The notes beneath the pieces were generated by a model. That model searched no databases, was not told the DNA's origin, and saw only the letters and a list, made by a program, of their open reading frames with translations. From positions 1-59,049 of the IMG/VR virus record IMGVR_UViG_3300035145_003654: a stretch of DNA of 59,049 nucleotides; one strand, given 5' to 3'. The position numbers and the translations under genes are program-made. This document shows, piece by piece, positions 1-59,049 of this stretch (position 1 is the stretch's first letter; each line of letters starts with the position of its first letter). The stretch is from a virus.

Positions 1-2
1 CT

Positions 3-1466
3 AACACTGGGACCGATAGGGGTCTTCCCATCAGCTGTTTTGGTATTGATACACCTGATAGCATTAGGGGAATTGGATTAACTAACGCTGAACTTATGAA
101 ACTTACAGCACTTGGTGGTGGTGTAGGCATTTCAGTAAGTAGAATTCGCCCTAGGGGTACAACAATTACAGGTAATGGTAAATCTGAGGGTGTAGTACCA
201 TGGTGTAAGATTTACGACTCAGCAATTATCGCTACAAACCAAGGTTCAGTTCGTAGGGGTGCTGCATCTGTAAATTTGGATATTAACCACCTTGACATTG
301 ATGAATTTATGCAAATTCGTAGACCTAAAGGTGATCCCAACCGTCAATGTCTTAATCTACATCAGTGTGTAGTTGTAGATGATCATTTTATGAGACGTTT
401 ACAAGACAGAGACGGGGATGCTATGAAATTATGGCTTGAAATACTTAAAACACGTGTAGAAACGGGTGAACCATATATTATGTTTAAGGACAATGTTAAT
501 AAAAATAATCCTTTAGCATATGCTATGAACAACCTTGATGTCAGTATGACTAATATTTGTACTGAGATTACACTTCACACAGATGAAGAACATAGTTTTA
601 TTTGTTGTTTAAGTTCTTTGAACCTTGCAAAGTACGATGAGTGGAAAGACACTGATGTAGTAGAAACTGCAATTCGTTTCTTAGATGGTGTGATGCAAGA
701 ATTTATTGATAAAAGTAATGGTAAAGATTCACTTATTAGAACTCACAGACATGCCCAAAAAGGTAGAGCGCTTGGTTTAGGTGTAATGGGTTGGCACTCA
801 TTCCTTCAACAGAAGAACTTACCATTTAACTCTATTGCTTCAACAGCTTGGACACATACCATTTTTAGTGACATTAGACAAAAAGCTGAAGCTACTTCTA
901 GAGAACTTGCCCAAGAATATGGTGAACCTACTTGGTGTAAAGGAACAGGTATGAGAAATACTCACTTGCTTGCTATTGCACCTACTGTTTCTAATTCGCG
1001 TTTAAATAATTGTTCTGCTGGTATTGAACCTATCCCTGCTAATATTTACACTTTTAATGGTGCTAAAGGAACATTTATTGTAAAAAATAAAGAATTAGAA
1101 TGTTTACTTGAAGGTAAAGGACACAATACAGATAAAGTGTGGGATCAAATTCTTGCTGATAATGGTTCTGTCCAAAACCTTCCACATGATGTTCTTACTG
1201 AAGCTGAAAAAGAAGTATTCCTTACATTTAGTGAGGTTAATCAGTTAGAACTTGTAAAACAAGCAGCTATCAGACAAAAATACATAGACCAAACCCAATC
1301 TTTAAACCTTTCATTTGACCCTACCGATTCTCCTAAATGGATTAATCAGTGCCATATGGAAGCTTGGAAATTAGGAGTTAAAACTTTGTATTACTTGCGC
1401 ACAGATTCCGTGATTAAAGGAGATTTAGGATCTCGTACTGCAGATTGCGTTTCTTGTGATGGTTAA
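3..1466 (+). CDS. nrdA: Class I ribonucleotide reductase large subunit, 5'-truncated by the window
   Basis: This enzyme reduces ribonucleoside diphosphates to deoxyribonucleotides for phage DNA synthesis. The frame is open from base 3, so the true start lies upstream. The first codons read through TDRGLPISCF, the loop with the first active-site Cys. Further on come NICTEI (the N-x-C-x-E active-site strand), TLYYLRT (the Tyr-Tyr radical relay) and a C-terminal CVSC pair that is re-reduced by thioredoxin or glutaredoxin. About 487 residues are visible, against about 750 for the family, so the N-terminal ATP-cone region is missing here. A thioredoxin gene at 15679 could be its reductant. The small subunit NrdB is not in the window. 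Confidence 0.95.
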   Translation, partial: NTGTDRGLPISCFGIDTPDSIRGIGLTNAELMKLTALGGGVGISVSRIRPRGTTITGNGKSEGVVPWCKIYDSAIIATNQGSVRRGAASVNLDINHLDIDEFMQIRRPKGDPNRQCLNLHQCVVVDDHFMRRLQDRDGDAMKLWLEILKTRVETGEPYIMFKDNVNKNNPLAYAMNNLDVSMTNICTEITLHTDEEHSFICCLSSLNLAKYDEWKDTDVVETAIRFLDGVMQEFIDKSNGKDSLIRTHRHAQKGRALGLGVMGWHSFLQQKNLPFNSIASTAWTHTIFSDIRQKAEATSRELAQEYGEPTWCKGTGMRNTHLLAIAPTVSNSRLNNCSAGIEPIPANIYTFNGAKGTFIVKNKELECLLEGKGHNTDKVWDQILADNGSVQNLPHDVLTEAEKEVFLTFSEVNQLELVKQAAIRQKYIDQTQSLNLSFDPTDSPKWINQCHMEAWKLGVKTLYYLRTDSVIKGDLGSRTADCVSCDG

Positions 1467-1500
1467 CATATGTATAATTGAAATTTAAAACTAAATTACT

Positions 1501-1680
1501 ATGAAAGAAAAAACATTAGGAATTATCAGACACGCTTTAACATTTGTTGGAGGTGTTTTAGTTACTCAAGGTGTTCTAGATGACGCTATGTTCATGGAAC
1601 TCTTTGGAGCAGTAATGACTCTCGTCGGTGGCGTTTGGTCAGTAATTGACAAAAACAAAGCTGAGGCAGCAGAGGCATAA
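1501..1680 (+). CDS. Small holin-like membrane protein (Pam3 gp28-like)
   Basis: This 59-residue protein has an IRHALTFVGGVLV segment, then a glycine-rich hydrophobic stretch (FGAVMTLVGGVWSVID) and a charged, Ala-rich C-terminus. The order (I-R-H-x-L-T, G-G-x-L-V, second hydrophobic segment ending WSxxxK) matches the small phage holin family typified by Pam3 gp28. Holins form inner-membrane lesions that time lysis. The next two genes look like spanins, which supports a lysis role. A strong terminator follows directly. Confidence 0.65.
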   Translation: MKEKTLGIIRHALTFVGGVLVTQGVLDDAMFMELFGAVMTLVGGVWSVIDKNKAEAAEA

Positions 1681-1700
1681 TAAATTAAAAGTTAACTTGG

Positions 1701-1749
1701 GGGCCTAATCAGTTATGTAAATCACTGGTTAGGCCCTCTTTATTTTTTG
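1701..1749 (+). terminator. Rho-independent terminator after the holin-like gene
   Basis: A 13-bp stem (GGGCCTAATCAGT at 1701-1713 with ACTGGTTAGGCCC at 1724-1736, one G-T pair) with a 10-nt loop is followed by a T-rich tract (TCTTTATTTTTT). It separates nrdA and the holin-like gene from the spanin-like pair. Confidence 0.9.
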
Positions 1750-1755
1750 TGAAGA

Positions 1756-2022
1756 ATGAAGGCACCTATAAGCTTTGAGCAGTTTACTAAAAACCCCGTT
1801 GCCGCAATAGCGTTTGTTGCGCTAGGTGTAATAGGGTACTTATATGTGGATATGATGAGTATCCATGAGGCTCAGTTAGATAATTTAGAAGAATCTTGTG
1901 TTCAAAGAATTGATGATCACAAAGAAAGAATTGAGTCTTTAGAAACTACTATTGTTAGGTACGAAGAGAAGTTGGAATTAATCAACGAAAAGTTACTAGA
2001 ATGTTTAGGAACACGAGACTAA
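1756..2022 (+). CDS. Membrane-anchored coiled-coil protein, candidate inner-membrane spanin (Rz-like)
   Basis: This 88-residue protein has one N-terminal membrane span (about residues 14-32, AAIAFVALGVIGYLYVDMM) followed by a charged heptad-like coiled coil (about 38-82). That is the architecture of i-spanins. Its 3' end overlaps the next gene, a lipoprotein, by 22 bases in another frame, as in nested Rz/Rz1 pairs, and a holin-like gene lies just upstream. Spanins fuse inner and outer membrane in the last step of lysis. Assignment rests on architecture and context only. Confidence 0.5.
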   Translation: MKAPISFEQFTKNPVAAIAFVALGVIGYLYVDMMSIHEAQLDNLEESCVQRIDDHKERIESLETTIVRYEEKLELINEKLLECLGTRD

Positions 2023-2537
2023 TATTTGCAGTTGTATTATCAGGATGTGCTACAGCAGCAGGAGATTCTACAGCTCCCAATTTTACCCCTACTGAAGTAG
2101 AAGAAACAATTAATACTACTTTATTAGAAACAGTAGAAACTACTTTAGAAGTAGCTGATTTAGCTATTGATGAGATTTTAGAGGATAAAATTGAAAAGCA
2201 AAATAAAATATATTCTCTTCAAAAATTAGTAAATCAAGAAGAAGAATTAATTTTAAATCTAGAAGGCTCTTTAGGTGTTAAAGATAGCCTCCTTTTAACT
2301 TATGAAATAAATAATCAGCTTCTTGAAGAAAAAATAGATGAGGTAGCAACTAATTTAGATCATGCCCTCCATAAGTGTACAAATGAATGTTACCCTACAA
2401 TAGTTAAATTAAATAAAGAAAACGAAGAGTTATTAAATTATGTTGATTCTCTTCAAAATTGGGTATTTTACTTAGATTCATTAGTAATGACTAATAAAAA
2501 ACTAAGTAAAAAAAATACCTTCCCCCACGAAATTTAA
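2001..2537 (+). CDS. Lipoprotein with coiled coil, candidate outer-membrane spanin (Rz1-like)
   Basis: A short lipoprotein signal peptide ends in the lipobox LSGC (Cys at about residue 16). After it comes a Thr-rich linker and long acidic coiled-coil segments (about 45-115 and 135-165) with two Cys in between (CTNEC). The start overlaps the end of the Rz-like gene. At 178 residues it is longer than classical Rz1 but in range for separately encoded o-spanins. It could instead be an unrelated surface lipoprotein. Confidence 0.45.
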   Translation: MFRNTRLIFAVVLSGCATAAGDSTAPNFTPTEVEETINTTLLETVETTLEVADLAIDEILEDKIEKQNKIYSLQKLVNQEEELILNLEGSLGVKDSLLLTYEINNQLLEEKIDEVATNLDHALHKCTNECYPTIVKLNKENEELLNYVDSLQNWVFYLDSLVMTNKKLSKKNTFPHEI

Positions 2538-2545
2538 AATAAAAA

Positions 2546-2911
2546 ATGGTTTTGTATTATTATAACGCCAAGCTTGATAGGGTTGTCGATGGAGACACTA
2601 TAGATGCTATGGTTGATTTAGGATTTAATACATGGAAACATGTAAGAATCCGTTTAAATGGAATAGACGCTTATGAATCCAGGACCAGAGATTTGGATGA
2701 AAAAGAAAAAGGATTAAAAGCTAAAGCTAGAGTAGAAGAATTATTAGCACTTACAGATGGTCACTTTTTCCTTTCCTCAAAAGGGGTAGACAAGTATGGT
2801 AGATGTTTAGGTGATGTAAGAATAGAACCTAACATTCACAATCATATTAATATAAGTGAAAAGCTATTAGCTGAAAATTTAGCAGTTCCTTATTACGGAG
2901 GTAAAAGATAA
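2546..2911 (+). CDS. Thermonuclease (SNase)-like nuclease
   Basis: This 121-residue protein carries the staphylococcal nuclease signature in order: VVDGDTIDA (catalytic Asp, Ca-binding), HVRIRLNGIDAYESR (catalytic Arg and Glu), then KYGRCLGDV (second catalytic Arg), and a C-terminal helix ending AVPYYGGK. The family hydrolyses DNA or RNA using calcium. No clear signal peptide is present, so a cytoplasmic role such as host DNA or RNA turnover is possible. It is slightly shorter than the usual 140-150 residue domain but all catalytic positions appear present. Confidence 0.85.
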   Translation: MVLYYYNAKLDRVVDGDTIDAMVDLGFNTWKHVRIRLNGIDAYESRTRDLDEKEKGLKAKARVEELLALTDGHFFLSSKGVDKYGRCLGDVRIEPNIHNHINISEKLLAENLAVPYYGGKR

Positions 2912-2912
2912 A

Positions 2913-2943
2913 TTTGGAATTTTAAATCTCTGTTCGTATATTT
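2913..2943 (+). promoter_or_regulatory. Bacteroidota-type promoter for the deazaguanine operon
   Basis: TTTG at 2913-2916, 20 bases, then TATATTT at 2937-2943 fits the Bacteroidota sigma-factor consensus (-33 TTTG, -7 TAnnTTTG). The start codon at 2949 is only 5 bases downstream, so the transcript would be leaderless or nearly so. There is no GTCAT box upstream, unlike the promoters in the right third of the window. Confidence 0.7.
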
Positions 2944-2948
2944 CGAAC

Positions 2949-3449
2949 ATGGCACATTCAATTGAGGTTATCGAAGAGCAGTTGTCCCAACTACAAAAAT
3001 TGAATTACAACCAATTCTTTTGGTGGCGTAGATGGGGCCGCAAAACCAAACCTTTGCACAAGTATTCTCCATTGATTGACAAAATTCGCAATGGTGATTA
3101 TGATCCTAGTCCTTATTTGTGGCAAATTTATTATTGCCAATGGGAAATTGATCAAAAGTACAAGCAATTTGAAGGTGATGGTCGTGAACAAGCTGTTCAA
3201 ACTCGTCTCGACAAACAACGTCGACGCCGTCTTATCGACGATCACGAAAAGTATGAAAAAGAAAACCTTGCCCAACTCGAAAAGGATTTTCTCGTCACAT
3301 TCCGTATGACCAAAGATGATTACCGAAGAGATGTAATTGAGGTTGGTGGTTCGCCAGAGGAGTTTTATAATTATTGTGACGACACGTATGGTCGATTTAA
3401 TCGCCCTACTACATCACCTCGTAGAGGCCGTCCACCTAAAATTAAATAA
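2949..3449 (+). CDS. Unrecognised basic protein with AT-hook-like tail
   Basis: I do not recognise this 166-residue protein. It is Trp/Tyr-rich near the N-terminus (FFWWRRWGR), strongly basic in the middle (QRRRRLIDDHEKYEKE) and ends in RRGRPPKIK, an R-G-R-P AT-hook-like core that often binds the minor groove of AT-rich DNA. It is the first gene of the operon running through dpdA, queC, queD and queE, with a 1-base TAATG overlap to dpdA. A DNA-binding helper for the modification system is possible but unproven. Confidence 0.75.
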   Translation: MAHSIEVIEEQLSQLQKLNYNQFFWWRRWGRKTKPLHKYSPLIDKIRNGDYDPSPYLWQIYYCQWEIDQKYKQFEGDGREQAVQTRLDKQRRRRLIDDHEKYEKENLAQLEKDFLVTFRMTKDDYRRDVIEVGGSPEEFYNYCDDTYGRFNRPTTSPRRGRPPKIK

Positions 3450-4243
3450 TGAAAGTATCACACGAAATACCATTCGCATATTTAGAGCAAAGTCTTAAGT
3501 TTAACGACTATGACTATTTGCTCCCACATTTGTATGACGAATACGAAGAATATAGAGAGTTTTTTCAAAGGGAAAACAAACAATTCCGACGTTACATTGT
3601 AATGGATAATTCACTCCACGAGCTAGGAGTACCTTACTCGAAAGGTAGAATGATTTCTATTATTGAGGAAGTAAAACCTGATGAATTTATAGTACCAGAT
3701 GCCTGGGAAGATGCTGTTCAATCTATGCGGCAAGCAAAAGAATGGAGCTTTATAGAATTACCTAAAGGGGTAGAAAAAGTAGCAGTTGTACAAGGTAAAT
3801 CGTTTGATGAGGTAGTAAAGTGTTATCAAACGTATAAGTGGTTAGGTTATAATAAGATTGCATTTAGTTATGGTGCTAGCTATTATAACGATGTATTTCC
3901 CCATCGTAATAAGGATGTAGGTAAAGCATTAGGTCGCCAATTGGTCATCAGTAAAATGATTAACATGGGGCTTATTGGACACACTGATAGAATTCATCTC
4001 TTAGGTTGTTCCCTTCCACAAGAGTTTTTATATTATAAAGATGTTAAACAAATTGAAAGTATTGATACTTCAAATCCTGTAATGGCAGCTTTTGATGGGG
4101 TAACATATCATCCTAATCACGGGTTGGATTCTAAACCTAAAACAAAGATTGATGAGGTTATAAATTCACCTTTTGATGAACAGATAGCAGAAAAAATAGA
4201 TTATAACGCAACATATTTTAAATTATTAAATAACATATTATGA
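3449..4243 (+). CDS. dpdA: DpdA-like DNA 7-deazaguanine transglycosylase
   Basis: The predicted role is swapping guanine in phage DNA for a 7-deazaguanine base, by analogy with tRNA-guanine transglycosylase. The 264-residue protein fits a TIM barrel: MDNS at 52-55, VVQGKSFDE about 113-121, a barrel strand KIAFSYGASY about 136-145, RIHLLGCSL about 181-189, and IDTSNP at 205-210 holding a candidate nucleophilic Asp. It overlaps queC by 4 bases and is cotranscribed with queC, queD and queE, the makers of preQ0, which is the strongest support. A tRNA-acting TGT is less likely: it lacks the usual TGT length and its C-terminal zinc site. The DpdA subfamily cannot be fixed by eye. Confidence 0.8.
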   Translation: MKVSHEIPFAYLEQSLKFNDYDYLLPHLYDEYEEYREFFQRENKQFRRYIVMDNSLHELGVPYSKGRMISIIEEVKPDEFIVPDAWEDAVQSMRQAKEWSFIELPKGVEKVAVVQGKSFDEVVKCYQTYKWLGYNKIAFSYGASYYNDVFPHRNKDVGKALGRQLVISKMINMGLIGHTDRIHLLGCSLPQEFLYYKDVKQIESIDTSNPVMAAFDGVTYHPNHGLDSKPKTKIDEVINSPFDEQIAEKIDYNATYFKLLNNIL

Positions 4244-5037
4244 AAAAACAAGCAGTATTGTCACTGAGTGGAGGTATGGACAGCTCCACAGTGTTACTTC
4301 ATCTACTCGCCAATGGCTATGAAGTGACGGCACTGTCTTTTGATTACGGACAAAAACACAGGGTTGAACTTGATCGAGCCCAATCATTAGTTAATTATCT
4401 TAATAGTAATGGGCAAAATGTAAAATACGGAACTATTAAACTTGATGGTTTAGCTCCTATGCTTAATAGCGCCCTTGTAGAAGGAGGTGATGAAGTACCT
4501 GAAGGTCACTATGAACAGGAAAACATGAAGGAAACAGTTGTTCCTAACCGTAATAAAATTTTCTCATCACTAATCCAAGCTGTAGCATTATCAATAGCAA
4601 ATGAAAAAAATACTGAAGTACATATCGCGATGGGTATTCACGCAGGTGACCATGCTATATATCCCGATTGCAGACAAGAATTTAGAGACGCTGACTATAC
4701 AGCCTTCACCGAAGGCAATTGGGACGCTGAGCGCGTTAGCTATATTACCCCTTATCTTAATGGCGACAAGTTTGATATACTGCGAGATGGTATGGACGCC
4801 TGTGGGCGATTGGGATTATCATTTAACGAAGTTTATAAACGTACAAATACTAGCTATAAGCCCATTAATATTGGTGATGAGTGGTTTAGTGATTATAAAT
4901 CGGCTTCTTCGGTCGAACGCGTCGAAGCGTTTATCAAACTTGGCCAACCGGATCCTGTCGAATATGCTGATGAGACTGGACCCGTGGGATGGGATATTGT
5001 AAAAAATCATGTTGAACAAGTTTTAGCTGAAGCCTAA
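4240..5037 (+). CDS. queC: 7-cyano-7-deazaguanine (preQ0) synthase QueC, lacking zinc cysteines
   Basis: QueC converts 7-carboxy-7-deazaguanine to preQ0 using ATP and ammonia. The 265-residue protein has the PP-loop SGGMDSS (residues 10-16), VPNRN (101-105) and the GIHAGDHAIYPDCRQEF substrate segment (about 132-148). In ordinary QueC the C-terminal part carries four zinc-binding Cys (S-C-Y ... C-x2-C-x2-C-x2-R). Here the same stretch reads TSY (204-206) and DYKSASSVER (218-227), so every Cys has been replaced, mainly by Ser. The rest is conserved, so the enzyme may fold without zinc. It overlaps dpdA by 4 bases and queD by 1. Confidence 0.9.
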   Translation: MKKQAVLSLSGGMDSSTVLLHLLANGYEVTALSFDYGQKHRVELDRAQSLVNYLNSNGQNVKYGTIKLDGLAPMLNSALVEGGDEVPEGHYEQENMKETVVPNRNKIFSSLIQAVALSIANEKNTEVHIAMGIHAGDHAIYPDCRQEFRDADYTAFTEGNWDAERVSYITPYLNGDKFDILRDGMDACGRLGLSFNEVYKRTNTSYKPINIGDEWFSDYKSASSVERVEAFIKLGQPDPVEYADETGPVGWDIVKNHVEQVLAEA

Positions 5038-5495
5038 TGTTTATCTCAACTAAAATATTTGATGGATTTAGCTGTGTGTTTCGTCAGTGGAAAGCTGAAG
5101 GAACACACTGCCGATTCCTCCATGGTTACGGAATCTCGTTTAAAGTATGGTTTAAAGGAGAATTAGACGAACGTAATTGGGTTTGGGATTTTGGTGGTAT
5201 GAAACGTGCTAAAACCGAAATTGATGGTATGAGTCCTAAAATGTGGATGGATCACATGTTTGATCACACTATGCTTGTAGCAGTAGATGATCCATTTTTA
5301 GAATCATTTAGACGAATGGATGAAGCTGGGGTAGTCCAACTTAGAGAAGTCCCAGCAACTGGGGCAGAACGTTTTGCTCAGTTTATTTATGAAAAGCTTA
5401 ACAAGTTTGTATTGGAAGAAACAGATGGACGTGTTAGGGTTATGAAAGTAGAATTTAGAGAACACGGAAAAAACACAGCAATCTATGCCGAATAA
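5037..5495 (+). CDS. queD: 6-carboxy-tetrahydropterin synthase-like protein, variant metal site
   Basis: QueD turns dihydroneopterin triphosphate into 6-carboxy-tetrahydropterin, the second step to preQ0. The 152-residue protein shows HCRFLHGYG (24-32) at the position of the family's C-x3-HGH motif, WVWDFGGMK about 50-58, DHTML about 77-81 and a C-terminal VEFREHGKNTAIY. The catalytic Cys (C25) is retained, but the HGH pair reads HGY, and the first His ligand (usually in AAH) aligns with FSC, so two of three usual zinc ligands differ. C13 or H24 could substitute. Context between queC and queE makes the role secure in outline. Confidence 0.85.
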   Translation: MFISTKIFDGFSCVFRQWKAEGTHCRFLHGYGISFKVWFKGELDERNWVWDFGGMKRAKTEIDGMSPKMWMDHMFDHTMLVAVDDPFLESFRRMDEAGVVQLREVPATGAERFAQFIYEKLNKFVLEETDGRVRVMKVEFREHGKNTAIYAE

Positions 5496-6261
5496 AAGAA
5501 TAGAAGATTACGATAAAATATTACCTGTACTAGAAGTATATAGGTGTGTGCAAAGTGAGGGCTCCCGTTTTGGGCGTCCCACTATTGCTGTTAGAACAAC
5601 AGGATGTACTCACCGTTGTTGGTTTGGTGAAGGTGGATGGTGTGATTCATGGTACACTAGTATCCATCCTGAAAAAGGTACATTTTCATTTAATGACATT
5701 ATCAATATTTATGATGAGAATCCTCAAGTAAAAGAGATGATGTTAACAGGGGGTTCACCAACAATGCATCCTGCTTTAGTAAATGAACTTACTCATTTTG
5801 CCGCTGAAAGAGACATACTTATTACGATCGAAACTGAAGGATCTCACTTTGTTGAAACTGATTACCCACTTGGTCTCGTTTCTCTTAGTCCTAAGTTTTC
5901 TAACTCTGTCCCTCGTGTGGGTGTTACTACTCCCGGTGGTAAAGTTGTTGATGAAAGGTTTGTCAATCAGCATAACAAGTTTAGACTCAATTATGAGAAC
6001 ATTAAAAAAATGATGAATTTTCATAGCGATTATCACTACAAACCAGTTTGGGATGGAACTGATGAATGTTTAGCTGAAATTGAAGAGTTTAGAGTTAAAA
6101 TGAAGATCCCTAAAGCTAAAACTTATGTAATGCCTGCAGGAGATACAAGAGAAACTCTAATTGAAATGTACCCAAAGGTATTTGAAATGGTTGCTGAGCG
6201 AGGATATAATATGACTGGTCGTGATCATATTATAGCTTATAACACAGAACGAGGAGTATAA
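5485..6261 (+). CDS. queE: 7-carboxy-7-deazaguanine synthase QueE (radical SAM)
   Basis: QueE makes the deazapurine ring from 6-carboxy-tetrahydropterin using S-adenosylmethionine and a 4Fe-4S cluster. The 258-residue protein starts with EVYRCVQSEGSRFGRPT, the typical QueE entry (usually xxSIQGEG), then has GCTHRC and a third Cys in WCDSW. The cluster motif is C41-x3-C45-x7-C53, expanded from the common C-x3-C-x2-C. MLTGGSPTMHP matches the GGEP SAM-binding strand with Ser for Glu. It overlaps queD by 11 bases and is the last gene before the operon terminator. Confidence 0.88.
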   Translation: MPNKRIEDYDKILPVLEVYRCVQSEGSRFGRPTIAVRTTGCTHRCWFGEGGWCDSWYTSIHPEKGTFSFNDIINIYDENPQVKEMMLTGGSPTMHPALVNELTHFAAERDILITIETEGSHFVETDYPLGLVSLSPKFSNSVPRVGVTTPGGKVVDERFVNQHNKFRLNYENIKKMMNFHSDYHYKPVWDGTDECLAEIEEFRVKMKIPKAKTYVMPAGDTRETLIEMYPKVFEMVAERGYNMTGRDHIIAYNTERGV

Positions 6262-6262
6262 T

Positions 6263-6302
6263 ATACCCCCTTATAATTGGGAATACCCCCTTATAACTGG
6301 GG
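6263..6302 (+). repeat. Two tandem 20-bp repeats downstream of queE
   Basis: Two adjacent copies (6263-6282 and 6283-6302) of ATACCCCCTTATAAtTGGGa differ at two bases. Each copy can form a weak C-run/G-run hairpin. They lie between the queE stop codon and the terminator. Function unknown. Confidence 0.8.
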
Positions 6303-6306
6303 ATAG

Positions 6307-6333
6307 AAAAGGGCGCTTAATGGCGCCCTTTTT
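6307..6333 (+). terminator. Rho-independent terminator after the deazaguanine operon
   Basis: AAAAGGGCGC (6307-6316) pairs with GCGCCCTTTT (6323-6332) around a TTAATG loop, and a T-run is included in the right arm. It ends the dpdA-queC-queD-queE transcript before the secreted-protein genes. Confidence 0.92.
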
Positions 6334-6368
6334 AATATTTATGATCGAAAGTTTTAACTAAAGTCGCT

Positions 6369-8444
6369 ATGAAAAAATTATTTTCCTTACTTTTATTACT
6401 CATTACAACCTTTGTCTTTTTTGGACAAGATAAATGTGGCACTGATGCCATTCTAGAACAACAACTGCAAGACCCAGTTTTTGAAAGAAGTTTTAACACT
6501 TTAATGGACGTTATGTCTAATCAATCAAATCGAGCATCCTCTAATGAAACTTTAACTATTCCTGTAGTAGTGCATGTTTTTTATGATGGGGATGACTATG
6601 GTACTGGAACTAACATAGCTGATGAAGTAATTTATGATGCTATTGCTAATCTTAATGCAGCGTTTGCTGGTGAACCATGGCACACTGCACAAGGAGCACC
6701 ATTTGTTCACCCTTATAGTAATTCTAATATTGAGTTTTGCTTAGCCTCTATTGATCCTGACGGCAATCCTACAAATGGCATAACAAGGCAAAACCCAGAT
6801 ACGTTAGATGGGTATTTAACCCAAGGTATGGTTACTACTACATTGTTAGCTGAAACATATGAACATAAACTTAAAGAATTATGTTACTGGCCTGTACAAG
6901 AATATTGTAATATTTATGTTGTACATAAATTAAATGGTGGGTACTCACCATTAGGGTTTGCTTATTTACCACCTAACTCAAGTTATTATGATGGTATAGT
7001 ATGTCACTATCAAGTTTTTGGGTATGAAGAACCATGGTTACTAAGTAATTTTAATTTAAATTGTACACTTATGCATGAAATGGGCCATTATCTAGGCCTA
7101 TTACATACCTTTAGCTCTACCTCAAGTTGTGGACCTGAAACAAATTGTAATGCACAAGGGGATAAATTATGTGATACCCCACCCACCACCGGCTCCGCAG
7201 GTTGCGGTCCATGGGATTGTCCTGACACTATGGTAGAAAATTTTATGGATTATAGTAATGATGACTGTATGGATAGATTTTCGCCTGATGGTGTTACTAG
7301 AATGAGAAACCAATTACTACAATGGAGGGCAGGGTTAGTAGATGAAGACAATTTAGCTTGTGGGATACCAGGAGGTTTAGATGTAAAAATTAGTAATATT
7401 ATAGTACCTAGCGTAGGATGTGACCCTATTATGTCAGATGCAAATTATGAAATAAGAAATTTAGGTTCAGATACTTTAACTGAAACTACAATTAATTATT
7501 ATGTAAATGACCAAACGGGTACTTTAATATGGACAGGTAATTTAGGTTTTGGAGAAGCTGAAATAGTAACTATCCCAGATTTTGATGTAGGATTTGGCCC
7601 TGTTAGTATTACTGTTGAAGCAGTACCTATAGGGGATATTAATAATGAAAACGATGTTGCAACTTTTGAGTATGATAATTATGAAGGTACTTTTGTAGAT
7701 GTAGAAATTGATTTTGATGCACTACCAGCAGGAATTGATTGGAATTTATATGAAGTAGTTGACGGTGTTCCTATAGGTGAACCAATTTTTGAAGCCAATT
7801 ATTTTACTATAGGATTTAATGATTTGTACTCTTGTGGGAATGAAACATATACTTTTTGTCTTCCTGAAGGGGAATATATGGTAATAGTAACAGACCTTTT
7901 TGGTAATGGAATGTATTATACAGGATGCTCTAACGGTGATGGAACTGACGGTGACATTACTATAACAAATGGGTCTGATACTTTAAATTATATAGAGGGT
8001 AATTGGGGTAGTGAAGTAGAGTTACCATTCATAGTAGGACCCCCAGGTTGTTTCCCAGCTACTTGCTATGGAGATGTTGATGGAGACGGATTTATTTGGA
8101 CAAGTGATATACTCATAATGTTACAATATTTTGGTCTTGAAGTAGAGCCTTGTAGTCCCCTTGATACTGATCAAGATGGTATAGTAGGAGTAAATGATAT
8201 AATGGATATTCTAGCTGCCTTTGATACTGATTGTAGTGGCCAATTAGCGCCTGAAGGAGGATTTGAAGCATTTTTAAAAGAGGAAAAAGAAGGAGAATTA
8301 GTAAAAACTACTTTGTATAATATAATGGGGCAAGAAGTTCAAAACACTGATCACCTAGATACAGGTATTTATATAATAGTACAAGAATGGAATGTTCCTA
8401 GTACCGGTACGTTTATTACTAAAAAGAAAATTTTCCGTGAATGA
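6369..8444 (+). CDS. Secreted M43-like metalloprotease with dockerin-like repeats and T9SS type A sorting tail
   Basis: This 691-residue protein has a Sec signal peptide (about 1-19, MKKLFSLLLLLITTFVFFGQ). The catalytic domain carries HEMGHYLGLLH (236-246), three His zinc ligands and catalytic Glu, and a downstream FMDYS Met-turn (about 292-296), as in pappalysin/cytophagalysin (M43) peptidases. A beta-rich region follows, then two Ca-binding dockerin-type repeats (GDVDGDGFIWTSD and DTDQDGIVGVNDI). The C-terminal 45-50 residues (LYNIMGQEV, LDTGIYIIV, KKKIF) resemble the type A T9SS sorting domain that Bacteroidota use to pass the outer membrane. It overlaps the next T9SS-type gene by 4 bases. 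Extracellular or cell-surface protease predicted; virion association cannot be excluded. Confidence 0.85.
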   Translation: MKKLFSLLLLLITTFVFFGQDKCGTDAILEQQLQDPVFERSFNTLMDVMSNQSNRASSNETLTIPVVVHVFYDGDDYGTGTNIADEVIYDAIANLNAAFAGEPWHTAQGAPFVHPYSNSNIEFCLASIDPDGNPTNGITRQNPDTLDGYLTQGMVTTTLLAETYEHKLKELCYWPVQEYCNIYVVHKLNGGYSPLGFAYLPPNSSYYDGIVCHYQVFGYEEPWLLSNFNLNCTLMHEMGHYLGLLHTFSSTSSCGPETNCNAQGDKLCDTPPTTGSAGCGPWDCPDTMVENFMDYSNDDCMDRFSPDGVTRMRNQLLQWRAGLVDEDNLACGIPGGLDVKISNIIVPSVGCDPIMSDANYEIRNLGSDTLTETTINYYVNDQTGTLIWTGNLGFGEAEIVTIPDFDVGFGPVSITVEAVPIGDINNENDVATFEYDNYEGTFVDVEIDFDALPAGIDWNLYEVVDGVPIGEPIFEANYFTIGFNDLYSCGNETYTFCLPEGEYMVIVTDLFGNGMYYTGCSNGDGTDGDITITNGSDTLNYIEGNWGSEVELPFIVGPPGCFPATCYGDVDGDGFIWTSDILIMLQYFGLEVEPCSPLDTDQDGIVGVNDIMDILAAFDTDCSGQLAPEGGFEAFLKEEKEGELVKTTLYNIMGQEVQNTDHLDTGIYIIVQEWNVPSTGTFITKKKIFRE

Positions 8445-10342
8445 AAAAACTCCTAACATCACTATTACTTTTAATTCCTATTTTTTCTATATCACAAACA
8501 TGTGATCTAGAATTTTTAGGATATGATAAAATTACCCAACAAGTTACTGTTGTTATTCACAATGGTGAAAATTGTGGGTGTAATGAATACACCCAACAAG
8601 ATGGTAATACTTGTAATGAAGCATCTTCATCAGCAGTAGGTAATAATGAAAGTGTTACCCACTTAGTTTTTGGCCTCCATTACGATGACTTCGATTATGA
8701 ACCAAATTGTACAGCTTCAACAGATTTCCACCCAGGATGGAATTTTGTTACTGCTGGGTTAGGGTGGGAATATTTTACGGGGGACACTGCTAATTTTCAA
8801 CTCGACCCCCCATTTGGTTGGGATTGTATGTTAAATAATCCTGTAGAGGGAATATGTTGGGAAATGGTTGTATGGCAAATTAATCTGTCCCAAACTGTTG
8901 ACATCGTAGATTTCCCTAACGATTTTTGGACTGATACTTGTGGTACTTGTGCCGATCAAACTCAAATGTACCCCGATATTAACCTATCAGATAATTCTTT
9001 AATCTGGTGCCCAGGTACAAACCCACCACCCCCTTTATATCCAGGTTGTATGGATCCCTTAGCTGAAAACTATGATGAAACAGCTAATTTTGATGATGGT
9101 TCATGTATAGACCCTCCAATCTATGGTTGTACTGACCCAACAGCTTGTAATTATACTTGTTTGAATCCACCTGCTGAGGTTGATGATGGTTCTTGTGTTT
9201 ACTGTGATACTCCTAATGGAGAAGAATTATGTGATGAGTGTCAAGGTGAAGGATATTTTGCTTGGTATTCAAACATTTTTGACTGTAATGATGGACCAGA
9301 TCTAACCCCTGTATCAATGGTTATAACAGATCAATTTTGTTTAAGTGATAATACAACTCATGTTTTCCAGTACCAATTAACTGCTACCAATGTAGGAACA
9401 GAAGATGTAGGGGAATTTTGTGTTCAAACTTCTTTAAACCCTAGCGCTTGGAATTGTTCTAATTTAGTTGATATAGATCCTGGAGCTAGTAATGTGCAAT
9501 GGGGTACTTTTCAAGCATCTTGGGTTTCAAACCAACCCGCTACAGTAACACTAGGATTTGTTGAAGGATTAAATGGTGAATTAGAAACAGTAACAGATAA
9601 TAATACCCTTACATTTAATATGCCTGAGTTTATTGAATGTATAGTTGTAAGTGGGTGTACAGATGTGTGTGCTATTAATTACGATCCTGGAGCTGTTGAA
9701 GATGATGGGAGTTGTGAATATGAAATTCTAATAGATACTGTTTATGTAGAACTTTTAGATACTTTATATATTGAATTACCTCCTGATACTGTTACTGTAA
9801 CAGAGTATGATACAACTTATATAGAGATTATAGATACTTTATATATTGAATTACCCCCTGATACTGTTACAGTTACTGAAACTGAATTTATTTTTATAAC
9901 AGATACTATATATGAAACTGATATAATTTTTATAACAGATACTTTATATATTACTTTAATTGATACTATTGTAGAATATCAATTTATAGAAATAGATTGT
10001 GCTACAGGTTTACCTTGTGAGGAAAACCCTGGGTTTAATGATTGTGAACCTTTAACAGTCTATATACCTAATACTTTTACTCCTAATAATGATGGGTATA
10101 ATGATGCTTGGGAGATAGTATTATTTCCTGAATGTTGGGCTGAAGTAGACGCTAAAGTATATAATAGGTGGGGAGGAGTAATATGGGAATCTACTGACCC
10201 CTATAATTTGATATGGGAGGGAGGATTCAACAATGGAGACTATTACGTCCCAGATGGAACTTATTATTGGACATTTACTGGAAGAAAAGCCAATTCTGCT
10301 TATATTGAACAGTTAGAAGGACATGTAACTATATTTAGGTAA
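8441..10342 (+). CDS. Secreted adhesin-like protein with T9SS type B (gliding-associated) C-terminal domain
   Basis: This 633-residue protein has a signal peptide (about 1-19). Three Cys-rich modules of the type GCMDPLAENYDETANFDDGSC occur at about 204-224, 228-253 and 404-425; such modules are common in flavobacterial surface proteins. A Thr/Asp-rich stalk with repeated DTLYIELPPDTVTVTE follows (about 440-512). The last 90 or so residues (IPNTFTPNNDGYNDAW, YNRWGGVIWES, VPDGTYYWTF, GHVTIFR) match the gliding-motility-associated C-terminal (CHU_C, type B) domain, a T9SS signal. No catalytic motif was seen. It is coupled to the upstream protease gene. Confidence 0.85.
   Translation: MKKLLTSLLLLIPIFSISQTCDLEFLGYDKITQQVTVVIHNGENCGCNEYTQQDGNTCNEASSSAVGNNESVTHLVFGLHYDDFDYEPNCTASTDFHPGWNFVTAGLGWEYFTGDTANFQLDPPFGWDCMLNNPVEGICWEMVVWQINLSQTVDIVDFPNDFWTDTCGTCADQTQMYPDINLSDNSLIWCPGTNPPPPLYPGCMDPLAENYDETANFDDGSCIDPPIYGCTDPTACNYTCLNPPAEVDDGSCVYCDTPNGEELCDECQGEGYFAWYSNIFDCNDGPDLTPVSMVITDQFCLSDNTTHVFQYQLTATNVGTEDVGEFCVQTSLNPSAWNCSNLVDIDPGASNVQWGTFQASWVSNQPATVTLGFVEGLNGELETVTDNNTLTFNMPEFIECIVVSGCTDVCAINYDPGAVEDDGSCEYEILIDTVYVELLDTLYIELPPDTVTVTEYDTTYIEIIDTLYIELPPDTVTVTETEFIFITDTIYETDIIFITDTLYITLIDTIVEYQFIEIDCATGLPCEENPGFNDCEPLTVYIPNTFTPNNDGYNDAWEIVLFPECWAEVDAKVYNRWGGVIWESTDPYNLIWEGGFNNGDYYVPDGTYYWTFTGRKANSAYIEQLEGHVTIFR
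9758..9880 (+). repeat. 75-bp-period coding repeat in the type B adhesin stalk
   Basis: Copies at 9758-9805 and 9833-9880 encode DTLYIELPPDTVTVTE twice, 25 residues apart, with related Thr/Asp-rich units on either side. They form an elongated beta stalk before the sorting domain and are prone to copy-number change. Confidence 0.85.
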
Positions 10343-10343
10343 A

Positions 10344-10375
10344 TTTGGATGAACAAAAATTTGTTCATATGTTTG
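10344..10375 (+). promoter_or_regulatory. Promoter of the thyX gene chain with an embedded perfect palindrome
   Basis: TTTG at 10344-10347, 20 bases, then TATGTTTG at 10368-10375, an exact match to TAnnTTTG. The spacer is filled by an inverted repeat, ATGAACAAA at 10349-10357 and TTTGTTCAT at 10360-10368 with 2 bases between, positioned to act as an operator for a dimeric repressor. The thyX start follows at 10396. Confidence 0.75.
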
Positions 10376-10395
10376 CAACAAATTTATAAAACCAA

Positions 10396-11061
10396 ATGAA
10401 AGTTACTTTATTAAATGTTACGCCGAAAGCTGAAGAGCATATTGTGGAGGTTGCACGTGTATCTAGTTCACGTAAGAATAAGAAAGATAAACCAGAGGGC
10501 CTTCTCTCATACTTGGTACGACACAAACACTGGTCACCGTTCGAGCACGGTCATGCGACGTTCGAGATTGAAACTTCCAAAGCCATCGGAATCCAGCTCA
10601 TCCGTCACCGTTCGTTTTCTTTCCAAGAGTTTAGTCAACGATATCAAGATGTTAATCGTTTGGAATCTATGTTTGAACCCATTGAACTACGATCCCAGTG
10701 CGAAGACAACAGACAAAGCTCAGTCGAAGTAATTAACCCCAATCTTAAAAGAAAATATAATGGGGGAGGAGTTAAAGACTATCCAGCAGATAGAGTTGTA
10801 AAAAACTTCTTAAATGATGCTCATACTCTTTATAATGAGCTTTTAGAAGCAGGTGTTGCTCGTGAAACAGCTCGAATGGTTCTTCCGTTAGCTACAACTA
10901 CTAAAATTCATATGACAGGTAGTATTCGTAGTTGGATTCATTTCCTTGAGTTAAGAGATGATGAACATGCACAAAAAGAAATACAATTGGTAGCTAAAGA
11001 AATTAAAAAACATTTTATACAAGAATTTCCTATCATTTCAACTGCTTTGGGGTACGTATAA
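10396..11061 (+). CDS. thyX: Flavin-dependent thymidylate synthase ThyX
   Basis: ThyX makes dTMP from dUMP with methylene-tetrahydrofolate, FAD and NADPH. The 221-residue protein contains the family signature RHRSFSFQEFSQRY (residues 70-83, R-H-R-x-x-S-x-Q-E-x-S-x-R-Y), with HWSPFEHGHATFEIE before it and a C-terminal R-E-T-A-R-M-V-L-P segment that contacts dUMP. Length is normal. It is the first gene after a strong promoter and opens a nucleotide-metabolism stretch. Confidence 0.95.
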   Translation: MKVTLLNVTPKAEEHIVEVARVSSSRKNKKDKPEGLLSYLVRHKHWSPFEHGHATFEIETSKAIGIQLIRHRSFSFQEFSQRYQDVNRLESMFEPIELRSQCEDNRQSSVEVINPNLKRKYNGGGVKDYPADRVVKNFLNDAHTLYNELLEAGVARETARMVLPLATTTKIHMTGSIRSWIHFLELRDDEHAQKEIQLVAKEIKKHFIQEFPIISTALGYV

Positions 11062-11068
11062 ATAAAAA

Positions 11069-11512
11069 ATGAAACATTTATTTATACTTTTTAATTTACT
11101 CCTTATTTGGGGGTGTATAGGTCGTTCCCAAAAAATAGGGTACGAGTTAAGAACAAACGGTAAATCATACCTTACTATAAGTCATAAAATACACGATAAA
11201 GGTGGACTTGAATTAAGGCATAAAACTGATTTAGGTGAAAATCGATTTACTTATAGACATAATTTTAAAGTAGCAGATAAAGTAGTGTTTAGTGTCCCAC
11301 TTCACTACAAAAGAGAAAAAAACGAACCTACTTGGGAACCTCGTTTAATTTACAAATTTGATAAATTTAAACTTTGGGCACAACAAGAGTTTTGGTTCGA
11401 CGAAATATACAATTTAGCAATCGCAACTGACATACCTTATAAAAATTACGTTTACCGAGTTGGTTGGGATACATCAAACACAATACGATTTAGAATTTCA
11501 ATTAAAATTTAA
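11069..11512 (+). CDS. Exported, probably outer-membrane beta protein, unrecognised
   Basis: This 147-residue protein has a signal peptide, with WGC at residues 15-17 leaving open a lipoprotein cleavage. The remainder alternates aromatic/hydrophobic and charged residues in short strands (YLTISHKI, GLELRHKTDL, RFTYRHNFKV) and ends in RFRISIKI, like small beta-barrel outer-membrane proteins. No family recognised. It sits between thyX and a phosphate-permease-like gene. Confidence 0.7.
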   Translation: MKHLFILFNLLLIWGCIGRSQKIGYELRTNGKSYLTISHKIHDKGGLELRHKTDLGENRFTYRHNFKVADKVVFSVPLHYKREKNEPTWEPRLIYKFDKFKLWAQQEFWFDEIYNLAIATDIPYKNYVYRVGWDTSNTIRFRISIKI

Positions 11513-11521
11513 AACAACAAA

Positions 11522-12460
11522 ATGAGTTTATTAGCAATGGTGGGTTTTGCACTCGCCGGTTATTCAGTTATCGCTAACGATAGCGTTCAAACATTAGGCA
11601 CTTGGATCGCCTCAAACCGTGAAAGATTCAAATGGTATATAATGTGGGCTGCAGCCTCAGCAGTAATGATAGGTACCCTAGTTTATGGATGGACTGTTTA
11701 TGATGGAGATATTTCATTTGGTAGGTTAACTAAAATACCATTCCAAGAAGTACAGTGGTACCATGCACTAGCACCTTTAGCACTAGTGGCACTTACTAAA
11801 AAAGGTATACCTGTATCAACTTCATTTCTTGTACTTTCAGCATTTGCTTCAACTTTTGTACTTGAAAAAATGCTACTTAAAAGTGTAGTAGGATATGGTT
11901 TAGCTGCTGTTGTAGCTTATACTTTATGGTTTGTTATTTCTAATTTCTTTGATGAAAGTAGAGATATTAAAGAAGAAAATAAAAAATATTGGAGAATAGG
12001 ACAATGGCTTACTACAGGTTTTTTATGGTTTACTTGGCTTTCACATGATGTAGCTAACATTGCCGTATTCCTCCCACGCCAACTTTCAGTTGTAGAACTT
12101 ATAGGAGTAATTACCTTCTTTACAGCGGGTCTAGGATGGATTTTTTACCAACAAGGAGGTAAAATCCAAGAAATTGTCCTTGATAAACAAAACACAAAAT
12201 ACGTTAGATCAGCTACTTTAATTGATTTAGTGTATGCTTTCCTTTTACTTTACTTTAAACAGATAAATAACATTCCTATGTCAACTACCTGGGTATTTGT
12301 TGGATTGTTGTGTGGTAGAGAATTAGCATTGAATACATACCTTACTAAAAAGGGTAATCTTAAACAAGTATTCCCAATTGTTGCTAAAGACTTCCTTAAG
12401 CTTTTAGTTGGATTGGTAGTATCGGTTGCAATTGTATTATTAATCCATTATGTACTTTAA
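11522..12460 (+). CDS. PiT-family (PHO4-like) inorganic phosphate permease homologue
   Basis: This 312-residue inner-membrane protein has about 8 hydrophobic spans. It shows the duplicated PiT signatures: ANDSVQTLGT (18-27) and SHDVANIAVFLPR (174-186), which match G-x-N-D-x-A-N, each followed by a phosphate-pore loop, GIPVSTSF (95-102) and IPMSTTWVFVG (251-261), which match P-V-S-T-T-H. PiT proteins take up phosphate with protons or sodium. The family is usually 400-500 residues, so this is a compact form. A host-supplementing role in phosphate-poor seawater is a reasonable inference. Confidence 0.8.
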   Translation: MSLLAMVGFALAGYSVIANDSVQTLGTWIASNRERFKWYIMWAAASAVMIGTLVYGWTVYDGDISFGRLTKIPFQEVQWYHALAPLALVALTKKGIPVSTSFLVLSAFASTFVLEKMLLKSVVGYGLAAVVAYTLWFVISNFFDESRDIKEENKKYWRIGQWLTTGFLWFTWLSHDVANIAVFLPRQLSVVELIGVITFFTAGLGWIFYQQGGKIQEIVLDKQNTKYVRSATLIDLVYAFLLLYFKQINNIPMSTTWVFVGLLCGRELALNTYLTKKGNLKQVFPIVAKDFLKLLVGLVVSVAIVLLIHYVL

Positions 12461-12472
12461 AATTAAAAAATT

Positions 12473-13081
12473 ATGAATTGTCCAACGTTAAAACAAATTG
12501 AAGATACCGTAAAAGCCAAAGGTTATAAGTGGTTTGAAAACGGTGACTATAATCTTAATATTGTAGGTGTAAGGAATAGTGAAACTCTAGAAGAAGTAAC
12601 TAATAAATTCGATGACTGTATAACTATCTCTTATAAAGTAGATGGTTTATGGAGAATGGATTGCTATCCTTGTACAACTGATCCTGGTAGATATTGGGTA
12701 GAAAATTTGATAAATGAAGATGGGGTAGCTATCCTTAAAGAAAATCAATATAGAAGTACCTATCAAATTGGTATGCACCAAGGCAAATACGAAGCATTAT
12801 GCCAAGTAAAACCTGTTGAAGTTTATAGGGATGACAATTTAGATGATTGTTATGATTTAAATGAAGATAGTGTTCAAGAAGGTTTATTTGGAATTAATAT
12901 TCATAGAGCTACTAAATATGAAGGTTCAACATCCACCCAAGTAGATAAGTGGTCTGCAGGCTGCCAAGTAATAGCCTCAAATGATAATTGGCAGAATTTT
13001 ATAGGCCTTTGTAAACAGGCAAGAGATATTTGGGGTAACTCATTTACCTATACACTAATTAACTCAGACGATCTAGTTTAA
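12473..13081 (+). CDS. Phage protein with His...SAGC motif, possible L,D-transpeptidase-type peptidoglycan enzyme
   Basis: This 202-residue protein has segments characteristic of a family I associate with Bacteroidota phages: CTTDPGRYW in the middle, then GLFGINIHRA followed by VDKWSAGCQVIAS. A His and a S-x-G-C spaced this way recall the catalytic H and S-H-G-C of L,D-transpeptidases, which use a Cys nucleophile on peptidoglycan. It has no signal peptide, so it could be the endolysin working with the holin-like gene at 1501. The function is an inference. It overlaps hpt by 1 base. Confidence 0.5.
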   Translation: MNCPTLKQIEDTVKAKGYKWFENGDYNLNIVGVRNSETLEEVTNKFDDCITISYKVDGLWRMDCYPCTTDPGRYWVENLINEDGVAILKENQYRSTYQIGMHQGKYEALCQVKPVEVYRDDNLDDCYDLNEDSVQEGLFGINIHRATKYEGSTSTQVDKWSAGCQVIASNDNWQNFIGLCKQARDIWGNSFTYTLINSDDLV

Positions 13082-13593
13082 TGGAACAAGCAATAAGCCC
13101 TAAAGAGCTAGATATTAAAATTAAAATTCTAGCCAAGCAAATAAATGATGAACATAGAGATGACCCCACTCCTGTAGTATTAGTTTGTATACTTAATGGT
13201 GGTTTTATGTTCTTTAGTGATCTCGTAAAACAGATTAACATACCAATTGAAGTAGATTTTATTCGTTGTAAATCCTATTATGGTAGAAAACAAGGTGATT
13301 TAGTTGTTAGTAAGGATCTAGAAACCAAAATTAAAAACAAACACGTTTACCTTGTAGACGATATTTTAGATTCAGGTAATACTATGAAGGCTGTTACCAA
13401 GTTTCTATCAGTAAAGGAGCCTAAATCAGTCACCCCAGTTGTAGCAATTTATAAAGAAAGCGGGGATTTTGATAAAGTATTACATATATTGTATCAACCT
13501 ACTGATTCATTATTTGATCCTTGGTATATAGGCTATGGTATGGATGATGATAAAGGCCACAATAGAAATTTAAGTACAATTTATACAATATAA
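13081..13593 (+). CDS. hpt: Hypoxanthine (guanine) phosphoribosyltransferase
   Basis: This enzyme salvages hypoxanthine or guanine to IMP/GMP using PRPP. The 170-residue protein has LVCILNGGFMFFSDL about 33-47, VDFIRCKSYYG about 58-68 (the flexible loop) and the PRPP-binding VYLVDDILDSGNT about 93-105, all typical of bacterial Hpt. It is joined by a 1-base overlap to folE, so salvage of guanine from degraded host DNA may feed GTP into preQ0 synthesis. Confidence 0.9.
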   Translation: MEQAISPKELDIKIKILAKQINDEHRDDPTPVVLVCILNGGFMFFSDLVKQINIPIEVDFIRCKSYYGRKQGDLVVSKDLETKIKNKHVYLVDDILDSGNTMKAVTKFLSVKEPKSVTPVVAIYKESGDFDKVLHILYQPTDSLFDPWYIGYGMDDDKGHNRNLSTIYTI

Positions 13594-14288
13594 TGGAAAA
13601 TAAAAGAAGAAAGCAACACAATGATATTGAGTGTGTTCCTATCGGTTATGCAAATGGTGCAGCAATGGACCGCCCTCTTACTCCTCATGAAAAAGAGGTA
13701 ATGATTAATGAAGCAGCAGATGCTTACAGTAAATTTTTAGATGCTCTAAAGTGTGATTGGAGGAACGATCCTAATTCAATGGAAACTCCTAAACGAGTAG
13801 CTAAAGCATATGTAAACGACTTATGGGCAGGCAGATATGACGGATTTACAGATATTACGTCTTTTCCTTCTGACGGTTATGATGGTATTATCATTGAAAG
13901 GAATATTCCTCTTACTAGCATGTGCAGTCATCACCACCAAACTATTCGTGGTGTTGTGCATATTGGTTATATCGCCGGAGCCGAAGGACGAGTTATTGGA
14001 CTTTCTAAACTTAACAGAATTGTTGAGCACTTTGGACGAAGAGGAGCAATCCAAGAACAATTGACAGCAGCTATCCACCAAGGCGTAGATAAAGTGTGTG
14101 AAGGTAATTTAGGAGTTATTGTTACTGTAGTTGCTACGCACAATTGTGTTAGTTGTAGAGGTATTAAGCATGCAGGTGCTGCTATGGTTACAACTAAGGC
14201 AACTGGTGCTTTTAGAGATGATACAAACCAAGCCCGCAAAGAATTTTTTGATAGTTTAAAAATTAATAATGGCGGGCATCAAATATAA
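13593..14288 (+). CDS. folE: GTP cyclohydrolase I
   Basis: FolE opens GTP to dihydroneopterin triphosphate, the first step of both folate and preQ0 synthesis. The 231-residue protein carries SMCSHHHQTIRG (zinc Cys and His), RVIGLSKLNRIVEHFGRR, IQEQLT and HNCVSCRG (second zinc Cys), so the active site looks complete. It supplies the missing first enzyme of the dpdA-queC-queD-queE cluster 7 kb upstream. The N-terminal extension is ordinary in length. Confidence 0.95.
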   Translation: MENKRRKQHNDIECVPIGYANGAAMDRPLTPHEKEVMINEAADAYSKFLDALKCDWRNDPNSMETPKRVAKAYVNDLWAGRYDGFTDITSFPSDGYDGIIIERNIPLTSMCSHHHQTIRGVVHIGYIAGAEGRVIGLSKLNRIVEHFGRRGAIQEQLTAAIHQGVDKVCEGNLGVIVTVVATHNCVSCRGIKHAGAAMVTTKATGAFRDDTNQARKEFFDSLKINNGGHQI

Positions 14289-14293
14289 GAATT

Positions 14294-14875
14294 ATGAGTA
14301 AACCTACTGACATTTATACCCAACCTCTTCCTAAAAAACATTACGATTCTGATCAATTAGAATTATTTGAAGAATTTAAAATTCCAACTATTGTACCTTT
14401 TGTAAGTGAAGTAGAAGAATTTAATGCCTTAATGAACAAACCTAACAATTATGAGCCGACCATACCAGAAAAGAAAGAATGGGAATTCGTCTACAACTTC
14501 GTATTGGAGGAACTTGAGGAATATAGAGAAGCGTGTGAACAAGGTAACATCGTTGAGGTTTTGGATGCTTTGTGCGACATTGCTTACGTATCGTTGGGGA
14601 ATGGAACTATGCTACATGGTCTTAAAGATAAAATTTGGCCGGCCTATCAGGAAGTCCAAGCCTCTAACTTATCTAAAGCTTGCCAAACTGAAGATGAGGC
14701 ACGAAAAACGGTTGAAAAAAGATCCGAAGAGCAAGGTGAAGCCTGTCACTATGAAATGGTTGGTGATAAGTATATTGTCTACCGTACGCGAGACAGAAAA
14801 GTAATGAAGAATATAAATTACTTCAGGCCTGATTTAAAGCAATTTTTTACCGAAAAAGAGTTAAAAAATGTCTGA
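14294..14875 (+). CDS. MazG-like / phosphoribosyl-ATP pyrophosphohydrolase-like NTP pyrophosphatase
   Basis: This 193-residue mostly alpha-helical protein has the metal-binding pattern E-E-L-E-E-Y-x-E-A (about 72-80) followed by EVLDALCDIAYVSLG (about 88-102), the E-x2-E ... D-x3-D arrangement of MazG-type enzymes. It also has the HGLKDKIWPAYQEVQASNLSK segment usual in phage members. They hydrolyse nucleoside triphosphates to monophosphates and may adjust dNTP pools or alarmones. It lies next to folE and hpt. Confidence 0.8.
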   Translation: MSKPTDIYTQPLPKKHYDSDQLELFEEFKIPTIVPFVSEVEEFNALMNKPNNYEPTIPEKKEWEFVYNFVLEELEEYREACEQGNIVEVLDALCDIAYVSLGNGTMLHGLKDKIWPAYQEVQASNLSKACQTEDEARKTVEKRSEEQGEACHYEMVGDKYIVYRTRDRKVMKNINYFRPDLKQFFTEKELKNV

Positions 14876-15110
14876 TGGATTAAATGAAGCATTACGAGGT
14901 ACTTATAATTCATATAAAAAAGTACCTGTAACAAGAAATGTAGAACAAACTTTAGGCTTAATGCCAGACCAAAAATGGCACCGTAGAGTTTCCTTTATTA
15001 AATCAGGAATTCGAATTGTAGGTTATGCCTTTATCCCTTTTAGTTTAATAACAGCTACAATTTTGCTTGTTGCAAGTGAAGTTGTAGGTATAATTGAAGA
15101 ATTAGTATAA
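14868..15110 (+). CDS. Small membrane protein, unrecognised
   Basis: This 80-residue protein has a soluble N-terminal half and one or two hydrophobic segments near the C-terminus (about 48-75, IVGYAFIPFSLITATILLVAS). It overlaps the MazG-like gene by 8 bases and is followed after 1 base by the FkbM-like gene. No family recognised. Confidence 0.7.
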   Translation: MSDGLNEALRGTYNSYKKVPVTRNVEQTLGLMPDQKWHRRVSFIKSGIRIVGYAFIPFSLITATILLVASEVVGIIEELV

Positions 15111-15111
15111 C

Positions 15112-15654
15112 ATGAAACATTATTCACAAATAGGCCAAGATTTATGGGTTATTGAAAAAACCCAAACCAAACGTAATGGTTATTTTATAGATATGGGGGC
15201 TGCTCACCCCATTACTATTAATAATACCTATGCTTTAGAAACTGAGTGGGAGTGGACAGGTATTTCATATGATATTGGTCCCCCTAGAACACATGGGATA
15301 GATAGAGATGTAATTAATACTCCTGAAAAGTATACCCACTTATGGAATGAACATCGTTCAACTCCTATTATTGTTTGTGATCTTTTAGAATTAAATATTG
15401 AACAATCTTTTATTGAAAACAACGTCCCCTCTGTAGTAGATTATATTTCTATAGATCTATACCCCCCAGCATCACATAATGTGCTTTATAGATTACCTTT
15501 AGATAATTATAGTTTTAAGTGTATTACTTTTGAACATGATGCTTATAAAGGATTTGAACAAGAAAAACAAGAAGCTATAGATTATATGGAATCTAAAGGT
15601 TATACTTTAGATAAAATTTATAAACAAGATTGTTTTTTTACCTTTAACTTGTAA
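15112..15654 (+). CDS. FkbM-like methyltransferase
   Basis: This 180-residue protein starts with SQIGQDLWV, then NGYFIDMGAAHPITINNTYALE, the FkbM SAM-binding region (usually G-x-F-[IV]-D-[VI]-G-A), and has VDYISIDLYPP (acidic strand) and a C-terminal ITFEHDAY. FkbM enzymes methylate hydroxyls, often on glycans. A second FkbM-like gene is at 49047. Its lone position outside the glycan island is notable. Confidence 0.75.
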   Translation: MKHYSQIGQDLWVIEKTQTKRNGYFIDMGAAHPITINNTYALETEWEWTGISYDIGPPRTHGIDRDVINTPEKYTHLWNEHRSTPIIVCDLLELNIEQSFIENNVPSVVDYISIDLYPPASHNVLYRLPLDNYSFKCITFEHDAYKGFEQEKQEAIDYMESKGYTLDKIYKQDCFFTFNL

Positions 15655-15678
15655 GGTATTTAGATAATAAAATAAACA

Positions 15679-15927
15679 ATGAAACAACTTTTATATTTTT
15701 CTGCCCCTTGGTGTGGGCCTTGTAGACAGTTAGGTCCTGTAATGGAGGGACTTAGTTCTGAAATAAACATCAAAAAAATTAATGTAGATGATAATCCTGA
15801 GTTGGCACAACAATTTGGGATTCGAAATATCCCAACTGTAGTTTTAACATCTAATGGAGCAGAGGTTATTAGAAAGATAGGTGCTCATCCGAGACAAACT
15901 TATCTTGATATGTATAACCAAAACTAA
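15679..15927 (+). CDS. Thioredoxin
   Basis: This 82-residue minimal thioredoxin has the active site FSAPWCGPCRQL (about 8-19) and cis-Pro loop RNIPTVVL (about 53-60). It can reduce the C-terminal cysteines of ribonucleotide reductase; T7-type use as a polymerase processivity factor is less likely because a clamp gene is present. It overlaps the next gene by 1 base. Confidence 0.93.
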   Translation: MKQLLYFSAPWCGPCRQLGPVMEGLSSEINIKKINVDDNPELAQQFGIRNIPTVVLTSNGAEVIRKIGAHPRQTYLDMYNQN

Positions 15928-16910
15928 TGTTAAAAAAGCTACAAGAAAGAATATTCCCTTTTATAATAGCTTTAAGCGCTTTATCAGTTTCGGCATCAGC
16001 AGCATTTTACTCAGTCACAGGATTAAGTAAATTGTTTGCTGGTGCTTCAACTGAGGTGCTTATAATGGCCGGTTCTTTAGAGGTTTCTAAACTTGTAATA
16101 GCCTCTTTACTTTATCAGTACTGGGATACAATAAACAAAGTATTAAGAACATACCTAGCAGTTGCTTGTGTAGTCTTAATTTTAATCACCTCAGCAGGCA
16201 TTTATGGATTTTTATCTGCCGCTTACCAAGAAACAGCAGCACTAGCAGGAAGTGTGGATGCCCAAATTGCTCTTATAGAAACTAAAAGAGACAATGTAAA
16301 AGAGCAATTAGCTGTCTATAATGAGGAAAAAACCTCTATCAACAGTGCTGTAGCTTCATTGCGAGATGGTTTATCTAACAATGTAATACAATATAAGGAC
16401 AGGGAAACTGGTGAAATTATAACAACTACTTCTAGCTCAACCCGTAGAGCTTTAGAAAAACAATTAGATCAAGCTATTGATAGACAAACTGAAATTAATT
16501 CTAAAGTAGATGGGTTAAATGAACAATTATTTGAGTATGAAACCCAAATAGTAGAAGTCCAAACCAGTAGTGAAATTGGAAGTGAATTAGGCCCACTTAA
16601 GTACCTTTCAGGATTAACTGGTTTAGGTATGGATAAAATAATAAATTATCTTCTTTTAGTAATAATTTTTGTTTTCGATCCTTTGGCCATATCTTTAGTA
16701 GTAGCTGCAAACTTTGCTTTTGCTAAGTTACGTAAAGAAGAACCTAAAGAGGAAGTAAAAGTGGTAGAAAAGATAGTCGAAAAAATAGTTGAGGTAGAAA
16801 AACCATTAGAAGTATATGGAGATAAACCAAATCAAACTTTACCTGGAGCTAATCCACCACCTCAAAAAAAAGTCCAATCCCGAAGGGGTCTAACAGGTCC
16901 TCAGCCTTAA
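15927..16910 (+). CDS. Multi-span membrane protein with central coiled coil, unrecognised
   Basis: This 327-residue protein has about three N-terminal membrane spans (12-34, 42-63, 76-97), a coiled-coil domain (about 105-220, with DRQTEINSKVDGLNEQLFEYE) and a C-terminal span (about 238-260). It ends in a Lys/Glu repeat (VVEKIVEKIVEVEKP) and a Pro-rich tail. It lies directly upstream of the polymerase genes. Similar proteins occur in marine T4-like phages as far as I recall; the function is unknown, with membrane anchoring of replication one possibility. Confidence 0.7.
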   Translation: MLKKLQERIFPFIIALSALSVSASAAFYSVTGLSKLFAGASTEVLIMAGSLEVSKLVIASLLYQYWDTINKVLRTYLAVACVVLILITSAGIYGFLSAAYQETAALAGSVDAQIALIETKRDNVKEQLAVYNEEKTSINSAVASLRDGLSNNVIQYKDRETGEIITTTSSSTRRALEKQLDQAIDRQTEINSKVDGLNEQLFEYETQIVEVQTSSEIGSELGPLKYLSGLTGLGMDKIINYLLLVIIFVFDPLAISLVVAANFAFAKLRKEEPKEEVKVVEKIVEKIVEVEKPLEVYGDKPNQTLPGANPPPQKKVQSRRGLTGPQP

Positions 16911-16930
16911 CAATAGAATATAATTAAGTT

Positions 16931-18616
16931 ATGTATAAAAAGTGTTATGCCGAATTTGCTGGTAAAAACCAGTATAAGATACACCTCTGGGAAGAAGATG
17001 AATATAAAATTATCCCTTGGCGTAATCCTGCTTATGTAGAGTGCCAAGAAAGAGATGCTCAGTATCAAGGACTAAAAGGTGAGTGGCTTAAAAAAACATA
17101 TGATTGGAATAAGGATACCCCGGGTTTACATTTCCATGATATGCCTGCTTACCAAAAGTTTCTTATTGAAAAGTATGGTACAAATGATGATGTATCTAAA
17201 GGACATAGGGAGGTATTTTTTGATATTGAGATTGAAATGGGTGGGGCCCTTACTGAAGAGTATATTAAATTAGCTCCTAAACCTGTAACTTCAATTGCTT
17301 GGTATGATCGTACTCCTGATGAATGGGTAATTCTTATCTTAGATAAAAAAGATCAAATTAAACATACTAAGGGACATAAGGAAATCATCCCCTGTGCTAC
17401 TGAAGAAGAATTACTTGGTAAATTTATAGAAAAATTTAGAGAAATTAACCCAGATATCCTTGTAGGGTGGAATAGTGACTATTTTGATATTCCCTATCTT
17501 TATTATAGAATTAGTAGAGTGTTAGGTGAGGATTTTGCTAACGCTTTATCTCCTATAGATGTTGTAAAAGATGAAAGTGCTTGGAACCGAAACGGGTGGC
17601 TTAATATTGCGGGGGTTGAATCACTAGACTATATGAAACTACATAAAAAGTTTAGTTTCCGAGATGAACCATCTATGAGATTAGATGCTATTGGAGAAAA
17701 ATATGTAAATTTAGGCAAGGTTGAGTATGATGGTAACTTGGATCGTTTGTTTGAAGATGATATTCAAAAGTTTATTCAATACAACTTTCGAGATGTAGAA
17801 ATACTTAAAGCACTAGATGAAAAGTTTGAGTATATTGGTCTTGTAAAAAACCTATCACATAAAGGAAAACACAATTATGGAGAGGTATACGCTAATACTA
17901 AAACCCAAGACGGAGCCATTTCAGCTTATTTGTTAGGGCAAAATATTGTACCACCTGCTAGAGACCGTAACCCACTTACTAAAAAGAATTATGCTGGTGG
18001 TTATTTGTTTTGCCCCCAAGCAGGACTTTACAAATATATGTTTGATGAGGACTTAACTTCACTATACCCTTCAATTATTATGTCTCTTAATATTGGTAAA
18101 GAAACATATGTAGGTAGAATTATGGATTTGTTTGATGACCGAAACAACCGTTTAGGATTAAATGATCTTAAAGCAATGGATCCTAGTAAGGAACTATGTG
18201 TTGAAAACGTACAACGCAAACAGAATTATATTCGTTGTGATAGAATTATTAAAACTATAGAAGACAACAATTTAGCCATTTCAGCTAATGGAGTAATGTA
18301 CCGTACTGATAAACCATCTGTTTTGTCAACAATACTTTCTAAGTGGTTTGATGAACGTGTTGAATATAAAGGTTACATGAAAAAAGCATACAAATCAGGT
18401 GATAAAGAAAAAGGTGCGTTTTGGCACCAACGCCAACATACAATGAAAATTTTGTTAAATAGTTTGTATGGTGCTACTGCTCTTGGTAGCTTTAGATATG
18501 GTAGTGTAATCCTTAGTGAATCAATTACACTTTCAGGTCAACGAATTATTCAAGAATCTGCTTTGTGTGCTAATAGACATATGAATAAAGTAATAAGGGG
18601 AGAAGTAGAATTATGA
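16931..18616 (+). CDS. Family B DNA polymerase, N-terminal part (exonuclease, motifs A and B), gp43A-like
   Basis: This is the 561-residue large piece of a T4-type replicative polymerase. The proofreading domain shows Exo I DIE (98-100), Exo II VGWNSDYFDIPYL (178-190) and Exo III YNFRDVEIL (284-292). The polymerase domain shows motif A DLTSLYPS (374-381) and motif B KILLNSLYG (506-514). The frame stops soon after motif B, and motif C is in the next gene, which starts with an ATGA overlap. Split gene 43 is known from some T4-like Aeromonas phages. Both parts should assemble into one enzyme. Confidence 0.92.
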   Translation: MYKKCYAEFAGKNQYKIHLWEEDEYKIIPWRNPAYVECQERDAQYQGLKGEWLKKTYDWNKDTPGLHFHDMPAYQKFLIEKYGTNDDVSKGHREVFFDIEIEMGGALTEEYIKLAPKPVTSIAWYDRTPDEWVILILDKKDQIKHTKGHKEIIPCATEEELLGKFIEKFREINPDILVGWNSDYFDIPYLYYRISRVLGEDFANALSPIDVVKDESAWNRNGWLNIAGVESLDYMKLHKKFSFRDEPSMRLDAIGEKYVNLGKVEYDGNLDRLFEDDIQKFIQYNFRDVEILKALDEKFEYIGLVKNLSHKGKHNYGEVYANTKTQDGAISAYLLGQNIVPPARDRNPLTKKNYAGGYLFCPQAGLYKYMFDEDLTSLYPSIIMSLNIGKETYVGRIMDLFDDRNNRLGLNDLKAMDPSKELCVENVQRKQNYIRCDRIIKTIEDNNLAISANGVMYRTDKPSVLSTILSKWFDERVEYKGYMKKAYKSGDKEKGAFWHQRQHTMKILLNSLYGATALGSFRYGSVILSESITLSGQRIIQESALCANRHMNKVIRGEVEL

Positions 18617-19539
18617 AACATTTAGAAGATACACCTTGGTGGATTTGTGATGAAGGCGATTATAATTTTTGTGCCTATGTAGACACAGATTCTAATTATT
18701 TTAATGCTGAACCTTTATTAAAGCACTTATATCCTAATTTTGAGGAAATGAGTGAAGAAGAAAAAGATGATGTATTAGAACAAGTAGCTCTCAAATATCA
18801 AGATATTATTACTGGGTATTATGATGAATTAGCTCGTGATTGTTTTAATGTCCAAGAACATAGACTTGAAATGAAAACAGAGTGTGTTATTCGCTCTGCT
18901 TACTTTAGAGCCACCCGTAGATATGCCCAGTGGATTACTAAACAAGAAGGTATTGCTAAAGAGTCACTTGATATTAAAGGACTTGAGTTTAGGAAAGCTA
19001 ATTTTCCTCCTATATTTGGTAAGTTTTTTAATGATATCCTTGAAATGATCCTAAAGGGTACTGAACAAAAAGAAATTGATGATTTAATCCTTAATTTTAG
19101 AAAAACCATCATGTCTAAGGATACAGACATTACTTTACTTGGTAACCCTACTTCAGTTAAGACACTTAATGAATATATTGGTCGCAAACCAAGAGCAGGT
19201 GAGGTAATGACTGAAATTAAGAAAGGGGCACCTGCAAATGTTAAAGCAGCTATCCGTTATAATGATCTACTTAAATTTTGGAACATTAAAGGACATAGTG
19301 AAATAGTTCAGGGTGATAAAATTAAGTGGATTTATTTAATTGATAATCCTTACAAAATTGAAGCAATTGGTTTCTTAAGCTTTGATATGCCTGATAAAAT
19401 GCGTACATTCCTAAACGACTACGCAGATAGAAAAAAATCATTTGAGACTATCCTACAATCAAAATTAGAAAACTTTTATAACGATTTAGGATGGACTTTA
19501 AATTTAAACCCAAACATTAATAAATTCTTTAGCTTCTAA
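18613..19539 (+). CDS. Family B DNA polymerase, C-terminal part (motif C, thumb), gp43B-like
   Basis: This 308-residue protein begins just before motif C, CAYVDTDSNYF (20-30), with the two catalytic aspartates at 24 and 26. The palm continues, with KTECVIRSAYFRATRRYAQW matching the KKRYA region, and then the thumb. The start overlaps gp43A by 4 bases, so the two are translationally coupled. The C-terminal FFSF is a plausible clamp-binding tail. Together the pieces total about 870 residues, normal for T4-type gp43. It overlaps the clamp gene by 1 base. Confidence 0.9.
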   Translation: MKHLEDTPWWICDEGDYNFCAYVDTDSNYFNAEPLLKHLYPNFEEMSEEEKDDVLEQVALKYQDIITGYYDELARDCFNVQEHRLEMKTECVIRSAYFRATRRYAQWITKQEGIAKESLDIKGLEFRKANFPPIFGKFFNDILEMILKGTEQKEIDDLILNFRKTIMSKDTDITLLGNPTSVKTLNEYIGRKPRAGEVMTEIKKGAPANVKAAIRYNDLLKFWNIKGHSEIVQGDKIKWIYLIDNPYKIEAIGFLSFDMPDKMRTFLNDYADRKKSFETILQSKLENFYNDLGWTLNLNPNINKFFSF

Positions 19540-20291
19540 TGATAGCAAAAAATAGATTACAATCAATTATCTCTAAGTATTATCTTGGAGGTAAAGTAGA
19601 ATCAGTCAAATGGATAGTTGAAGGTGGTACCTTAACTATTGATTTTATGTCCCCTACAAAGGATATGATTGGTAGAGTAATTGCTTCAGATTTCCCTATT
19701 GCAACAGAAGGTACACTAGCCATTTTCAACACCTCTCAACTTAACAGGTTGTTAAATGTATTATCAGGTGATTTAGTACTTGATGCTGAAAAAACAAAAG
19801 CAGTACTTACTAAACTTAATATTCAAGATGCTAAATCTACTATTAATTATTCACTTGCTGATCCACTTATGATTCAAAAGGTAGGTGAAGTAAATGAAGA
19901 TGTAGATTGGCAAGCAAACGCTACACTTGAAAACGAAGATTTTCATACCTTTGTTAGAGCTGCCTCTGCTATTCAAGGAAATGAAATTGTAACTGTAAAC
20001 CCAACTGAAGATATTGTAGGTACCCCTGTATTACAATTTATATTTGGTGAGCGTATGGAATTTTCTAACAAAGTAGAATTTCATGTTAATGCTGAATTTG
20101 AAGAAAACGTTAGGCAGGATAATAAAATCCCATTTAGTAGTGAAATGCTCAAAGAAATATTTAATGCCAACAAAACGTCAGATGAATGTCACCTGAGTTT
20201 TGTGGATGAGGGTTTACTTCGTCTTATCTTTACATCTGAAGATGAAAAGGTAGATTCTCAATACTTTGTTGTACGAAAAGCAGATTACTAA
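19539..20291 (+). CDS. Sliding clamp (gp45-like)
   Basis: This 250-residue protein directly follows the polymerase. It shows two similar halves, each with an inner helix and beta strands (FNTSQLNRLLNVLSG about 68-82; KIPFSSEMLKEIFNA about 196-210), and ends in SQYFVVRKADY, as in T4 gp45-type clamps. It would encircle DNA and tether the polymerase, loaded by gp44/gp62. Assigned from fold-like pattern, size and position. Confidence 0.75.
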   Translation: MIAKNRLQSIISKYYLGGKVESVKWIVEGGTLTIDFMSPTKDMIGRVIASDFPIATEGTLAIFNTSQLNRLLNVLSGDLVLDAEKTKAVLTKLNIQDAKSTINYSLADPLMIQKVGEVNEDVDWQANATLENEDFHTFVRAASAIQGNEIVTVNPTEDIVGTPVLQFIFGERMEFSNKVEFHVNAEFEENVRQDNKIPFSSEMLKEIFNANKTSDECHLSFVDEGLLRLIFTSEDEKVDSQYFVVRKADY

Positions 20292-20302
20292 TATTTATTA
20301 AC

Positions 20303-20872
20303 ATGGCAAGAATTAAATCAGTATATAACGACATAGGTATAGCTACAGATAATATAGTAGATATTATTAGTTATAATTTAGGAGGTGATCGAGATCAAAA
20401 CTATGGAGATTATTTAGATAAGTACATAGAAGGAGGATTTACTAATTGGCAAAAAGATTTAGATAAATACAAAGCAGATTACGATTTTTTTGATGGTCCT
20501 CTTAAAACAGGATATAATGAAATTCACACAATGGGTATCTTAAAAAATCGTCCTGAACTTCATCTTAGAATTGGTCTTGCTATGATGAAAAAAGCTAGAG
20601 AGGAAGGAAGTTTTTCACAACTTTCGGATGAAGAATTTAATAACTTAATAGACGAATTTAAAAAGGATCCTACTAATTTTCAACCTGCTAAACGTAGAGC
20701 AATTTCTATCAAGTACGATAAAGAGCTCCAAAAAGATATTGCTACAAGAAAAGGAATTAGTACTGATGATGTTGTAGCTAAAATGGGAGATTTCCAAAAG
20801 AAGTTTGAAGAACAGCAATTAGAAGAATGGCAAAAACGCCAATGGCAACTTAGAGCTGGAATCATTAAGTAA
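20303..20872 (+). CDS. Unrecognised charged helical protein in the replication cluster
   Basis: This 189-residue protein has N-terminal DIISYNLGGDRDQNYGDYLDKYI, a helical middle and a Gln/Glu-rich C-terminus (FQKKFEEQQLEEWQKRQWQL). Size resembles T4 gp62, but a better gp62 candidate is at 25225. No family recognised. Confidence 0.75.
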   Translation: MARIKSVYNDIGIATDNIVDIISYNLGGDRDQNYGDYLDKYIEGGFTNWQKDLDKYKADYDFFDGPLKTGYNEIHTMGILKNRPELHLRIGLAMMKKAREEGSFSQLSDEEFNNLIDEFKKDPTNFQPAKRRAISIKYDKELQKDIATRKGISTDDVVAKMGDFQKKFEEQQLEEWQKRQWQLRAGIIK

Positions 20873-20904
20873 TTTGGCAATTTAAGAATTTTTTCGTATA
20901 TTTA
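20873..20904 (+). promoter_or_regulatory. Bacteroidota-type promoter for hsp20
   Basis: TTTG at 20873-20876, 20 bases, TATATTTA at 20897-20904. The expected start of transcription near 20910 leaves a leader of about 60 bases before the hsp20 ATG. The leader carries one arm of a long-range inverted repeat. Confidence 0.75.
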
Positions 20905-20915
20905 TTGGCGACTTT

Positions 20916-20929
20916 AGGGCACCAACCTA
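20916..20929 (+). repeat. Left arm of a 14-bp inverted repeat flanking hsp20
   Basis: AGGGCACCAACCTA in the hsp20 leader is the exact reverse complement of TAGGTTGGTGCCCT at 21419-21432 just after the hsp20 stop. In the mRNA the two arms could pair and loop the whole gene. Confidence 0.85.
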
Positions 20930-20972
20930 GTTTTTATTAACCGTCACCTTAGGGGACACAAAACAAAACAAA

Positions 20973-21410
20973 ATGACACACGTATTATTTAATGAAAATT
21001 ATACTAGTCCACTTGATGTACTAGTTAGAAACTTTTTCGACTCACAAGGCACATTTGATAAGCCTAGTCGACCCAATGTAACACATCCAATTGATGTGTT
21101 TGAAGATCAAAACGGCCTTACACTCGAAGTAGCTTGTACAGGCATTGATAAGAAGGACGTAAATATTAATATTGAAGGTGACGTCCTTAGACTTTCCTAC
21201 GATAAAGGTAAAGCAGAACCTCGAAACGGAACTCATGAAGGAGTTCGTTACTACCACTCTGGTATCAAAAAGAGCAATTTTAATTTGGGCTGGAAAATCT
21301 CTCGTAGATTTAATCTGGCTAAAGCCAATGCTGAGATGGTGAATGGTCTACTTGTAATTAGTATCCCGTTTGCTACTGAATCAAAGCCAAAATCAATTAC
21401 TATTAAGTAA
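20973..21410 (+). CDS. Small heat-shock protein Hsp20
   Basis: This 145-residue protein has an N-terminal arm and an alpha-crystallin domain: PIDVFEDQNGLTLEVACTGIDKKDVNINIEGDVL (read in parts at about 41-74), then ISRRFNLAKANAEMVNGLLVISIP with the conserved G-L-L-x-I-x-I-P strand, and a C-terminal ITIK anchor. These ATP-independent chaperones hold unfolded proteins. It is followed by phage GroES and GroEL genes. Confidence 0.9.
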   Translation: MTHVLFNENYTSPLDVLVRNFFDSQGTFDKPSRPNVTHPIDVFEDQNGLTLEVACTGIDKKDVNINIEGDVLRLSYDKGKAEPRNGTHEGVRYYHSGIKKSNFNLGWKISRRFNLAKANAEMVNGLLVISIPFATESKPKSITIK

Positions 21411-21418
21411 TTATTCTT

Positions 21419-21432
21419 TAGGTTGGTGCCCT
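21419..21432 (+). repeat. Right arm of the inverted repeat flanking hsp20
   Basis: TAGGTTGGTGCCCT pairs exactly with 20916-20929. It also overlaps the -33 element (GTTG, 21422-21425) of the next promoter, so pairing or protein binding here could link hsp20 to the downstream chaperonin unit. Confidence 0.85.
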
Positions 21433-21452
21433 GAAGATCATTTCGTATATTC
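21422..21452 (+). promoter_or_regulatory. Promoter for the chaperonin gene unit
   Basis: GTTG at 21422-21425, 20 bases, TATATTC at 21446-21452. The first ATG, at 21478, gives a short leader, and groES and groEL follow without gaps. Confidence 0.65.
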
Positions 21453-21477
21453 ACACGTAATTAAAAAACTAAAAGTT

Positions 21478-21729
21478 ATGAAGTTTATCAAAGACCCTGT
21501 GCTTGAACCTTATTTTATCCAAGTAGACGACCTAAACTACTCAGCGTACCATAAGATTATCCCCGATAGTGGAATACCTTATGATTCGTGTATTGGTCAC
21601 TTTAAAAACCTAGCAACAGCACTTGAGCGTGTTGCAGAACATCAGGTTCGACAGAAGTCTTACGATAGTCTTAAAGAATATATCGAGGAATTGAAATCTA
21701 TTAAAAACGAATTAAAAACTATTGTATAA
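21478..21729 (+). CDS. Conserved small phage protein, function unknown
   Basis: This 83-residue protein starts MKFIKDPVLEPYFIQVDDLNY and ends in a helix YIEELKSIKNELKTIV. I recall similar openings in T4-like cyanophage proteins of unknown function. The start is the first ATG after the promoter; a longer open frame upstream is non-coding. It abuts groES. Confidence 0.75.
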   Translation: MKFIKDPVLEPYFIQVDDLNYSAYHKIIPDSGIPYDSCIGHFKNLATALERVAEHQVRQKSYDSLKEYIEELKSIKNELKTIV

Positions 21730-23648
<1,919 letters not shown>

Positions 23649-23657
23649 ATTTAGATA

Positions 23658-23927
23658 ATGTCTGAATTCGAAACAGTAGAAGAGAAACAACTGATCGCAA
23701 AGAGAGTTCCACCGGGTGACCGGTGGACTCTCGTTGCAAGCTCAGAGGGTAAGGTGTATGATACACTTACAGATACTTTAGAAGCATATTTCCAAAAAAC
23801 TAAATTTAACAAAGCATTTTATCTTGATCCTATTGGAAGTGCTTTGTATGCTGTAGATAGGATAGAAGTAGAAATCAAACCAGAACCAATCAAAACATTT
23901 GACTTTTATGGAGACGGCTATCAATAA
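23658..23927 (+). CDS. Small unrecognised protein
   Basis: This 89-residue protein starts MSEFETVEEKQLIAKRVPPGDRW. No family recognised. Its 3' end overlaps the clamp-loader gene by 20 bases when that gene starts at 23908. Confidence 0.65.
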   Translation: MSEFETVEEKQLIAKRVPPGDRWTLVASSEGKVYDTLTDTLEAYFQKTKFNKAFYLDPIGSALYAVDRIEVEIKPEPIKTFDFYGDGYQ

Positions 23928-24834
23928 TAGTTTGTGGGTAGAAAAGTATCGCCCTAATGTACTTACAAATTATGTAGGTAATGAGCACCTAAAAAATATT
24001 GTTAAACGATATTTAGAAGAGAACGATATTCAAAATCTAATCTTCTATGGACCCGCTGGTACAGGAAAAACTACGCTCGCCAAACTTCTGGTTAAGAATC
24101 TTGATTGTGAGTACCTTTATATTAATGCCTCTGATGAAAGGGGTATTGAAACAATTAGAGATAAAGTATCGGGGTTTGCTAGTACAATGTCGTTTAAACC
24201 ACTTAAAGTGGTCATTTTGGATGAGGCTGATTTTCTTACTATCCAAGCGCAAGCTTCTCTCCGGAACGTTATTGAAACGTTCTCTAAAAGCACTCGGTTT
24301 ATTTTAACTTGCAATTATGTAGAGCGTATTATTGATCCTCTACAGTCACGTTGTCAAGTACTTAAAATTATACCTCCAACTAAAGGTGCAGTTGCACAAC
24401 ACCTTTTTAATGTATTATCTAAGGAAAACGTGCAACACAGCACTGACCACCTTAAAGATCTTGTAAACCAATACTACCCAGACGTACGTAAGATGCTTAA
24501 CGTATGTCAGATGAGCGTTAGAGATGGTGAACTAGAGTTAGATAAACAAACACTTGTATCATCTAATTACATTGATAAAGTAATTGAATTATTGCCTAAT
24601 AAAAAATCATTTAAACAAATTAGACAAGTAATTGCTGATTCCAATGTACAAGATTTTGAAGCGTTATATAAAGCTTTATATGAGCGTATAGACGAGTATA
24701 CATCCCGACCTGCAGAAGCAATTATTATTATTGAAGAATATATGTATCATTCAAATTTCCGAATTGATAAGGAAATTAATATAATGGCATGTATTTCTAA
24801 ACTACTTGAAATCTCCGGCAAAGTTGTTATATAA
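23908..24834 (+). CDS. Clamp loader large subunit (gp44-like AAA+ ATPase)
   Basis: This 308-residue protein opens with LWVEKYRPNVLTNYVGN, typical of RFC-small/gp44. Walker A is GPAGTGKTT (48-56), Walker B VVILDEAD (101-108), sensor 1 FILTCNY (131-137) and the arginine-finger SRC motif (147-149). It loads the gp45 clamp using ATP, with gp62. The ATG at 23908 is preferred over the in-frame TTG at 23899. Confidence 0.92.
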   Translation: METAINNSLWVEKYRPNVLTNYVGNEHLKNIVKRYLEENDIQNLIFYGPAGTGKTTLAKLLVKNLDCEYLYINASDERGIETIRDKVSGFASTMSFKPLKVVILDEADFLTIQAQASLRNVIETFSKSTRFILTCNYVERIIDPLQSRCQVLKIIPPTKGAVAQHLFNVLSKENVQHSTDHLKDLVNQYYPDVRKMLNVCQMSVRDGELELDKQTLVSSNYIDKVIELLPNKKSFKQIRQVIADSNVQDFEALYKALYERIDEYTSRPAEAIIIIEEYMYHSNFRIDKEINIMACISKLLEISGKVVI

Positions 24835-24859
24835 AGATATAATACAGTTTGGAGATCGA

Positions 24860-25033
24860 ATGTTTATGTTGTATCGTACTGTTAAGGTTACTGATAAAGT
24901 AGATGCTAATATACTTAGAAAGCATTGGCATTGCGATACAGTACTAAAAAAAGAAGAATTATATTATTTTTGTAACGAAATTAAAGAAATAGATTATGAA
25001 GAAATCAGAAATGACAGCTCAACCACAAATTGA
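24860..25033 (+). CDS. Small unrecognised protein between clamp-loader genes
   Basis: From the ATG at 24860 this encodes 57 residues (MFMLYRTVKVTDKVDANIL...). A longer reading starts with TTG at 24806 inside the clamp loader and is less likely. No family recognised. Confidence 0.55.
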   Translation: MFMLYRTVKVTDKVDANILRKHWHCDTVLKKEELYYFCNEIKEIDYEEIRNDSSTTN

Positions 25034-25238
25034 TTTGAGCAAAACTACCTCTATGGAAACTGAAAATGGTGGTAAAGTGTGGCAACAAGGATTTATTCTC
25101 CGCAAAGTTTCCCGCTTTATTACTAATAGCCCAGAAGATGCAGTAATGCCTATTCCTGTGTTTTATGATCCCGAAACAGGTAAAATCTTAGGACAAGGTT
25201 TGCCACCTGAAATTCGAGGTGATTATGACACTATTTGA
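25011..25238 (+). CDS. Conserved small phage protein, function unknown
   Basis: From ATG 25011 it has 75 residues; ATG 24996 is an alternative. QIDLSKTT, FILRKVSRFIT and MPIPVFYDPETGKIL resemble a T4-like phage protein I recall that usually carries a Cys pair (C-x2-C) in the last part. Here those Cys are absent. Gene overlaps on both sides indicate one transcript with gp44 and gp62. Confidence 0.65.
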   Translation: MTAQPQIDLSKTTSMETENGGKVWQQGFILRKVSRFITNSPEDAVMPIPVFYDPETGKILGQGLPPEIRGDYDTI

Positions 25239-25635
25239 TTGGTTAAAAGAATTAACAGGTAAGAAACGAGATTGGGACTCCTTCTCGGACAAAGAGAGGG
25301 AGTCCTTTAATCCTTACATGGTTAACCGTTTTTTATCTATGCACCAGCCATTTGTTGAATTAGTAAATTATGTGCAAACTATACCTTACACTGATAAGAA
25401 AAAATATTATATAGTATACTGTAATTTATTACCAAAACAAAATGTTTGGCTTAAATATATTAAATCTAAAATGAAACAACCTACCTCTGAATTAGTAGAT
25501 GCTATATGTAAAATAATGGAGTGTTCTAGACGTGAAGCAACTAATGCTGTCATTACTTTAGATAATGATCACTTAGAAGAAGTTTTATATAAAGCTGGGT
25601 ATCAACCCAAGGAAGTAGCTAAAATGTTTAAGTAA
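25225..25635 (+). CDS. Clamp loader small subunit (gp62-like)
   Basis: From ATG 25225 it has 136 residues, starting MTLFDWLKELTGKKRDW, with FNPYMVNRFLSMHQPFVELVNYV (about 28-50) and a C-terminal helical part. MTLFD, a Y-x-x-F-M-V-N-R-x-L-S segment and a final small helical domain are features I associate with the gp62-type loader subunit of marine T4-like phages. Position next to gp44 supports this. A GTG start at 25219 is possible. Confidence 0.75.
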   Translation: MTLFDWLKELTGKKRDWDSFSDKERESFNPYMVNRFLSMHQPFVELVNYVQTIPYTDKKKYYIVYCNLLPKQNVWLKYIKSKMKQPTSELVDAICKIMECSRREATNAVITLDNDHLEEVLYKAGYQPKEVAKMFK

Positions 25636-25636
25636 A

Positions 25637-26665
25637 ATGGGGGATTGGAAACAAATAAAAAATGTTATTTGGTTTAGGGATAAGATCTTTTTTGAAATGC
25701 CTGAAGGGTTTCAATTAAAAGAAACCCACCCCGATTTATTAGCTTTATGTGAATATGTTCTATTAAAGCCTTGGGAAAAAGGTATATTACAAGGGCATAA
25801 ATTTAGTAGAAAACAAGGAAATAAAATAGGATTAGCCTTCTCCACAGGAAAAGATTCAACAGCTGCTAAATTTCTTTTACCTGATGATACAGTTTTAGGT
25901 TATAACGAAAGAAAAAGTGATTTATCCCGTGATTTAAATCAAAGCAATGCTTATGCTACTTTAAGTAAAATAAGAATTAATGAACCTGATAGGAAAATAT
26001 TCAATATAGCAACTAATCAGGAAGAAGTTAGAATGAACCATAACCTTCATTTGGGATATTCTACAGATTTTTGTGTATTGATTCCTTGTATACTAATGGC
26101 GGATTGGTATAATTTAGGATTTATAGCTACAGGTACTATTTTAGAATCTGCCTATATGTGGAAAGGGAAATATTTTAGAGAATTTTCTGATATATCATAC
26201 ACTAACCACTATTATGATTTATTTCTAAAAGCTGGCTTAGAGCTTGTTTTTCCTGTAGCAGGTGTAGCTGAGGTTTTAACTTATAAAATTGTAGGAGAAA
26301 CATACTTAAAAGACCTTTCACAATCATGTCTTAGGGGAGAGTATGGAACAGTATGTAAAAAATGTGCTAAATGCTTTAGAAATGGGGAGGCTGAATACCC
26401 TTTATCTAGAGAAATTATAAATTCTATTAACAATCATAAACTTTGGGCTAGTACCGCTTACAGATTAATGAAAAATAATGAATGGTATGGACAACAACCT
26501 ATAGACGTTTCATTTTTAGAAAAAGGATATTATCCACCTTATTTAAAACATTGTGGTCCTTTTGCTCAAACAATTAAGGATAACTTATCTAAATTTAATA
26601 TTTATGCTATGGATTCCCAAAGTATTTCTAACTTAGAAAATTTTAAAGAATACCCTAATCTATGA
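25637..26665 (+). CDS. PP-loop ATP pyrophosphatase, QueC-like, heading the glycan island
   Basis: This 342-residue protein has the PP-loop FSTGKDST (68-75) that binds ATP for adenylation of a carboxylate or similar group. A C-terminal cluster C231-x8-C240-x2-C243-x2-C246 followed by F-R resembles the zinc site of QueC, which the phage's own QueC at 4240 has lost. It is longer than QueC and lacks its GDHxIYPDC substrate segment, so the substrate is probably different, perhaps a sugar acid: it overlaps a glycosyltransferase by 4 bases and starts the glycan gene chain. Confidence 0.7.
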   Translation: MGDWKQIKNVIWFRDKIFFEMPEGFQLKETHPDLLALCEYVLLKPWEKGILQGHKFSRKQGNKIGLAFSTGKDSTAAKFLLPDDTVLGYNERKSDLSRDLNQSNAYATLSKIRINEPDRKIFNIATNQEEVRMNHNLHLGYSTDFCVLIPCILMADWYNLGFIATGTILESAYMWKGKYFREFSDISYTNHYYDLFLKAGLELVFPVAGVAEVLTYKIVGETYLKDLSQSCLRGEYGTVCKKCAKCFRNGEAEYPLSREIINSINNHKLWASTAYRLMKNNEWYGQQPIDVSFLEKGYYPPYLKHCGPFAQTIKDNLSKFNIYAMDSQSISNLENFKEYPNL

Positions 26666-27444
26666 AAATTCTTTGTATTATACCTTGTTACAAAGCTGAA
26701 TCTACTCTAAAAGAGGCTATAGAGTCTATCCTTAAACAATCCTATACTAACTGGGAACTTGTCATAGTAGATGATGCATCCCCCGATAAATCTTACAAAA
26801 TTGCTCAAAGTTATTCTAAAAAATACCCTAATATTACAGTATTAAAAAACCATACAAACCAAGGGTGTTATTATAGTAGAAATAGAGCTCTTTATTATAT
26901 GAAAGATAAAGAATGGAATGTATTTACAATACATGATGCTGATGATACTTCTACCCATGATAGGTTTAAAATTTATGTAGATACGTTTTTAACCTACCCT
27001 AAACTATCTGTAATAGTAGGTATTTTTAATGGTATTAGGTGTAATCCTTGGAGAGGACCCCAACCTAGATATTATAAAGAAGGTGAAGCTACTGGAACTA
27101 ATTGGTATAAAAGAGACATATTTAAAACTTTTGGTTATTTTGATGATACTAGGTTTGCTGGGGATAGTGAATATACCGAAAGAATAACAGAATTTCTAAC
27201 CAGAATTTTACCTGAAGATAAAACCCCTAGAGAGTTTAGAAATGAAGTAATGCAAAAACTTGATCTTAAATATTCTTATACTTACACCACAGGATTTCAT
27301 CCCCAAGGAAACTTAACCCAAAATTATAAAAAACCTGAAAGGGTAGAATATAAAAGCCAATATACCGAAAAACACCAAAACTGGAGGGAACCAGAAGAAT
27401 TTTACACCAGCTTTGAACCCTCCCCAGAAGATATTATATTATAA
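26662..27444 (+). CDS. Family 2 glycosyltransferase
   Basis: This 260-residue GT-A enzyme opens with ILCIIPCYKAESTLKEAIESIL, then ELVIVDDASPD (nucleotide binding) and a D-x-D motif, HDADD (about 94-98). The C-terminal part (FAGDSEYTERI) matches the GT2 acceptor region with an acidic residue. It would transfer a sugar from a nucleotide sugar. Confidence 0.88.
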   Translation: MKILCIIPCYKAESTLKEAIESILKQSYTNWELVIVDDASPDKSYKIAQSYSKKYPNITVLKNHTNQGCYYSRNRALYYMKDKEWNVFTIHDADDTSTHDRFKIYVDTFLTYPKLSVIVGIFNGIRCNPWRGPQPRYYKEGEATGTNWYKRDIFKTFGYFDDTRFAGDSEYTERITEFLTRILPEDKTPREFRNEVMQKLDLKYSYTYTTGFHPQGNLTQNYKKPERVEYKSQYTEKHQNWREPEEFYTSFEPSPEDIIL

Positions 27445-27446
27445 AA

Positions 27447-27641
27447 ATGGACAGTATTGTAACCTCAGTTATAGAACAATTCACCACTCGAGCTGAAATG
27501 GGTGAAAAAAAGTATGGTGTCAATTTAGACAGAGAAGATCTTAAATTTCAAGAGTGGATTACTCACATGAAAGAAGAATTAATGGACGCTATACTTTATT
27601 TAGAAAAATTAGAAAAATTATATGAAAGTAAATCAAAATAA
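27447..27641 (+). CDS. Small MazG-like protein
   Basis: This 64-residue protein reads F-T-T-R-A-E-M-G-E-K-K-Y-G near the start and WITHMKEELMDAILYLEKLE later, the short phage MazG-like or DUF550-like pattern with E-E-L-x-D-A. A nucleotide pyrophosphatase role is possible. It overlaps the next gene by 20 bases. Confidence 0.65.
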   Translation: MDSIVTSVIEQFTTRAEMGEKKYGVNLDREDLKFQEWITHMKEELMDAILYLEKLEKLYESKSK

Positions 27642-28098
27642 CTTAGGAGACTTTGCTATAGGTCTTAACTTATTTAATTGGATCCTAGATAACATTCCTC
27701 ATGGTTCTACTATTCTAGAATTAGGAAGTGGAACAGGGACACACGAACTAGGAAAAATATATAATACCCATTGCATAGAAGATAATAAAGATTGGGTGAA
27801 TAAATTCCCTAATTTAATATATCATTATTCCCCTATTAAAGAAGGATGGTATGATAGAGAATGGTTAGGAAATCTTCCTAAAGATTATTCTCTTCTTATT
27901 TTTGATGGTCCTCGAGGAGATATAGGACGAACTAAAGTATTAGAAAATTTAGATTTATTTAATCTTAAGATCCCTATTATTATAGATGATACCCACCGCG
28001 AAGTTGAGTTAAGAATCGCAAATAAACTTATAGAAATTACGGGTAAATCCTCTATAGAGATTAAAGAACATAATAAATCAGCTTATATTATATTGTGA
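27622..28098 (+). CDS. Rossmann-fold methyltransferase-like protein
   Basis: This 158-residue protein has ILELGSGTGTHEL (about 31-43), the SAM-binding loop of class I methyltransferases, then HCIEDNKDWV (acidic strand) and SLLIFDGPRGD. It is short, with a minimal substrate region. Lying among glycosyltransferases, it may modify a sugar. Its stop overlaps the GTG start of the next gene. Confidence 0.7.
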   Translation: MKVNQNNLGDFAIGLNLFNWILDNIPHGSTILELGSGTGTHELGKIYNTHCIEDNKDWVNKFPNLIYHYSPIKEGWYDREWLGNLPKDYSLLIFDGPRGDIGRTKVLENLDLFNLKIPIIIDDTHREVELRIANKLIEITGKSSIEIKEHNKSAYIIL

Positions 28099-28625
28099 GC
28101 CAATTTATTATAACAGGATGCCCCCGAAGTGGAACACGTTATGCTTCTAAATTTTTTAATGTAGGACATGAGTGTATTAATAGCAATGGGGTATCAAGTT
28201 GGTGTTTAATAAAAAACCCTCCTTTATATGGACCTTCATTAAAGGAAGTCCAAAGCAAATTTCCAGGGATATCTATATACCACCAAATAAGAAACCCTGT
28301 AGATACTATATCTTCATTTTTGTCCATGAAGGAAAAAGCTTGGGAATATTTTACTATACAACTTAAATTAGACCCTAAATCTTCTAAACTAAAAAAGGGG
28401 ATGGAAATTTATTATGAATGGAACCAATTGGCTAAAAATATAGCAGATTTTACTTATTGTTTAGAAGAAATAGAAACTGTTTTTCCACATATAAAACCTT
28501 TTTCTAATAAGAAGGAAAATACTCGCCCTCATTTAAATTATGCAGAGGAAGATCTGCTAAAAGAAGATAAAGAGTTGTGGGATAAAATAAAAAAAATATA
28601 TGCCCAAGAAACCTCAAATACTTAA
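28095..28625 (+). CDS. Sulfotransferase-like protein (GTG start)
   Basis: This 176-residue protein has FIITGCPRSGTRYASKFF (about 4-21), the 5'-phosphosulfate-binding P-loop of PAPS sulfotransferases, and YHQIRNPVDTISSFLS (about 62-77), the 3'-phosphate-binding motif. It would sulfate a carbohydrate or other acceptor. Translation appears to start at GTG overlapping the upstream stop (GTGA). Its 3' end overlaps the nuclease gene by 26 bases. Confidence 0.75.
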   Translation: MSQFIITGCPRSGTRYASKFFNVGHECINSNGVSSWCLIKNPPLYGPSLKEVQSKFPGISIYHQIRNPVDTISSFLSMKEKAWEYFTIQLKLDPKSSKLKKGMEIYYEWNQLAKNIADFTYCLEEIETVFPHIKPFSNKKENTRPHLNYAEEDLLKEDKELWDKIKKIYAQETSNT

Positions 28626-29535
28626 GGAGATACAAAATAGGGAATTGCCTGAGGTAAATTATGCTTACCAAAAGACAATTTCTTATTCACAAATGTCTAT
28701 GTATAGAAGTTGTCCACATAAGTGGTCACTTCAATACAAAGATGGACATTACGATGATTCCCCTTCAATTCACTTTACTTTTGGTACTGCAATGCACGAG
28801 GTGATCCAAGATTGGCTTACTGTATTGTATGAACAATCTGGGGTAAAAGCAGATGCCATGAATTTAGAAGAATTATTCCAAGAAAAGTTTATAGGCCTCT
28901 ACAAAGAAAGTTACACTAAAAACAAAGAAACCCATTACTCATCCCCAGAGGAGCTTAGAGAATTTTTTGAAGATGGTGTAGCTATACTTGAATTTCTTAA
29001 GAAAAAACGTAAACAATACTTTGGTAATCGTGGTTGGCATTTAGCAGGAATTGAATTACCAATTGTGATGAACGTTGGTAGAAATTTAGTATACAAAGGC
29101 TTTATTGATCTTGTATTATACCATGAACCTACAAATAAATTTTATGTATACGATATAAAAACGTCTACTAGAGGGTGGAGTGCTAAAGCTAAGAAAGATG
29201 AAAACAAGCAAATGCAGCTTGTACTTTATAAAAAGTTTTTTAATGAACAATATGGTATTCCACTTGAAAATATAGAAGTAGAATTTTTTATTGTACGTAG
29301 AAAAGTATGGGAAAATAGTGATTATCCAATTTATAGAGTACAACAACATAGGCCGGCTGCAGGTAGAAATAAACTTAAAAAAGCAGACCGCATATTAGAA
29401 GAGTTTATTACTGAATGTTTTACTCCTAAAGGTGAATACCAAGATAAAGAACATCCTAAAGTAGTATCAAGGCTATGTGAGTGGTGTCCTTTTAATGGGG
29501 ATGAAAAACTTTGTAATAAAAATACACCTTCTTAA
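28600..29535 (+). CDS. PD-(D/E)XK nuclease, Cas4/RecB-like with Fe-S cysteines
   Basis: This 311-residue protein has SYSQMSMYRSCPHKWSLQY (about 28-46), FGTAMHEVIQ (about 61-70), YKGFIDLVLY then FYVYDIKTS (about 164-188, the D and D-x-K catalytic core) and KQMQLVLYKKFF. It ends with C-x2-C and a further Cys (CEWCPFNGDEKLC), which with the N-terminal Cys makes a Cas4-type 4Fe-4S set. Such phage enzymes are single-strand exonucleases acting in recombination or host DNA turnover. It interrupts the glycan genes. Confidence 0.85.
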   Translation: MPKKPQILKEIQNRELPEVNYAYQKTISYSQMSMYRSCPHKWSLQYKDGHYDDSPSIHFTFGTAMHEVIQDWLTVLYEQSGVKADAMNLEELFQEKFIGLYKESYTKNKETHYSSPEELREFFEDGVAILEFLKKKRKQYFGNRGWHLAGIELPIVMNVGRNLVYKGFIDLVLYHEPTNKFYVYDIKTSTRGWSAKAKKDENKQMQLVLYKKFFNEQYGIPLENIEVEFFIVRRKVWENSDYPIYRVQQHRPAAGRNKLKKADRILEEFITECFTPKGEYQDKEHPKVVSRLCEWCPFNGDEKLCNKNTPS

Positions 29536-29536
29536 T

Positions 29537-29568
29537 TTTGCGAATATTTATATCAAAATATACGCTAT
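29537..29568 (+). promoter_or_regulatory. Weak promoter candidate before the RHH-like gene
   Basis: TTTG at 29537-29540 and TACGCTAT at 29561-29568 are separated by exactly 20 bases, the spacing of the other promoters, but the -7 element matches only TA and a final T. Confidence 0.3.
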
Positions 29569-29749
29569 GAAAAAAGATATGACATTAACAAGTGTAAAGG
29601 TTCAAAGTGAGTTATTTGATGAATTTAAAGTAGCTTGTGTTAGACATAAGTTTTCGTTCCAAAAACTTGCTGATAGATGTGTTCATTTATACCTTACCGA
29701 TGAGGATTTTAAAAGACAAATCCACAATCACACTAATTTAGATTTATAA
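29567..29749 (+). CDS. Ribbon-helix-helix-like small protein
   Basis: This 60-residue protein reads MTLTSVKVQSELFDEFKVAC (beta strand then helix) and FSFQKLADRCVHLYLTD (second helix), consistent with an Arc/MetJ-like ribbon-helix-helix DNA-binding fold. I recall related small proteins in T4-like cyanophages. It could be a local regulator. The ATG at 29567 is chosen over a longer frame running back into the nuclease gene. Confidence 0.6.
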   Translation: MKKDMTLTSVKVQSELFDEFKVACVRHKFSFQKLADRCVHLYLTDEDFKRQIHNHTNLDL

Positions 29750-29763
29750 AAATACAACTTTTA

Positions 29764-31224
29764 ATGCAAGTAGTTACGAAAATGGATGGGTACATACCTC
29801 AATCCGAAAGAAAAAAAATTCTTTTGTTATGCGATGATATAAGAACCCACTCGGGAATCGGAACAGTAGCAAAAGAAATAGTCTTACATACCTGTCATCA
29901 CTACAATTGGGTTCAAGTAGCAGCAGCAATCAAACACCCTGAAGCCGGTAAACCTGTAGACCTTAGCCAAGAAACTAATAATATAGCAGGCTTAAGTGAT
30001 TCCTCAGTTATATTACATCCTAACAGTGGGTATGGTAATCCTGATTTAATTAGGCATTTAATTAAACAGGAAAAACCTGACGCTATTTTTATATTTACTG
30101 ATCCTAGATATTGGACCTGGTTGTTCCAAATTGAAAACGAAATTAGGAAACATATTCCTATTATTTATTTAAACATTTGGGATGATTACCCAGCCCCAAT
30201 GTATAATAAAACGTATTATGAATCTTGTGATTTACTAATGGGTATTTCAAAACAAACTGTTAACATTAATAAACTAGTATTAGGGGATAAAGCTAAGGAT
30301 AAAATTATTTCGTATGTTCCCCATGGGTTAAATCATAAGTTATTTTTCCCTATAGATAAAGATCATGATCAATGGGAAACTTTACAAAATTTCAAATCCC
30401 AACTTTGTGGAGGAAAAGAGTATGATTTTATAGCTTTATATAACTCTAGAAATATTAGACGCAAACAAGTCCCGGATACTATTTGGGCTTTTAAACAATT
30501 TGTTGATAAACTTCCCCTAGAAAAAGCTAAAAAATGTGCTTTAGTACTTCATACAGCCAAAGTAGACAACAATGGAACTAACCTCCCAGCAGTTATAGAG
30601 GCATTATGTGGAAACGAACCCGAAAGATATAATTTTATATTTTCTGAACAAAAACTATCTCCTGAACAGATGAATTACTTATATAATTCTACGGATGTTC
30701 AAATTCAACTTACTTCAAATGAAGGGTGGGGATTAAGTTTAACTGAGGCTTTATTAGTAGGTAATCCTATTATAGCTAACGTAACTGGAGGTATGCAAGA
30801 CCAAATGAGGTTTGTAGACCATAAAGGAGAATGGTTTACCCCAGACAGTGAAGTACCTTCAAACCATAGGGGTACTTATAGACAACATGGTAAATGGGCT
30901 TTACCAGTTTATCCTTCTAATATTTCTATTGTAGGATCTGTACCTACTCCTTATATTTTTGATGATAGATGTGATGCTAGTGATGCTGCTGATAGGTTAT
31001 TAGAAGCTTATGAAATGGGCCCACAAGAAAGAAAAATCAGAGGAGATTTAGGTAGAGAGTGGGCCACTAGTAAAGAAGCAGGGTTCACTTCAGAACAAAT
31101 GGGATATAGAGTTATGAGTAATATAAATGAATTACTTGATACTTGGAAACCCAGAAAAAAATATAACTTAATTAAAGTTGACAAAATCGAACGTCAATTT
31201 ATTCCCCATAATTTAGACTATTAA
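29764..31224 (+). CDS. GT-B glycosyltransferase (GT4-like)
   Basis: This 486-residue protein has an N-terminal Rossmann half with CDDIRTHSGIGTVAKEI, then a C-terminal donor-binding half with YNSRNIRRKQ and SNEGWGLSLTEALLVGNPIIANVTGGMQD (read in parts about 320-347), the E-x7-E nucleotide-sugar motif of GT4. It overlaps the next GT4-like gene by 1 base. Confidence 0.85.
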   Translation: MQVVTKMDGYIPQSERKKILLLCDDIRTHSGIGTVAKEIVLHTCHHYNWVQVAAAIKHPEAGKPVDLSQETNNIAGLSDSSVILHPNSGYGNPDLIRHLIKQEKPDAIFIFTDPRYWTWLFQIENEIRKHIPIIYLNIWDDYPAPMYNKTYYESCDLLMGISKQTVNINKLVLGDKAKDKIISYVPHGLNHKLFFPIDKDHDQWETLQNFKSQLCGGKEYDFIALYNSRNIRRKQVPDTIWAFKQFVDKLPLEKAKKCALVLHTAKVDNNGTNLPAVIEALCGNEPERYNFIFSEQKLSPEQMNYLYNSTDVQIQLTSNEGWGLSLTEALLVGNPIIANVTGGMQDQMRFVDHKGEWFTPDSEVPSNHRGTYRQHGKWALPVYPSNISIVGSVPTPYIFDDRCDASDAADRLLEAYEMGPQERKIRGDLGREWATSKEAGFTSEQMGYRVMSNINELLDTWKPRKKYNLIKVDKIERQFIPHNLDY

Positions 31225-32507
31225 TGAAACCATTATTTATAATAAGTTGCCCTGTTGATACCTACTCAGGTTATGGGGCCAGATCTAGAGATATAGTTAA
31301 ATCTATTATTGAACTTGATAAGTATGATGTTAAAATCCTTCCCCAAAGGTGGGGTAATACCCCTTGGGGTTTTATAGAAGATCATTCTGAGTGGGAGTTT
31401 TTAACTCCTCATTTATTACCTCCTGGTAATCACCTTCCTTCTAAACCTCAAATTTGGGCGCAAATAACAGTCCCCAATGAATTTCAGCCCGTAGGAGAAT
31501 ATAATATAGGAATTACAGCAGGAATTGAAACTACAGTATGTGCTCCCCAATGGATTGAAGGGCTTAATAGAATGGATTTAAATTTAGTTTCTTCTACTCA
31601 CTCTCAAACAGTATTTAAAGACAGTAAGTTCACTAAAGAAGGACCAGATGGAACTAAATTAGGGGAAGTATTCCTAAAAAAGCCTGTAGAAGTATTAATT
31701 GAAGGAGCTGATTTAACTACATATTTTCCTTCTAAAGAAAAAAGTTCTATAGATTTAGAAGAAATAAAAGAATCATTTGCTTACCTATTTGTAGGACATT
31801 GGATGCAAGGTGATTTAGGAGAAGATAGAAAAAATGTAGGTTTACTTATTAAACTATTTTTAGAAACATTTAAGAATAAAAAGAAAACCCCTGCTCTTAT
31901 TTTAAAATGTAGTGGGGCGGGTGCTTCTTACATGGATAGAGATATCATTTTAGATAAAATAAACCAGATTCGCTCCACAGTAGAAGCTAATAATTTACCT
32001 AATATTTACTTACTTCATGGTGAATTTACAGATAAAGAAATGAATGAACTTTACAATCACAGAAAAGTAAAGGCAATGGTTTCTTTAACTAAAGGTGAAG
32101 GTTTTGGTCGTCCTCTCCTTGAATTTAGTTTAACTAAAAAACCAATTATTGCTACAAATTGGAGTGGGCATATAGACTTTTTAGATGCTAAATTTACTCC
32201 TTTAGTAAATGGGGAGTTAAAAAATGTCCATTCTAGTGCTGTTGTAAAAGATATGATCTTAAAAGAAAGCAAATGGTTCTCTCCAAACTCCTCAGATTTT
32301 GGTAATTACCTTTATGATATGTTTACAAATTATAAAAATTACCAAAAGGGAGCAACTCTTCAATACCATAAAAGTAAAAACTCTTTTAGTATGGATAACA
32401 TGAAGCAACAATTAGAAGAATACTTCTCTATATATACCCCCTTATTCCCAGAACATGTAGAGTTAAATTTACCTAAGTTAAACTTACCAAAATTAGAAAA
32501 TGTCTGA
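31224..32507 (+). CDS. GT-B glycosyltransferase (GT4-like)
   Basis: This 427-residue protein starts with PLFIISCPVDTYSGYGARSRDIV, with an acceptor loop typical of GT4. The donor site reads TKGEGFGRPLLEFSLTKKPIIATNWSGH (read in parts about 288-315). A repeat NLPKLNLPKLENV ends the protein. It overlaps the zinc-ribbon gene by 8 bases. Confidence 0.85.
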   Translation: MKPLFIISCPVDTYSGYGARSRDIVKSIIELDKYDVKILPQRWGNTPWGFIEDHSEWEFLTPHLLPPGNHLPSKPQIWAQITVPNEFQPVGEYNIGITAGIETTVCAPQWIEGLNRMDLNLVSSTHSQTVFKDSKFTKEGPDGTKLGEVFLKKPVEVLIEGADLTTYFPSKEKSSIDLEEIKESFAYLFVGHWMQGDLGEDRKNVGLLIKLFLETFKNKKKTPALILKCSGAGASYMDRDIILDKINQIRSTVEANNLPNIYLLHGEFTDKEMNELYNHRKVKAMVSLTKGEGFGRPLLEFSLTKKPIIATNWSGHIDFLDAKFTPLVNGELKNVHSSAVVKDMILKESKWFSPNSSDFGNYLYDMFTNYKNYQKGATLQYHKSKNSFSMDNMKQQLEEYFSIYTPLFPEHVELNLPKLNLPKLENV

Positions 32508-32967
32508 AGATAAATTAATTACCTGCCCCCGTTGTGGGAGTGACGCCTGTTATGAAACCCAAGAACAGTACAATTTAGTTAATAGAATGTGTTATGGTTG
32601 TGGTTTTATGACACATAACTACATGAAAGAAGATAGTGAATTTCTTCAAGAACAACTTGAAGTCCTCCCTGAGCTTTATAAAGAATTAACATTCGTAGAT
32701 GATAATAATTACTACTGGATCCCTAGTACAGTCAACCTCCCAGATAAAGGAATGGTTTATGTAAATGGGACTGGAAAGGATAATTGGGGGTGGACAGCTG
32801 TTCCTGTAGTCGAAATACCTGAAGATGAAAAAGAAAGATTCCCTATAAAAGACAAACCAGGGGAATACCATACTCATAAAATGGATAATTCCTCATCTAA
32901 GAATTTTAGTGAGCGTGATTATATGGAAGCTCTTGATTATATTGGGGTCTTTGAATCAATGAAATAA
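32500..32967 (+). CDS. Zinc-ribbon protein, function unknown
   Basis: This 155-residue protein starts with a four-Cys zinc ribbon, CPRCGS (about 9-14) and CYGCG (about 31-35), followed by an acidic domain with YYWIPSTVNLPDKGMVYVNG. I recall similar phage proteins without a known role. It lies between two glycosyltransferases. Confidence 0.7.
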   Translation: MSEDKLITCPRCGSDACYETQEQYNLVNRMCYGCGFMTHNYMKEDSEFLQEQLEVLPELYKELTFVDDNNYYWIPSTVNLPDKGMVYVNGTGKDNWGWTAVPVVEIPEDEKERFPIKDKPGEYHTHKMDNSSSKNFSERDYMEALDYIGVFESMK

Positions 32968-33593
32968 TGATAATAAGCTACGCTATACCTGTATGTAATG
33001 AATGGAAGGAGATAAAATACCTTATGGATTATCTCTTTAAACATAAACGTGAACAGGATGAAATTGTAGTACAATGTGATAAGGGTAATACTACTCCTGA
33101 GGTATATGAAGTATTAAAAGAGTATGCTGAATTTAATATGCCTTATAAACACATTGAATTCCCATTAAATGGGGATTTTGCTTCCTTTAAAAATAATCTT
33201 AAAGATAATTGCTCAGGAGATTATATTTTTCAAATAGACGCTGATGAATACCCAGATGATTATTTAATGGATACTATTGAATCTATGATTAAAATGAATG
33301 ATAAGGTAGATGTATTTTGGGTTCCTCGTATTAATAAAGTTAATGGTTTAACTAAAAAACACGTTGAAAAATGGGGATGGAATGTAGATAGTAAAGGTAG
33401 AGTAAATTTCCCTGATTACCAGTGTCGTATTTTCAAAAATATTAAACGAATTAAGTGGAAAAATAAAGTACACGAACATTTAACAGGACATAAGACCCAA
33501 ACCCAATTCCCAGCTAATGATGAATTTTGCTTAATCCATGTTAAGGATATTGAACGCCAAGAAAAACAAAATAAATTTTACGAAACGTTATGA
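32967..33593 (+). CDS. Family 2 glycosyltransferase
   Basis: This 208-residue compact GT-A enzyme has ISYAIPVCNEWKEIKYLMDYL, then QDEIVVQCDKGNT, and the D-x-D motif FQIDADEYPDD (about 88-98). WKNKVHEHL near the end is typical of GT2 members acting on lipopolysaccharide-like glycans. It overlaps the next gene by 4 bases. Confidence 0.85.
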   Translation: MIISYAIPVCNEWKEIKYLMDYLFKHKREQDEIVVQCDKGNTTPEVYEVLKEYAEFNMPYKHIEFPLNGDFASFKNNLKDNCSGDYIFQIDADEYPDDYLMDTIESMIKMNDKVDVFWVPRINKVNGLTKKHVEKWGWNVDSKGRVNFPDYQCRIFKNIKRIKWKNKVHEHLTGHKTQTQFPANDEFCLIHVKDIERQEKQNKFYETL

Positions 33594-34732
33594 AAAAAGT
33601 ATGGTATGCCCCCTATAAGTTTGAATCTTATGGTGAGGAAGAAATTAAAGCAGTAGAAAAATCCCTTCGTTCTGGATGGTTAGGTGGGCAAGGCCCCCAA
33701 TCTGTTAAATTTGAAAAAGAAATAGCCCAACGCTTTGGTAAAAAACATGGAGTATTTGTTAACTCAGGCTCTTCAGCTTGCCTTTTAGCAATTGCTTCTT
33801 TAGACTTACCCAAAGGGAGTAAAATTATTACTCCGGCTTGTACTTTTTCAACTACACTAGCCCCAATTATTCAATTAGGATATGTTCCGGTATTTGTAGA
33901 TGTTGATCCTACTTCATATTGTGCTAAAGTAGAAGATATAATGAAAGTAGTAGATAAGGATGTTAAAGCTATTATGCTGCCTAATCTTATTGGAAATAAA
34001 CCCGATTGGGAGTCTTTAAGGTTTGAATTAAATAATCACAACAGACAAGATATATTTTTAGTAGAGGATTCAGCAGACACTATTACTAAAACAGAATGTA
34101 CTGATGTATCTACTACAAGTTTTTATGCTTCACACGTTATTACAGCTGGGGGAGTTGGAGGAATGGTAATGTTTAACGATAAAAAACACGTCACCCGTTG
34201 CCTTCAGTATAGAGACTGGGGTCGTATAGGAGACGATTCAGAAGTAATAGATGATCGTTTTAATCATAAAGTAGATGGTATACCCTATGACCATAAGTTT
34301 TTGTATGGAGTATTAGGTTACCATATGAAAGCTTGTGAAATGAATGCTGCCTTTGGTTTAGTTCAATTAAAGCGTTTTGAAAAGTTTTCTAAAATTCGTA
34401 GAGCTAATTTTGAACGTTACTTAGAAAATTTACAGGGAGTAGGAGATTTAGTTTTACCGGATGATAGTATTAAACCTAATTGGTTAGCAATTCCACTTCA
34501 AACAGAAAAAAGATTTGAATTGTTAACCTTTTTAGAAGAAAATAATATCCAAACTCGAGTAACTTTTGCTGGTAATGTTACCCGTCACCCAATTTATAGA
34601 GAATACCTCCAAGAATTTGAACATTCAGATACTATTATGAAAAACGGATTTTTGTTAGGGGCACATCATGGTATGACTATCGAGGATGTTGATTATGTTT
34701 GTGATAAAGTTAAAGAATTTTTTAGTAAATGA
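33590..34732 (+). CDS. DegT/DnrJ-fold PLP enzyme with catalytic Lys replaced by His (3-dehydratase-like)
   Basis: This 380-residue protein follows the sugar aminotransferase layout: GWLGGQGPQSVKFEKEIAQRFG (29-50), NSGSSACLLAI (58-68), TPACTFSTT (81-89) and VEDSADT (158-164, PLP-contacting Asp). At the position of the PLP-binding Lys (S-F-x-x-x-K) it reads SFYASH (177-182), so the Lys is His182. This change is known in NDP-4-keto-6-deoxyhexose 3-dehydratases such as ColD and CDP-sugar E1, which make 3-deoxysugars. The next gene is an RmlD-like reductase, fitting a deoxysugar pathway. If instead it is an aminotransferase, it should be inactive. Confidence 0.8.
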   Translation: MKKVWYAPYKFESYGEEEIKAVEKSLRSGWLGGQGPQSVKFEKEIAQRFGKKHGVFVNSGSSACLLAIASLDLPKGSKIITPACTFSTTLAPIIQLGYVPVFVDVDPTSYCAKVEDIMKVVDKDVKAIMLPNLIGNKPDWESLRFELNNHNRQDIFLVEDSADTITKTECTDVSTTSFYASHVITAGGVGGMVMFNDKKHVTRCLQYRDWGRIGDDSEVIDDRFNHKVDGIPYDHKFLYGVLGYHMKACEMNAAFGLVQLKRFEKFSKIRRANFERYLENLQGVGDLVLPDDSIKPNWLAIPLQTEKRFELLTFLEENNIQTRVTFAGNVTRHPIYREYLQEFEHSDTIMKNGFLLGAHHGMTIEDVDYVCDKVKEFFSK

Positions 34733-35424
34733 AATTTATCATTCTAGGAGATGGGCTTTTAGGAACTGAGTTACACAAACAGACACAGTGGGAGTACTTT
34801 TCTAGGAAAAAAGATAATTTTGACATTATTGATAAGGATTTTCTTAAATATCCGAAATTTGGAGTTAATGTAACCCTTATTAATTGTATAGCTCATACTG
34901 ATACTTATTCTAATAATAAAAACAAACATTGGGATACAAATGTAGTAGGTGTAAAAAACCTTTTAGAATACTGTGAAAAATGGGGATGTAAATTAGTTCA
35001 TATTTCTACTGATTACATCTACACTAACTCAGTCCCTAAAGCCAGTGAAGAAGATGTCCCAGTCCACTGCAATAATTGGTATGGGTATACTAAATTAGTA
35101 TCAGACGCTTTAGTTCAGTTATATAGTGATAAACACTTAGTCATAAGAGAAACACATAAACCTACCCCTTTTCCTTATAACAAAGCCTGGACAGACCAGA
35201 TAGGGAATTTTGATTATGTTGATAAAATTGCTTCATTAATTATTAAATTAGTAGAACAAGATTGTAAAGGGGTTTATAATGTAGGTACTGAAACTAAATC
35301 TATATATGATTTAGCTTTGCAAACAAAAAAAGTTACACCTGCTACTAAACCTAGTAATGTTCCTTCTAATACTACAATGAATCTAAATAAGTTACAAAAT
35401 GTTACTGAAGGAGTTAATAAATAA
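34729..35424 (+). CDS. RmlD-like NAD(P)-dependent sugar reductase/epimerase (SDR)
   Basis: This 231-residue protein has the nucleotide loop ILGDGLLGTEL (about 4-14), INCIAHTDTYSNNK, STDYIYTN (about 88-95, catalytic Ser/Thr) and WYGYTKLVSD (about 110-119, catalytic Tyr-x3-Lys). RmlD reduces 4-keto sugars. It overlaps the dehydratase-like gene by 4 bases. It is about 60 residues shorter than usual, mainly at the substrate side. Confidence 0.82.
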   Translation: MKFIILGDGLLGTELHKQTQWEYFSRKKDNFDIIDKDFLKYPKFGVNVTLINCIAHTDTYSNNKNKHWDTNVVGVKNLLEYCEKWGCKLVHISTDYIYTNSVPKASEEDVPVHCNNWYGYTKLVSDALVQLYSDKHLVIRETHKPTPFPYNKAWTDQIGNFDYVDKIASLIIKLVEQDCKGVYNVGTETKSIYDLALQTKKVTPATKPSNVPSNTTMNLNKLQNVTEGVNK

Positions 35425-36190
35425 ATCAACATACGGAACTATAGGATACGTAGCATCCCAGGAAGATTTAAATACCTTAGAAAGGTATATTCTTTATAAC
35501 TTAAAGGTTCTCAAAGAGTATAAACAAATAATAGTAGCTACTAATTATGGATCCTTTCTTCAATTAGAAAATAAAAATTTATGGGAAAAGTATTTTTCTA
35601 ATGTTACATTAATTGACTCTGAAGTTAATAGAGGACACAATCACGGTTATGCTGATTTAGATAATTTAGTATTTGATTATTGTAAGAAAAATAATATAGA
35701 GTGGTTGTGTAAATCTGCTAATGATGTTATTATAGAGAGTGACATTTTAAGTAAAGAAATACCCGAAGCAGACTTTTATTATCTAAATGGTATTGGTCAT
35801 GGGGGGATGATAAAATACAACTATGATTATAATCTAATTATAGAAAAAGATTTTTATCCACAAACTAACTTTTACTTTATAAATGTCTCCAAAACAGATT
35901 ATTTAAATGATAAAAAGTATTTAGATGAAACTTATGAATATATAAATTCTCTAAACAACTACAATGGAATGATCTGGAATTATATTGAGGGGTGGACATG
36001 TGAAGATTTTTTAAAAAAAGTAATTAAAAGAAACAATCTAGCAAAACACCATTTAGTTTCTGAGCAATCCTACAGAAAATTACTAACTCATATCCATAAA
36101 AATGATATTCATGACCCTTCCCACAAAAACATTTTAATAGAAGGAATATGCCATTATGCTTTTCCTAATCACCCCGTAGTAAAAATATGA
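35399..36190 (+). CDS. Unrecognised protein of the glycan island, possible glycosyltransferase
   Basis: This 263-residue protein has TIGYVASQEDLNTLERYILYNL and IIVATNYG near the start, then EWLCKSANDVII, where N-D-V could replace a D-x-D metal motif. The layout (Rossmann-like start, acidic middle, aromatic C-terminal part with WNYIEGWTCEDF) suggests a GT-A fold, but I do not recognise the family. It overlaps RmlD-like by 26 bases. Confidence 0.65.
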   Translation: MLLKELINKSTYGTIGYVASQEDLNTLERYILYNLKVLKEYKQIIVATNYGSFLQLENKNLWEKYFSNVTLIDSEVNRGHNHGYADLDNLVFDYCKKNNIEWLCKSANDVIIESDILSKEIPEADFYYLNGIGHGGMIKYNYDYNLIIEKDFYPQTNFYFINVSKTDYLNDKKYLDETYEYINSLNNYNGMIWNYIEGWTCEDFLKKVIKRNNLAKHHLVSEQSYRKLLTHIHKNDIHDPSHKNILIEGICHYAFPNHPVVKI

Positions 36191-36780
36191 TTAAAGAATT
36201 AGTTATAGCAGCTTATGATAGGGATTATTCTTGGGTAAATAAATTAAATCCTAAAATAAAAATAACCCCTTATAGAAAAGGGGATAATCCTCTCCTTCCA
36301 GGAGAAGCTTATATACCTTTAAATCAAGGAAGAGACGTTCATACTTTTTTCTATCATCTATTTATTAATTATAATAATTTAGCAGATGTAACGTTTTTTT
36401 CCCAAGATTATCCTTTTGATCACGTCCAAAATTATATTGATATAATTAATGGAGATGAAAAGCTATGGACCCAATTATCCGTTCAATCAATTCCTGGGTG
36501 TTGGTTTTTTTGTACCCAATACAATGTTTTAACTTGTGATAAACAAGGAGCTCCCCACCACCCCGGATTGAATCTTGAAAAAATGTGGAATCAATTATTT
36601 GATATACCTTGCCCTAATTCTTTCCATTTTACTCCAACAGGTCATTTTGCTATAAGTAAAGAATATGCACGTAAACTTCCCAGGTCAAGATATAAACAAA
36701 TCATTAACATCTTAGAAACCCAACCAACATCTCCTTGGGAGATTGAAAGACTAGAACCTTATATATTATCCGCAGTATGA
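36187..36780 (+). CDS. DUF3431-like protein, glycan-associated
   Basis: This 197-residue protein opens ELVIAAYDRDYSWVNKL, then PLNQGRDVHTFFYHLFINYNNLADVTFFSQDYPFDH (read in parts about 43-78), matching the pattern of DUF3431, a family near glycosyltransferases in many organisms. Biochemistry is unknown to me. It is coupled by 4-base overlaps on both sides. Confidence 0.7.
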   Translation: MIKELVIAAYDRDYSWVNKLNPKIKITPYRKGDNPLLPGEAYIPLNQGRDVHTFFYHLFINYNNLADVTFFSQDYPFDHVQNYIDIINGDEKLWTQLSVQSIPGCWFFCTQYNVLTCDKQGAPHHPGLNLEKMWNQLFDIPCPNSFHFTPTGHFAISKEYARKLPRSRYKQIINILETQPTSPWEIERLEPYILSAV

Positions 36781-37469
36781 AAATAATTTATAGAATATCA
36801 GATGCAGGTTATAATAAAATAAAACCTGATTATATCACTAATGAAAATTGCTTATCTAACGCTGTTAAAACATTTGGTAGTGAAAATTTTGTTATTATAG
36901 CGGATAATATATCTGAGGAAACTTTTCTAATGATTTGTAAATATGTCAAATCAAAACAAATTACTAAAGTTTCTGTGGGGCATGGAGCCGGGACATTTAA
37001 TTTGGCTTTAAACTTTGCTTTAGAAAAACTAGAAGATAATGAGATAGTATATTTTTTAGAAAATGATTATCTCCATAAACCTAAATCTAAGGAAATATTA
37101 GAAGAAGGGTTTAGCTTAGGTGCCTCATTTGTTTCTTTATATGATCATCCTGATAAGTATATGGATCCTATTTATGGAGGAAATCCTTATTGTGGGGGAG
37201 GAGCAGAGGATACTAGAGTATATTTAACAGATAATTGTCATTGGAAAATTACTAATAGTACTACTATGACATTTGCTGCCAAAGTTAGTACCCTAAAAAA
37301 AGTAGAACCCATATTAAGAAAACACACTTCAGAAACACACCCAAATGATTTTCAAATGTTTCTTGAGTTAAGAAAAAATAACGAATTATTAATAACTTCT
37401 ATACCAGGATATTCTACTCATGGAGAAACAGCTTGGTTAACTCCCCTAACAAATTGGTCTAAAATATGA
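36777..37469 (+). CDS. Glycosyltransferase-like protein
   Basis: This 230-residue protein has IYRISDAGYNKIKP at the start, VGHGAGTFNLALNFALEKLEDNEIVYFLENDYLH (read in parts about 66-99) with an E-N-D acidic motif at the place of D-x-D, and a C-terminal HGETAWLTPLTNW. This fits a GT-A transferase. It overlaps the final GT2 by 4 bases. Confidence 0.7.
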   Translation: MKIIYRISDAGYNKIKPDYITNENCLSNAVKTFGSENFVIIADNISEETFLMICKYVKSKQITKVSVGHGAGTFNLALNFALEKLEDNEIVYFLENDYLHKPKSKEILEEGFSLGASFVSLYDHPDKYMDPIYGGNPYCGGGAEDTRVYLTDNCHWKITNSTTMTFAAKVSTLKKVEPILRKHTSETHPNDFQMFLELRKNNELLITSIPGYSTHGETAWLTPLTNWSKI

Positions 37470-38242
37470 TTTCTGTAATTATTCCTACTTACAAAGAACC
37501 TGAGGTTCTAGATTTATGTTTAACTTCTGCTATTAAGGGTCAAACCCAAAAAAATCAAATTATAGTAGTAGTAGACGGCTTTTATAATTTAAATAAAGAT
37601 GTTCTTGAAAAGCATAAGGAACACATTGAAATTTTAAATTTACCTGAAAACGTAGGTTTATGTAAAGCTACTAATTTAGGAGTATATAATGCTACTTCTA
37701 ATAAAATTCTTATTGTAAATGATGATAATGTTTTTCCTGATGAATGGGATGTAGCATTAGTAGCAAACTATTCCCCAGGGTCAGTACTAACCCCTAATCA
37801 AATTGAGCCCATTCCTAGTATGTTTAAACAAATGCACATTAAAGATTTAGGTAGAGATCCTAAAACATTTGATTTAGATGCTTTTTGGGAGTATGAAGAA
37901 AGTATTATAGAAGAAAACAAAGTAGAACCCAATGGAAGCACTTTACCTATTTTTATGAATAAATGGGACTATATGAAAATAGGGGGATGGGATGAAGCAT
38001 ATCCTGGTGCCTGGGTTGTTGATTGGGATTTCTTTTTAAAATGTGAGATAGCAGGTTTACAAATGCTTCGAACATTTGAGTGTCATTTTTATCATTTTGT
38101 TTCTATAGGTACAGAATCTACCTATGAAGAAAAACAAGCCAAACAACAAAAAGAAAAATTATGTCACGAGTATTTTAGATACAAATGGGGACAATGGGCT
38201 AAGCACAACCCAGAAAACAACTCAAAGATGTTAGACTTCTAA
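37466..38242 (+). CDS. Family 2 glycosyltransferase, last gene of the glycan chain
   Basis: This 258-residue protein has ISVIIPTYKEPEVLDLCLTSA, QIIVVVDGFYN, PENVGLCKATNLGVYNA and NDDNVFPDEWD (about 89-99, the D-D-N metal motif), then GGWDEAYPGAWVVDWDFFLKCE, the GT2 acceptor-site acidic pair. It ends the continuous chain that started at 25637. Confidence 0.88.
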   Translation: MISVIIPTYKEPEVLDLCLTSAIKGQTQKNQIIVVVDGFYNLNKDVLEKHKEHIEILNLPENVGLCKATNLGVYNATSNKILIVNDDNVFPDEWDVALVANYSPGSVLTPNQIEPIPSMFKQMHIKDLGRDPKTFDLDAFWEYEESIIEENKVEPNGSTLPIFMNKWDYMKIGGWDEAYPGAWVVDWDFFLKCEIAGLQMLRTFECHFYHFVSIGTESTYEEKQAKQQKEKLCHEYFRYKWGQWAKHNPENNSKMLDF

Positions 38243-38249
38243 ATATTTA

Positions 38250-38271
38250 TTAGTGACAGCTATCTCACTAA
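38250..38271 (+). terminator. Weak hairpin after the glycan island
   Basis: TTAGTGA (38250-38256) pairs with TCACTAA (38265-38271) around an 8-base loop. No good T-run follows, so termination is uncertain; it may be a processing or stability hairpin. Confidence 0.4.
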
Positions 38272-38287
38272 CCTAAATTTATTTATT

Positions 38288-38632
38288 ATGGCAAAGAAAA
38301 AAGAAAGAGATGTTTTGTCTATTGAAATTCAGTATGATGAAACTGAAGAGTTAGAAGCTCTAGTAGAAAGTGAAGACTTCCATAAGTTATTGTTAGACGA
38401 AGCGATAGCTACAATAAAACATGCTTTAACTAAAAAGCGTAAATCAGCTCGAGTATGTTATGTCCCTAATTTAGAATGTTCAGTAGTATTAGAACAACGT
38501 AATTTTACTAAAGTGTTAGAAACTGCTATTAAGTTTTATGAGCAACAAGAAGATTATACCCAGTGTGCTGAATTAGTTAAGTTAAAAGAAGAGGTTAATG
38601 GATCAGAAAAAAGAAATAAAAAAAGTAATTGA
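38288..38632 (+). CDS. Unrecognised charged protein
   Basis: This 114-residue protein starts MAKKKERDVLSIEIQYDETEE and has a helical C-terminal half. No family recognised. It overlaps the next gene by 35 bases. Both seem to begin a new transcript after the glycan genes. Confidence 0.7.
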   Translation: MAKKKERDVLSIEIQYDETEELEALVESEDFHKLLLDEAIATIKHALTKKRKSARVCYVPNLECSVVLEQRNFTKVLETAIKFYEQQEDYTQCAELVKLKEEVNGSEKRNKKSN

Positions 38633-39005
38633 GCAGATCTTAGGATCTAATATTACTATGCGTTTTGATGGCACTAATGAAGAAGATAAACTAAAGGAAG
38701 AATTCATTAGGGTCATGACTTTGTTTGAGGAAGTATGGCAGCGTCAAAATGATATAGATATAAAGTATGGTGCTGATTTTTCTACATATGATGATCCTTT
38801 CTTCAGAGTAATCGAAGGATTTATTAATTTTTGTTTTGATGAAGTTGCGGGTGAAGCAATTATATTTTACGTGTACGCCAGAAAAACAGATGGGGATAAC
38901 ATAAACCCATTTATAGACCCAAATGGTAAAGAATATATTTTTAAAGATTTAGATGATCTATGGGAATTTCTAATGTATTGGGCTGAAGAAATGATGAAAC
39001 TTTAA
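38598..39005 (+). CDS. Unrecognised acidic protein
   Basis: This 135-residue protein has a helical N-terminus, an aromatic centre (FFRVIEGFINFCFDEVAGEAIIFYVYAR) and a Trp-rich acidic end (LDDLWEFLMYWAEEMMK). No family recognised. Confidence 0.7.
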   Translation: MDQKKEIKKVIEQILGSNITMRFDGTNEEDKLKEEFIRVMTLFEEVWQRQNDIDIKYGADFSTYDDPFFRVIEGFINFCFDEVAGEAIIFYVYARKTDGDNINPFIDPNGKEYIFKDLDDLWEFLMYWAEEMMKL

Positions 39006-39008
39006 AGT

Positions 39009-39629
39009 ATGCCTAAAGCAAAACCACTTAGTAAACAACAAATACAAGCTGCTATGAATAAGACTAAGTCTAACCGAGCAGCAGCTAGGTATTTAGGTGT
39101 TTCTTATATTCATTATAAGAAGTGGGCCCAAAACTATGATAGTGAAACACACGAAAATTTATTTGAACAACATAAAAACCAAGCAGGTAAAGGGATACCT
39201 AAATTTTTAAATGGTAGTGTAAAACAACCTGCTGTATTAGATATTATAGAAGGTAGAATTGACCCTTCCCATTTTAGCGCCGTTAAAATTCGTGAAAGAA
39301 TGATTGGTGAGGGTTATTTAGATGATTGTTGTTCAAATTGCAATTTTAATGAACGAAGGGTATTAGATTATAAAGTTCCATTAATAATGAACTTCAAAGA
39401 CGGTAATAAAAAAAATTATAAATTGGATAACGTAGAACTTCTCTGTTATAATTGCTATTTTTTAACAGTAGGGGACATATTTAGTGACAAACAGGTCCAA
39501 TCAATGGAAGAACACAAACCAGTTAATGAAGGTAAAGTAGATTGGGAAATTGATGATTACCATCTCCAACGCCTAAAAGAATTGGGTTTAGAAGATAAAG
39601 ACGAACTAGACTTAATATCAAGAATATGA
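39009..39629 (+). CDS. HTH plus Cys4 HNH-like protein
   Basis: This 206-residue protein has an N-terminal helix-turn-helix (KSNRAAARYLGVSYIHYKKWA about 20-40). Later CCSNCNFNERR and VELLCYNCYF give C-x2-C ... C-x2-C, the zinc frame of HNH endonucleases, but the usual catalytic H-H pair is not visible (KLDNVELLC where an HxDGN-like loop is expected). It may be a degenerate homing-type nuclease now used for DNA binding. It overlaps GH16 by 4 bases. Confidence 0.65.
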   Translation: MPKAKPLSKQQIQAAMNKTKSNRAAARYLGVSYIHYKKWAQNYDSETHENLFEQHKNQAGKGIPKFLNGSVKQPAVLDIIEGRIDPSHFSAVKIRERMIGEGYLDDCCSNCNFNERRVLDYKVPLIMNFKDGNKKNYKLDNVELLCYNCYFLTVGDIFSDKQVQSMEEHKPVNEGKVDWEIDDYHLQRLKELGLEDKDELDLISRI

Positions 39630-40330
39630 AAACACTAAACTGGTCAGGATATGAATGGTTAACCCAGGAACGTTGGGGATCAATCCATAAAGATAAACCT
39701 TATTGTTGGTATGATCCTTCAGCAGTACAAACTACACTTAAAGGATATTTAAACCTAAAAACCCAGTATAATCCTAAAGAATTTTCACATTTAGGTGTTA
39801 GATCTAAAATAGGGGTAGGTTTAGTTTCTTGTGTTACTGAATTTGGTCCTGGCACATTTGAAATAAAGGCTAGATTACCTTATGGTAAAAATTTATGGCC
39901 TGCTTTTTGGATGTGGAGTTGGGATAGTTGGCCCCCTGAAATAGACATATTTGAAGGTTATACTCATAATCGTCCTGATTACCTTAGGTTTAATTGGAAT
40001 AAACCCTGGGCTTGGAGACATATAGATACTAATGTCCACTATACTAAAAATGGAAAAAATAAAATGTGGGGACCTAAAAGTCACTTTATGGGTTTTAAAG
40101 ATCCTACTAAAGATTTTATAAAGTATAAATTAGATTGGAGTCTAGATTCGTTGAAATTTTACTATAATAATAGATTAGTTCGTATTATAGATGATCCTTT
40201 AGTTATGAAGCAAGTAAATTCTACTAAAATGAATGTTGTGATAAATAATCATGTTACTCAGGATATGCCTTATTCAGAAATACCTGATAGTAACTTCACA
40301 ATTAAGTATTTTAGCTATGAAAAAGCGTAA
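39626..40330 (+). CDS. Glycoside hydrolase family 16 enzyme
   Basis: This 234-residue protein has the GH16 active-site motif EIDIFE (105-110: nucleophile E105, D107, acid/base E110), with FEIKARLPYGKNLWPAFWMW before it and a concanavalin-like jelly-roll pattern after (VHYTKNG, YKLDWSLDSLKFYYNNRLV). GH16 enzymes cleave beta-1,3/1,4 glucans, agar, carrageenan and related polymers. No signal peptide is present, so release by lysis or attachment to the virion is more likely than secretion. The substrate cannot be read from the sequence. Confidence 0.85.
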   Translation: MKTLNWSGYEWLTQERWGSIHKDKPYCWYDPSAVQTTLKGYLNLKTQYNPKEFSHLGVRSKIGVGLVSCVTEFGPGTFEIKARLPYGKNLWPAFWMWSWDSWPPEIDIFEGYTHNRPDYLRFNWNKPWAWRHIDTNVHYTKNGKNKMWGPKSHFMGFKDPTKDFIKYKLDWSLDSLKFYYNNRLVRIIDDPLVMKQVNSTKMNVVINNHVTQDMPYSEIPDSNFTIKYFSYEKA

Positions 40331-40472
40331 GCATAAAAAATTAATGGACGACTACGAAGGACAAAAACGTAAACATCTCGAAAAACTTGCGACAAAAAGT
40401 TTGGAGAATGATGAGAAAATGCGTAAATTCAAGTCAAAAGAAATAAACGATAAATTTCTAGATTTATTTTAA
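40317..40472 (+). CDS. Small basic protein
   Basis: This 51-residue Lys/Arg-rich helical protein starts MKKRKHKKLMDDYEGQ at an ATG inside the GH16 tail. No family recognised. Confidence 0.55.
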   Translation: MKKRKHKKLMDDYEGQKRKHLEKLATKSLENDEKMRKFKSKEINDKFLDLF

Positions 40473-40484
40473 AAAGTGGTATTC

Positions 40485-40787
40485 GTGAAAAAAATACTGG
40501 TTAACGACTATGATGAGTTTTTGGCTATGACTAAAAACAAACAGTTTACTATTTCACAACAAATAGTAGAGACTATATTAAATAATATAGATACAAAGAG
40601 AAAAGAACTACCCGTATTCGAAGTAGAAGTAGAAAGTGAGGGAGCATCTTATACCTTATCTATCCAAACTGACGAATTTATAGATACATTAAATACAAAC
40701 CTTATTCATTTTGAGAATGAAGAGGCATATGAAGGTTGTCAAAAAATTATAGAAGCAATAAATTATTTAAAAACCAAAAATGGCTAA
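40485..40787 (+). CDS. Unrecognised small protein (GTG start)
   Basis: From GTG 40485 it encodes 100 residues (start VKKILVNDYDEFLAM); GTG 40476 is also in frame. It has a beta-rich centre and a helical end. No family recognised. Confidence 0.6.
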   Translation: MKKILVNDYDEFLAMTKNKQFTISQQIVETILNNIDTKRKELPVFEVEVESEGASYTLSIQTDEFIDTLNTNLIHFENEEAYEGCQKIIEAINYLKTKNG

Positions 40788-40917
40788 GAAAATTAGTGCC
40801 TTTGAATACAAAGGTGATAGCTCTGTGAATAGACCTGGTGTTCACGCTAAAACAAAAACCAGCAATCACAAAACTTCCAAGCATTATAAAAAAGCTTATA
40901 GAGGACAAGGACGATGA
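40780..40917 (+). CDS. Very small basic conserved protein
   Basis: This 45-residue protein has SVNRPGVHAKTKTSNHKTSKHYKK and ends YRGQGR. The RPGVHAKTK(S/T)S core is one I have seen in short Bacteroidota and phage proteins of unknown role. It overlaps genes on both sides (8 and 4 bases). Confidence 0.6.
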   Translation: MAKKISAFEYKGDSSVNRPGVHAKTKTSNHKTSKHYKKAYRGQGR

Positions 40918-41087
40918 GTAAAAATAGTCACAAGCAGCGCTATGAAGCGCTCAAGGATTGGGACCAATTTATGCAAAACGAGTACCCCAATTACAAGGAA
41001 CGTAAGAAAAAGCCTAAGTCAAAACCACCTCAGTACTTGAGTGCTGAGGATGAGGACTTGGACGAGTACTACAATGGAAAACTTTGA
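40914..41087 (+). CDS. Small unrecognised protein
   Basis: This 57-residue protein starts MSKNSHKQRYEALKDWDQF, with a basic middle and acidic C-terminus (SAEDEDLDEYYNGKL). The ATG overlaps the upstream stop by 4 bases. Confidence 0.55.
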   Translation: MSKNSHKQRYEALKDWDQFMQNEYPNYKERKKKPKSKPPQYLSAEDEDLDEYYNGKL

Positions 41088-41346
41088 ATCAGTAACCATA
41101 AATGAAGCTATGAGGGTTATGTCTGATGAGGACTTAACCTTCATAGCAACATATTACCCTATGATGCTCCAGGGGATGTGTTTAATGGCTACTTTAGAAA
41201 ATCAATTAGAAATAGAAGGTAAGGCTAGTAATCCTCCCGTCATTTTGAAAACGAGGAAATCCGAAAATTGGTTTGTATATTTACGACGAAGATTTAAGGA
41301 ATGGCTATTTTCAAGGTTATTAAAGACGGAGTCGAAGAAACGGTAA
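41074..41346 (+). CDS. Small unrecognised protein
   Basis: From ATG 41074 it has 90 residues: an acidic N-terminus, a hydrophobic helix (LTFIATYYPMMLQGMCLMATL) and a basic end (YLRRRFKEWLFSRLLK). A class promoter for the next gene lies inside its 3' half. Confidence 0.55.
   Translation: MENFESVTINEAMRVMSDEDLTFIATYYPMMLQGMCLMATLENQLEIEGKASNPPVILKTRKSENWFVYLRRRFKEWLFSRLLKTESKKR
41228..41283 (+). promoter_or_regulatory. GTCAT-class promoter, variant with 21-base spacer
   Basis: GTAAT (41228-41232), 6 bases, GTCAT (41239-41243), 7 bases, ACGA at the -33 position, then TATATTTA at 41276-41283. Spacing to the -7 element is 21, one more than in the other members. It precedes the ATG at 41301. Confidence 0.5.
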
Positions 41347-41729
41347 TCCAAGACTCTACTCAATTTAGCTATAAACCCGACGGAAAAACTAAATTCTACG
41401 CTGTGCAAAGGGTTAAGTATAAACAGGATTCATGGATGCCCCCCACATTTGTAAACATAGGTGGTAAAAAATATTTGATGCCTAAGTGGGTTGAGGTACA
41501 TTCCCAAGCACAGCTTAGTGATGTTATTTGGGAAAAACCCAAATTGGAGGTTAAGCAACCTGAAATGGTAGTTAGGGAATTTACTTCTAAGAGTAATCCT
41601 GATATTACCTATGAGGCACGTAAAGTGACTTTGCCCACTGGAAAAATTACATTTAGTTGTAATTGTCCTGGTGTTTGGAGATCGAAAACTAGAGAGTGTA
41701 AGCATATTAAAGAGCTAAAAAATGCGTAA
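41301..41729 (+). CDS. SWIM-type zinc finger protein
   Basis: This 142-residue protein ends with FSCNCPGVWRSKTRECKHIKEL, the C-x-C-x(n)-C-x-H pattern of SWIM zinc fingers, which bind DNA or protein. The N-terminal part is beta-rich with a Trp/Pro segment (SWMPPTFVNIGG). Function unknown. It overlaps the next gene by 8 bases. Confidence 0.65.
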   Translation: MAIFKVIKDGVEETVIQDSTQFSYKPDGKTKFYAVQRVKYKQDSWMPPTFVNIGGKKYLMPKWVEVHSQAQLSDVIWEKPKLEVKQPEMVVREFTSKSNPDITYEARKVTLPTGKITFSCNCPGVWRSKTRECKHIKELKNA

Positions 41730-42021
41730 TCATAACAACCGCCGCCGTAAGCGGGATTATTTTAGTAATGTCCACAACTTGGCCAATGCTATGGTCAAGG
41801 GTGATGTTGAGGGTACAAAAATGTACTTTGAAAAGGTACTAGGTTACCGGAATGCAGGAATGGACCGCCGTGACTGTGAGGAGTTCCTTAGGGAGTTTCG
41901 GGCTGAAATGGAGGAGCGAGTTCCTAGTAAGCAACAGCGTGCTGTGAGTAAGGAAAAAGCTAAGCGTAGACGTGAGATGCGTGAGCTGGAAAAGCAGTTG
42001 GGTATCGAGAGAAAAAGATAA
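41722..42021 (+). CDS. Small highly basic protein
   Basis: This 99-residue protein has Arg/Lys-rich ends (MRNHNNRRRKRDYF and KRRREMRELEKQLGIERKR). It probably binds nucleic acid. No family recognised. Confidence 0.6.
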   Translation: MRNHNNRRRKRDYFSNVHNLANAMVKGDVEGTKMYFEKVLGYRNAGMDRRDCEEFLREFRAEMEERVPSKQQRAVSKEKAKRRREMRELEKQLGIERKR

Positions 42022-42075
42022 GTCATTTTAAAGTCATTTGAAAATTTGGGATCCAGAAACCCCGTTCGTATATTC
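42022..42075 (+). promoter_or_regulatory. GTCAT-class phage promoter
   Basis: GTCAT (42022-42026), 6 bases, GTCAT (42033-42037), 7 bases, TTTG (42045-42048), 20 bases, TATATTC (42069-42075). It lies between genes, with the ATG at 42102 about 20 bases after the expected transcript start. Confidence 0.8.
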
Positions 42076-42101
42076 ATGGGGTAAGGTTGAGAAAGAAACA
42101 A

Positions 42102-42353
42102 ATGCAAAACAACAACAACATGCAAAATGATCGCTACCCGGAGGGTTACCTCCCTAAGATTGCCTACCACATCTTCAAGGGCAATGATGAGAAAGTTAAT
42201 TACTTCATCCAACGCCAAGAAGCCCAATACGGTGAGATGGGTCCTGAAGAAATGGCTATGGTTGGTCAAAAGATCAAGGCCCTGTGCTTTGAGCACGAAA
42301 CGGGTCTTCACGAGGCCCAAGCTTGGATGAAACGAAACATGGCAGCAGCATGA
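42102..42353 (+). CDS. Small unrecognised protein
   Basis: This 83-residue protein starts MQNNNNMQNDRYPEGYLPKIAY, with a helical C-terminal part (GLHEAQAWMKRNMAAA). The ATG after the promoter is preferred to an upstream in-frame TTG. Confidence 0.65.
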   Translation: MQNNNNMQNDRYPEGYLPKIAYHIFKGNDEKVNYFIQRQEAQYGEMGPEEMAMVGQKIKALCFEHETGLHEAQAWMKRNMAAA

Positions 42354-42436
42354 TGACACTTGAAGAATACATTGAAGCCTACGAAGAGAGGTTTGCTGGA
42401 GTTGGAGATTTAACGGATACATCGTATCTTATGTAA
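42350..42436 (+). CDS. Possible 28-residue peptide
   Basis: ATG overlaps the previous stop (ATGATG...). The product is MMTLEEYIEAYEERFAGVGD and a short end. It is plausible as a coupled mini-gene just before the tRNA array, but short. Confidence 0.35.
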   Translation: MMTLEEYIEAYEERFAGVGDLTDTSYLM

Positions 42437-42446
42437 ATAATAAAAT

Positions 42447-42532
42447 GCCGCTGTGGTGGAATAGGTAGACACGACAGACTTAAAATCTGTTTCGCCGAAT
42501 GGTGAGTGCCGGTTCGATCCCGGCCAGCGGTA
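42447..42532 (+). tRNA. tRNA-Leu (anticodon UAA)
   Basis: Acceptor GCCGCTG pairs with CAGCGGT (first pair G-U). The anticodon stem ACAGA/TCTGT holds loop CTTAAAA, anticodon TAA. The long variable arm is expected for Leu. CCA is not encoded. Confidence 0.95.
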
Positions 42533-42541
42533 CAAAAGCAT

Positions 42542-42616
42542 GCCCTCGTAGCTCAGTTGGATTAGAGCAACAGCCTTCTAAGCTGTGGGTCACAGGTTCG
42601 AATCCTGTCGGGGGTA
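42542..42616 (+). tRNA. tRNA-Arg (anticodon UCU)
   Basis: Acceptor GCCCTCG/CGGGGGT, anticodon stem ACAGC/GCTGT, loop CTTCTAA, anticodon TCT reading AGA. T arm ACAGG TTCGAAT CCTGT is intact. Confidence 0.95.
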
Positions 42617-42689
42617 CTAGGTTCTTTACTTACTGGAATAAATAACATTCGCTGATGACGCCACTGCGTAATAAATGGCGCACCAATAT

Positions 42690-42763
42690 GGGAACGTAGC
42701 TCAATTGGTTAGAGCATCAAGCTTATATCTTGGAGGTCGCAGGTTCGATTCCTGCCGTTCCTA
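42690..42763 (+). tRNA. tRNA-Ile (anticodon UAU)
   Basis: Acceptor GGGAACG/CGTTCCT, anticodon stem TCAAG/CTTGG, loop CTTATAT, anticodon TAT, for the rare AUA codon. The anticodon is genomic UAU rather than a CAU read by TilS, so AUA is read directly. Confidence 0.93.
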
Positions 42764-42764
42764 C

Positions 42765-43109
42765 AAATGAAGGAAACCCCACCGCGCTGATCACGCACGG
42801 GGGGGTATGACTGAATGTGTCCCTCGCTTAGGGGGATAAAGTACACATGCTAATAGGTAGCTCGACTTACAGCAAGCGCTGTAGGGGGTGAAAGCCCAGT
42901 GTGGGCCTATTCAGTGTGTGGTTGTGCGATGTGGAAATAAATTTCTACTAAGCGATATTGTGAACTTCAATTGGGGTTAGCAGCCATGAAGTGAAATGAT
43001 TAATGGGATGCGGGTTTAACACTCCTCTTGTGCCATTATGATTTACCAATACAACCGCCTGCTAGTCGCGCTTAAGAGCCTGAATAACTCTTTACCCATT
43101 CCTTCATTT
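42765..43109 (+). ncRNA. Large structured RNA, about 345 nt, unassigned
   Basis: This segment has no credible open frame and lies between tRNA-Ile and tRNA-Lys. A perfect 11-bp helix closes it: AAATGAAGGAA (42765-42775) with TTCCTTCATTT (43099-43109). Internal helices read directly include ACTGAAT with ATTCAGT enclosing TGTGT/ACACA, and AATAGG/CCTATT enclosing TACAGC/GCTGTA and GCCCA/TGGGC. Further ones are GTGGAAAT/ATTTCTAC, ACTTCA/TGAAGT and AAGAG/CTCTT. It does not show the tmRNA tag or RNase P signatures I would look for. GOLLD and ROOL are other large RNAs found near phage tRNAs, but both are longer. Class unknown. Confidence 0.75.
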
Positions 43110-43112
43110 TAT

Positions 43113-43186
43113 GATCCCGTAGCTCAGCTGGTTAGAGCATCTCACTTTTAATGAGAGGGTCCTGGGTTCGAGTCCCAGCGGGATCA
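43113..43186 (+). tRNA. tRNA-Lys (anticodon UUU)
   Basis: Acceptor GATCCCG/CGGGATC, anticodon stem TCTCA/TGAGA, loop CTTTTAA, anticodon TTT reading AAA. Confidence 0.95.
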
Positions 43187-43207
43187 CAGCGTGTGAGGCG
43201 AATGCAA

Positions 43208-43281
43208 GCCACTATAGCTCAGTTGGCTAGAGCAGCTGATTTGTAATCAGCAGGTCGCGGGTTCGAATCCTGCTAGTGGCT
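43208..43281 (+). tRNA. tRNA-Thr (anticodon UGU)
   Basis: Acceptor GCCACTA/TAGTGGC, anticodon stem GCTGA/TCAGC, loop TTTGTAA, anticodon TGT reading ACA. Confidence 0.95.
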
Positions 43282-43301
43282 CAACCCTTAGTCTAATATG
43301 G

Positions 43302-43381
43302 GAGACTCGGCCCCTATAAGCCGAAAATATAGGGTCTCAGTGGTCCGACGAGATACCAGACGGACAAGTCCTCACTGCTGA
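43302..43381 (+). ncRNA. Small structured RNA with an apparent H-type pseudoknot
   Basis: This element fills the 110-base gap between tRNA-Thr and tRNA-Pro. CGGC (43308-43311) pairs with GCCG (43320-43323). CCCTATA (43312-43318), inside that loop, pairs with TATAGGG (43328-43334), giving an H-type pseudoknot with an AAAA crossing loop. GAGA/TCTC (43302-43305, 43335-43338) closes it. A second hairpin follows: CAGTG with CACTG, and TCCG with CGGA. No open frame. Function unknown. Confidence 0.55.
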
Positions 43382-43392
43382 GTGGGGCAATA

Positions 43393-43465
43393 CGGAATAT
43401 GGCGCAGTTGGTAGCGCACCTGCTTTGGGAGCAGGGGGCCGCAGGTTCGAGTCCTGCTATTCCGA
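43393..43465 (+). tRNA. tRNA-Pro (anticodon UGG)
   Basis: Acceptor CGGAATA/TATTCCG, anticodon stem CCTGC/GCAGG, loop TTTGGGA, anticodon TGG reading CCA. Confidence 0.94.
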
Positions 43466-43482
43466 CCTGAAGACTGCGTGTA

Positions 43483-43556
43483 GCTCCCTTAGCTCAGTTG
43501 GTTAGAGCATCTGACTGTTAATCAGAGGGTCCCTGGTTCGAGCCCAGGAGGGAGCG
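43483..43556 (+). tRNA. tRNA-Asn (anticodon GUU)
   Basis: Acceptor GCTCCCT/AGGGAGC with G discriminator, anticodon stem TCTGA/TCAGA, loop CTGTTAA, anticodon GTT. Confidence 0.95.
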
Positions 43557-43559
43557 CTA

Positions 43560-43572
43560 AGGAAGTTCTTTG
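43560..43572 (+). repeat. Left arm of a 13-bp inverted repeat around the 43602 gene
   Basis: AGGAAGTTCTTTG begins 4 bases after tRNA-Asn and is the exact reverse complement of CAAAGAACTTCCT at 43912-43924. Pairing in the transcript would loop out the gene between two tRNAs. Confidence 0.85.
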
Positions 43573-43601
43573 ATTTTATTAATAATTAAAAATTAGAAAT
43601 C

Positions 43602-43901
43602 ATGGAAGTATTATTTTACAGTTTAGGTGTGCTTACAGTTGCATTCTTATATGCAGTTGTGAGTGTGTTTAAGTTAAATAAAAAAATAGATTATTTAGAA
43701 AACGTAGTTGAAGAACACAAAAGGCAAACAAATATAGAATATAATGAAATCTATAGAGAAATGGACATTAGAATAAATGATCACGCCACCCAACCACTTA
43801 GGGAAACGAATGAAAATGTGGCACGTGAAGTAGAGGATATTTATCGTATGGTAGATTCTCGTATAGATAAATTAGAAGACCGTTTAACAAAAAATAGCTA
43901 A
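43602..43901 (+). CDS. Membrane-anchored coiled-coil protein inside the tRNA array
   Basis: This 99-residue protein has an N-terminal membrane span (about 4-24, LFYSLGVLTVAFLYAVVSVF) and a long charged coiled coil to the end. No family recognised; the layout also resembles small spanin-like or scaffold proteins. It is set between tRNA-Asn and tRNA-Val and framed by a 13-bp inverted repeat. Confidence 0.7.
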   Translation: MEVLFYSLGVLTVAFLYAVVSVFKLNKKIDYLENVVEEHKRQTNIEYNEIYREMDIRINDHATQPLRETNENVAREVEDIYRMVDSRIDKLEDRLTKNS

Positions 43902-43911
43902 AAATTAGCAA

Positions 43912-43924
43912 CAAAGAACTTCCT
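43912..43924 (+). repeat. Right arm of the inverted repeat around the 43602 gene
   Basis: CAAAGAACTTCCT, exact complement of 43560-43572, ends 3 bases before tRNA-Val. Confidence 0.85.
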
Positions 43925-43927
43925 ATA

Positions 43928-44002
43928 GGTCCCTTAGCTCAGTTGGTTCAGAGCATCTCGTTTACACCGAGGGGGTCACTGGTTCGAGTCCAGTAGGGAC
44001 CA
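43928..44002 (+). tRNA. tRNA-Val (anticodon UAC)
   Basis: Acceptor GGTCCCT/AGGGACC, anticodon stem TCTCG/CGAGG (one T-G pair), loop TTTACAC, anticodon TAC reading GUA. Confidence 0.93.
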
Positions 44003-44015
44003 CAAATATTAAAAA

Positions 44016-44216
44016 ATGCAAGTTGGAGATAAAATAAAATTTTTTCTATTTGGCGTGGAATCTGAAGGAGAGATTTATAACGTTAACAAAAAGGAAAAAA
44101 CAGTAGATATATTTTGTGAAGGGTATAAATACCCTGGAGTACAAACATTTAGGAAATTACCGAAAAAACAAAAGGATACACCACCCTGGTATATCTTAAA
44201 AACCAAAAACAAATGA
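44016..44216 (+). CDS. Small unrecognised protein
   Basis: This 66-residue protein starts MQVGDKIKFFLFGVESEGEIYNV, a small beta-barrel-like pattern (G-D-K-I-x-F), with a basic C-terminus. It overlaps the lipoprotein gene by 4 bases. Confidence 0.6.
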   Translation: MQVGDKIKFFLFGVESEGEIYNVNKKEKTVDIFCEGYKYPGVQTFRKLPKKQKDTPPWYILKTKNK

Positions 44217-44437
44217 AACATTTATTCACAACTGCCCTTATTGTGGGCCTTGCCTCTTGTGGCACAACAGACACCACCACCGACCAGGTAGACTGTCACG
44301 AAACAGACTCAACAGGTGGATTCCTTCCTGACAGTGTAGTAATTAACAACTACCTTGTTACTGATTCGATCGCAAACGTAAGTGATCTTCTTGATACACT
44401 TGCTGCGTACGAGCCAGCAGCTAAAATGACCCACTAA
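44213..44437 (+). CDS. Small lipoprotein
   Basis: This 74-residue protein has a signal peptide and lipobox LASC (Cys at residue 16), followed by a Thr/Asp-rich surface segment. It is probably exported and lipid-anchored. No family recognised. A superinfection-exclusion role is one possibility for a phage lipoprotein, without direct evidence. Confidence 0.7.
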   Translation: MKHLFTTALIVGLASCGTTDTTTDQVDCHETDSTGGFLPDSVVINNYLVTDSIANVSDLLDTLAAYEPAAKMTH

Positions 44438-44446
44438 GGGTCATAT

Positions 44447-44526
44447 GCCTGAGTGGTGGAATTGGTAGACACGCTGGTCTTAGGAACCAGTGCTTCGGCG
44501 TGTGGGTTCGAGTCCCACCTTAGGTA
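44447..44526 (+). tRNA. tRNA-Leu (anticodon UAG)
   Basis: Acceptor GCCTGAG/CTTAGGT (two G-U pairs), anticodon stem CTGGT/ACCAG, loop CTTAGGA, anticodon TAG reading CUA, with a variable arm. Confidence 0.92.
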
Positions 44527-44546
44527 CAAAATTAAAATTATATCAA

Positions 44547-44759
44547 ATGAAAATGTTTGAACAAGTTAGAGTCCCTGACTCACGTAAAGGAAACGATTAT
44601 ATTGTTACCGCTGAAATTAACCAAGTAGCATATGATGACCGTGAGGGTCCTTACTATTTTGTCCAAAGGGCAGATAGTGGTAAAGGCCGTAGAATTAACA
44701 AAGCCAACTTTAAAAAAGGCAAATTCTACCACCACTCAGAAGTAATGGGGTTAACATGA
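44547..44759 (+). CDS. Small unrecognised protein
   Basis: This 70-residue protein starts MKMFEQVRVPDSRKGND, beta-rich with basic C-terminus (GKGRRINKANFKKGKFY). The ATG just after tRNA-Leu is chosen, because the longer frame runs into the tRNA. It overlaps the methyltransferase by 4 bases. Confidence 0.65.
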   Translation: MKMFEQVRVPDSRKGNDYIVTAEINQVAYDDREGPYYFVQRADSGKGRRINKANFKKGKFYHHSEVMGLT

Positions 44760-45403
44760 AATCCTTAAATATTCAAAATAATATTGAAATGTGGGGGGAC
44801 CCCTCTACATGGCAAAAAGATGGGGATGAGTGGTCTACCCAATTTGGTAGTACACAAAATATGTGGGATGAAATTATTCACCCTAAAATTTCCCAATTCC
44901 TCAGAGGTGATGTACTTGAGATAGCTCCTGGGTATGGTAGAATAACCGAAAAGCTTCTAGAGTATGATATTGATAGCCTAGAAATAGTAGATTTAAATTC
45001 TAATTGTATAGATAGATGCCAAGAGAGGTTTGGAGATAAAATACAAGGATACTTTACCAATTCAGGTACAAATTTATATGACTTTTCTCCTGAAAGTAAG
45101 GATTTTATTCTATCTTGGGATTCATTTGTGCATATGGATGAGAAAGTAATTGAATCTTATCTTAAAGAAATACACAGAGTACTTAAACCTGGGGGTATTG
45201 CATGGATTCACCATTCTAATTTATGGGGAGGAAGTGAAAATAATTGGAATAATATGGGGGGAAGAACCAATATGAACCTTTTTAGATTTGCTGAATTAGG
45301 GCAAGAAGCAGAATTAAGTATTTCTAACCAAGAAACCATTAAGTGGGGGGATGAAAAAAGTACTTTATGGGATGGTATCTCTACCCTTAAAAAGGAGTTA
45401 TAA
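44756..45403 (+). CDS. Class I SAM-dependent methyltransferase
   Basis: This 215-residue protein has VLEIAPGYGRITEKLL (about 52-67, SAM loop), LEIVDLNSNCIDRC (acidic strand), KDFILSWDSFVHM and IHRVLKPGGIAWIHHSN, the full set of methyltransferase type 11 motifs. Substrate unknown; sugars are possible given the phage's glycan genes. Confidence 0.85.
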   Translation: MKSLNIQNNIEMWGDPSTWQKDGDEWSTQFGSTQNMWDEIIHPKISQFLRGDVLEIAPGYGRITEKLLEYDIDSLEIVDLNSNCIDRCQERFGDKIQGYFTNSGTNLYDFSPESKDFILSWDSFVHMDEKVIESYLKEIHRVLKPGGIAWIHHSNLWGGSENNWNNMGGRTNMNLFRFAELGQEAELSISNQETIKWGDEKSTLWDGISTLKKEL

Positions 45404-45451
45404 GTTCGTCATATGAAGATTTGGTTTATTCCGGGAACTTTCGTACCTTTA
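45397..45451 (+). promoter_or_regulatory. GTCAT-class phage promoter
   Basis: GTTAT (45397-45401), 6 bases, GTCAT (45408-45412), 7 bases, TTTG (45420-45423), 20 bases, TACCTTTA (45444-45451). It overlaps the end of the methyltransferase gene and precedes the ATG at 45458 so closely that the transcript would be nearly leaderless. Confidence 0.7.
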
Positions 45452-45457
45452 TGGTGT

Positions 45458-45586
45458 ATGAAAAAGCAGAAAAACATCAATTCTACTTTACCTGATGGTA
45501 AGTACTTTCAGCAACCTGCTAATCGTACCCACAAGGATAAATCTAAATTTAATCGTAAGAAAAAACATAAAAATGCTGAAGATTAA
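45458..45586 (+). CDS. Very small basic protein
   Basis: This 42-residue protein starts MKKQKNINSTLPDGKYF and ends in HKDKSKFNRKKKHKNAED. Lys-rich and probably nucleic-acid binding. It overlaps the next gene by 14 bases. Confidence 0.55.
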   Translation: MKKQKNINSTLPDGKYFQQPANRTHKDKSKFNRKKKHKNAED

Positions 45587-45818
45587 AACAACAGTCTCTG
45601 ATTGTTACGAACAGGCCCGCGAAGCACTAAAAGCAGGTAAACCTAACAAAGCACGTGATATGGCTGACTATGGTATTGTTAAAGTAGCTGAGGCCCGTAG
45701 TGAAGGAATGGGTGTAGACGACCTAATAGATGATGTACGTATCGGCCTATGGCTTGAGCGTTTCTGGTATTTTTTGGAAAACAATAATTTGATGCTTGAT
45801 GGAGATGTCGAAGAATAA
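45573..45818 (+). CDS. Small helical protein, unrecognised
   Basis: This 81-residue protein has a TPR-like helix pair (DCYEQAREALKAGKPNKARDMADYGIVKVAEAR, read in parts). The ATG at 45573 is used rather than an upstream in-frame codon. No family recognised. Confidence 0.6.
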   Translation: MLKIKTTVSDCYEQAREALKAGKPNKARDMADYGIVKVAEARSEGMGVDDLIDDVRIGLWLERFWYFLENNNLMLDGDVEE

Positions 45819-46005
45819 AATTTACAACGAGGCTCAATACATCCTTAAGCAGCTAAATGAAATTGATGCTCGTTACTACTGTGATGTAACAGAAGAAGTG
45901 TATGAACTCCTCCTCCAAATTAGATTTACAGCAGAAGAAATCCAACGTCAATCCCAAAAGTATGTACATAGATTTGAGGAAGCGGGAGAACGAGATCGAC
46001 CGTAA
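45799..46005 (+). CDS. Small helical protein, unrecognised
   Basis: This 68-residue protein starts MEMSKNKIYNEAQYILKQ; ATG 45805 is an alternative. Helical and charged. It overlaps neighbours on both sides. Confidence 0.5.
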   Translation: MEMSKNKIYNEAQYILKQLNEIDARYYCDVTEEVYELLLQIRFTAEEIQRQSQKYVHRFEEAGERDRP

Positions 46006-46204
46006 AATAGCAGAAGAACGCAAACAACCATTTTATGTAATAGATGAATACGCTCAAGTATTTGCAGGTTTAAGGAGAGGGTATCCGTATTTTAGTGATA
46101 ATGTTGAAGAAGCAAAACCAATATATAACAATGAACAACTTGGATGTATCCGTAGAGGACACCTTTACAAAATCGAACGAATTGAAGCTGAAGATCTATT
46201 GTGA
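45962..46204 (+). CDS. Small unrecognised protein
   Basis: From ATG 45962 it has 80 residues (MYIDLRKRENEIDRKIAEE...), a charged helix then a beta part (HLYKIERIEAEDLL). A longer frame begins at 45902. Overlaps in this stretch are large, so starts are uncertain. Confidence 0.5.
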   Translation: MYIDLRKRENEIDRKIAEERKQPFYVIDEYAQVFAGLRRGYPYFSDNVEEAKPIYNNEQLGCIRRGHLYKIERIEAEDLL

Positions 46205-46685
46205 TATGGATGGGGTGCTTACTGATTTTGATAAGCGCTTTAATGAAATCCACCCTTGGAGTCCTACTAAGTTTACTGAGAAAAACGGTAAGGATGAGTT
46301 TTGGGAACTTATTGATGAGCGTGGAGTTGGATTTTGGGTAGGAATGGAATGGATGGAAGATGGTAAGTTGTTGTGGGAATATCTTAAAACAAACCACGAT
46401 GTAGAGCTGTTGTCTTCTCCTTCACGTGCTGAACACTCACGTTTAGGTAAGCGTTTGTGGGTTAGAAACCATAAGTTGGGAGCTAAATTAAATTTAGCTT
46501 ACTCATACAATAAGAAAAAGTATGCTGCTCCTAACCATGTGTTGATTGATGATCGAAAAGACAACATTGAAGGTTGGGAATCTAAAGGAGGAATTGGTAT
46601 CTTGCACACCTCCACTGAGGATACAATTGCTAAGTTGTTAAATATAGTTGCTCAATATGGCCGAAAAGAAAGGACAGACAGTTAA
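46131..46685 (+). CDS. HAD-like phosphatase (5'-nucleotidase-like)
   Basis: From ATG 46131 it has 184 residues. IYCDMDGVLTDFDKRF (about 21-36) is HAD motif I with the nucleophilic Asp, LLSSPSR is motif II, and HVLIDDRKDNIEGWESKGG is motif IV with two Asp. This layout is typical of phage 5'(3')-deoxyribonucleotidase-like proteins. The real start could be ATG 46101. Confidence 0.75.
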   Translation: MNNLDVSVEDTFTKSNELKLKIYCDMDGVLTDFDKRFNEIHPWSPTKFTEKNGKDEFWELIDERGVGFWVGMEWMEDGKLLWEYLKTNHDVELLSSPSRAEHSRLGKRLWVRNHKLGAKLNLAYSYNKKKYAAPNHVLIDDRKDNIEGWESKGGIGILHTSTEDTIAKLLNIVAQYGRKERTDS

Positions 46686-47004
46686 GCTCAAATATGATTT
46701 CCCTGAGCAGTTATGTTGTGAAGTGTATGTGCCTAATCTAGAAGATTGGTATAGAGTAACGTGTAATGAGTTTAGGAGTTGGGTAGGTAAACGGAGAATT
46801 TTACATTTAGAAGGTAATAATAAAGAAAATACTAATGTTAAGGCCGAATATAGAGAATATGATGGTCCTACTTACCTGTTTAGATCAAATAAAAAAATAA
46901 ATCCAAGCAAATATACACAAAACAAAATTGCATTTTTGCACGATAAAGATCCACGAGAAGCAAAACCAAGAAAGCATGAAAAATTTTCAAGAGCCAAAAA
47001 ATAA
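46657..47004 (+). CDS. Unrecognised basic protein
   Basis: This 115-residue protein starts MAEKKGQTVKLKYDFPEQ, with a beta-rich centre and a Lys/Arg-rich end. It overlaps neighbours on both sides (29 bases each). No family recognised. Confidence 0.6.
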   Translation: MAEKKGQTVKLKYDFPEQLCCEVYVPNLEDWYRVTCNEFRSWVGKRRILHLEGNNKENTNVKAEYREYDGPTYLFRSNKKINPSKYTQNKIAFLHDKDPREAKPRKHEKFSRAKK

Positions 47005-47155
47005 GCTTGAGGAGGAGATGAAAGAAGAGCTCCGTAAGCAAGGTATTAATCCCGATATGATTAGTGAGTATGGGGATGTTGATTTTGAAGATGGAGTTGA
47101 TGATTATTATAGCTACAAAGATAGCTATGATGAGTACGGAGAAGATGAGTATTAA
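46976..47155 (+). CDS. Small acidic protein
   Basis: This 59-residue protein has a helical start (MKNFQEPKNKLEEEMKEELR) and a very acidic Tyr/Asp tail (DVDFEDGVDDYYSYKDSYDE). It could mimic DNA charge, as some phage anti-restriction proteins do, but this is only a composition argument. Confidence 0.5.
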   Translation: MKNFQEPKNKLEEEMKEELRKQGINPDMISEYGDVDFEDGVDDYYSYKDSYDEYGEDEY

Positions 47156-47201
47156 AACAAGCTTTTAACAGACCACCCACCCCTCTTAATCCGTATATAC
47201 G

Positions 47202-47390
47202 ATGTTACATTATCAAAATGAAATACTTAGTTACCTACTAATAGGAGTTATTGTATCTTTTATCCTAGAAAGCCTAATAAGGTGGGGTGGGGAAAATGTA
47301 AATGGGTGGGAACGTTTTTCACTTATTGTGGCGTGGCCCATTATGTTGTGTATATTTGTATACCAATTTATAAAAGGACTTATAGAATGA
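47202..47390 (+). CDS. Small membrane protein
   Basis: This 62-residue protein has two membrane spans (about 7-26 and 41-60). It overlaps the glycosyltransferase start by 4 bases (ATGA). Confidence 0.6.
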   Translation: MLHYQNEILSYLLIGVIVSFILESLIRWGGENVNGWERFSLIVAWPIMLCIFVYQFIKGLIE

Positions 47391-48157
47391 AAATAGGAAT
47401 ACAAATTATAACTTACAACAGCGCTGATAGTTTTGAGAAATTAATTGAACCCTGGCTAAAACTTAAGGATAGGTACGACCTTAAGATATGGGTAGGTAGT
47501 GGGCAATTTAAGATTTATCATGACATGGGTTGTGAGAACTTAAATGGGCCCACTATCCAGCTACTGGAAAGTATGCTGGGACAAGGAAAAATAGATTATC
47601 TGTTCCAGCCAGACCCAGATAACTTGTTGGGTGATCATACAACTAGGGATAAGTGTATTCCTTGGATGAGGGAACAAGACATTGACCTAATGATTCAGTT
47701 GGACTCAGATGAGTTTTACACCGAAGAGGAGGTAAATAATTATATTGAGTTTATAGAACAAAACCCAGACTATAATTATAAGACAGTATTTAATAATTTA
47801 GTTGGGGGAGAAGGGAAAGGTATAGATTGGGAAAAACACACTGCATGGTGGATTAAAAGGTTTGGGGGGATTAGTCATTATTATTATGATGCTCACTGGA
47901 GTTATCTTGGAGAAGGAAATCCTATAGGGCATAAAGGGGAAGGAAACATTGAGTATAGGTGGCCCCCTAGTTTAATTATACCTAAAGAATTGGTTAATCC
48001 TCAACACTATACTTGGACTAATGATGAAAATATTGGTGGACCTTCCCATGTTAAGGAAAAAATTGAGTACCAAAAGAGGTACTACAATACTGGAGAGTGT
48101 GGGTATGTTTGGGATGAAAATGAGCAGAAAGTAAAACCTGTGGGTAATGACGCTTAA
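47387..48157 (+). CDS. Glycosyltransferase-like protein (GT-A)
   Basis: This 256-residue protein starts MKIGIQIITYNSADSFEKLI, then LKIWVGSGQFKIYHDMGC, and DLMIQLDSDEFYTEEEV with a D-S-D metal motif (about 107-109). WEKHTAWWIKRFGGISHYYY and a late His/Trp segment resemble GT2-like enzymes. The ATG at 47387 is preferred over a longer reading overlapping the membrane gene. Confidence 0.75.
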   Translation: MKIGIQIITYNSADSFEKLIEPWLKLKDRYDLKIWVGSGQFKIYHDMGCENLNGPTIQLLESMLGQGKIDYLFQPDPDNLLGDHTTRDKCIPWMREQDIDLMIQLDSDEFYTEEEVNNYIEFIEQNPDYNYKTVFNNLVGGEGKGIDWEKHTAWWIKRFGGISHYYYDAHWSYLGEGNPIGHKGEGNIEYRWPPSLIIPKELVNPQHYTWTNDENIGGPSHVKEKIEYQKRYYNTGECGYVWDENEQKVKPVGNDA

Positions 48158-48167
48158 GGAATTTATA

Positions 48168-48314
48168 ATGCATAAAACCCGTTGGCTTAACGGTTGGAAT
48201 GCACATATGAAACTTGGAAACATAGATTTCAAAACGTATATGCGTATGAATGGAATGAGTGAAGAAGAGTTTGATATGTTAAATAAGAAATCTGAAGAAA
48301 AGGATGGATTTTAA
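48168..48314 (+). CDS. Very small unrecognised protein
   Basis: This 48-residue protein starts MHKTRWLNGWNAHMKLGN and ends in an acidic helix. It overlaps the next gene by 11 bases. Confidence 0.5.
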   Translation: MHKTRWLNGWNAHMKLGNIDFKTYMRMNGMSEEEFDMLNKKSEEKDGF

Positions 48315-49047
48315 AATAGTACAATTTGGGTTAAATAGAGATGATTCTAAGGAATCACAATCTATGGAGCAACTTAAGCAGTTAAGCAGTGATATGAATG
48401 TTAGATACATTCGTATTGAAAATCCCCCATACGAATGGGATGCTCCTGTTGATAATATATTTAATAATTGGAGAGGGAATTATGTAGGAAGAACTAAACC
48501 TCCTAACGCTCAGGGTTTAAATTTAACTGATTTTAATTATGGGTGTTGGTTGGCTCATAAACAAGCTATAAGTTTAGGGTTTGCTGATAGGGGGCATACT
48601 TTAATATGTGAATCTGATTGCCGTATACTTGATATAGATTTATTTAAGCAGAGATTAAGTGAGGCTGTTGAATTATTTAACAGTGGAGTAGATTATCCTA
48701 TTATCCGTTTTGAGCCTCCTTTTTATCCTGTTTGGATTAAAACCAAATTTGGTAAACAAGTAAGTAAAAATATCTACGAATGTGACCAAATATTCTCAGG
48801 TCACTGCCACCTTATAAATGAAAACTCAAAAGAACTCTTTACAGATTTATATGAGACAAAGGGGTGGTTAACTAATGATGATTGGCTTAATTATAACTTA
48901 GGAGATCGAAATATACCTATGTTAGCATTCAAAGAGCTTCTTACATTCCAGTTTGATGGGAGTTCTGCTTTAAATGTTTATGCTCAAAACTTTAATGAAA
49001 TGGTTAAAGATATAGATGAATCTATCAGACAAAACCTAAGTGCTTAA
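48304..49047 (+). CDS. Glycosyltransferase-like protein (GT25-like)
   Basis: This 247-residue protein has FNYGCWLAHKQAISLGFADRGHTLICESDCRILD (read in parts about 78-111): A-H-K-x-A followed by an E-S-D acidic motif recalls GT25 lipopolysaccharide enzymes (A-H-x-x-x-W then E-D-D). WLTNDDWLNYNLG near the end fits an acceptor-site loop. It overlaps the FkbM-like gene by 1 base. Confidence 0.65.
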   Translation: MDFKIVQFGLNRDDSKESQSMEQLKQLSSDMNVRYIRIENPPYEWDAPVDNIFNNWRGNYVGRTKPPNAQGLNLTDFNYGCWLAHKQAISLGFADRGHTLICESDCRILDIDLFKQRLSEAVELFNSGVDYPIIRFEPPFYPVWIKTKFGKQVSKNIYECDQIFSGHCHLINENSKELFTDLYETKGWLTNDDWLNYNLGDRNIPMLAFKELLTFQFDGSSALNVYAQNFNEMVKDIDESIRQNLSA

Positions 49048-49919
49048 TGATATATTTAAAAGTAAATGAAGGAGAGGAATCAAATGAATTTAGAGTTGAT
49101 TTAGATCCTACACTGGCCCTAATTCATCCTGGTAAATTTAGGGTAAAGTTTAGTCATTTCCCTATAGAAAATCCTGAAAGAGAATTTGGAAGTAATAAGG
49201 GGTGGGAAACAAACATCCCTCCTGGTGGGTGGGCCTCATGGAACAGTGGAAACTCATGCCCTAGATGTGATATTAGTATTTACACCCAAGATGGGATTCA
49301 CTTGTTTACTAGAAGGTGGAATTCTATTTTAGATGGGGGTAATATTGATAAGGCATTTTCCCTTTTTGTTAAAGCAAATCCTGGGTGTAAGGGTATAATT
49401 ATAGGTCCTCATGACGGGGAATGGGGGCATTGGGTGGATCCTGTTAGAGACATGGGTGTAGAATGTTTACTTATTGAAGGGAGTAAAAAACAATTTGATA
49501 AGTTAAAGGAAAAGTATTTTGAGCTCCCAAATTGTACTTTTTTAAATCATATTATAACGGTTAATGGTGAGGATGTTACTTGGCATACTACTGATAATGG
49601 TTGGATGGATTCTATAATTTTAGAAGTAAGTAAAAAATGTGCATCTGGTGGAGAAATTATTTCGGAAACTAAGCCTAGCAAAGCAATTAATGAGTTAATT
49701 GAAGAACAAGGGTATACTGATTATGATTTCCTTCATTTAGATTTAGAAGGGTACGACACTGATCTTATTATGGGTCTAAGATATTTACCAAGAATGATTG
49801 TATTTGAAAATAATCATTGTAAAGCTATGGGTAAGTACGATAAAGCAAGGAACTACCTGGAAAGGGAAGGATATAGTATCATTGAAGAAGGTGGAGACAC
49901 TCTAGCAATCAAATTGTGA
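49047..49919 (+). CDS. FkbM-like methyltransferase
   Basis: This 290-residue protein has a beta-rich N-terminal 110 residues, then CKGIIIGPHDGEWGHWV and ECLLIEGSKKQFDKLKEKY (SAM-binding and acidic strands), and YDFLHLDLEGYDTDLIMGL, the FkbM D-x-E-G-x-D motif. It ends the second glycan group. The N-terminal extension may bind the acceptor glycan. Confidence 0.75.
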   Translation: MIYLKVNEGEESNEFRVDLDPTLALIHPGKFRVKFSHFPIENPEREFGSNKGWETNIPPGGWASWNSGNSCPRCDISIYTQDGIHLFTRRWNSILDGGNIDKAFSLFVKANPGCKGIIIGPHDGEWGHWVDPVRDMGVECLLIEGSKKQFDKLKEKYFELPNCTFLNHIITVNGEDVTWHTTDNGWMDSIILEVSKKCASGGEIISETKPSKAINELIEEQGYTDYDFLHLDLEGYDTDLIMGLRYLPRMIVFENNHCKAMGKYDKARNYLEREGYSIIEEGGDTLAIKL

Positions 49920-49923
49920 TTGC

Positions 49924-49977
49924 GTCATATTAACGTCATGCGGAAAGGATTGGATCCGCGGATCCTTTCGTATATTC
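49924..49977 (+). promoter_or_regulatory. GTCAT-class phage promoter with palindromic spacer
   Basis: GTCAT (49924-49928), 6 bases, GTCAT (49935-49939), 7 bases, GGAT at the -33 position (no TTTG), 20 bases, TATATTC (49971-49977). The spacer contains a perfect palindrome, GGATCCGCGGATCC (49952-49965). Confidence 0.75.
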
Positions 49978-49998
49978 ACGGTGTTAATGATTACAGCC

Positions 49999-50256
49999 AT
50001 GACGAAAACAGAGAAAAAACAAGAAGTGACTCGGATGTTCTACGAGTTCATTGAGCGTAAAGGTTTTGAAGCCTTTGATGAAGGACACGGTTACTGGTAC
50101 GTTTTCCCGAAAAATAATGATTTTAATACCACGAGGTTCCAAGTGACTCGGGATTTTGAGATTAATACTTTTGGTTGTTACAGCCAGTTTGTTCTTGAGT
50201 TTGCTGATCAGTTGAATCAAGAGCTTGAGAATTACCAACGAATGATGGAATTGTAA
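49999..50256 (+). CDS. Small unrecognised protein
   Basis: This 85-residue protein starts MTKTEKKQEVTRMFYEFIERKG, helix then beta (GYWYVFPKNNDFNTTRF) then helix. ATG 49987 is an alternative closer to the promoter. It overlaps the next gene by 1 base. Confidence 0.65.
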   Translation: MTKTEKKQEVTRMFYEFIERKGFEAFDEGHGYWYVFPKNNDFNTTRFQVTRDFEINTFGCYSQFVLEFADQLNQELENYQRMMEL

Positions 50257-50750
50257 TGGAAGATTTGAAATTTAAAACAGCAGAAGAAGTTATGAACTTT
50301 AGTAATAACGCAAGTGGTAATAGGGTAGATACGGACTTCTACACTAACATGAACAAGGGATTCGCCATGATGATCAATGGTTACCGGATCAGTGTTCAGT
50401 GGGGTCCTGGAAACTACGTTGATAGGGATGTTCGGTACGCTGATCATGGTGCTCCTATGAATACTGAAATCTGGGGTTGTGATAACGCTGAGGTTTTGAT
50501 CTGGGATGAGCAAGGTCGGTTTGCTCGGAATGGTGCTGGTGCTAGTTTGTTTGATCTAGCCCCTTGGGATGATGAGTTGGATGAGTACGACTTTGAGTGG
50601 TGTAATATAATTCAAGGTGGTCACAACGACCAAGTGTTTGGACACTGTTCCTCAGATTGTGTTGGTAGGATAATTGGGTTGTTGGCAAGCTGTGGTGATG
50701 ATGATCCTAGGCCTGGAATTGCCCAGATTTACCAAGCAAGTTTTAAGTAA
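50256..50750 (+). CDS. Unrecognised acidic protein
   Basis: This 164-residue protein has MINGYRISVQWGPGNYVD (about 39-56), an acidic Trp-rich centre (WDDELDEYDFEW) and HCSSDCVGRIIGLLASC. I do not recognise it. It forms a two-gene unit with the preceding gene under the same promoter. Confidence 0.7.
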   Translation: MEDLKFKTAEEVMNFSNNASGNRVDTDFYTNMNKGFAMMINGYRISVQWGPGNYVDRDVRYADHGAPMNTEIWGCDNAEVLIWDEQGRFARNGAGASLFDLAPWDDELDEYDFEWCNIIQGGHNDQVFGHCSSDCVGRIIGLLASCGDDDPRPGIAQIYQASFK

Positions 50751-50800
50751 TATTGACGTCATATACGGACTTGGGGATTCATCCCTGAGTTCGTATATTT
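50747..50800 (+). promoter_or_regulatory. GTCAT-class phage promoter
   Basis: GTAAT (50747-50751, overlapping the upstream stop codon), 6 bases, GTCAT (50758-50762), 7 bases, CTTG (50770-50773), 20 bases, TATATTT (50794-50800). The spacer contains GGGATTCATCCC, a 5-bp inverted repeat. Confidence 0.75.
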
Positions 50801-50827
50801 CGGCGTTCAGGTAATAAAAAAGACGCC

Positions 50828-51277
50828 ATGAAAGAAAAAAAGGAAATGAACGTTGAGTTCGAAAACACGATGGATGCTATCGTCAAGACTAGGGATCTTG
50901 CTCGTTTGAGCGCTGAATCTAATAACCCTCAGGTGTTTGAGGTTAAGTTTAAACTGCCTGGTACGGGTTATTCATACCGGAGTGATTTTTACCGTTTGGT
51001 ATTTGATCCCAATCACATGGGTGATGATAAGTATCTTGGTGATTCGTTGTTCCTTTACCAAGGTGATGGAATTCTTGACAAAATGATGGGTATGGTTGAT
51101 ATCCAAAAGAATGGAAAAGCCATTGTTGTTCGAGATTTTTGGTTTGGTCAAAAAATGACAAAAACGTTCCGAGCTGAGGATATGGAGTTTGTGGGTATTA
51201 TTCATTATGATGCTGATGTTGAGAAGAATTACAAGAAGGTTGAGGAGGAAGTTGAATCTGAAAATTTGCCGTTCTAA
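50828..51277 (+). CDS. Unrecognised protein
   Basis: This 149-residue protein starts MKEKKEMNVEFENTMDAIVK, with a beta-rich core (VFEVKFKLPGTGYSYRSDFYRLVFD) and an acidic C-terminal helix. No family recognised. It is the first gene of a three-gene unit. Confidence 0.65.
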   Translation: MKEKKEMNVEFENTMDAIVKTRDLARLSAESNNPQVFEVKFKLPGTGYSYRSDFYRLVFDPNHMGDDKYLGDSLFLYQGDGILDKMMGMVDIQKNGKAIVVRDFWFGQKMTKTFRAEDMEFVGIIHYDADVEKNYKKVEEEVESENLPF

Positions 51278-51480
51278 TGGATAAGTTAATGTTTGATTTG
51301 CTGTGTCAAGTGGATATTGATGACAGTATTGAAATGCTCCGTGAGCTGCGTGAGCTTAGTGAAATGAGTGATAGTGAACGTGAGATTTATGGGTTGATCC
51401 AAGGAGATGAATTCATTGGTTTGATGCCCAGAGAATCTTTCGTAACTTCGCGTGAAGAGATTTTGAGTTTCCTAAATTAA
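51277..51480 (+). CDS. Small acidic helical protein
   Basis: This 67-residue protein starts MDKLMFDLLCQVDIDDSIEML, Leu/Glu-rich helices. It overlaps the previous gene by 1 base. No family recognised. Confidence 0.6.
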   Translation: MDKLMFDLLCQVDIDDSIEMLRELRELSEMSDSEREIYGLIQGDEFIGLMPRESFVTSREEILSFLN

Positions 51481-51486
51481 GAAAAA

Positions 51487-51966
51487 ATGAACGTTCTATA
51501 TTTGCACGGGCTTGAGTCGAAGCCCACAGGTCCTAAAATGCGTTACCTAAAGGATCGATTTGAAAATTTTTATGCTCCTGAAATTGATTATGAGGAGCCT
51601 GAGGCGTTTGAAGAAATCCTCGACTTGTGTATTGCTGAAGAATTTGATATGATTATTGGTTCTTCTATGGGTGGTTACTTTGCTCATGCGGTTGGTACTA
51701 CGCTTGGAATTCCAGTTATTATGTTTAACCCAGCTTTGCACTCTCGTTCGTTTAATCCCTATGGTGTTACAAATGGGGAAAAGCCCATTGATGGGTATTG
51801 TGTGTTGGGTATGGATGATGACGTTATTGACCCTACAATAACGTATGAAATGCTAAAAGACCGCGAGAAGCTAGCGATTATGCCCGTAGAAGGTATGGGT
51901 CATAGAATCCCCTTCACCAAGTTTATTGATGTGATTGAAACAATCGTGCCTGAGGAAGTTGAGTAA
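51487..51966 (+). CDS. Alpha/beta hydrolase, YqiA/YcfP-like esterase
   Basis: This 159-residue compact hydrolase has VLYLHGLESKPTGPK (about 3-17, oxyanion loop), IIGSSMGGYFA (56-66, nucleophile S60), VLGMDDDVIDP (about 106-116, acid) and EGMGHRIP (about 135-142, catalytic His139). It would cleave an ester or thioester; substrate unknown. Confidence 0.82.
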   Translation: MNVLYLHGLESKPTGPKMRYLKDRFENFYAPEIDYEEPEAFEEILDLCIAEEFDMIIGSSMGGYFAHAVGTTLGIPVIMFNPALHSRSFNPYGVTNGEKPIDGYCVLGMDDDVIDPTITYEMLKDREKLAIMPVEGMGHRIPFTKFIDVIETIVPEEVE

Positions 51967-51977
51967 TATTTATTAGC

Positions 51978-52541
51978 ATGATTAAGCTAGTAGATTTACT
52001 TCTTGAGGATTATCCTAAGGGTGAGTACATACCTTTGGATGATGAGGAGAAAAAACAGGCACAAAAAGATCTATTTGATCTTATAGATAATGCCTATAAA
52101 TCCATTGGGGGTCACGTAAAATTTAAGAAACCCTCTGATGTTTTAGACCCTGAACTTCAATACTGGAGAGCAGCTGATTTAGACGATGATCCTGAATTGG
52201 ACGTCGTCTATTTTGGTAAAGTAACCCCTTATGGTGTTAAGCATACTGGAATTGGACACGATGGTGATAGGAGTAATGTTAAAAACTTGCTTATTAGGAA
52301 ATCTAAAGAACTAACCAGCCCAGGTAACTATGTTGAAATAAGTGGTGCTGCATTTGATTCATTTGTTGGTAAAGGAGGTGTTACTCCTATTGAAGATGAA
52401 GAAACAGTGCGTACTATTTTAAATAAAAAAGACATAGAATGGCATGGTAAACACCCCAAGGGTACTAAACCAGGTAATGGTTGGTATACTCGTACAATTG
52501 GTGGCCAAAAATTAACAAAAACCTTGGCAGGGAACGTTTAA
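51978..52541 (+). CDS. Predicted encapsidated protein 1 (capsid-targeting-like N-terminus)
   Basis: This 187-residue protein starts MIKLVDLLLE, ending in L-L-E, which fits the (L/I)-x-E cleavage rule of T4 gp21-type prohead protease. The rest is a mixed alpha/beta domain with LQYWRAADLDDDPE and GKHPKGTKPGNGWYTRTIGG, unrecognised. It is the first of five neighbouring proteins with this N-terminal type. Confidence 0.55.
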   Translation: MIKLVDLLLEDYPKGEYIPLDDEEKKQAQKDLFDLIDNAYKSIGGHVKFKKPSDVLDPELQYWRAADLDDDPELDVVYFGKVTPYGVKHTGIGHDGDRSNVKNLLIRKSKELTSPGNYVEISGAAFDSFVGKGGVTPIEDEETVRTILNKKDIEWHGKHPKGTKPGNGWYTRTIGGQKLTKTLAGNV

Positions 52542-52553
52542 ATTGTATATTTA
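52523..52553 (+). promoter_or_regulatory. Weak promoter candidate
   Basis: CTTG (52523-52526) and TATATTTA (52546-52553) are separated by 19 bases. No GTCAT boxes. It would serve the gene starting at 52562. Confidence 0.35.
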
Positions 52554-52561
52554 TAATTGAA

Positions 52562-53548
52562 ATGAAAGAATTAAACACATTTAGGAAGTTTATCACAGAG
52601 GGTAATGCTCACGATGAGGTTCTTAGTCCCCTTATGAGCAGTGGTAAGGTAAACCCAGATGAAGAAATTGGGCAAATTTTATCTACACGAGATTCAATTG
52701 ATGTAGATAAAATTAGTGGAGATTATCTTGCGCAAGTATATAACTTTGATGATTATAAAAATCTTAACATCACCCCAGGAGATGTAGAAAATGCTTTAAG
52801 CCAACTTAAAGTTGTAAAAGTAACAGATGGAGATAAATTGGTAAGCGATTTTGATCTTGGTGGGTTTGGAGAATATGTTTTGATTGATTTTAATGGTAAC
52901 AAATATCTTGCTCATGATGGAGGTAGATACATAACAGCATTAACGGAAGGAAACGAAATCCATGAAGGTACTTGGGGTTATGGCTCTAAGGATCAAATGA
53001 TAAAAGCTCTATCTAAGCTTGAAAAAATCCGTAAAATGGGTGGAGTAAAGGGTTCACTAGAACTTGATAAAATAGGAAGTATGCTTTACAATACATTTGG
53101 AAATGATGATTTCCATGATTCTATTGATGCTGCTAAGGATGCTGCTACTGATGATGATCGATTCGCAAATTACATTGGTGATGCTCAAATTAAAGGATTA
53201 GATATGCTTAATAGTATCTATAGTGGTGAAGGAGGAAACGCTTTTAGTAAAGCAGCAGATAACCCAGATGTGAGAGTTAAAGACGCAATGTCTAATGACT
53301 TGTCTGAAAATGATAAAGCACTTGATGAAGTAATTGAAGAAGGTACTCTTTCTGATGAGATTAATAACAACATGAAACTCATCGCTGTTCACATGAGTGC
53401 TGCTGAAACTTTGGAAGATATAGTAGCTGAGTTCAATATCATCCAGGGAGGAAAAGAAATTCTTGCTCAAGTTCTTAGAAATATAGTAAAAGATAATAAT
53501 TTAACTGGCGACCCTGAAGAGTATGCCTCAATTGGATTTGAAGAATAA
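52562..53548 (+). CDS. Predicted encapsidated protein 2 (capsid-targeting N-terminus)
   Basis: From ATG 52562 it has 328 residues, starting MKELNTFRKFITE, very like T4 internal-protein leaders (M-K-T-Y-Q-E-F-I-A-E), with cleavage expected after I-T-E. The body is acidic and helical with a DGDKLVSDFDLGGFGEYVLIDFNG beta segment. No enzyme motif recognised. It overlaps the next gene by 1 base. Confidence 0.65.
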   Translation: MKELNTFRKFITEGNAHDEVLSPLMSSGKVNPDEEIGQILSTRDSIDVDKISGDYLAQVYNFDDYKNLNITPGDVENALSQLKVVKVTDGDKLVSDFDLGGFGEYVLIDFNGNKYLAHDGGRYITALTEGNEIHEGTWGYGSKDQMIKALSKLEKIRKMGGVKGSLELDKIGSMLYNTFGNDDFHDSIDAAKDAATDDDRFANYIGDAQIKGLDMLNSIYSGEGGNAFSKAADNPDVRVKDAMSNDLSENDKALDEVIEEGTLSDEINNNMKLIAVHMSAAETLEDIVAEFNIIQGGKEILAQVLRNIVKDNNLTGDPEEYASIGFEE

Positions 53549-54285
53549 TGGCACAATTTGATTACACAAAATTCCTTAAAGAAGGTGGTATTGAGAAATA
53601 CCTAATGGAAGCTGATTTTGGTAACGACCCACAATCTCGTTACGATTATATTAGACCACTTATGTCTAAACTCCCTGACTCAGCTCGTACTGAAGCTCTT
53701 ATTGATGGGATGGAAGATGGGTTGAGAGAAGATGATAAGACTATGTTCGACTATTACTTTGTAGAAGCTATGAAAGAACTAGGTCTAGAAAGTGAGCTTA
53801 TGGAAGCTGATTCACTTGTCAACCCAGAAGCAGAAGAAATAGATGCTGAGGATTTAGATGCGGCAGCTGATTATTTCGATAGCTTAGCAGAAAATGACGA
53901 TGTATTGGACGAAATGATCGCTGAAGGTGACATTCAAGTAGGTGATTTAGTTTATTTTAAGGGACGTGAAGATGAAGTGCCTATGGAAGTACTAAAAGTT
54001 CGTAGAATGTTTGGTTCTAACCTTGATGCTATTACAACTGAAAAAGGAGAATATGATGAAACTCAATTAGTTAGAGCTAAAAGAGCAGTAGACATGGGTG
54101 ATGGTACTTTCCAAGTAAGTGAAATGGAAGGTGAAGTACAAACTGAAAATAAAGCACTTAAAGCTTCTAATGATCTTGAAGACGCACTTAATAGTGTAGT
54201 TGATGAATTAACAGACGACCAAATTGATTCTATCACTGATATGATTCTCGATTTGAGAGATAAAGTAAAAGCTAAGAAAAAATGA
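53548..54285 (+). CDS. Predicted encapsidated protein 3
   Basis: This 245-residue protein starts MAQFDYTKFLKE, with L-K-E and again Y-L-M-E at about 18-21 as possible protease sites, and a further L-M-E near residue 82. The body is very acidic and helical, with a beta module VGDLVYFKGREDEVPMEVL about 132-150. It is coupled to the next gene by a 4-base overlap. Confidence 0.6.
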   Translation: MAQFDYTKFLKEGGIEKYLMEADFGNDPQSRYDYIRPLMSKLPDSARTEALIDGMEDGLREDDKTMFDYYFVEAMKELGLESELMEADSLVNPEAEEIDAEDLDAAADYFDSLAENDDVLDEMIAEGDIQVGDLVYFKGREDEVPMEVLKVRRMFGSNLDAITTEKGEYDETQLVRAKRAVDMGDGTFQVSEMEGEVQTENKALKASNDLEDALNSVVDELTDDQIDSITDMILDLRDKVKAKKK

Positions 54286-54653
54286 ACGAGCGTAAGTGGA
54301 GGGAGTTTATAATTCAGGAAAATTTAGAAGACCATAAAATAGGTCTTGAACTAAATGCTAGAAAGATAGCTAAGGAAGTAGGTGCTATGCCACCTAAATT
54401 AAGTAAGGTAACAAGAATTGGTGCTTACTATATGATTTTCCCTTTTGATCCTGGTTCTCCTGGTGCTGCTTTAAGTTTTGGGGGACAAAGAACAATGTCA
54501 GGACAACAAAGAGATATTTCAATGGGTAGAGCTAAACAAGCAGCAGAGAGATTTGTTGAGTTTGTTAAGCAAGATGGTTCCCCAATTGATCAGGGGGCAT
54601 TAGGTATTGATGAAACTGGTAGTTCATATAAAGTATTTTTAGTCCCATTTTAA
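54282..54653 (+). CDS. Predicted encapsidated protein 4
   Basis: This 123-residue protein starts MNERKWREFIIQE (I-Q-E cleavage site), then a basic beta/alpha body with YYMIFPFDPGSPG and YKVFLVPF. No family recognised. Confidence 0.6.
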   Translation: MNERKWREFIIQENLEDHKIGLELNARKIAKEVGAMPPKLSKVTRIGAYYMIFPFDPGSPGAALSFGGQRTMSGQQRDISMGRAKQAAERFVEFVKQDGSPIDQGALGIDETGSSYKVFLVPF

Positions 54654-54654
54654 G

Positions 54655-54834
54655 ATGAAAGAATTAAATAAATTTAGGGAGTTCCTTAATGAAAATACTG
54701 CTGATAACCAGTGGACTGCTTATGTTAAATCATTAGTTAATGACATTAGGTTAAATGGTGTAGAACAATATAAAGATTTTACTGAAGCTGATATTCTCGA
54801 GGATTTTGAGAATTATGTTGCAGAAAAAATGTAA
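54655..54834 (+). CDS. Predicted encapsidated protein 5 (small)
   Basis: This 59-residue protein starts MKELNKFREFLNE, nearly the same leader as the protein at 52562 (MKELNTFRKFITE), with cleavage expected after L-N-E. The remaining 46 residues are acidic and helical. It starts 1 base after the stop of the upstream gene. Confidence 0.6.
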   Translation: MKELNKFREFLNENTADNQWTAYVKSLVNDIRLNGVEQYKDFTEADILEDFENYVAEKM

Positions 54835-54849
54835 CGGGGGGTTTCTTTC

Positions 54850-54903
54850 GTCATATTGACGTCATGCGAAGGGGTGGATTTCCATCCCTTCGTTCGTATA
54901 TTC
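54850..54903 (+). promoter_or_regulatory. GTCAT-class phage promoter
   Basis: GTCAT (54850-54854), 6 bases, GTCAT (54861-54865), 7 bases, GGTG at the -33 position, 20 bases, TATATTC (54897-54903). The region around the spacer forms an interrupted inverted repeat, AAGGG-TGGA-TT-TCCA-CCCTT with one unpaired base in each arm. Confidence 0.75.
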
Positions 54904-54943
54904 ATGGGGTAAGATTGAGACGTAAGAAAAACCCCAATTACAA

Positions 54944-55138
54944 ATGATTAAGTTTAAAAAGAGCGAGGTGTTCAAAGCAGGTGGAAAGATGTTTGTTGCT
55001 GCACAAGCAGCCCACAAAATCATGGAAACACGTGTTGGCTTTAATGCGTTTGACCGTGACAATTGCCTTGTCCACTCTAAGCTGGGTAAGATGTTTATGA
55101 TTCCCCAGAATGTTGAATTTAAAATTGTTAAAGGATGA
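54944..55138 (+). CDS. Small basic protein, unrecognised
   Basis: This 64-residue protein starts MIKFKKSEVFKAGGKMFVAAQ, first in a run of coupled mini-genes under one GTCAT promoter. It overlaps the next by 4 bases. Confidence 0.6.
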   Translation: MIKFKKSEVFKAGGKMFVAAQAAHKIMETRVGFNAFDRDNCLVHSKLGKMFMIPQNVEFKIVKG

Positions 55139-55239
55139 TTATTAAAATTGCCCTTGGTTATTTGGTTGGAAAACTAATGTACCAATTCCTAGAGAACGTC
55201 GTTTATGCTTATGTTGAATACAAATCCACTAAAAAATAA
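55135..55239 (+). CDS. Possible 34-residue peptide
   Basis: ATGA-coupled mini-gene: MIIKIALGYLVGKLMYQFL and a short polar end, one amphipathic or membrane helix. Confidence 0.4.
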   Translation: MIIKIALGYLVGKLMYQFLENVVYAYVEYKSTKK

Positions 55240-55243
55240 AGAT

Positions 55244-55444
55244 ATGATTCGTTATTTTGTTGAAAAGGCTTTGATCCTTACAGGTTGTGCTTATTTTATT
55301 TATGCAGTTGGTAATTATCAATTGTTGGCTAATGCCCCTGAATTAGCGGCTGCGAGTTTGGTACTTGGAGCTACATTTATTGGTTTGCTCACATTGTGGG
55401 ATGTGTATTCTATGATTTGGGAATATTTTAAATCCAAGAAGTAA
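55244..55444 (+). CDS. Small membrane protein
   Basis: From ATG 55244 it has 66 residues with two membrane spans (about 9-25 and 37-56). It overlaps the next gene by 1 base. Confidence 0.6.
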   Translation: MIRYFVEKALILTGCAYFIYAVGNYQLLANAPELAAASLVLGATFIGLLTLWDVYSMIWEYFKSKK

Positions 55445-55662
55445 TGATTAGGAAAAAGCAAGATCCAACGCATCCTATTGTTATTGACCTTACTGGCCCT
55501 GATGGTAATGCATTTGCGTTGATGGGTTATGCAAATAGATTTGCTAAGCAACTTGGGTTGGATAGTAAAGCTATTACCAATGAAATGATGAGTGGTGATT
55601 ATGAAAACCTACTCGAAGTGTTCGATAAGAACTTTGGTGATTTTGTAATTTTGGAGCGATAA
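55444..55662 (+). CDS. Small unrecognised protein
   Basis: This 72-residue protein has PIVIDLTGPDGNAFALMGYANRF, helical after. I recall this I-D-L-x-G-P-x-G-N-A opening in other short phage proteins of unknown role. It is coupled to both neighbours by 1-base overlaps. Confidence 0.6.
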   Translation: MIRKKQDPTHPIVIDLTGPDGNAFALMGYANRFAKQLGLDSKAITNEMMSGDYENLLEVFDKNFGDFVILER

Positions 55663-55889
55663 TGAAGCTGATTGATTCGGGTGGTGCCCACATTAACCTA
55701 GACCAAGAAGGTGATGCTTACTTTCACATTGATAGTACAGTTTATTACTTGAATGATTTTATTAAAATTAGACAGGTGATGGGGATTAAAGGTGATGGCG
55801 TTACTCACCTTAGTAACACTGGTATGATGATAATTGATATCGACCAAACAAACGAATACGTTGAATATAAAATCTACACAGATGCTTAA
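55662..55889 (+). CDS. Small unrecognised protein
   Basis: This 75-residue beta-rich protein starts MKLIDSGGAHINLDQEGDAYF. It overlaps the next gene by 8 bases. Confidence 0.6.
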   Translation: MKLIDSGGAHINLDQEGDAYFHIDSTVYYLNDFIKIRQVMGIKGDGVTHLSNTGMMIIDIDQTNEYVEYKIYTDA

Positions 55890-56127
55890 TACCTATGAAT
55901 TGATTCCCGTAGGGGAAAAAGAAATGGTTGCTGAGGGTAAGTGCCTTCAAACAGGTAAGGTTTACCGAACAGCTCCCTTCACTGGAGTAGGATGGATGAG
56001 GTGGAAGAAGGGAGGGGAAATGATTCAAGCAGCACTCCCAGAACTTAATGCTGATGATCGAGAGTTTTTGATCAGTGGGTTTTCACCTGATGGTTGGAGA
56101 GAAATTTATGGTACTGAAGATGAATAA
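55882..56127 (+). CDS. Small unrecognised protein
   Basis: From ATG 55882 it has 81 residues (MLNTYELIPVGEKEMVAEGK...), with a GWMRWKKGG loop and ADDREFLISGFSPDGWREIYG at the end. No family recognised. Confidence 0.6.
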   Translation: MLNTYELIPVGEKEMVAEGKCLQTGKVYRTAPFTGVGWMRWKKGGEMIQAALPELNADDREFLISGFSPDGWREIYGTEDE

Positions 56128-56139
56128 AATTAATTAAAT

Positions 56140-56292
56140 ATGGAACATTCCTTTACACAAGAACAGCTTGATACTATTGATGAAGCACTTTATGGCCTGA
56201 TTGAAAAGGGTCTAGTCAAAATTACAGGAGTAAATGAAAACGGAGAGCTCTTGTATGAACTTACTGATGAAGCAAGAAATATTTTTGAATGA
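56140..56292 (+). CDS. Small winged-helix-like protein
   Basis: This 50-residue protein reads EQLDTIDEALYGLIEKGLVKITGVNENGELLYELTDEARNIF (read in parts): helix, two strands with a wing-like turn, and a helix. The pattern resembles part of a winged helix. It overlaps the next gene by 4 bases. Confidence 0.5.
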   Translation: MEHSFTQEQLDTIDEALYGLIEKGLVKITGVNENGELLYELTDEARNIFE

Positions 56293-56420
56293 ATAGGTTT
56301 GATAAATTTTTGAGTAAAGCTAACACGGTAGTATTTACTGCCATTCAGCTTGGATTTTATATTATGGCTGTTTATGTTGGTGTAATTATTCTTAAAACTA
56401 TTGTTAGTCTTATTTGGTGA
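56289..56420 (+). CDS. Small membrane protein
   Basis: This 43-residue protein has one membrane span (about 14-41, VVFTAIQLGFYIMAVYVGVIIL). ATGA-coupled to the previous gene. Confidence 0.5.
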   Translation: MNRFDKFLSKANTVVFTAIQLGFYIMAVYVGVIILKTIVSLIW

Positions 56421-56692
56421 TGAGTAGAGGTAGACCACCACTTGAAGATACTCCCCCTCCTCGTAAGTTTACTAGGGAGTTTAAGGATACTGATGGTAGT
56501 ATTTCTATTTGGCATTATGATTTAGATTACTTTCCTAGAGGACCTTATAAGGTTGAAGTTAAGGAAGCACCTGATACTGAAACTTGGGAGGAAAAAAACG
56601 CTAAGCTGCCTAAAACACAACGTAAGTATTTTAACCCTGCTAATAATAAATGGATTGGATATGGCCGAGCTAAACAGCTTGGCGTCATCTGA
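56420..56692 (+). CDS. Small Pro-rich protein, unrecognised
   Basis: From ATG 56420 it has 90 residues (MSRGRPPLEDTPPPRKF...), with basic and aromatic segments (ISIWHYDLDYFPRGPYKVEV). The last bases overlap the next promoter. No family recognised. Confidence 0.6.
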   Translation: MSRGRPPLEDTPPPRKFTREFKDTDGSISIWHYDLDYFPRGPYKVEVKEAPDTETWEEKNAKLPKTQRKYFNPANNKWIGYGRAKQLGVI

Positions 56693-56737
56693 TCGTCATT
56701 TGAAGATTTGTGGGATCTAAAACCTTTTCGTATATTC
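56684..56737 (+). promoter_or_regulatory. GTCAT-class phage promoter
   Basis: GTCAT (56684-56688), 6 bases, GTCAT (56695-56699), 7 bases, TTTG (56707-56710), 20 bases, TATATTC (56731-56737). The next ATG is at 56757. All elements match the class consensus. Confidence 0.8.
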
Positions 56738-56756
56738 ATGGGGTAAAGTTAAGCAC

Positions 56757-57320
56757 ATGAAAGAAGCGATTACACAAAAAGTTGGTTATACTGGTTGGCA
56801 TGGAACCACGATTGTTGAAGAGTTGAAGCCTGAATATTTTGTTGATAGTGGAAGCTTGGCAGCGAGTCAAAGTGAATTGGCAAAACGTGAGACTAATGAC
56901 TGTGTTGTTCGAGCGTTTATGGGTGCTCTTGATTTGCCTTATGATCGTGCTCATGGGTTTGTTAAGAAAAACCTGGGGCGTAAGTTTGGAAAAGGTACCT
57001 ACACCTCCGCTACTATTCAGAGTGTGTTGGGTAAGGTGAAAAATGGTTACAAGTTGAGGCCTTATGGTTGCCACCCCGACAAGAAGTGGATTATGGAGCC
57101 TAAAGGTTTCAAAGTGATTACCAACCCAAAATACAAGAATAAGAAGGTTGGTTACACGTTGAAGTCGTTTATTGAAGCTCATCCTAAAGGTCGTTATTTT
57201 GTGATTCTTGAGCGACATGCGGTTGCAGTAGTGAATGGTGTGCTTTATGGAAACAAGTGTGAGCAACGCCAGGCGCTGTACCGCCGAGTGAATTGGATTG
57301 TTAAATGTGAAGAAAAATAA
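56757..57320 (+). CDS. Papain-fold cysteine peptidase-like protein
   Basis: This 187-residue protein has NDCVVRAFMGALDLPYDRAH (about 47-66, C49 at a helix start, as in papain-like and C39-like enzymes), TLKSFIEAHPKGRYFVILERHAVAVVNGVLYG (read in parts about 134-167, H154) with a following Asn as third residue. It may cleave host proteins, or it may be inactive; no substrate evidence. First gene after a strong class promoter. Confidence 0.65.
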   Translation: MKEAITQKVGYTGWHGTTIVEELKPEYFVDSGSLAASQSELAKRETNDCVVRAFMGALDLPYDRAHGFVKKNLGRKFGKGTYTSATIQSVLGKVKNGYKLRPYGCHPDKKWIMEPKGFKVITNPKYKNKKVGYTLKSFIEAHPKGRYFVILERHAVAVVNGVLYGNKCEQRQALYRRVNWIVKCEEK

Positions 57321-57326
57321 TTAAAC

Positions 57327-57557
57327 ATGAGTATTTTAAAAGACTTAAACCTTGATATTAGGAAAGCAATGGATGCTGATAAGGAATTGTATCAACATTC
57401 ACACGCTGCCTTGATTCGTAACATGCAGAAAGCTACACTGGTTACTGATTTGCCTGTTAGCACTGCAAGTACTCTCATTGGTTATGGAGAGCAAGTTGGA
57501 ATGAAGTTTGAAAGTGATAATTTTGTTCTTAGATTGTATCAAATTTTTGGAAAGTAA
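57327..57557 (+). CDS. Small helical protein, unrecognised
   Basis: This 76-residue protein starts MSILKDLNLDIRKAMDADKEL. Helical and polar. It overlaps the next gene by 1 base. Confidence 0.6.
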   Translation: MSILKDLNLDIRKAMDADKELYQHSHAALIRNMQKATLVTDLPVSTASTLIGYGEQVGMKFESDNFVLRLYQIFGK

Positions 57558-57745
57558 TGCCTAATATGAGCTACTGCCGGTTTGAAAATACGATGAGTGA
57601 TCTTCGTGATTGTTTAGACCACATTAACCGCAAAGCGGAAAATGAATATGACGAACGAGCACGTCAACAAATGATTGAATTGTTTAAAGAAATTGCTGAA
57701 GACTACGAAGGTGATGTAGTTGGGTACTCAGAAAATCAGTATTAA
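57557..57745 (+). CDS. Small conserved protein (NMSYCRFENT type)
   Basis: This 62-residue protein starts MPNMSYCRFENTMSDLRDCLD. The M-S-Y-C-R-F-x-N-T and D-C elements occur in short phage and bacterial proteins I recall with unknown role; the Cys pair may bind metal. Confidence 0.6.
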   Translation: MPNMSYCRFENTMSDLRDCLDHINRKAENEYDERARQQMIELFKEIAEDYEGDVVGYSENQY

Positions 57746-57746
57746 A

Positions 57747-57998
57747 ATGAGTGAAGTTAAATTTGAAGAGTTTCATAACATGAGTTATGATGATCAACTC
57801 AAGCACGTTGAAGATCAACTGAAGCGTGTTAGGGAGTCTAAGGAAAACAATGCTAAGTCTATTAGGCAGTTGGAAGGTTTTATTGAAAACTGTAATGAGC
57901 AGATTGAAGTGTTGTTGGAGATGAAGTTTAATGTCCTCCACCAACAGAGGATGGATGAAGCGTTGAGTAAGATCAAGAGTAACGTGTTTGGAGACTGA
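57747..57998 (+). CDS. Small coiled-coil protein
   Basis: From ATG 57747 it has 83 residues, almost wholly a charged coiled coil (DDQLKHVEDQLKRVRESKEN). It overlaps the next gene by 1 base. Confidence 0.6.
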   Translation: MSEVKFEEFHNMSYDDQLKHVEDQLKRVRESKENNAKSIRQLEGFIENCNEQIEVLLEMKFNVLHQQRMDEALSKIKSNVFGD

Positions 57999-58282
57999 TG
58001 AGTGGGTTTATTGCTGGGTGTGTTGTGTCCCTAATTCTCACAGCAATTGGAGTAGCTGCTATTATGTACTCTCGTACTATTAGTGGTATGGCTTCAGTTA
58101 GTATTATTCAAGCAGCAATGTTTGCTAAGCTAATGCTTGGTTGTATATTTACCCTAGCATTAATTAAGCTTGCTCCATTTGAGGTTGATTTGTGGGGTTA
58201 TGCTTTGACACTAGGAACTTATAGCTGTGCTGGCTTTCCAACACTTGCTTACTTTATGATGAAAAACGATTTTAAAAAATGA
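57998..58282 (+). CDS. Membrane protein, three spans
   Basis: This 94-residue protein has hydrophobic segments at about 5-23, 38-60 and 66-86. It overlaps the next gene by 4 bases. No family recognised. Confidence 0.6.
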   Translation: MSGFIAGCVVSLILTAIGVAAIMYSRTISGMASVSIIQAAMFAKLMLGCIFTLALIKLAPFEVDLWGYALTLGTYSCAGFPTLAYFMMKNDFKK

Positions 58283-58503
58283 ATATTACAATGGAACAAG
58301 ACACTACTTACATGTCATTGTATGATTACCTTGGTAGAGCAGCTGGTCAACAATTGGGTGGTGAAGTAAATAAAGCTGCTGTTGAGAAGAAAATTGGATT
58401 TAAACAACGTTTTATCTCTAATCCTGCTTATCATGGTAATGTTCACCTTTACCCTGTGGAATTTTTGAATGAATATTTTGGAAATGATGGAACAAACAAA
58501 TAA
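58279..58503 (+). CDS. Small unrecognised protein
   Basis: This 74-residue protein starts MNITMEQDTTYMSLYDYLGRAAG. The middle (LGRAAGQQLGGEVNKAAVEKK) could be a small DNA- or protein-binding helix pair. No family recognised. Confidence 0.6.
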   Translation: MNITMEQDTTYMSLYDYLGRAAGQQLGGEVNKAAVEKKIGFKQRFISNPAYHGNVHLYPVEFLNEYFGNDGTNK

Positions 58504-58816
58504 ACTACTTAGGTGGGTAATTTTCTTACTTGCTATTATTGCTGTTAACACCTGTAATGCCCAACGTATTTTTGTTACTGATAACCAATACGAGGCTAAT
58601 TACCAAATCTTTATTACTAACAATCGTTATGAGGCTGATTGGATTATTTACCAAACTGATAACCAATTTGAAGCCGATGCTAATAGAGGTAGGTGGTTTG
58701 TAACTAAAAATAGGTATCAAGCTAATTACATTATGTATTTTACTGATAATCGTTACATGGCTGATAAGATCATATATTTAACTACAAACAAGTACGAAGC
58801 TAAAATGAGTATGTGA
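58487..58816 (+). CDS. Exported repeat protein (DUF6150-like)
   Basis: From ATG 58487 it has 109 residues; ATG 58484 and 58469 are also possible. A signal peptide (about 8-26, LRWVIFLLAIIAVNTCNA) is followed by about five repeats of the type (V/I)-x-x-T-(D/N)-N-x-Y-x-A-(D/N), such as VTDNQYEAN, ITNNRYEAD, QTDNQFEAD, FTDNRYMAD and LTTNKYEAK. This matches DUF6150-like periplasmic or surface repeat proteins of Bacteroidota. Role unknown. Confidence 0.7.
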   Translation: MEQTNKLLRWVIFLLAIIAVNTCNAQRIFVTDNQYEANYQIFITNNRYEADWIIYQTDNQFEADANRGRWFVTKNRYQANYIMYFTDNRYMADKIIYLTTNKYEAKMSM

Positions 58817-59049
58817 TGCAAAATGATCCTGCGTTTGAAAACAACCCTTATTTAACTGTTTATCCTAGTATAATGGACCCCGGAAATGGAAATGGAGGTG
58901 GTCCTGATGAAAGTGATTGTGAGCCATGTTACCAAGTAAATCCACCTGGTTGGTGTAACAATCCAAATCACCCCTGTTACAATTGTTGTAACCCTATTCC
59001 TGTTGAACCTGGTATTTTAGGATTAGGAATGATGCTTGCGTTTGGGGTA
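58816..59049 (+). CDS. Cys/Pro/Gly-rich protein, 3' end outside the window
   Basis: The ATG at 58816 overlaps the previous stop (TGATG). The visible 78 residues have a Gly/Pro linker (PGNGNGGGPDE), six Cys within about 31 residues (CEPC, WC, PC, NCC) and then VEPGILGLGMMLAFG, a hydrophobic stretch. The protein could be a short lumenal Cys-rich domain with a C-terminal anchor. No family recognised. Confidence 0.6.
   Translation, partial: MQNDPAFENNPYLTVYPSIMDPGNGNGGGPDESDCEPCYQVNPPGWCNNPNHPCYNCCNPIPVEPGILGLGMMLAFGV

Follow-up and report, generated by a model that had tools for sequence, protein, structure and literature searches.

A conserved structured RNA in a phage tRNA array with a 5′ domain resembling manA RNA

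In a proposal that dates from 2010, manA RNA was described as a riboswitch candidate that lies in presumed 5′ UTRs of metabolic genes (PMC2864571). Rfam types the family as Cis-reg. GOLLD and ROOL are structured phage RNAs found beside tRNA islands (PMC12286853). Here, we describe a structured RNA of about 345 nt that occupies a tRNA array in the window, by which we mean the whole stretch of 59,049 nt of viral DNA analyzed (IMG/VR virus record IMGVR_UViG_3300035145_003654). We compare this RNA with manA.

At Rfam's own thresholds, nine tRNAs and nothing else were detected in the window. A sequence-only reading had placed a non-coding RNA between tRNA-Ile and tRNA-Lys and had bounded it by an exact 11-bp helix. 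The interval 42765-43109 was correct. ARAGORN ended tRNA-Ile at 42764 and started tRNA-Lys at 43113; the pairing of AAATGAAGGAA (42765-42775) with TTCCTTCATTT (43099-43109) was also exact. The tRNAs on either side are all on the + strand. The interval is crossed by short ORFs only, and the first downstream ORF of fair size starts at 43602, four tRNAs further on. A coding role was dropped, since the interval holds just short ORFs and covarying helices. Inside the tRNA array, from 42447 to 43557, neither a promoter-like site nor a credible terminator was found; the sole terminator-like match lies inside tRNA-Thr.

Homologues were retrieved from IMG/VR contigs by a search with the neighboring 142-aa protein (41301-41726) and by a 14-base pattern, and these contigs carry the same tRNA array. 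Five distinct RNA sequences were obtained (the window; L004/L005/L007; L006; L009; L084), all of them between tRNA-Ile(tat) and tRNA-Lys(ttt). The four distinct homologues are 84-96% identical to the window RNA, and long unpaired or loop stretches are unchanged even at 84% overall identity. In the relative L003, which has the same array, only about 10 nt separate tRNA-Ile from tRNA-Lys. Since L003 does without the RNA, the RNA is a discrete optional module and not a required spacer. No useful match was obtained by blastn against phage and plasmid records. Exact patterns of 14 and 16 bases returned, homologues aside, mostly chance matches.

The + strand folds with a minimum free energy of -114.1 kcal/mol, compared with -99.3 ± 5.1 kcal/mol in dinucleotide shuffles (z = -2.9). 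Since the value for the - strand is similar (z = -3.8), the strand was not chosen by folding energy alone. The + orientation was assigned because the neighboring tRNAs are on the + strand and because the manA-like sequence is shared. The proposed structure contains 69 pairs in 11 helices, counted on the alignment of the five sequences (Table 1). In this alignment, 99.7% of the cells were paired, and only 37-53% after the partners were slid by 1-3 columns. Changes on both sides of a pair were observed in 7 pairs, against a mean of 2.4 in shuffled alignments (1 of 500 was as high) and 0 in the slid versions. These compensatory changes are located in P2, P3, P3a, P3b, P6 and P7 (two pairs in P7). 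P0, P1, P5, P7a and the closing stem are invariant, and covariation neither backs nor contradicts them. The P0/P1/Pc/P2/P3/3′ architecture is shown by conservation and in part by covariation, and the presence of a real and conserved structured RNA in the phage tRNA array is confirmed.

The closing stem Pc (GGGUA/UACCC) is nested within P0. RNAalifold recovered most of the proposed helices, but favored an ACCCC/GGGGU pairing beside P1 over GGGUA/UACCC. These two pairings are mutually exclusive, as the GGGG strand is common to both, with ACCCC lying upstream. The RNA may switch between them.

Table 1. Positions of the RNA, its helices and the flanking tRNA genes in the window, with manA loci in a comparable setting
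Feature	Position or locus	Strand	Observation
Whole structured RNA, ~345 nt	42765-43109	+	Fills the tRNA-Ile/tRNA-Lys spacer; folds better than shuffles; four distinct homologues occupy this position
tRNA-Ile(tat)	42690-42764	+	Ends immediately 5′ of the RNA (ARAGORN)
tRNA-Lys(ttt)	43113-43187	+	Begins 3 nt past the RNA (ARAGORN)
P0 outer helix, 5′ strand AAATGAAGGAA	42765-42775	+	Exact complement of 43099-43109; unchanged in all five sequences
P0 outer helix, 3′ strand TTCCTTCATTT	43099-43109	+	Pairs with 42765-42775
P1 hairpin, loop CUGAUCA at 42787-42793	42782-42800	+	Loop common to many manA RNAs
Closing stem Pc, 5′ strand GGGTA	42803-42807	+	Complement of 43093-43097; GGGAG or GGGTG in manA
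Closing stem Pc, 3′ strand TACCC	43093-43097	+	CTCCC or CACCC in manA
UGACUGAAU	42808-42816	+	Most conserved sequence of manA
P2 hairpin followed by UAAAGU, manA-like	42820-42842	+	Compensatory change C-G to U-A in homologues
P3 multibranch helix AATAGG/CCTATT	42852-42911	+	Holds P3a and P3b; compensatory changes
P3a hairpin	42866-42885	+	Within P3; compensatory change
P3b hairpin	42886-42897	+	Within P3; compensatory change
P5 helix ACTTCA..TGG/CCA..TGAAGT	42964-42992	+	Invariant in every homologue, hence without covariation evidence
P6 helix	43002-43037	+	One compensatory pair, U-A to C-G in L084
P7a and P7 hairpins	43056-43092	+	P7: AAGAG/CTCTT replaced in L006 by AAAGG/CCTTT (two compensatory pairs)
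Canonical manA between two tRNA genes, cyanophage-like contigs	L197, L210, L184, L212, L252, L268, L289		

No Rfam family reached its gathering score at 42765-43109. In a relaxed search, the only notable match was manA (RF01745), with 18.6 bits and E = 0.0097 for 348 nt; it covered the model from end to end. The homologue L009 scored 13.6 bits, and L084 gave no manA match in Rfam. The 5′ half carries this match, with about 110 nt at the 5′ end resembling manA, and the Rfam alignment breaks down on the 3′ side. Thus, the sequence-only statement that nothing known matches held at the gathering scores and missed this sub-threshold relation.

As in manA, a hairpin with a YUGAUCA-type loop (CUGAUCA in the window) precedes the closing strand. 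GGGNN-UGACUGAAU follows, then the P2 hairpin with UAANGU (UAAAGU in the window; CAAAGU in L084), a multibranch P3 and a 3′ NNCCC strand that completes the GGGNN/NNCCC closing stem, which is GGGUA/UACCC in all five sequences. Among 88 manA loci, GGGAG always occurs with a downstream CUCCC (78 loci) and GGGUG with CACCC (10 loci). Like the window RNA, manA is carried by phages, and some copies lie directly between tRNAs. In contrast, the window RNA is longer (about 345 nt, compared with about 190), has an additional 11-bp outer helix, and lies between tRNAs instead of in the 5′ UTR of a protein gene, the context reported for manA. Furthermore, the conserved manA hairpins P4 (CUGUAGnAAUGCC) and P5 (GGUAnnCAGnAAUCC) are missing from its 3′ half. 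Because its score falls below the RF01745 gathering score of 55.2 bits and these two hairpins are absent, the window RNA is not a member of RF01745. The 3′ ~200 nt matched no known RNA. The suggestion of a new class of phage RNA is supported in part only. The 3′ ~200 nt have no recognized relative, but the 5′ domain bears the manA signature.

The pattern TGATCA-N(4-14)-GGGNN-TGACTGAAT gave at least 119 matches in viral contigs, of which most are true manA. The same TGATCA/GGGNN pattern matched 35 times in bacterial genomes; one of these matches is manA, and the other 34 look like chance. We prepared three models of the manA 5′ part. R1, the stricter one, was trained on isolate manA only (12 sequences of the 5′ region) and did not detect the window RNA. 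R2 (a 47-position core from 18 manA and manA-like sequences) and R3 (the manA 5′ part including P1) both excluded the window family. R2 ranked the RNA locus first in the window, with 21.6 bits and E 0.016 (the runner-up scored 10.6), and the five family members were the top five matches across 429 kb (E 0.06-1.7); with R3, the RNA locus was the sole match in the window (E 0.009) and the five family members were the only matches across 429 kb. All these E-values are rough, and the R3 training set, and partly that of R2, had been picked by patterns that the window also has, a choice that favors the window RNA. In addition, P2 of the window RNA (CCCTCGCTTAGGGG) is identical to P2 of the manA-like RNA at L458. 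From these sequence comparisons, we consider with moderate confidence that the window RNA is a distant relative of manA.

Other known RNAs that keep company with tRNAs were also compared. tmRNA is in a similar size range, but it has a tag ORF and a tRNA-like end, both absent here. ARAGORN gave tRNAs only, and Rfam gave no tmRNA match at the window RNA. RNase P RNA, 6S RNA and group I introns gave no Rfam match up to E = 10. The exclusion of these four classes in the sequence-only reading is thus upheld.

To describe the setting of manA, 90 distinct manA-like loci were fetched from viral contigs. In 11 of them, a tRNA ends directly before P1. In 7 of the 90, tRNAs lie on both sides, the next one about 190 nt downstream, so that the RNA fills the spacer as it does in the window. 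Since the next gene is then a tRNA and there is nothing to regulate, this argues against a purely cis-regulatory role. Many other loci have a sigma-70-like promoter, with the -10 hexamer about 5-10 nt before P1, and these promoter-borne copies could act as leaders. manA is widespread in marine phages, and its setting suggests that the window RNA and manA are free-standing RNAs and not gene switches. The one manA match in the bacterial genomes, L404 (NZ_RMVE01000006.1), is on a 188-kb contig in a Nonlabens xiamenensis assembly; its manA sequence matches cyanophage P-TIM40 (188.6 kb), and it is probably phage (cyanophage) contamination.

A further pattern scan yielded divergent relatives, which were scored with the manA model of Rfam. 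The scores were below the threshold with strong E-values: 53.5 bits for L458, 49.6 for L446, 48.1 for L436, 45.7 for L444, 37.8 for L228, 37.4 for L431 and 31.3 for L462. Thus, the Rfam manA model overlooks much of the family diversity. L458, L444 and L462 have, as read from the sequence, long outer helices around a UGACUGAAUAAC core. The L458 RNA lies immediately upstream of a large ORF, whose position makes it the probable portal gene. L228, L428, L431, L436 and L437 (also L434 and L460) form an IMG/VR class of RNAs of about 400 nt, sub-threshold in Rfam. Like the window RNA, this class has an outer helix, a UGACUGAAUAAC-hairpin-UAAAGUA core and a closing stem, GGGGU/ACCCC, with strands about 350 nt apart. 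It differs in that L228 and L436 carry two manA-like modules in tandem, and no tRNAs are nearby. An HMM of the L228 class found no similarity to the 3′ half of the window RNA, and the idea that the window RNA contains two modules was rejected as unsupported.

Our preferred reading, which we consider fairly probable, is that the window RNA, from a T4-like marine phage, is non-coding, structured and stand-alone; its 5′ domain would be distantly related to manA, and it would be cut from the tRNA transcript and act in trans. The RNA would share a transcript with the tRNAs of the array. A cut just behind tRNA-Ile and an RNase P cut at the 5′ end of tRNA-Lys would release an RNA of about 345 nt, whose ends would be clamped by the 11-bp P0. 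P0 encloses P1, with its CUGAUCA loop, and the GGGUA/UACCC stem, which in turn encloses P2, the branched P3 and the 3′ domain. The RNA may act in trans, as RNA or as an RNA-protein particle produced alongside the phage tRNAs, and its role would most likely be in translation or in the takeover of the host. Since a tRNA gene comes next, the RNA is not a leader that controls the following gene. The relative in a tRNA spacer and the similarly placed manA copies lead to a specific and testable prediction, namely that these RNAs are cut out, act in trans and are produced alongside phage tRNAs. A broader view is plausible but tentative: manA would be the visible part of a large superfamily of phage RNAs (canonical RNAs of about 190 nt, tandem RNAs of about 400 nt and the 345-nt tRNA-embedded RNA), whose members would be free-standing, would arise through tRNA processing or by transcription from promoters of their own, and would act in trans in infection. 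The label "cis-regulatory" would then be wrong.

The window RNA might instead belong to an unrelated new class whose 5′ resemblance to manA arose by chance or convergence. The miss by R1, the Rfam score far under the threshold, the lack of a manA match in L084 and a 3′ half that resembles neither manA P4/P5 nor the L228 class are all in its favor. However, the CUGAUCA loop, GGGNN, UGACUGAAU, a hairpin, UAAAGU, the 3′ NNCCC and the tRNA setting occur together in the right order and spacing, and P2 is shared with L458; we regard an unrelated class as unlikely. It is improbable that the RNA serves the tRNA array in cis, as a structured spacer that assists the folding, spacing or processing of the tRNAs beside it and is functionless once excised. 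Although it fills the Ile-Lys gap exactly and was found nowhere else, the L003 array manages with its ~10-nt spacer, so the RNA is dispensable for the array; moreover, long loop and unpaired regions are preserved without change in homologues as distant as 84% overall identity, and manA relatives also occur away from tRNAs, behind promoter-like sites.

A riboswitch-like cis-regulator, in line with the Rfam typing of manA, seems very unlikely here. The next fair-size ORF lies past four tRNAs, and the 7 tRNA-enclosed manA loci share this situation; the 5′ UTR proposal (PMC2864571) and the L458 RNA just upstream of its large ORF, probably the portal gene by place, speak for such a role. The chance is likewise slight that the RNA is a smaller self-assembling scaffold of the ROOL/GOLLD kind, an idea compatible with the stand-alone manA-relative reading. 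GOLLD and ROOL are, like the window RNA, structured, carried by phages and located next to tRNAs, the same kind of site (PMC12286853). In contrast, they are much larger and have different structures, and neither homology nor an Rfam match to GOLLD or ROOL was found at the window RNA.

The family B DNA polymerase gene of the phage has its best isolate match in Microcystis phage Mel-JY01 (36% identity). Other genes around the RNA encode a GroEL-like chaperonin, Hsp20, QueC, a PHO4-type phosphate transporter and a GH16 enzyme. We read the phage as a T4-like marine phage; from general gene content, our guess at the host is Bacteroidetes. QueC and a radical-SAM protein (QueE-like) are encoded in 4240-6261 and 13593-14288, along with QueD- and GTP-cyclohydrolase-like genes recognized by eye. 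Together, these genes likely represent a preQ0 or 7-deazaguanine pathway.

Further elements were observed in the array. The gap between tRNA-Thr and tRNA-Pro (43283-43392) contains a second conserved non-coding element, with a block of about 40 nt identical in L006, L007 and L009. No Rfam match was detected for it. Its hairpin arms covary (CCCTATA/TATAGGG versus TTCTATA/TATAGAA), with a folding z of only -1.0. L006, L007 and L009 possess, 3′ of tRNA-Thr, an additional tRNA-like element of about 130 nt with a T-arm-like GGGTTCGATTCCC, uncalled by ARAGORN and absent from the window. Just 5′ of tRNA-Ile, at 42645-42689, a conserved GCTGATGACGYCACTRCGT..ATGRCGCACCAATAT is present, also in L003, where the 345-nt RNA is missing. 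The two arms of a small stem in this element covary (GCCA/TGGC versus GTCA/TGAC).
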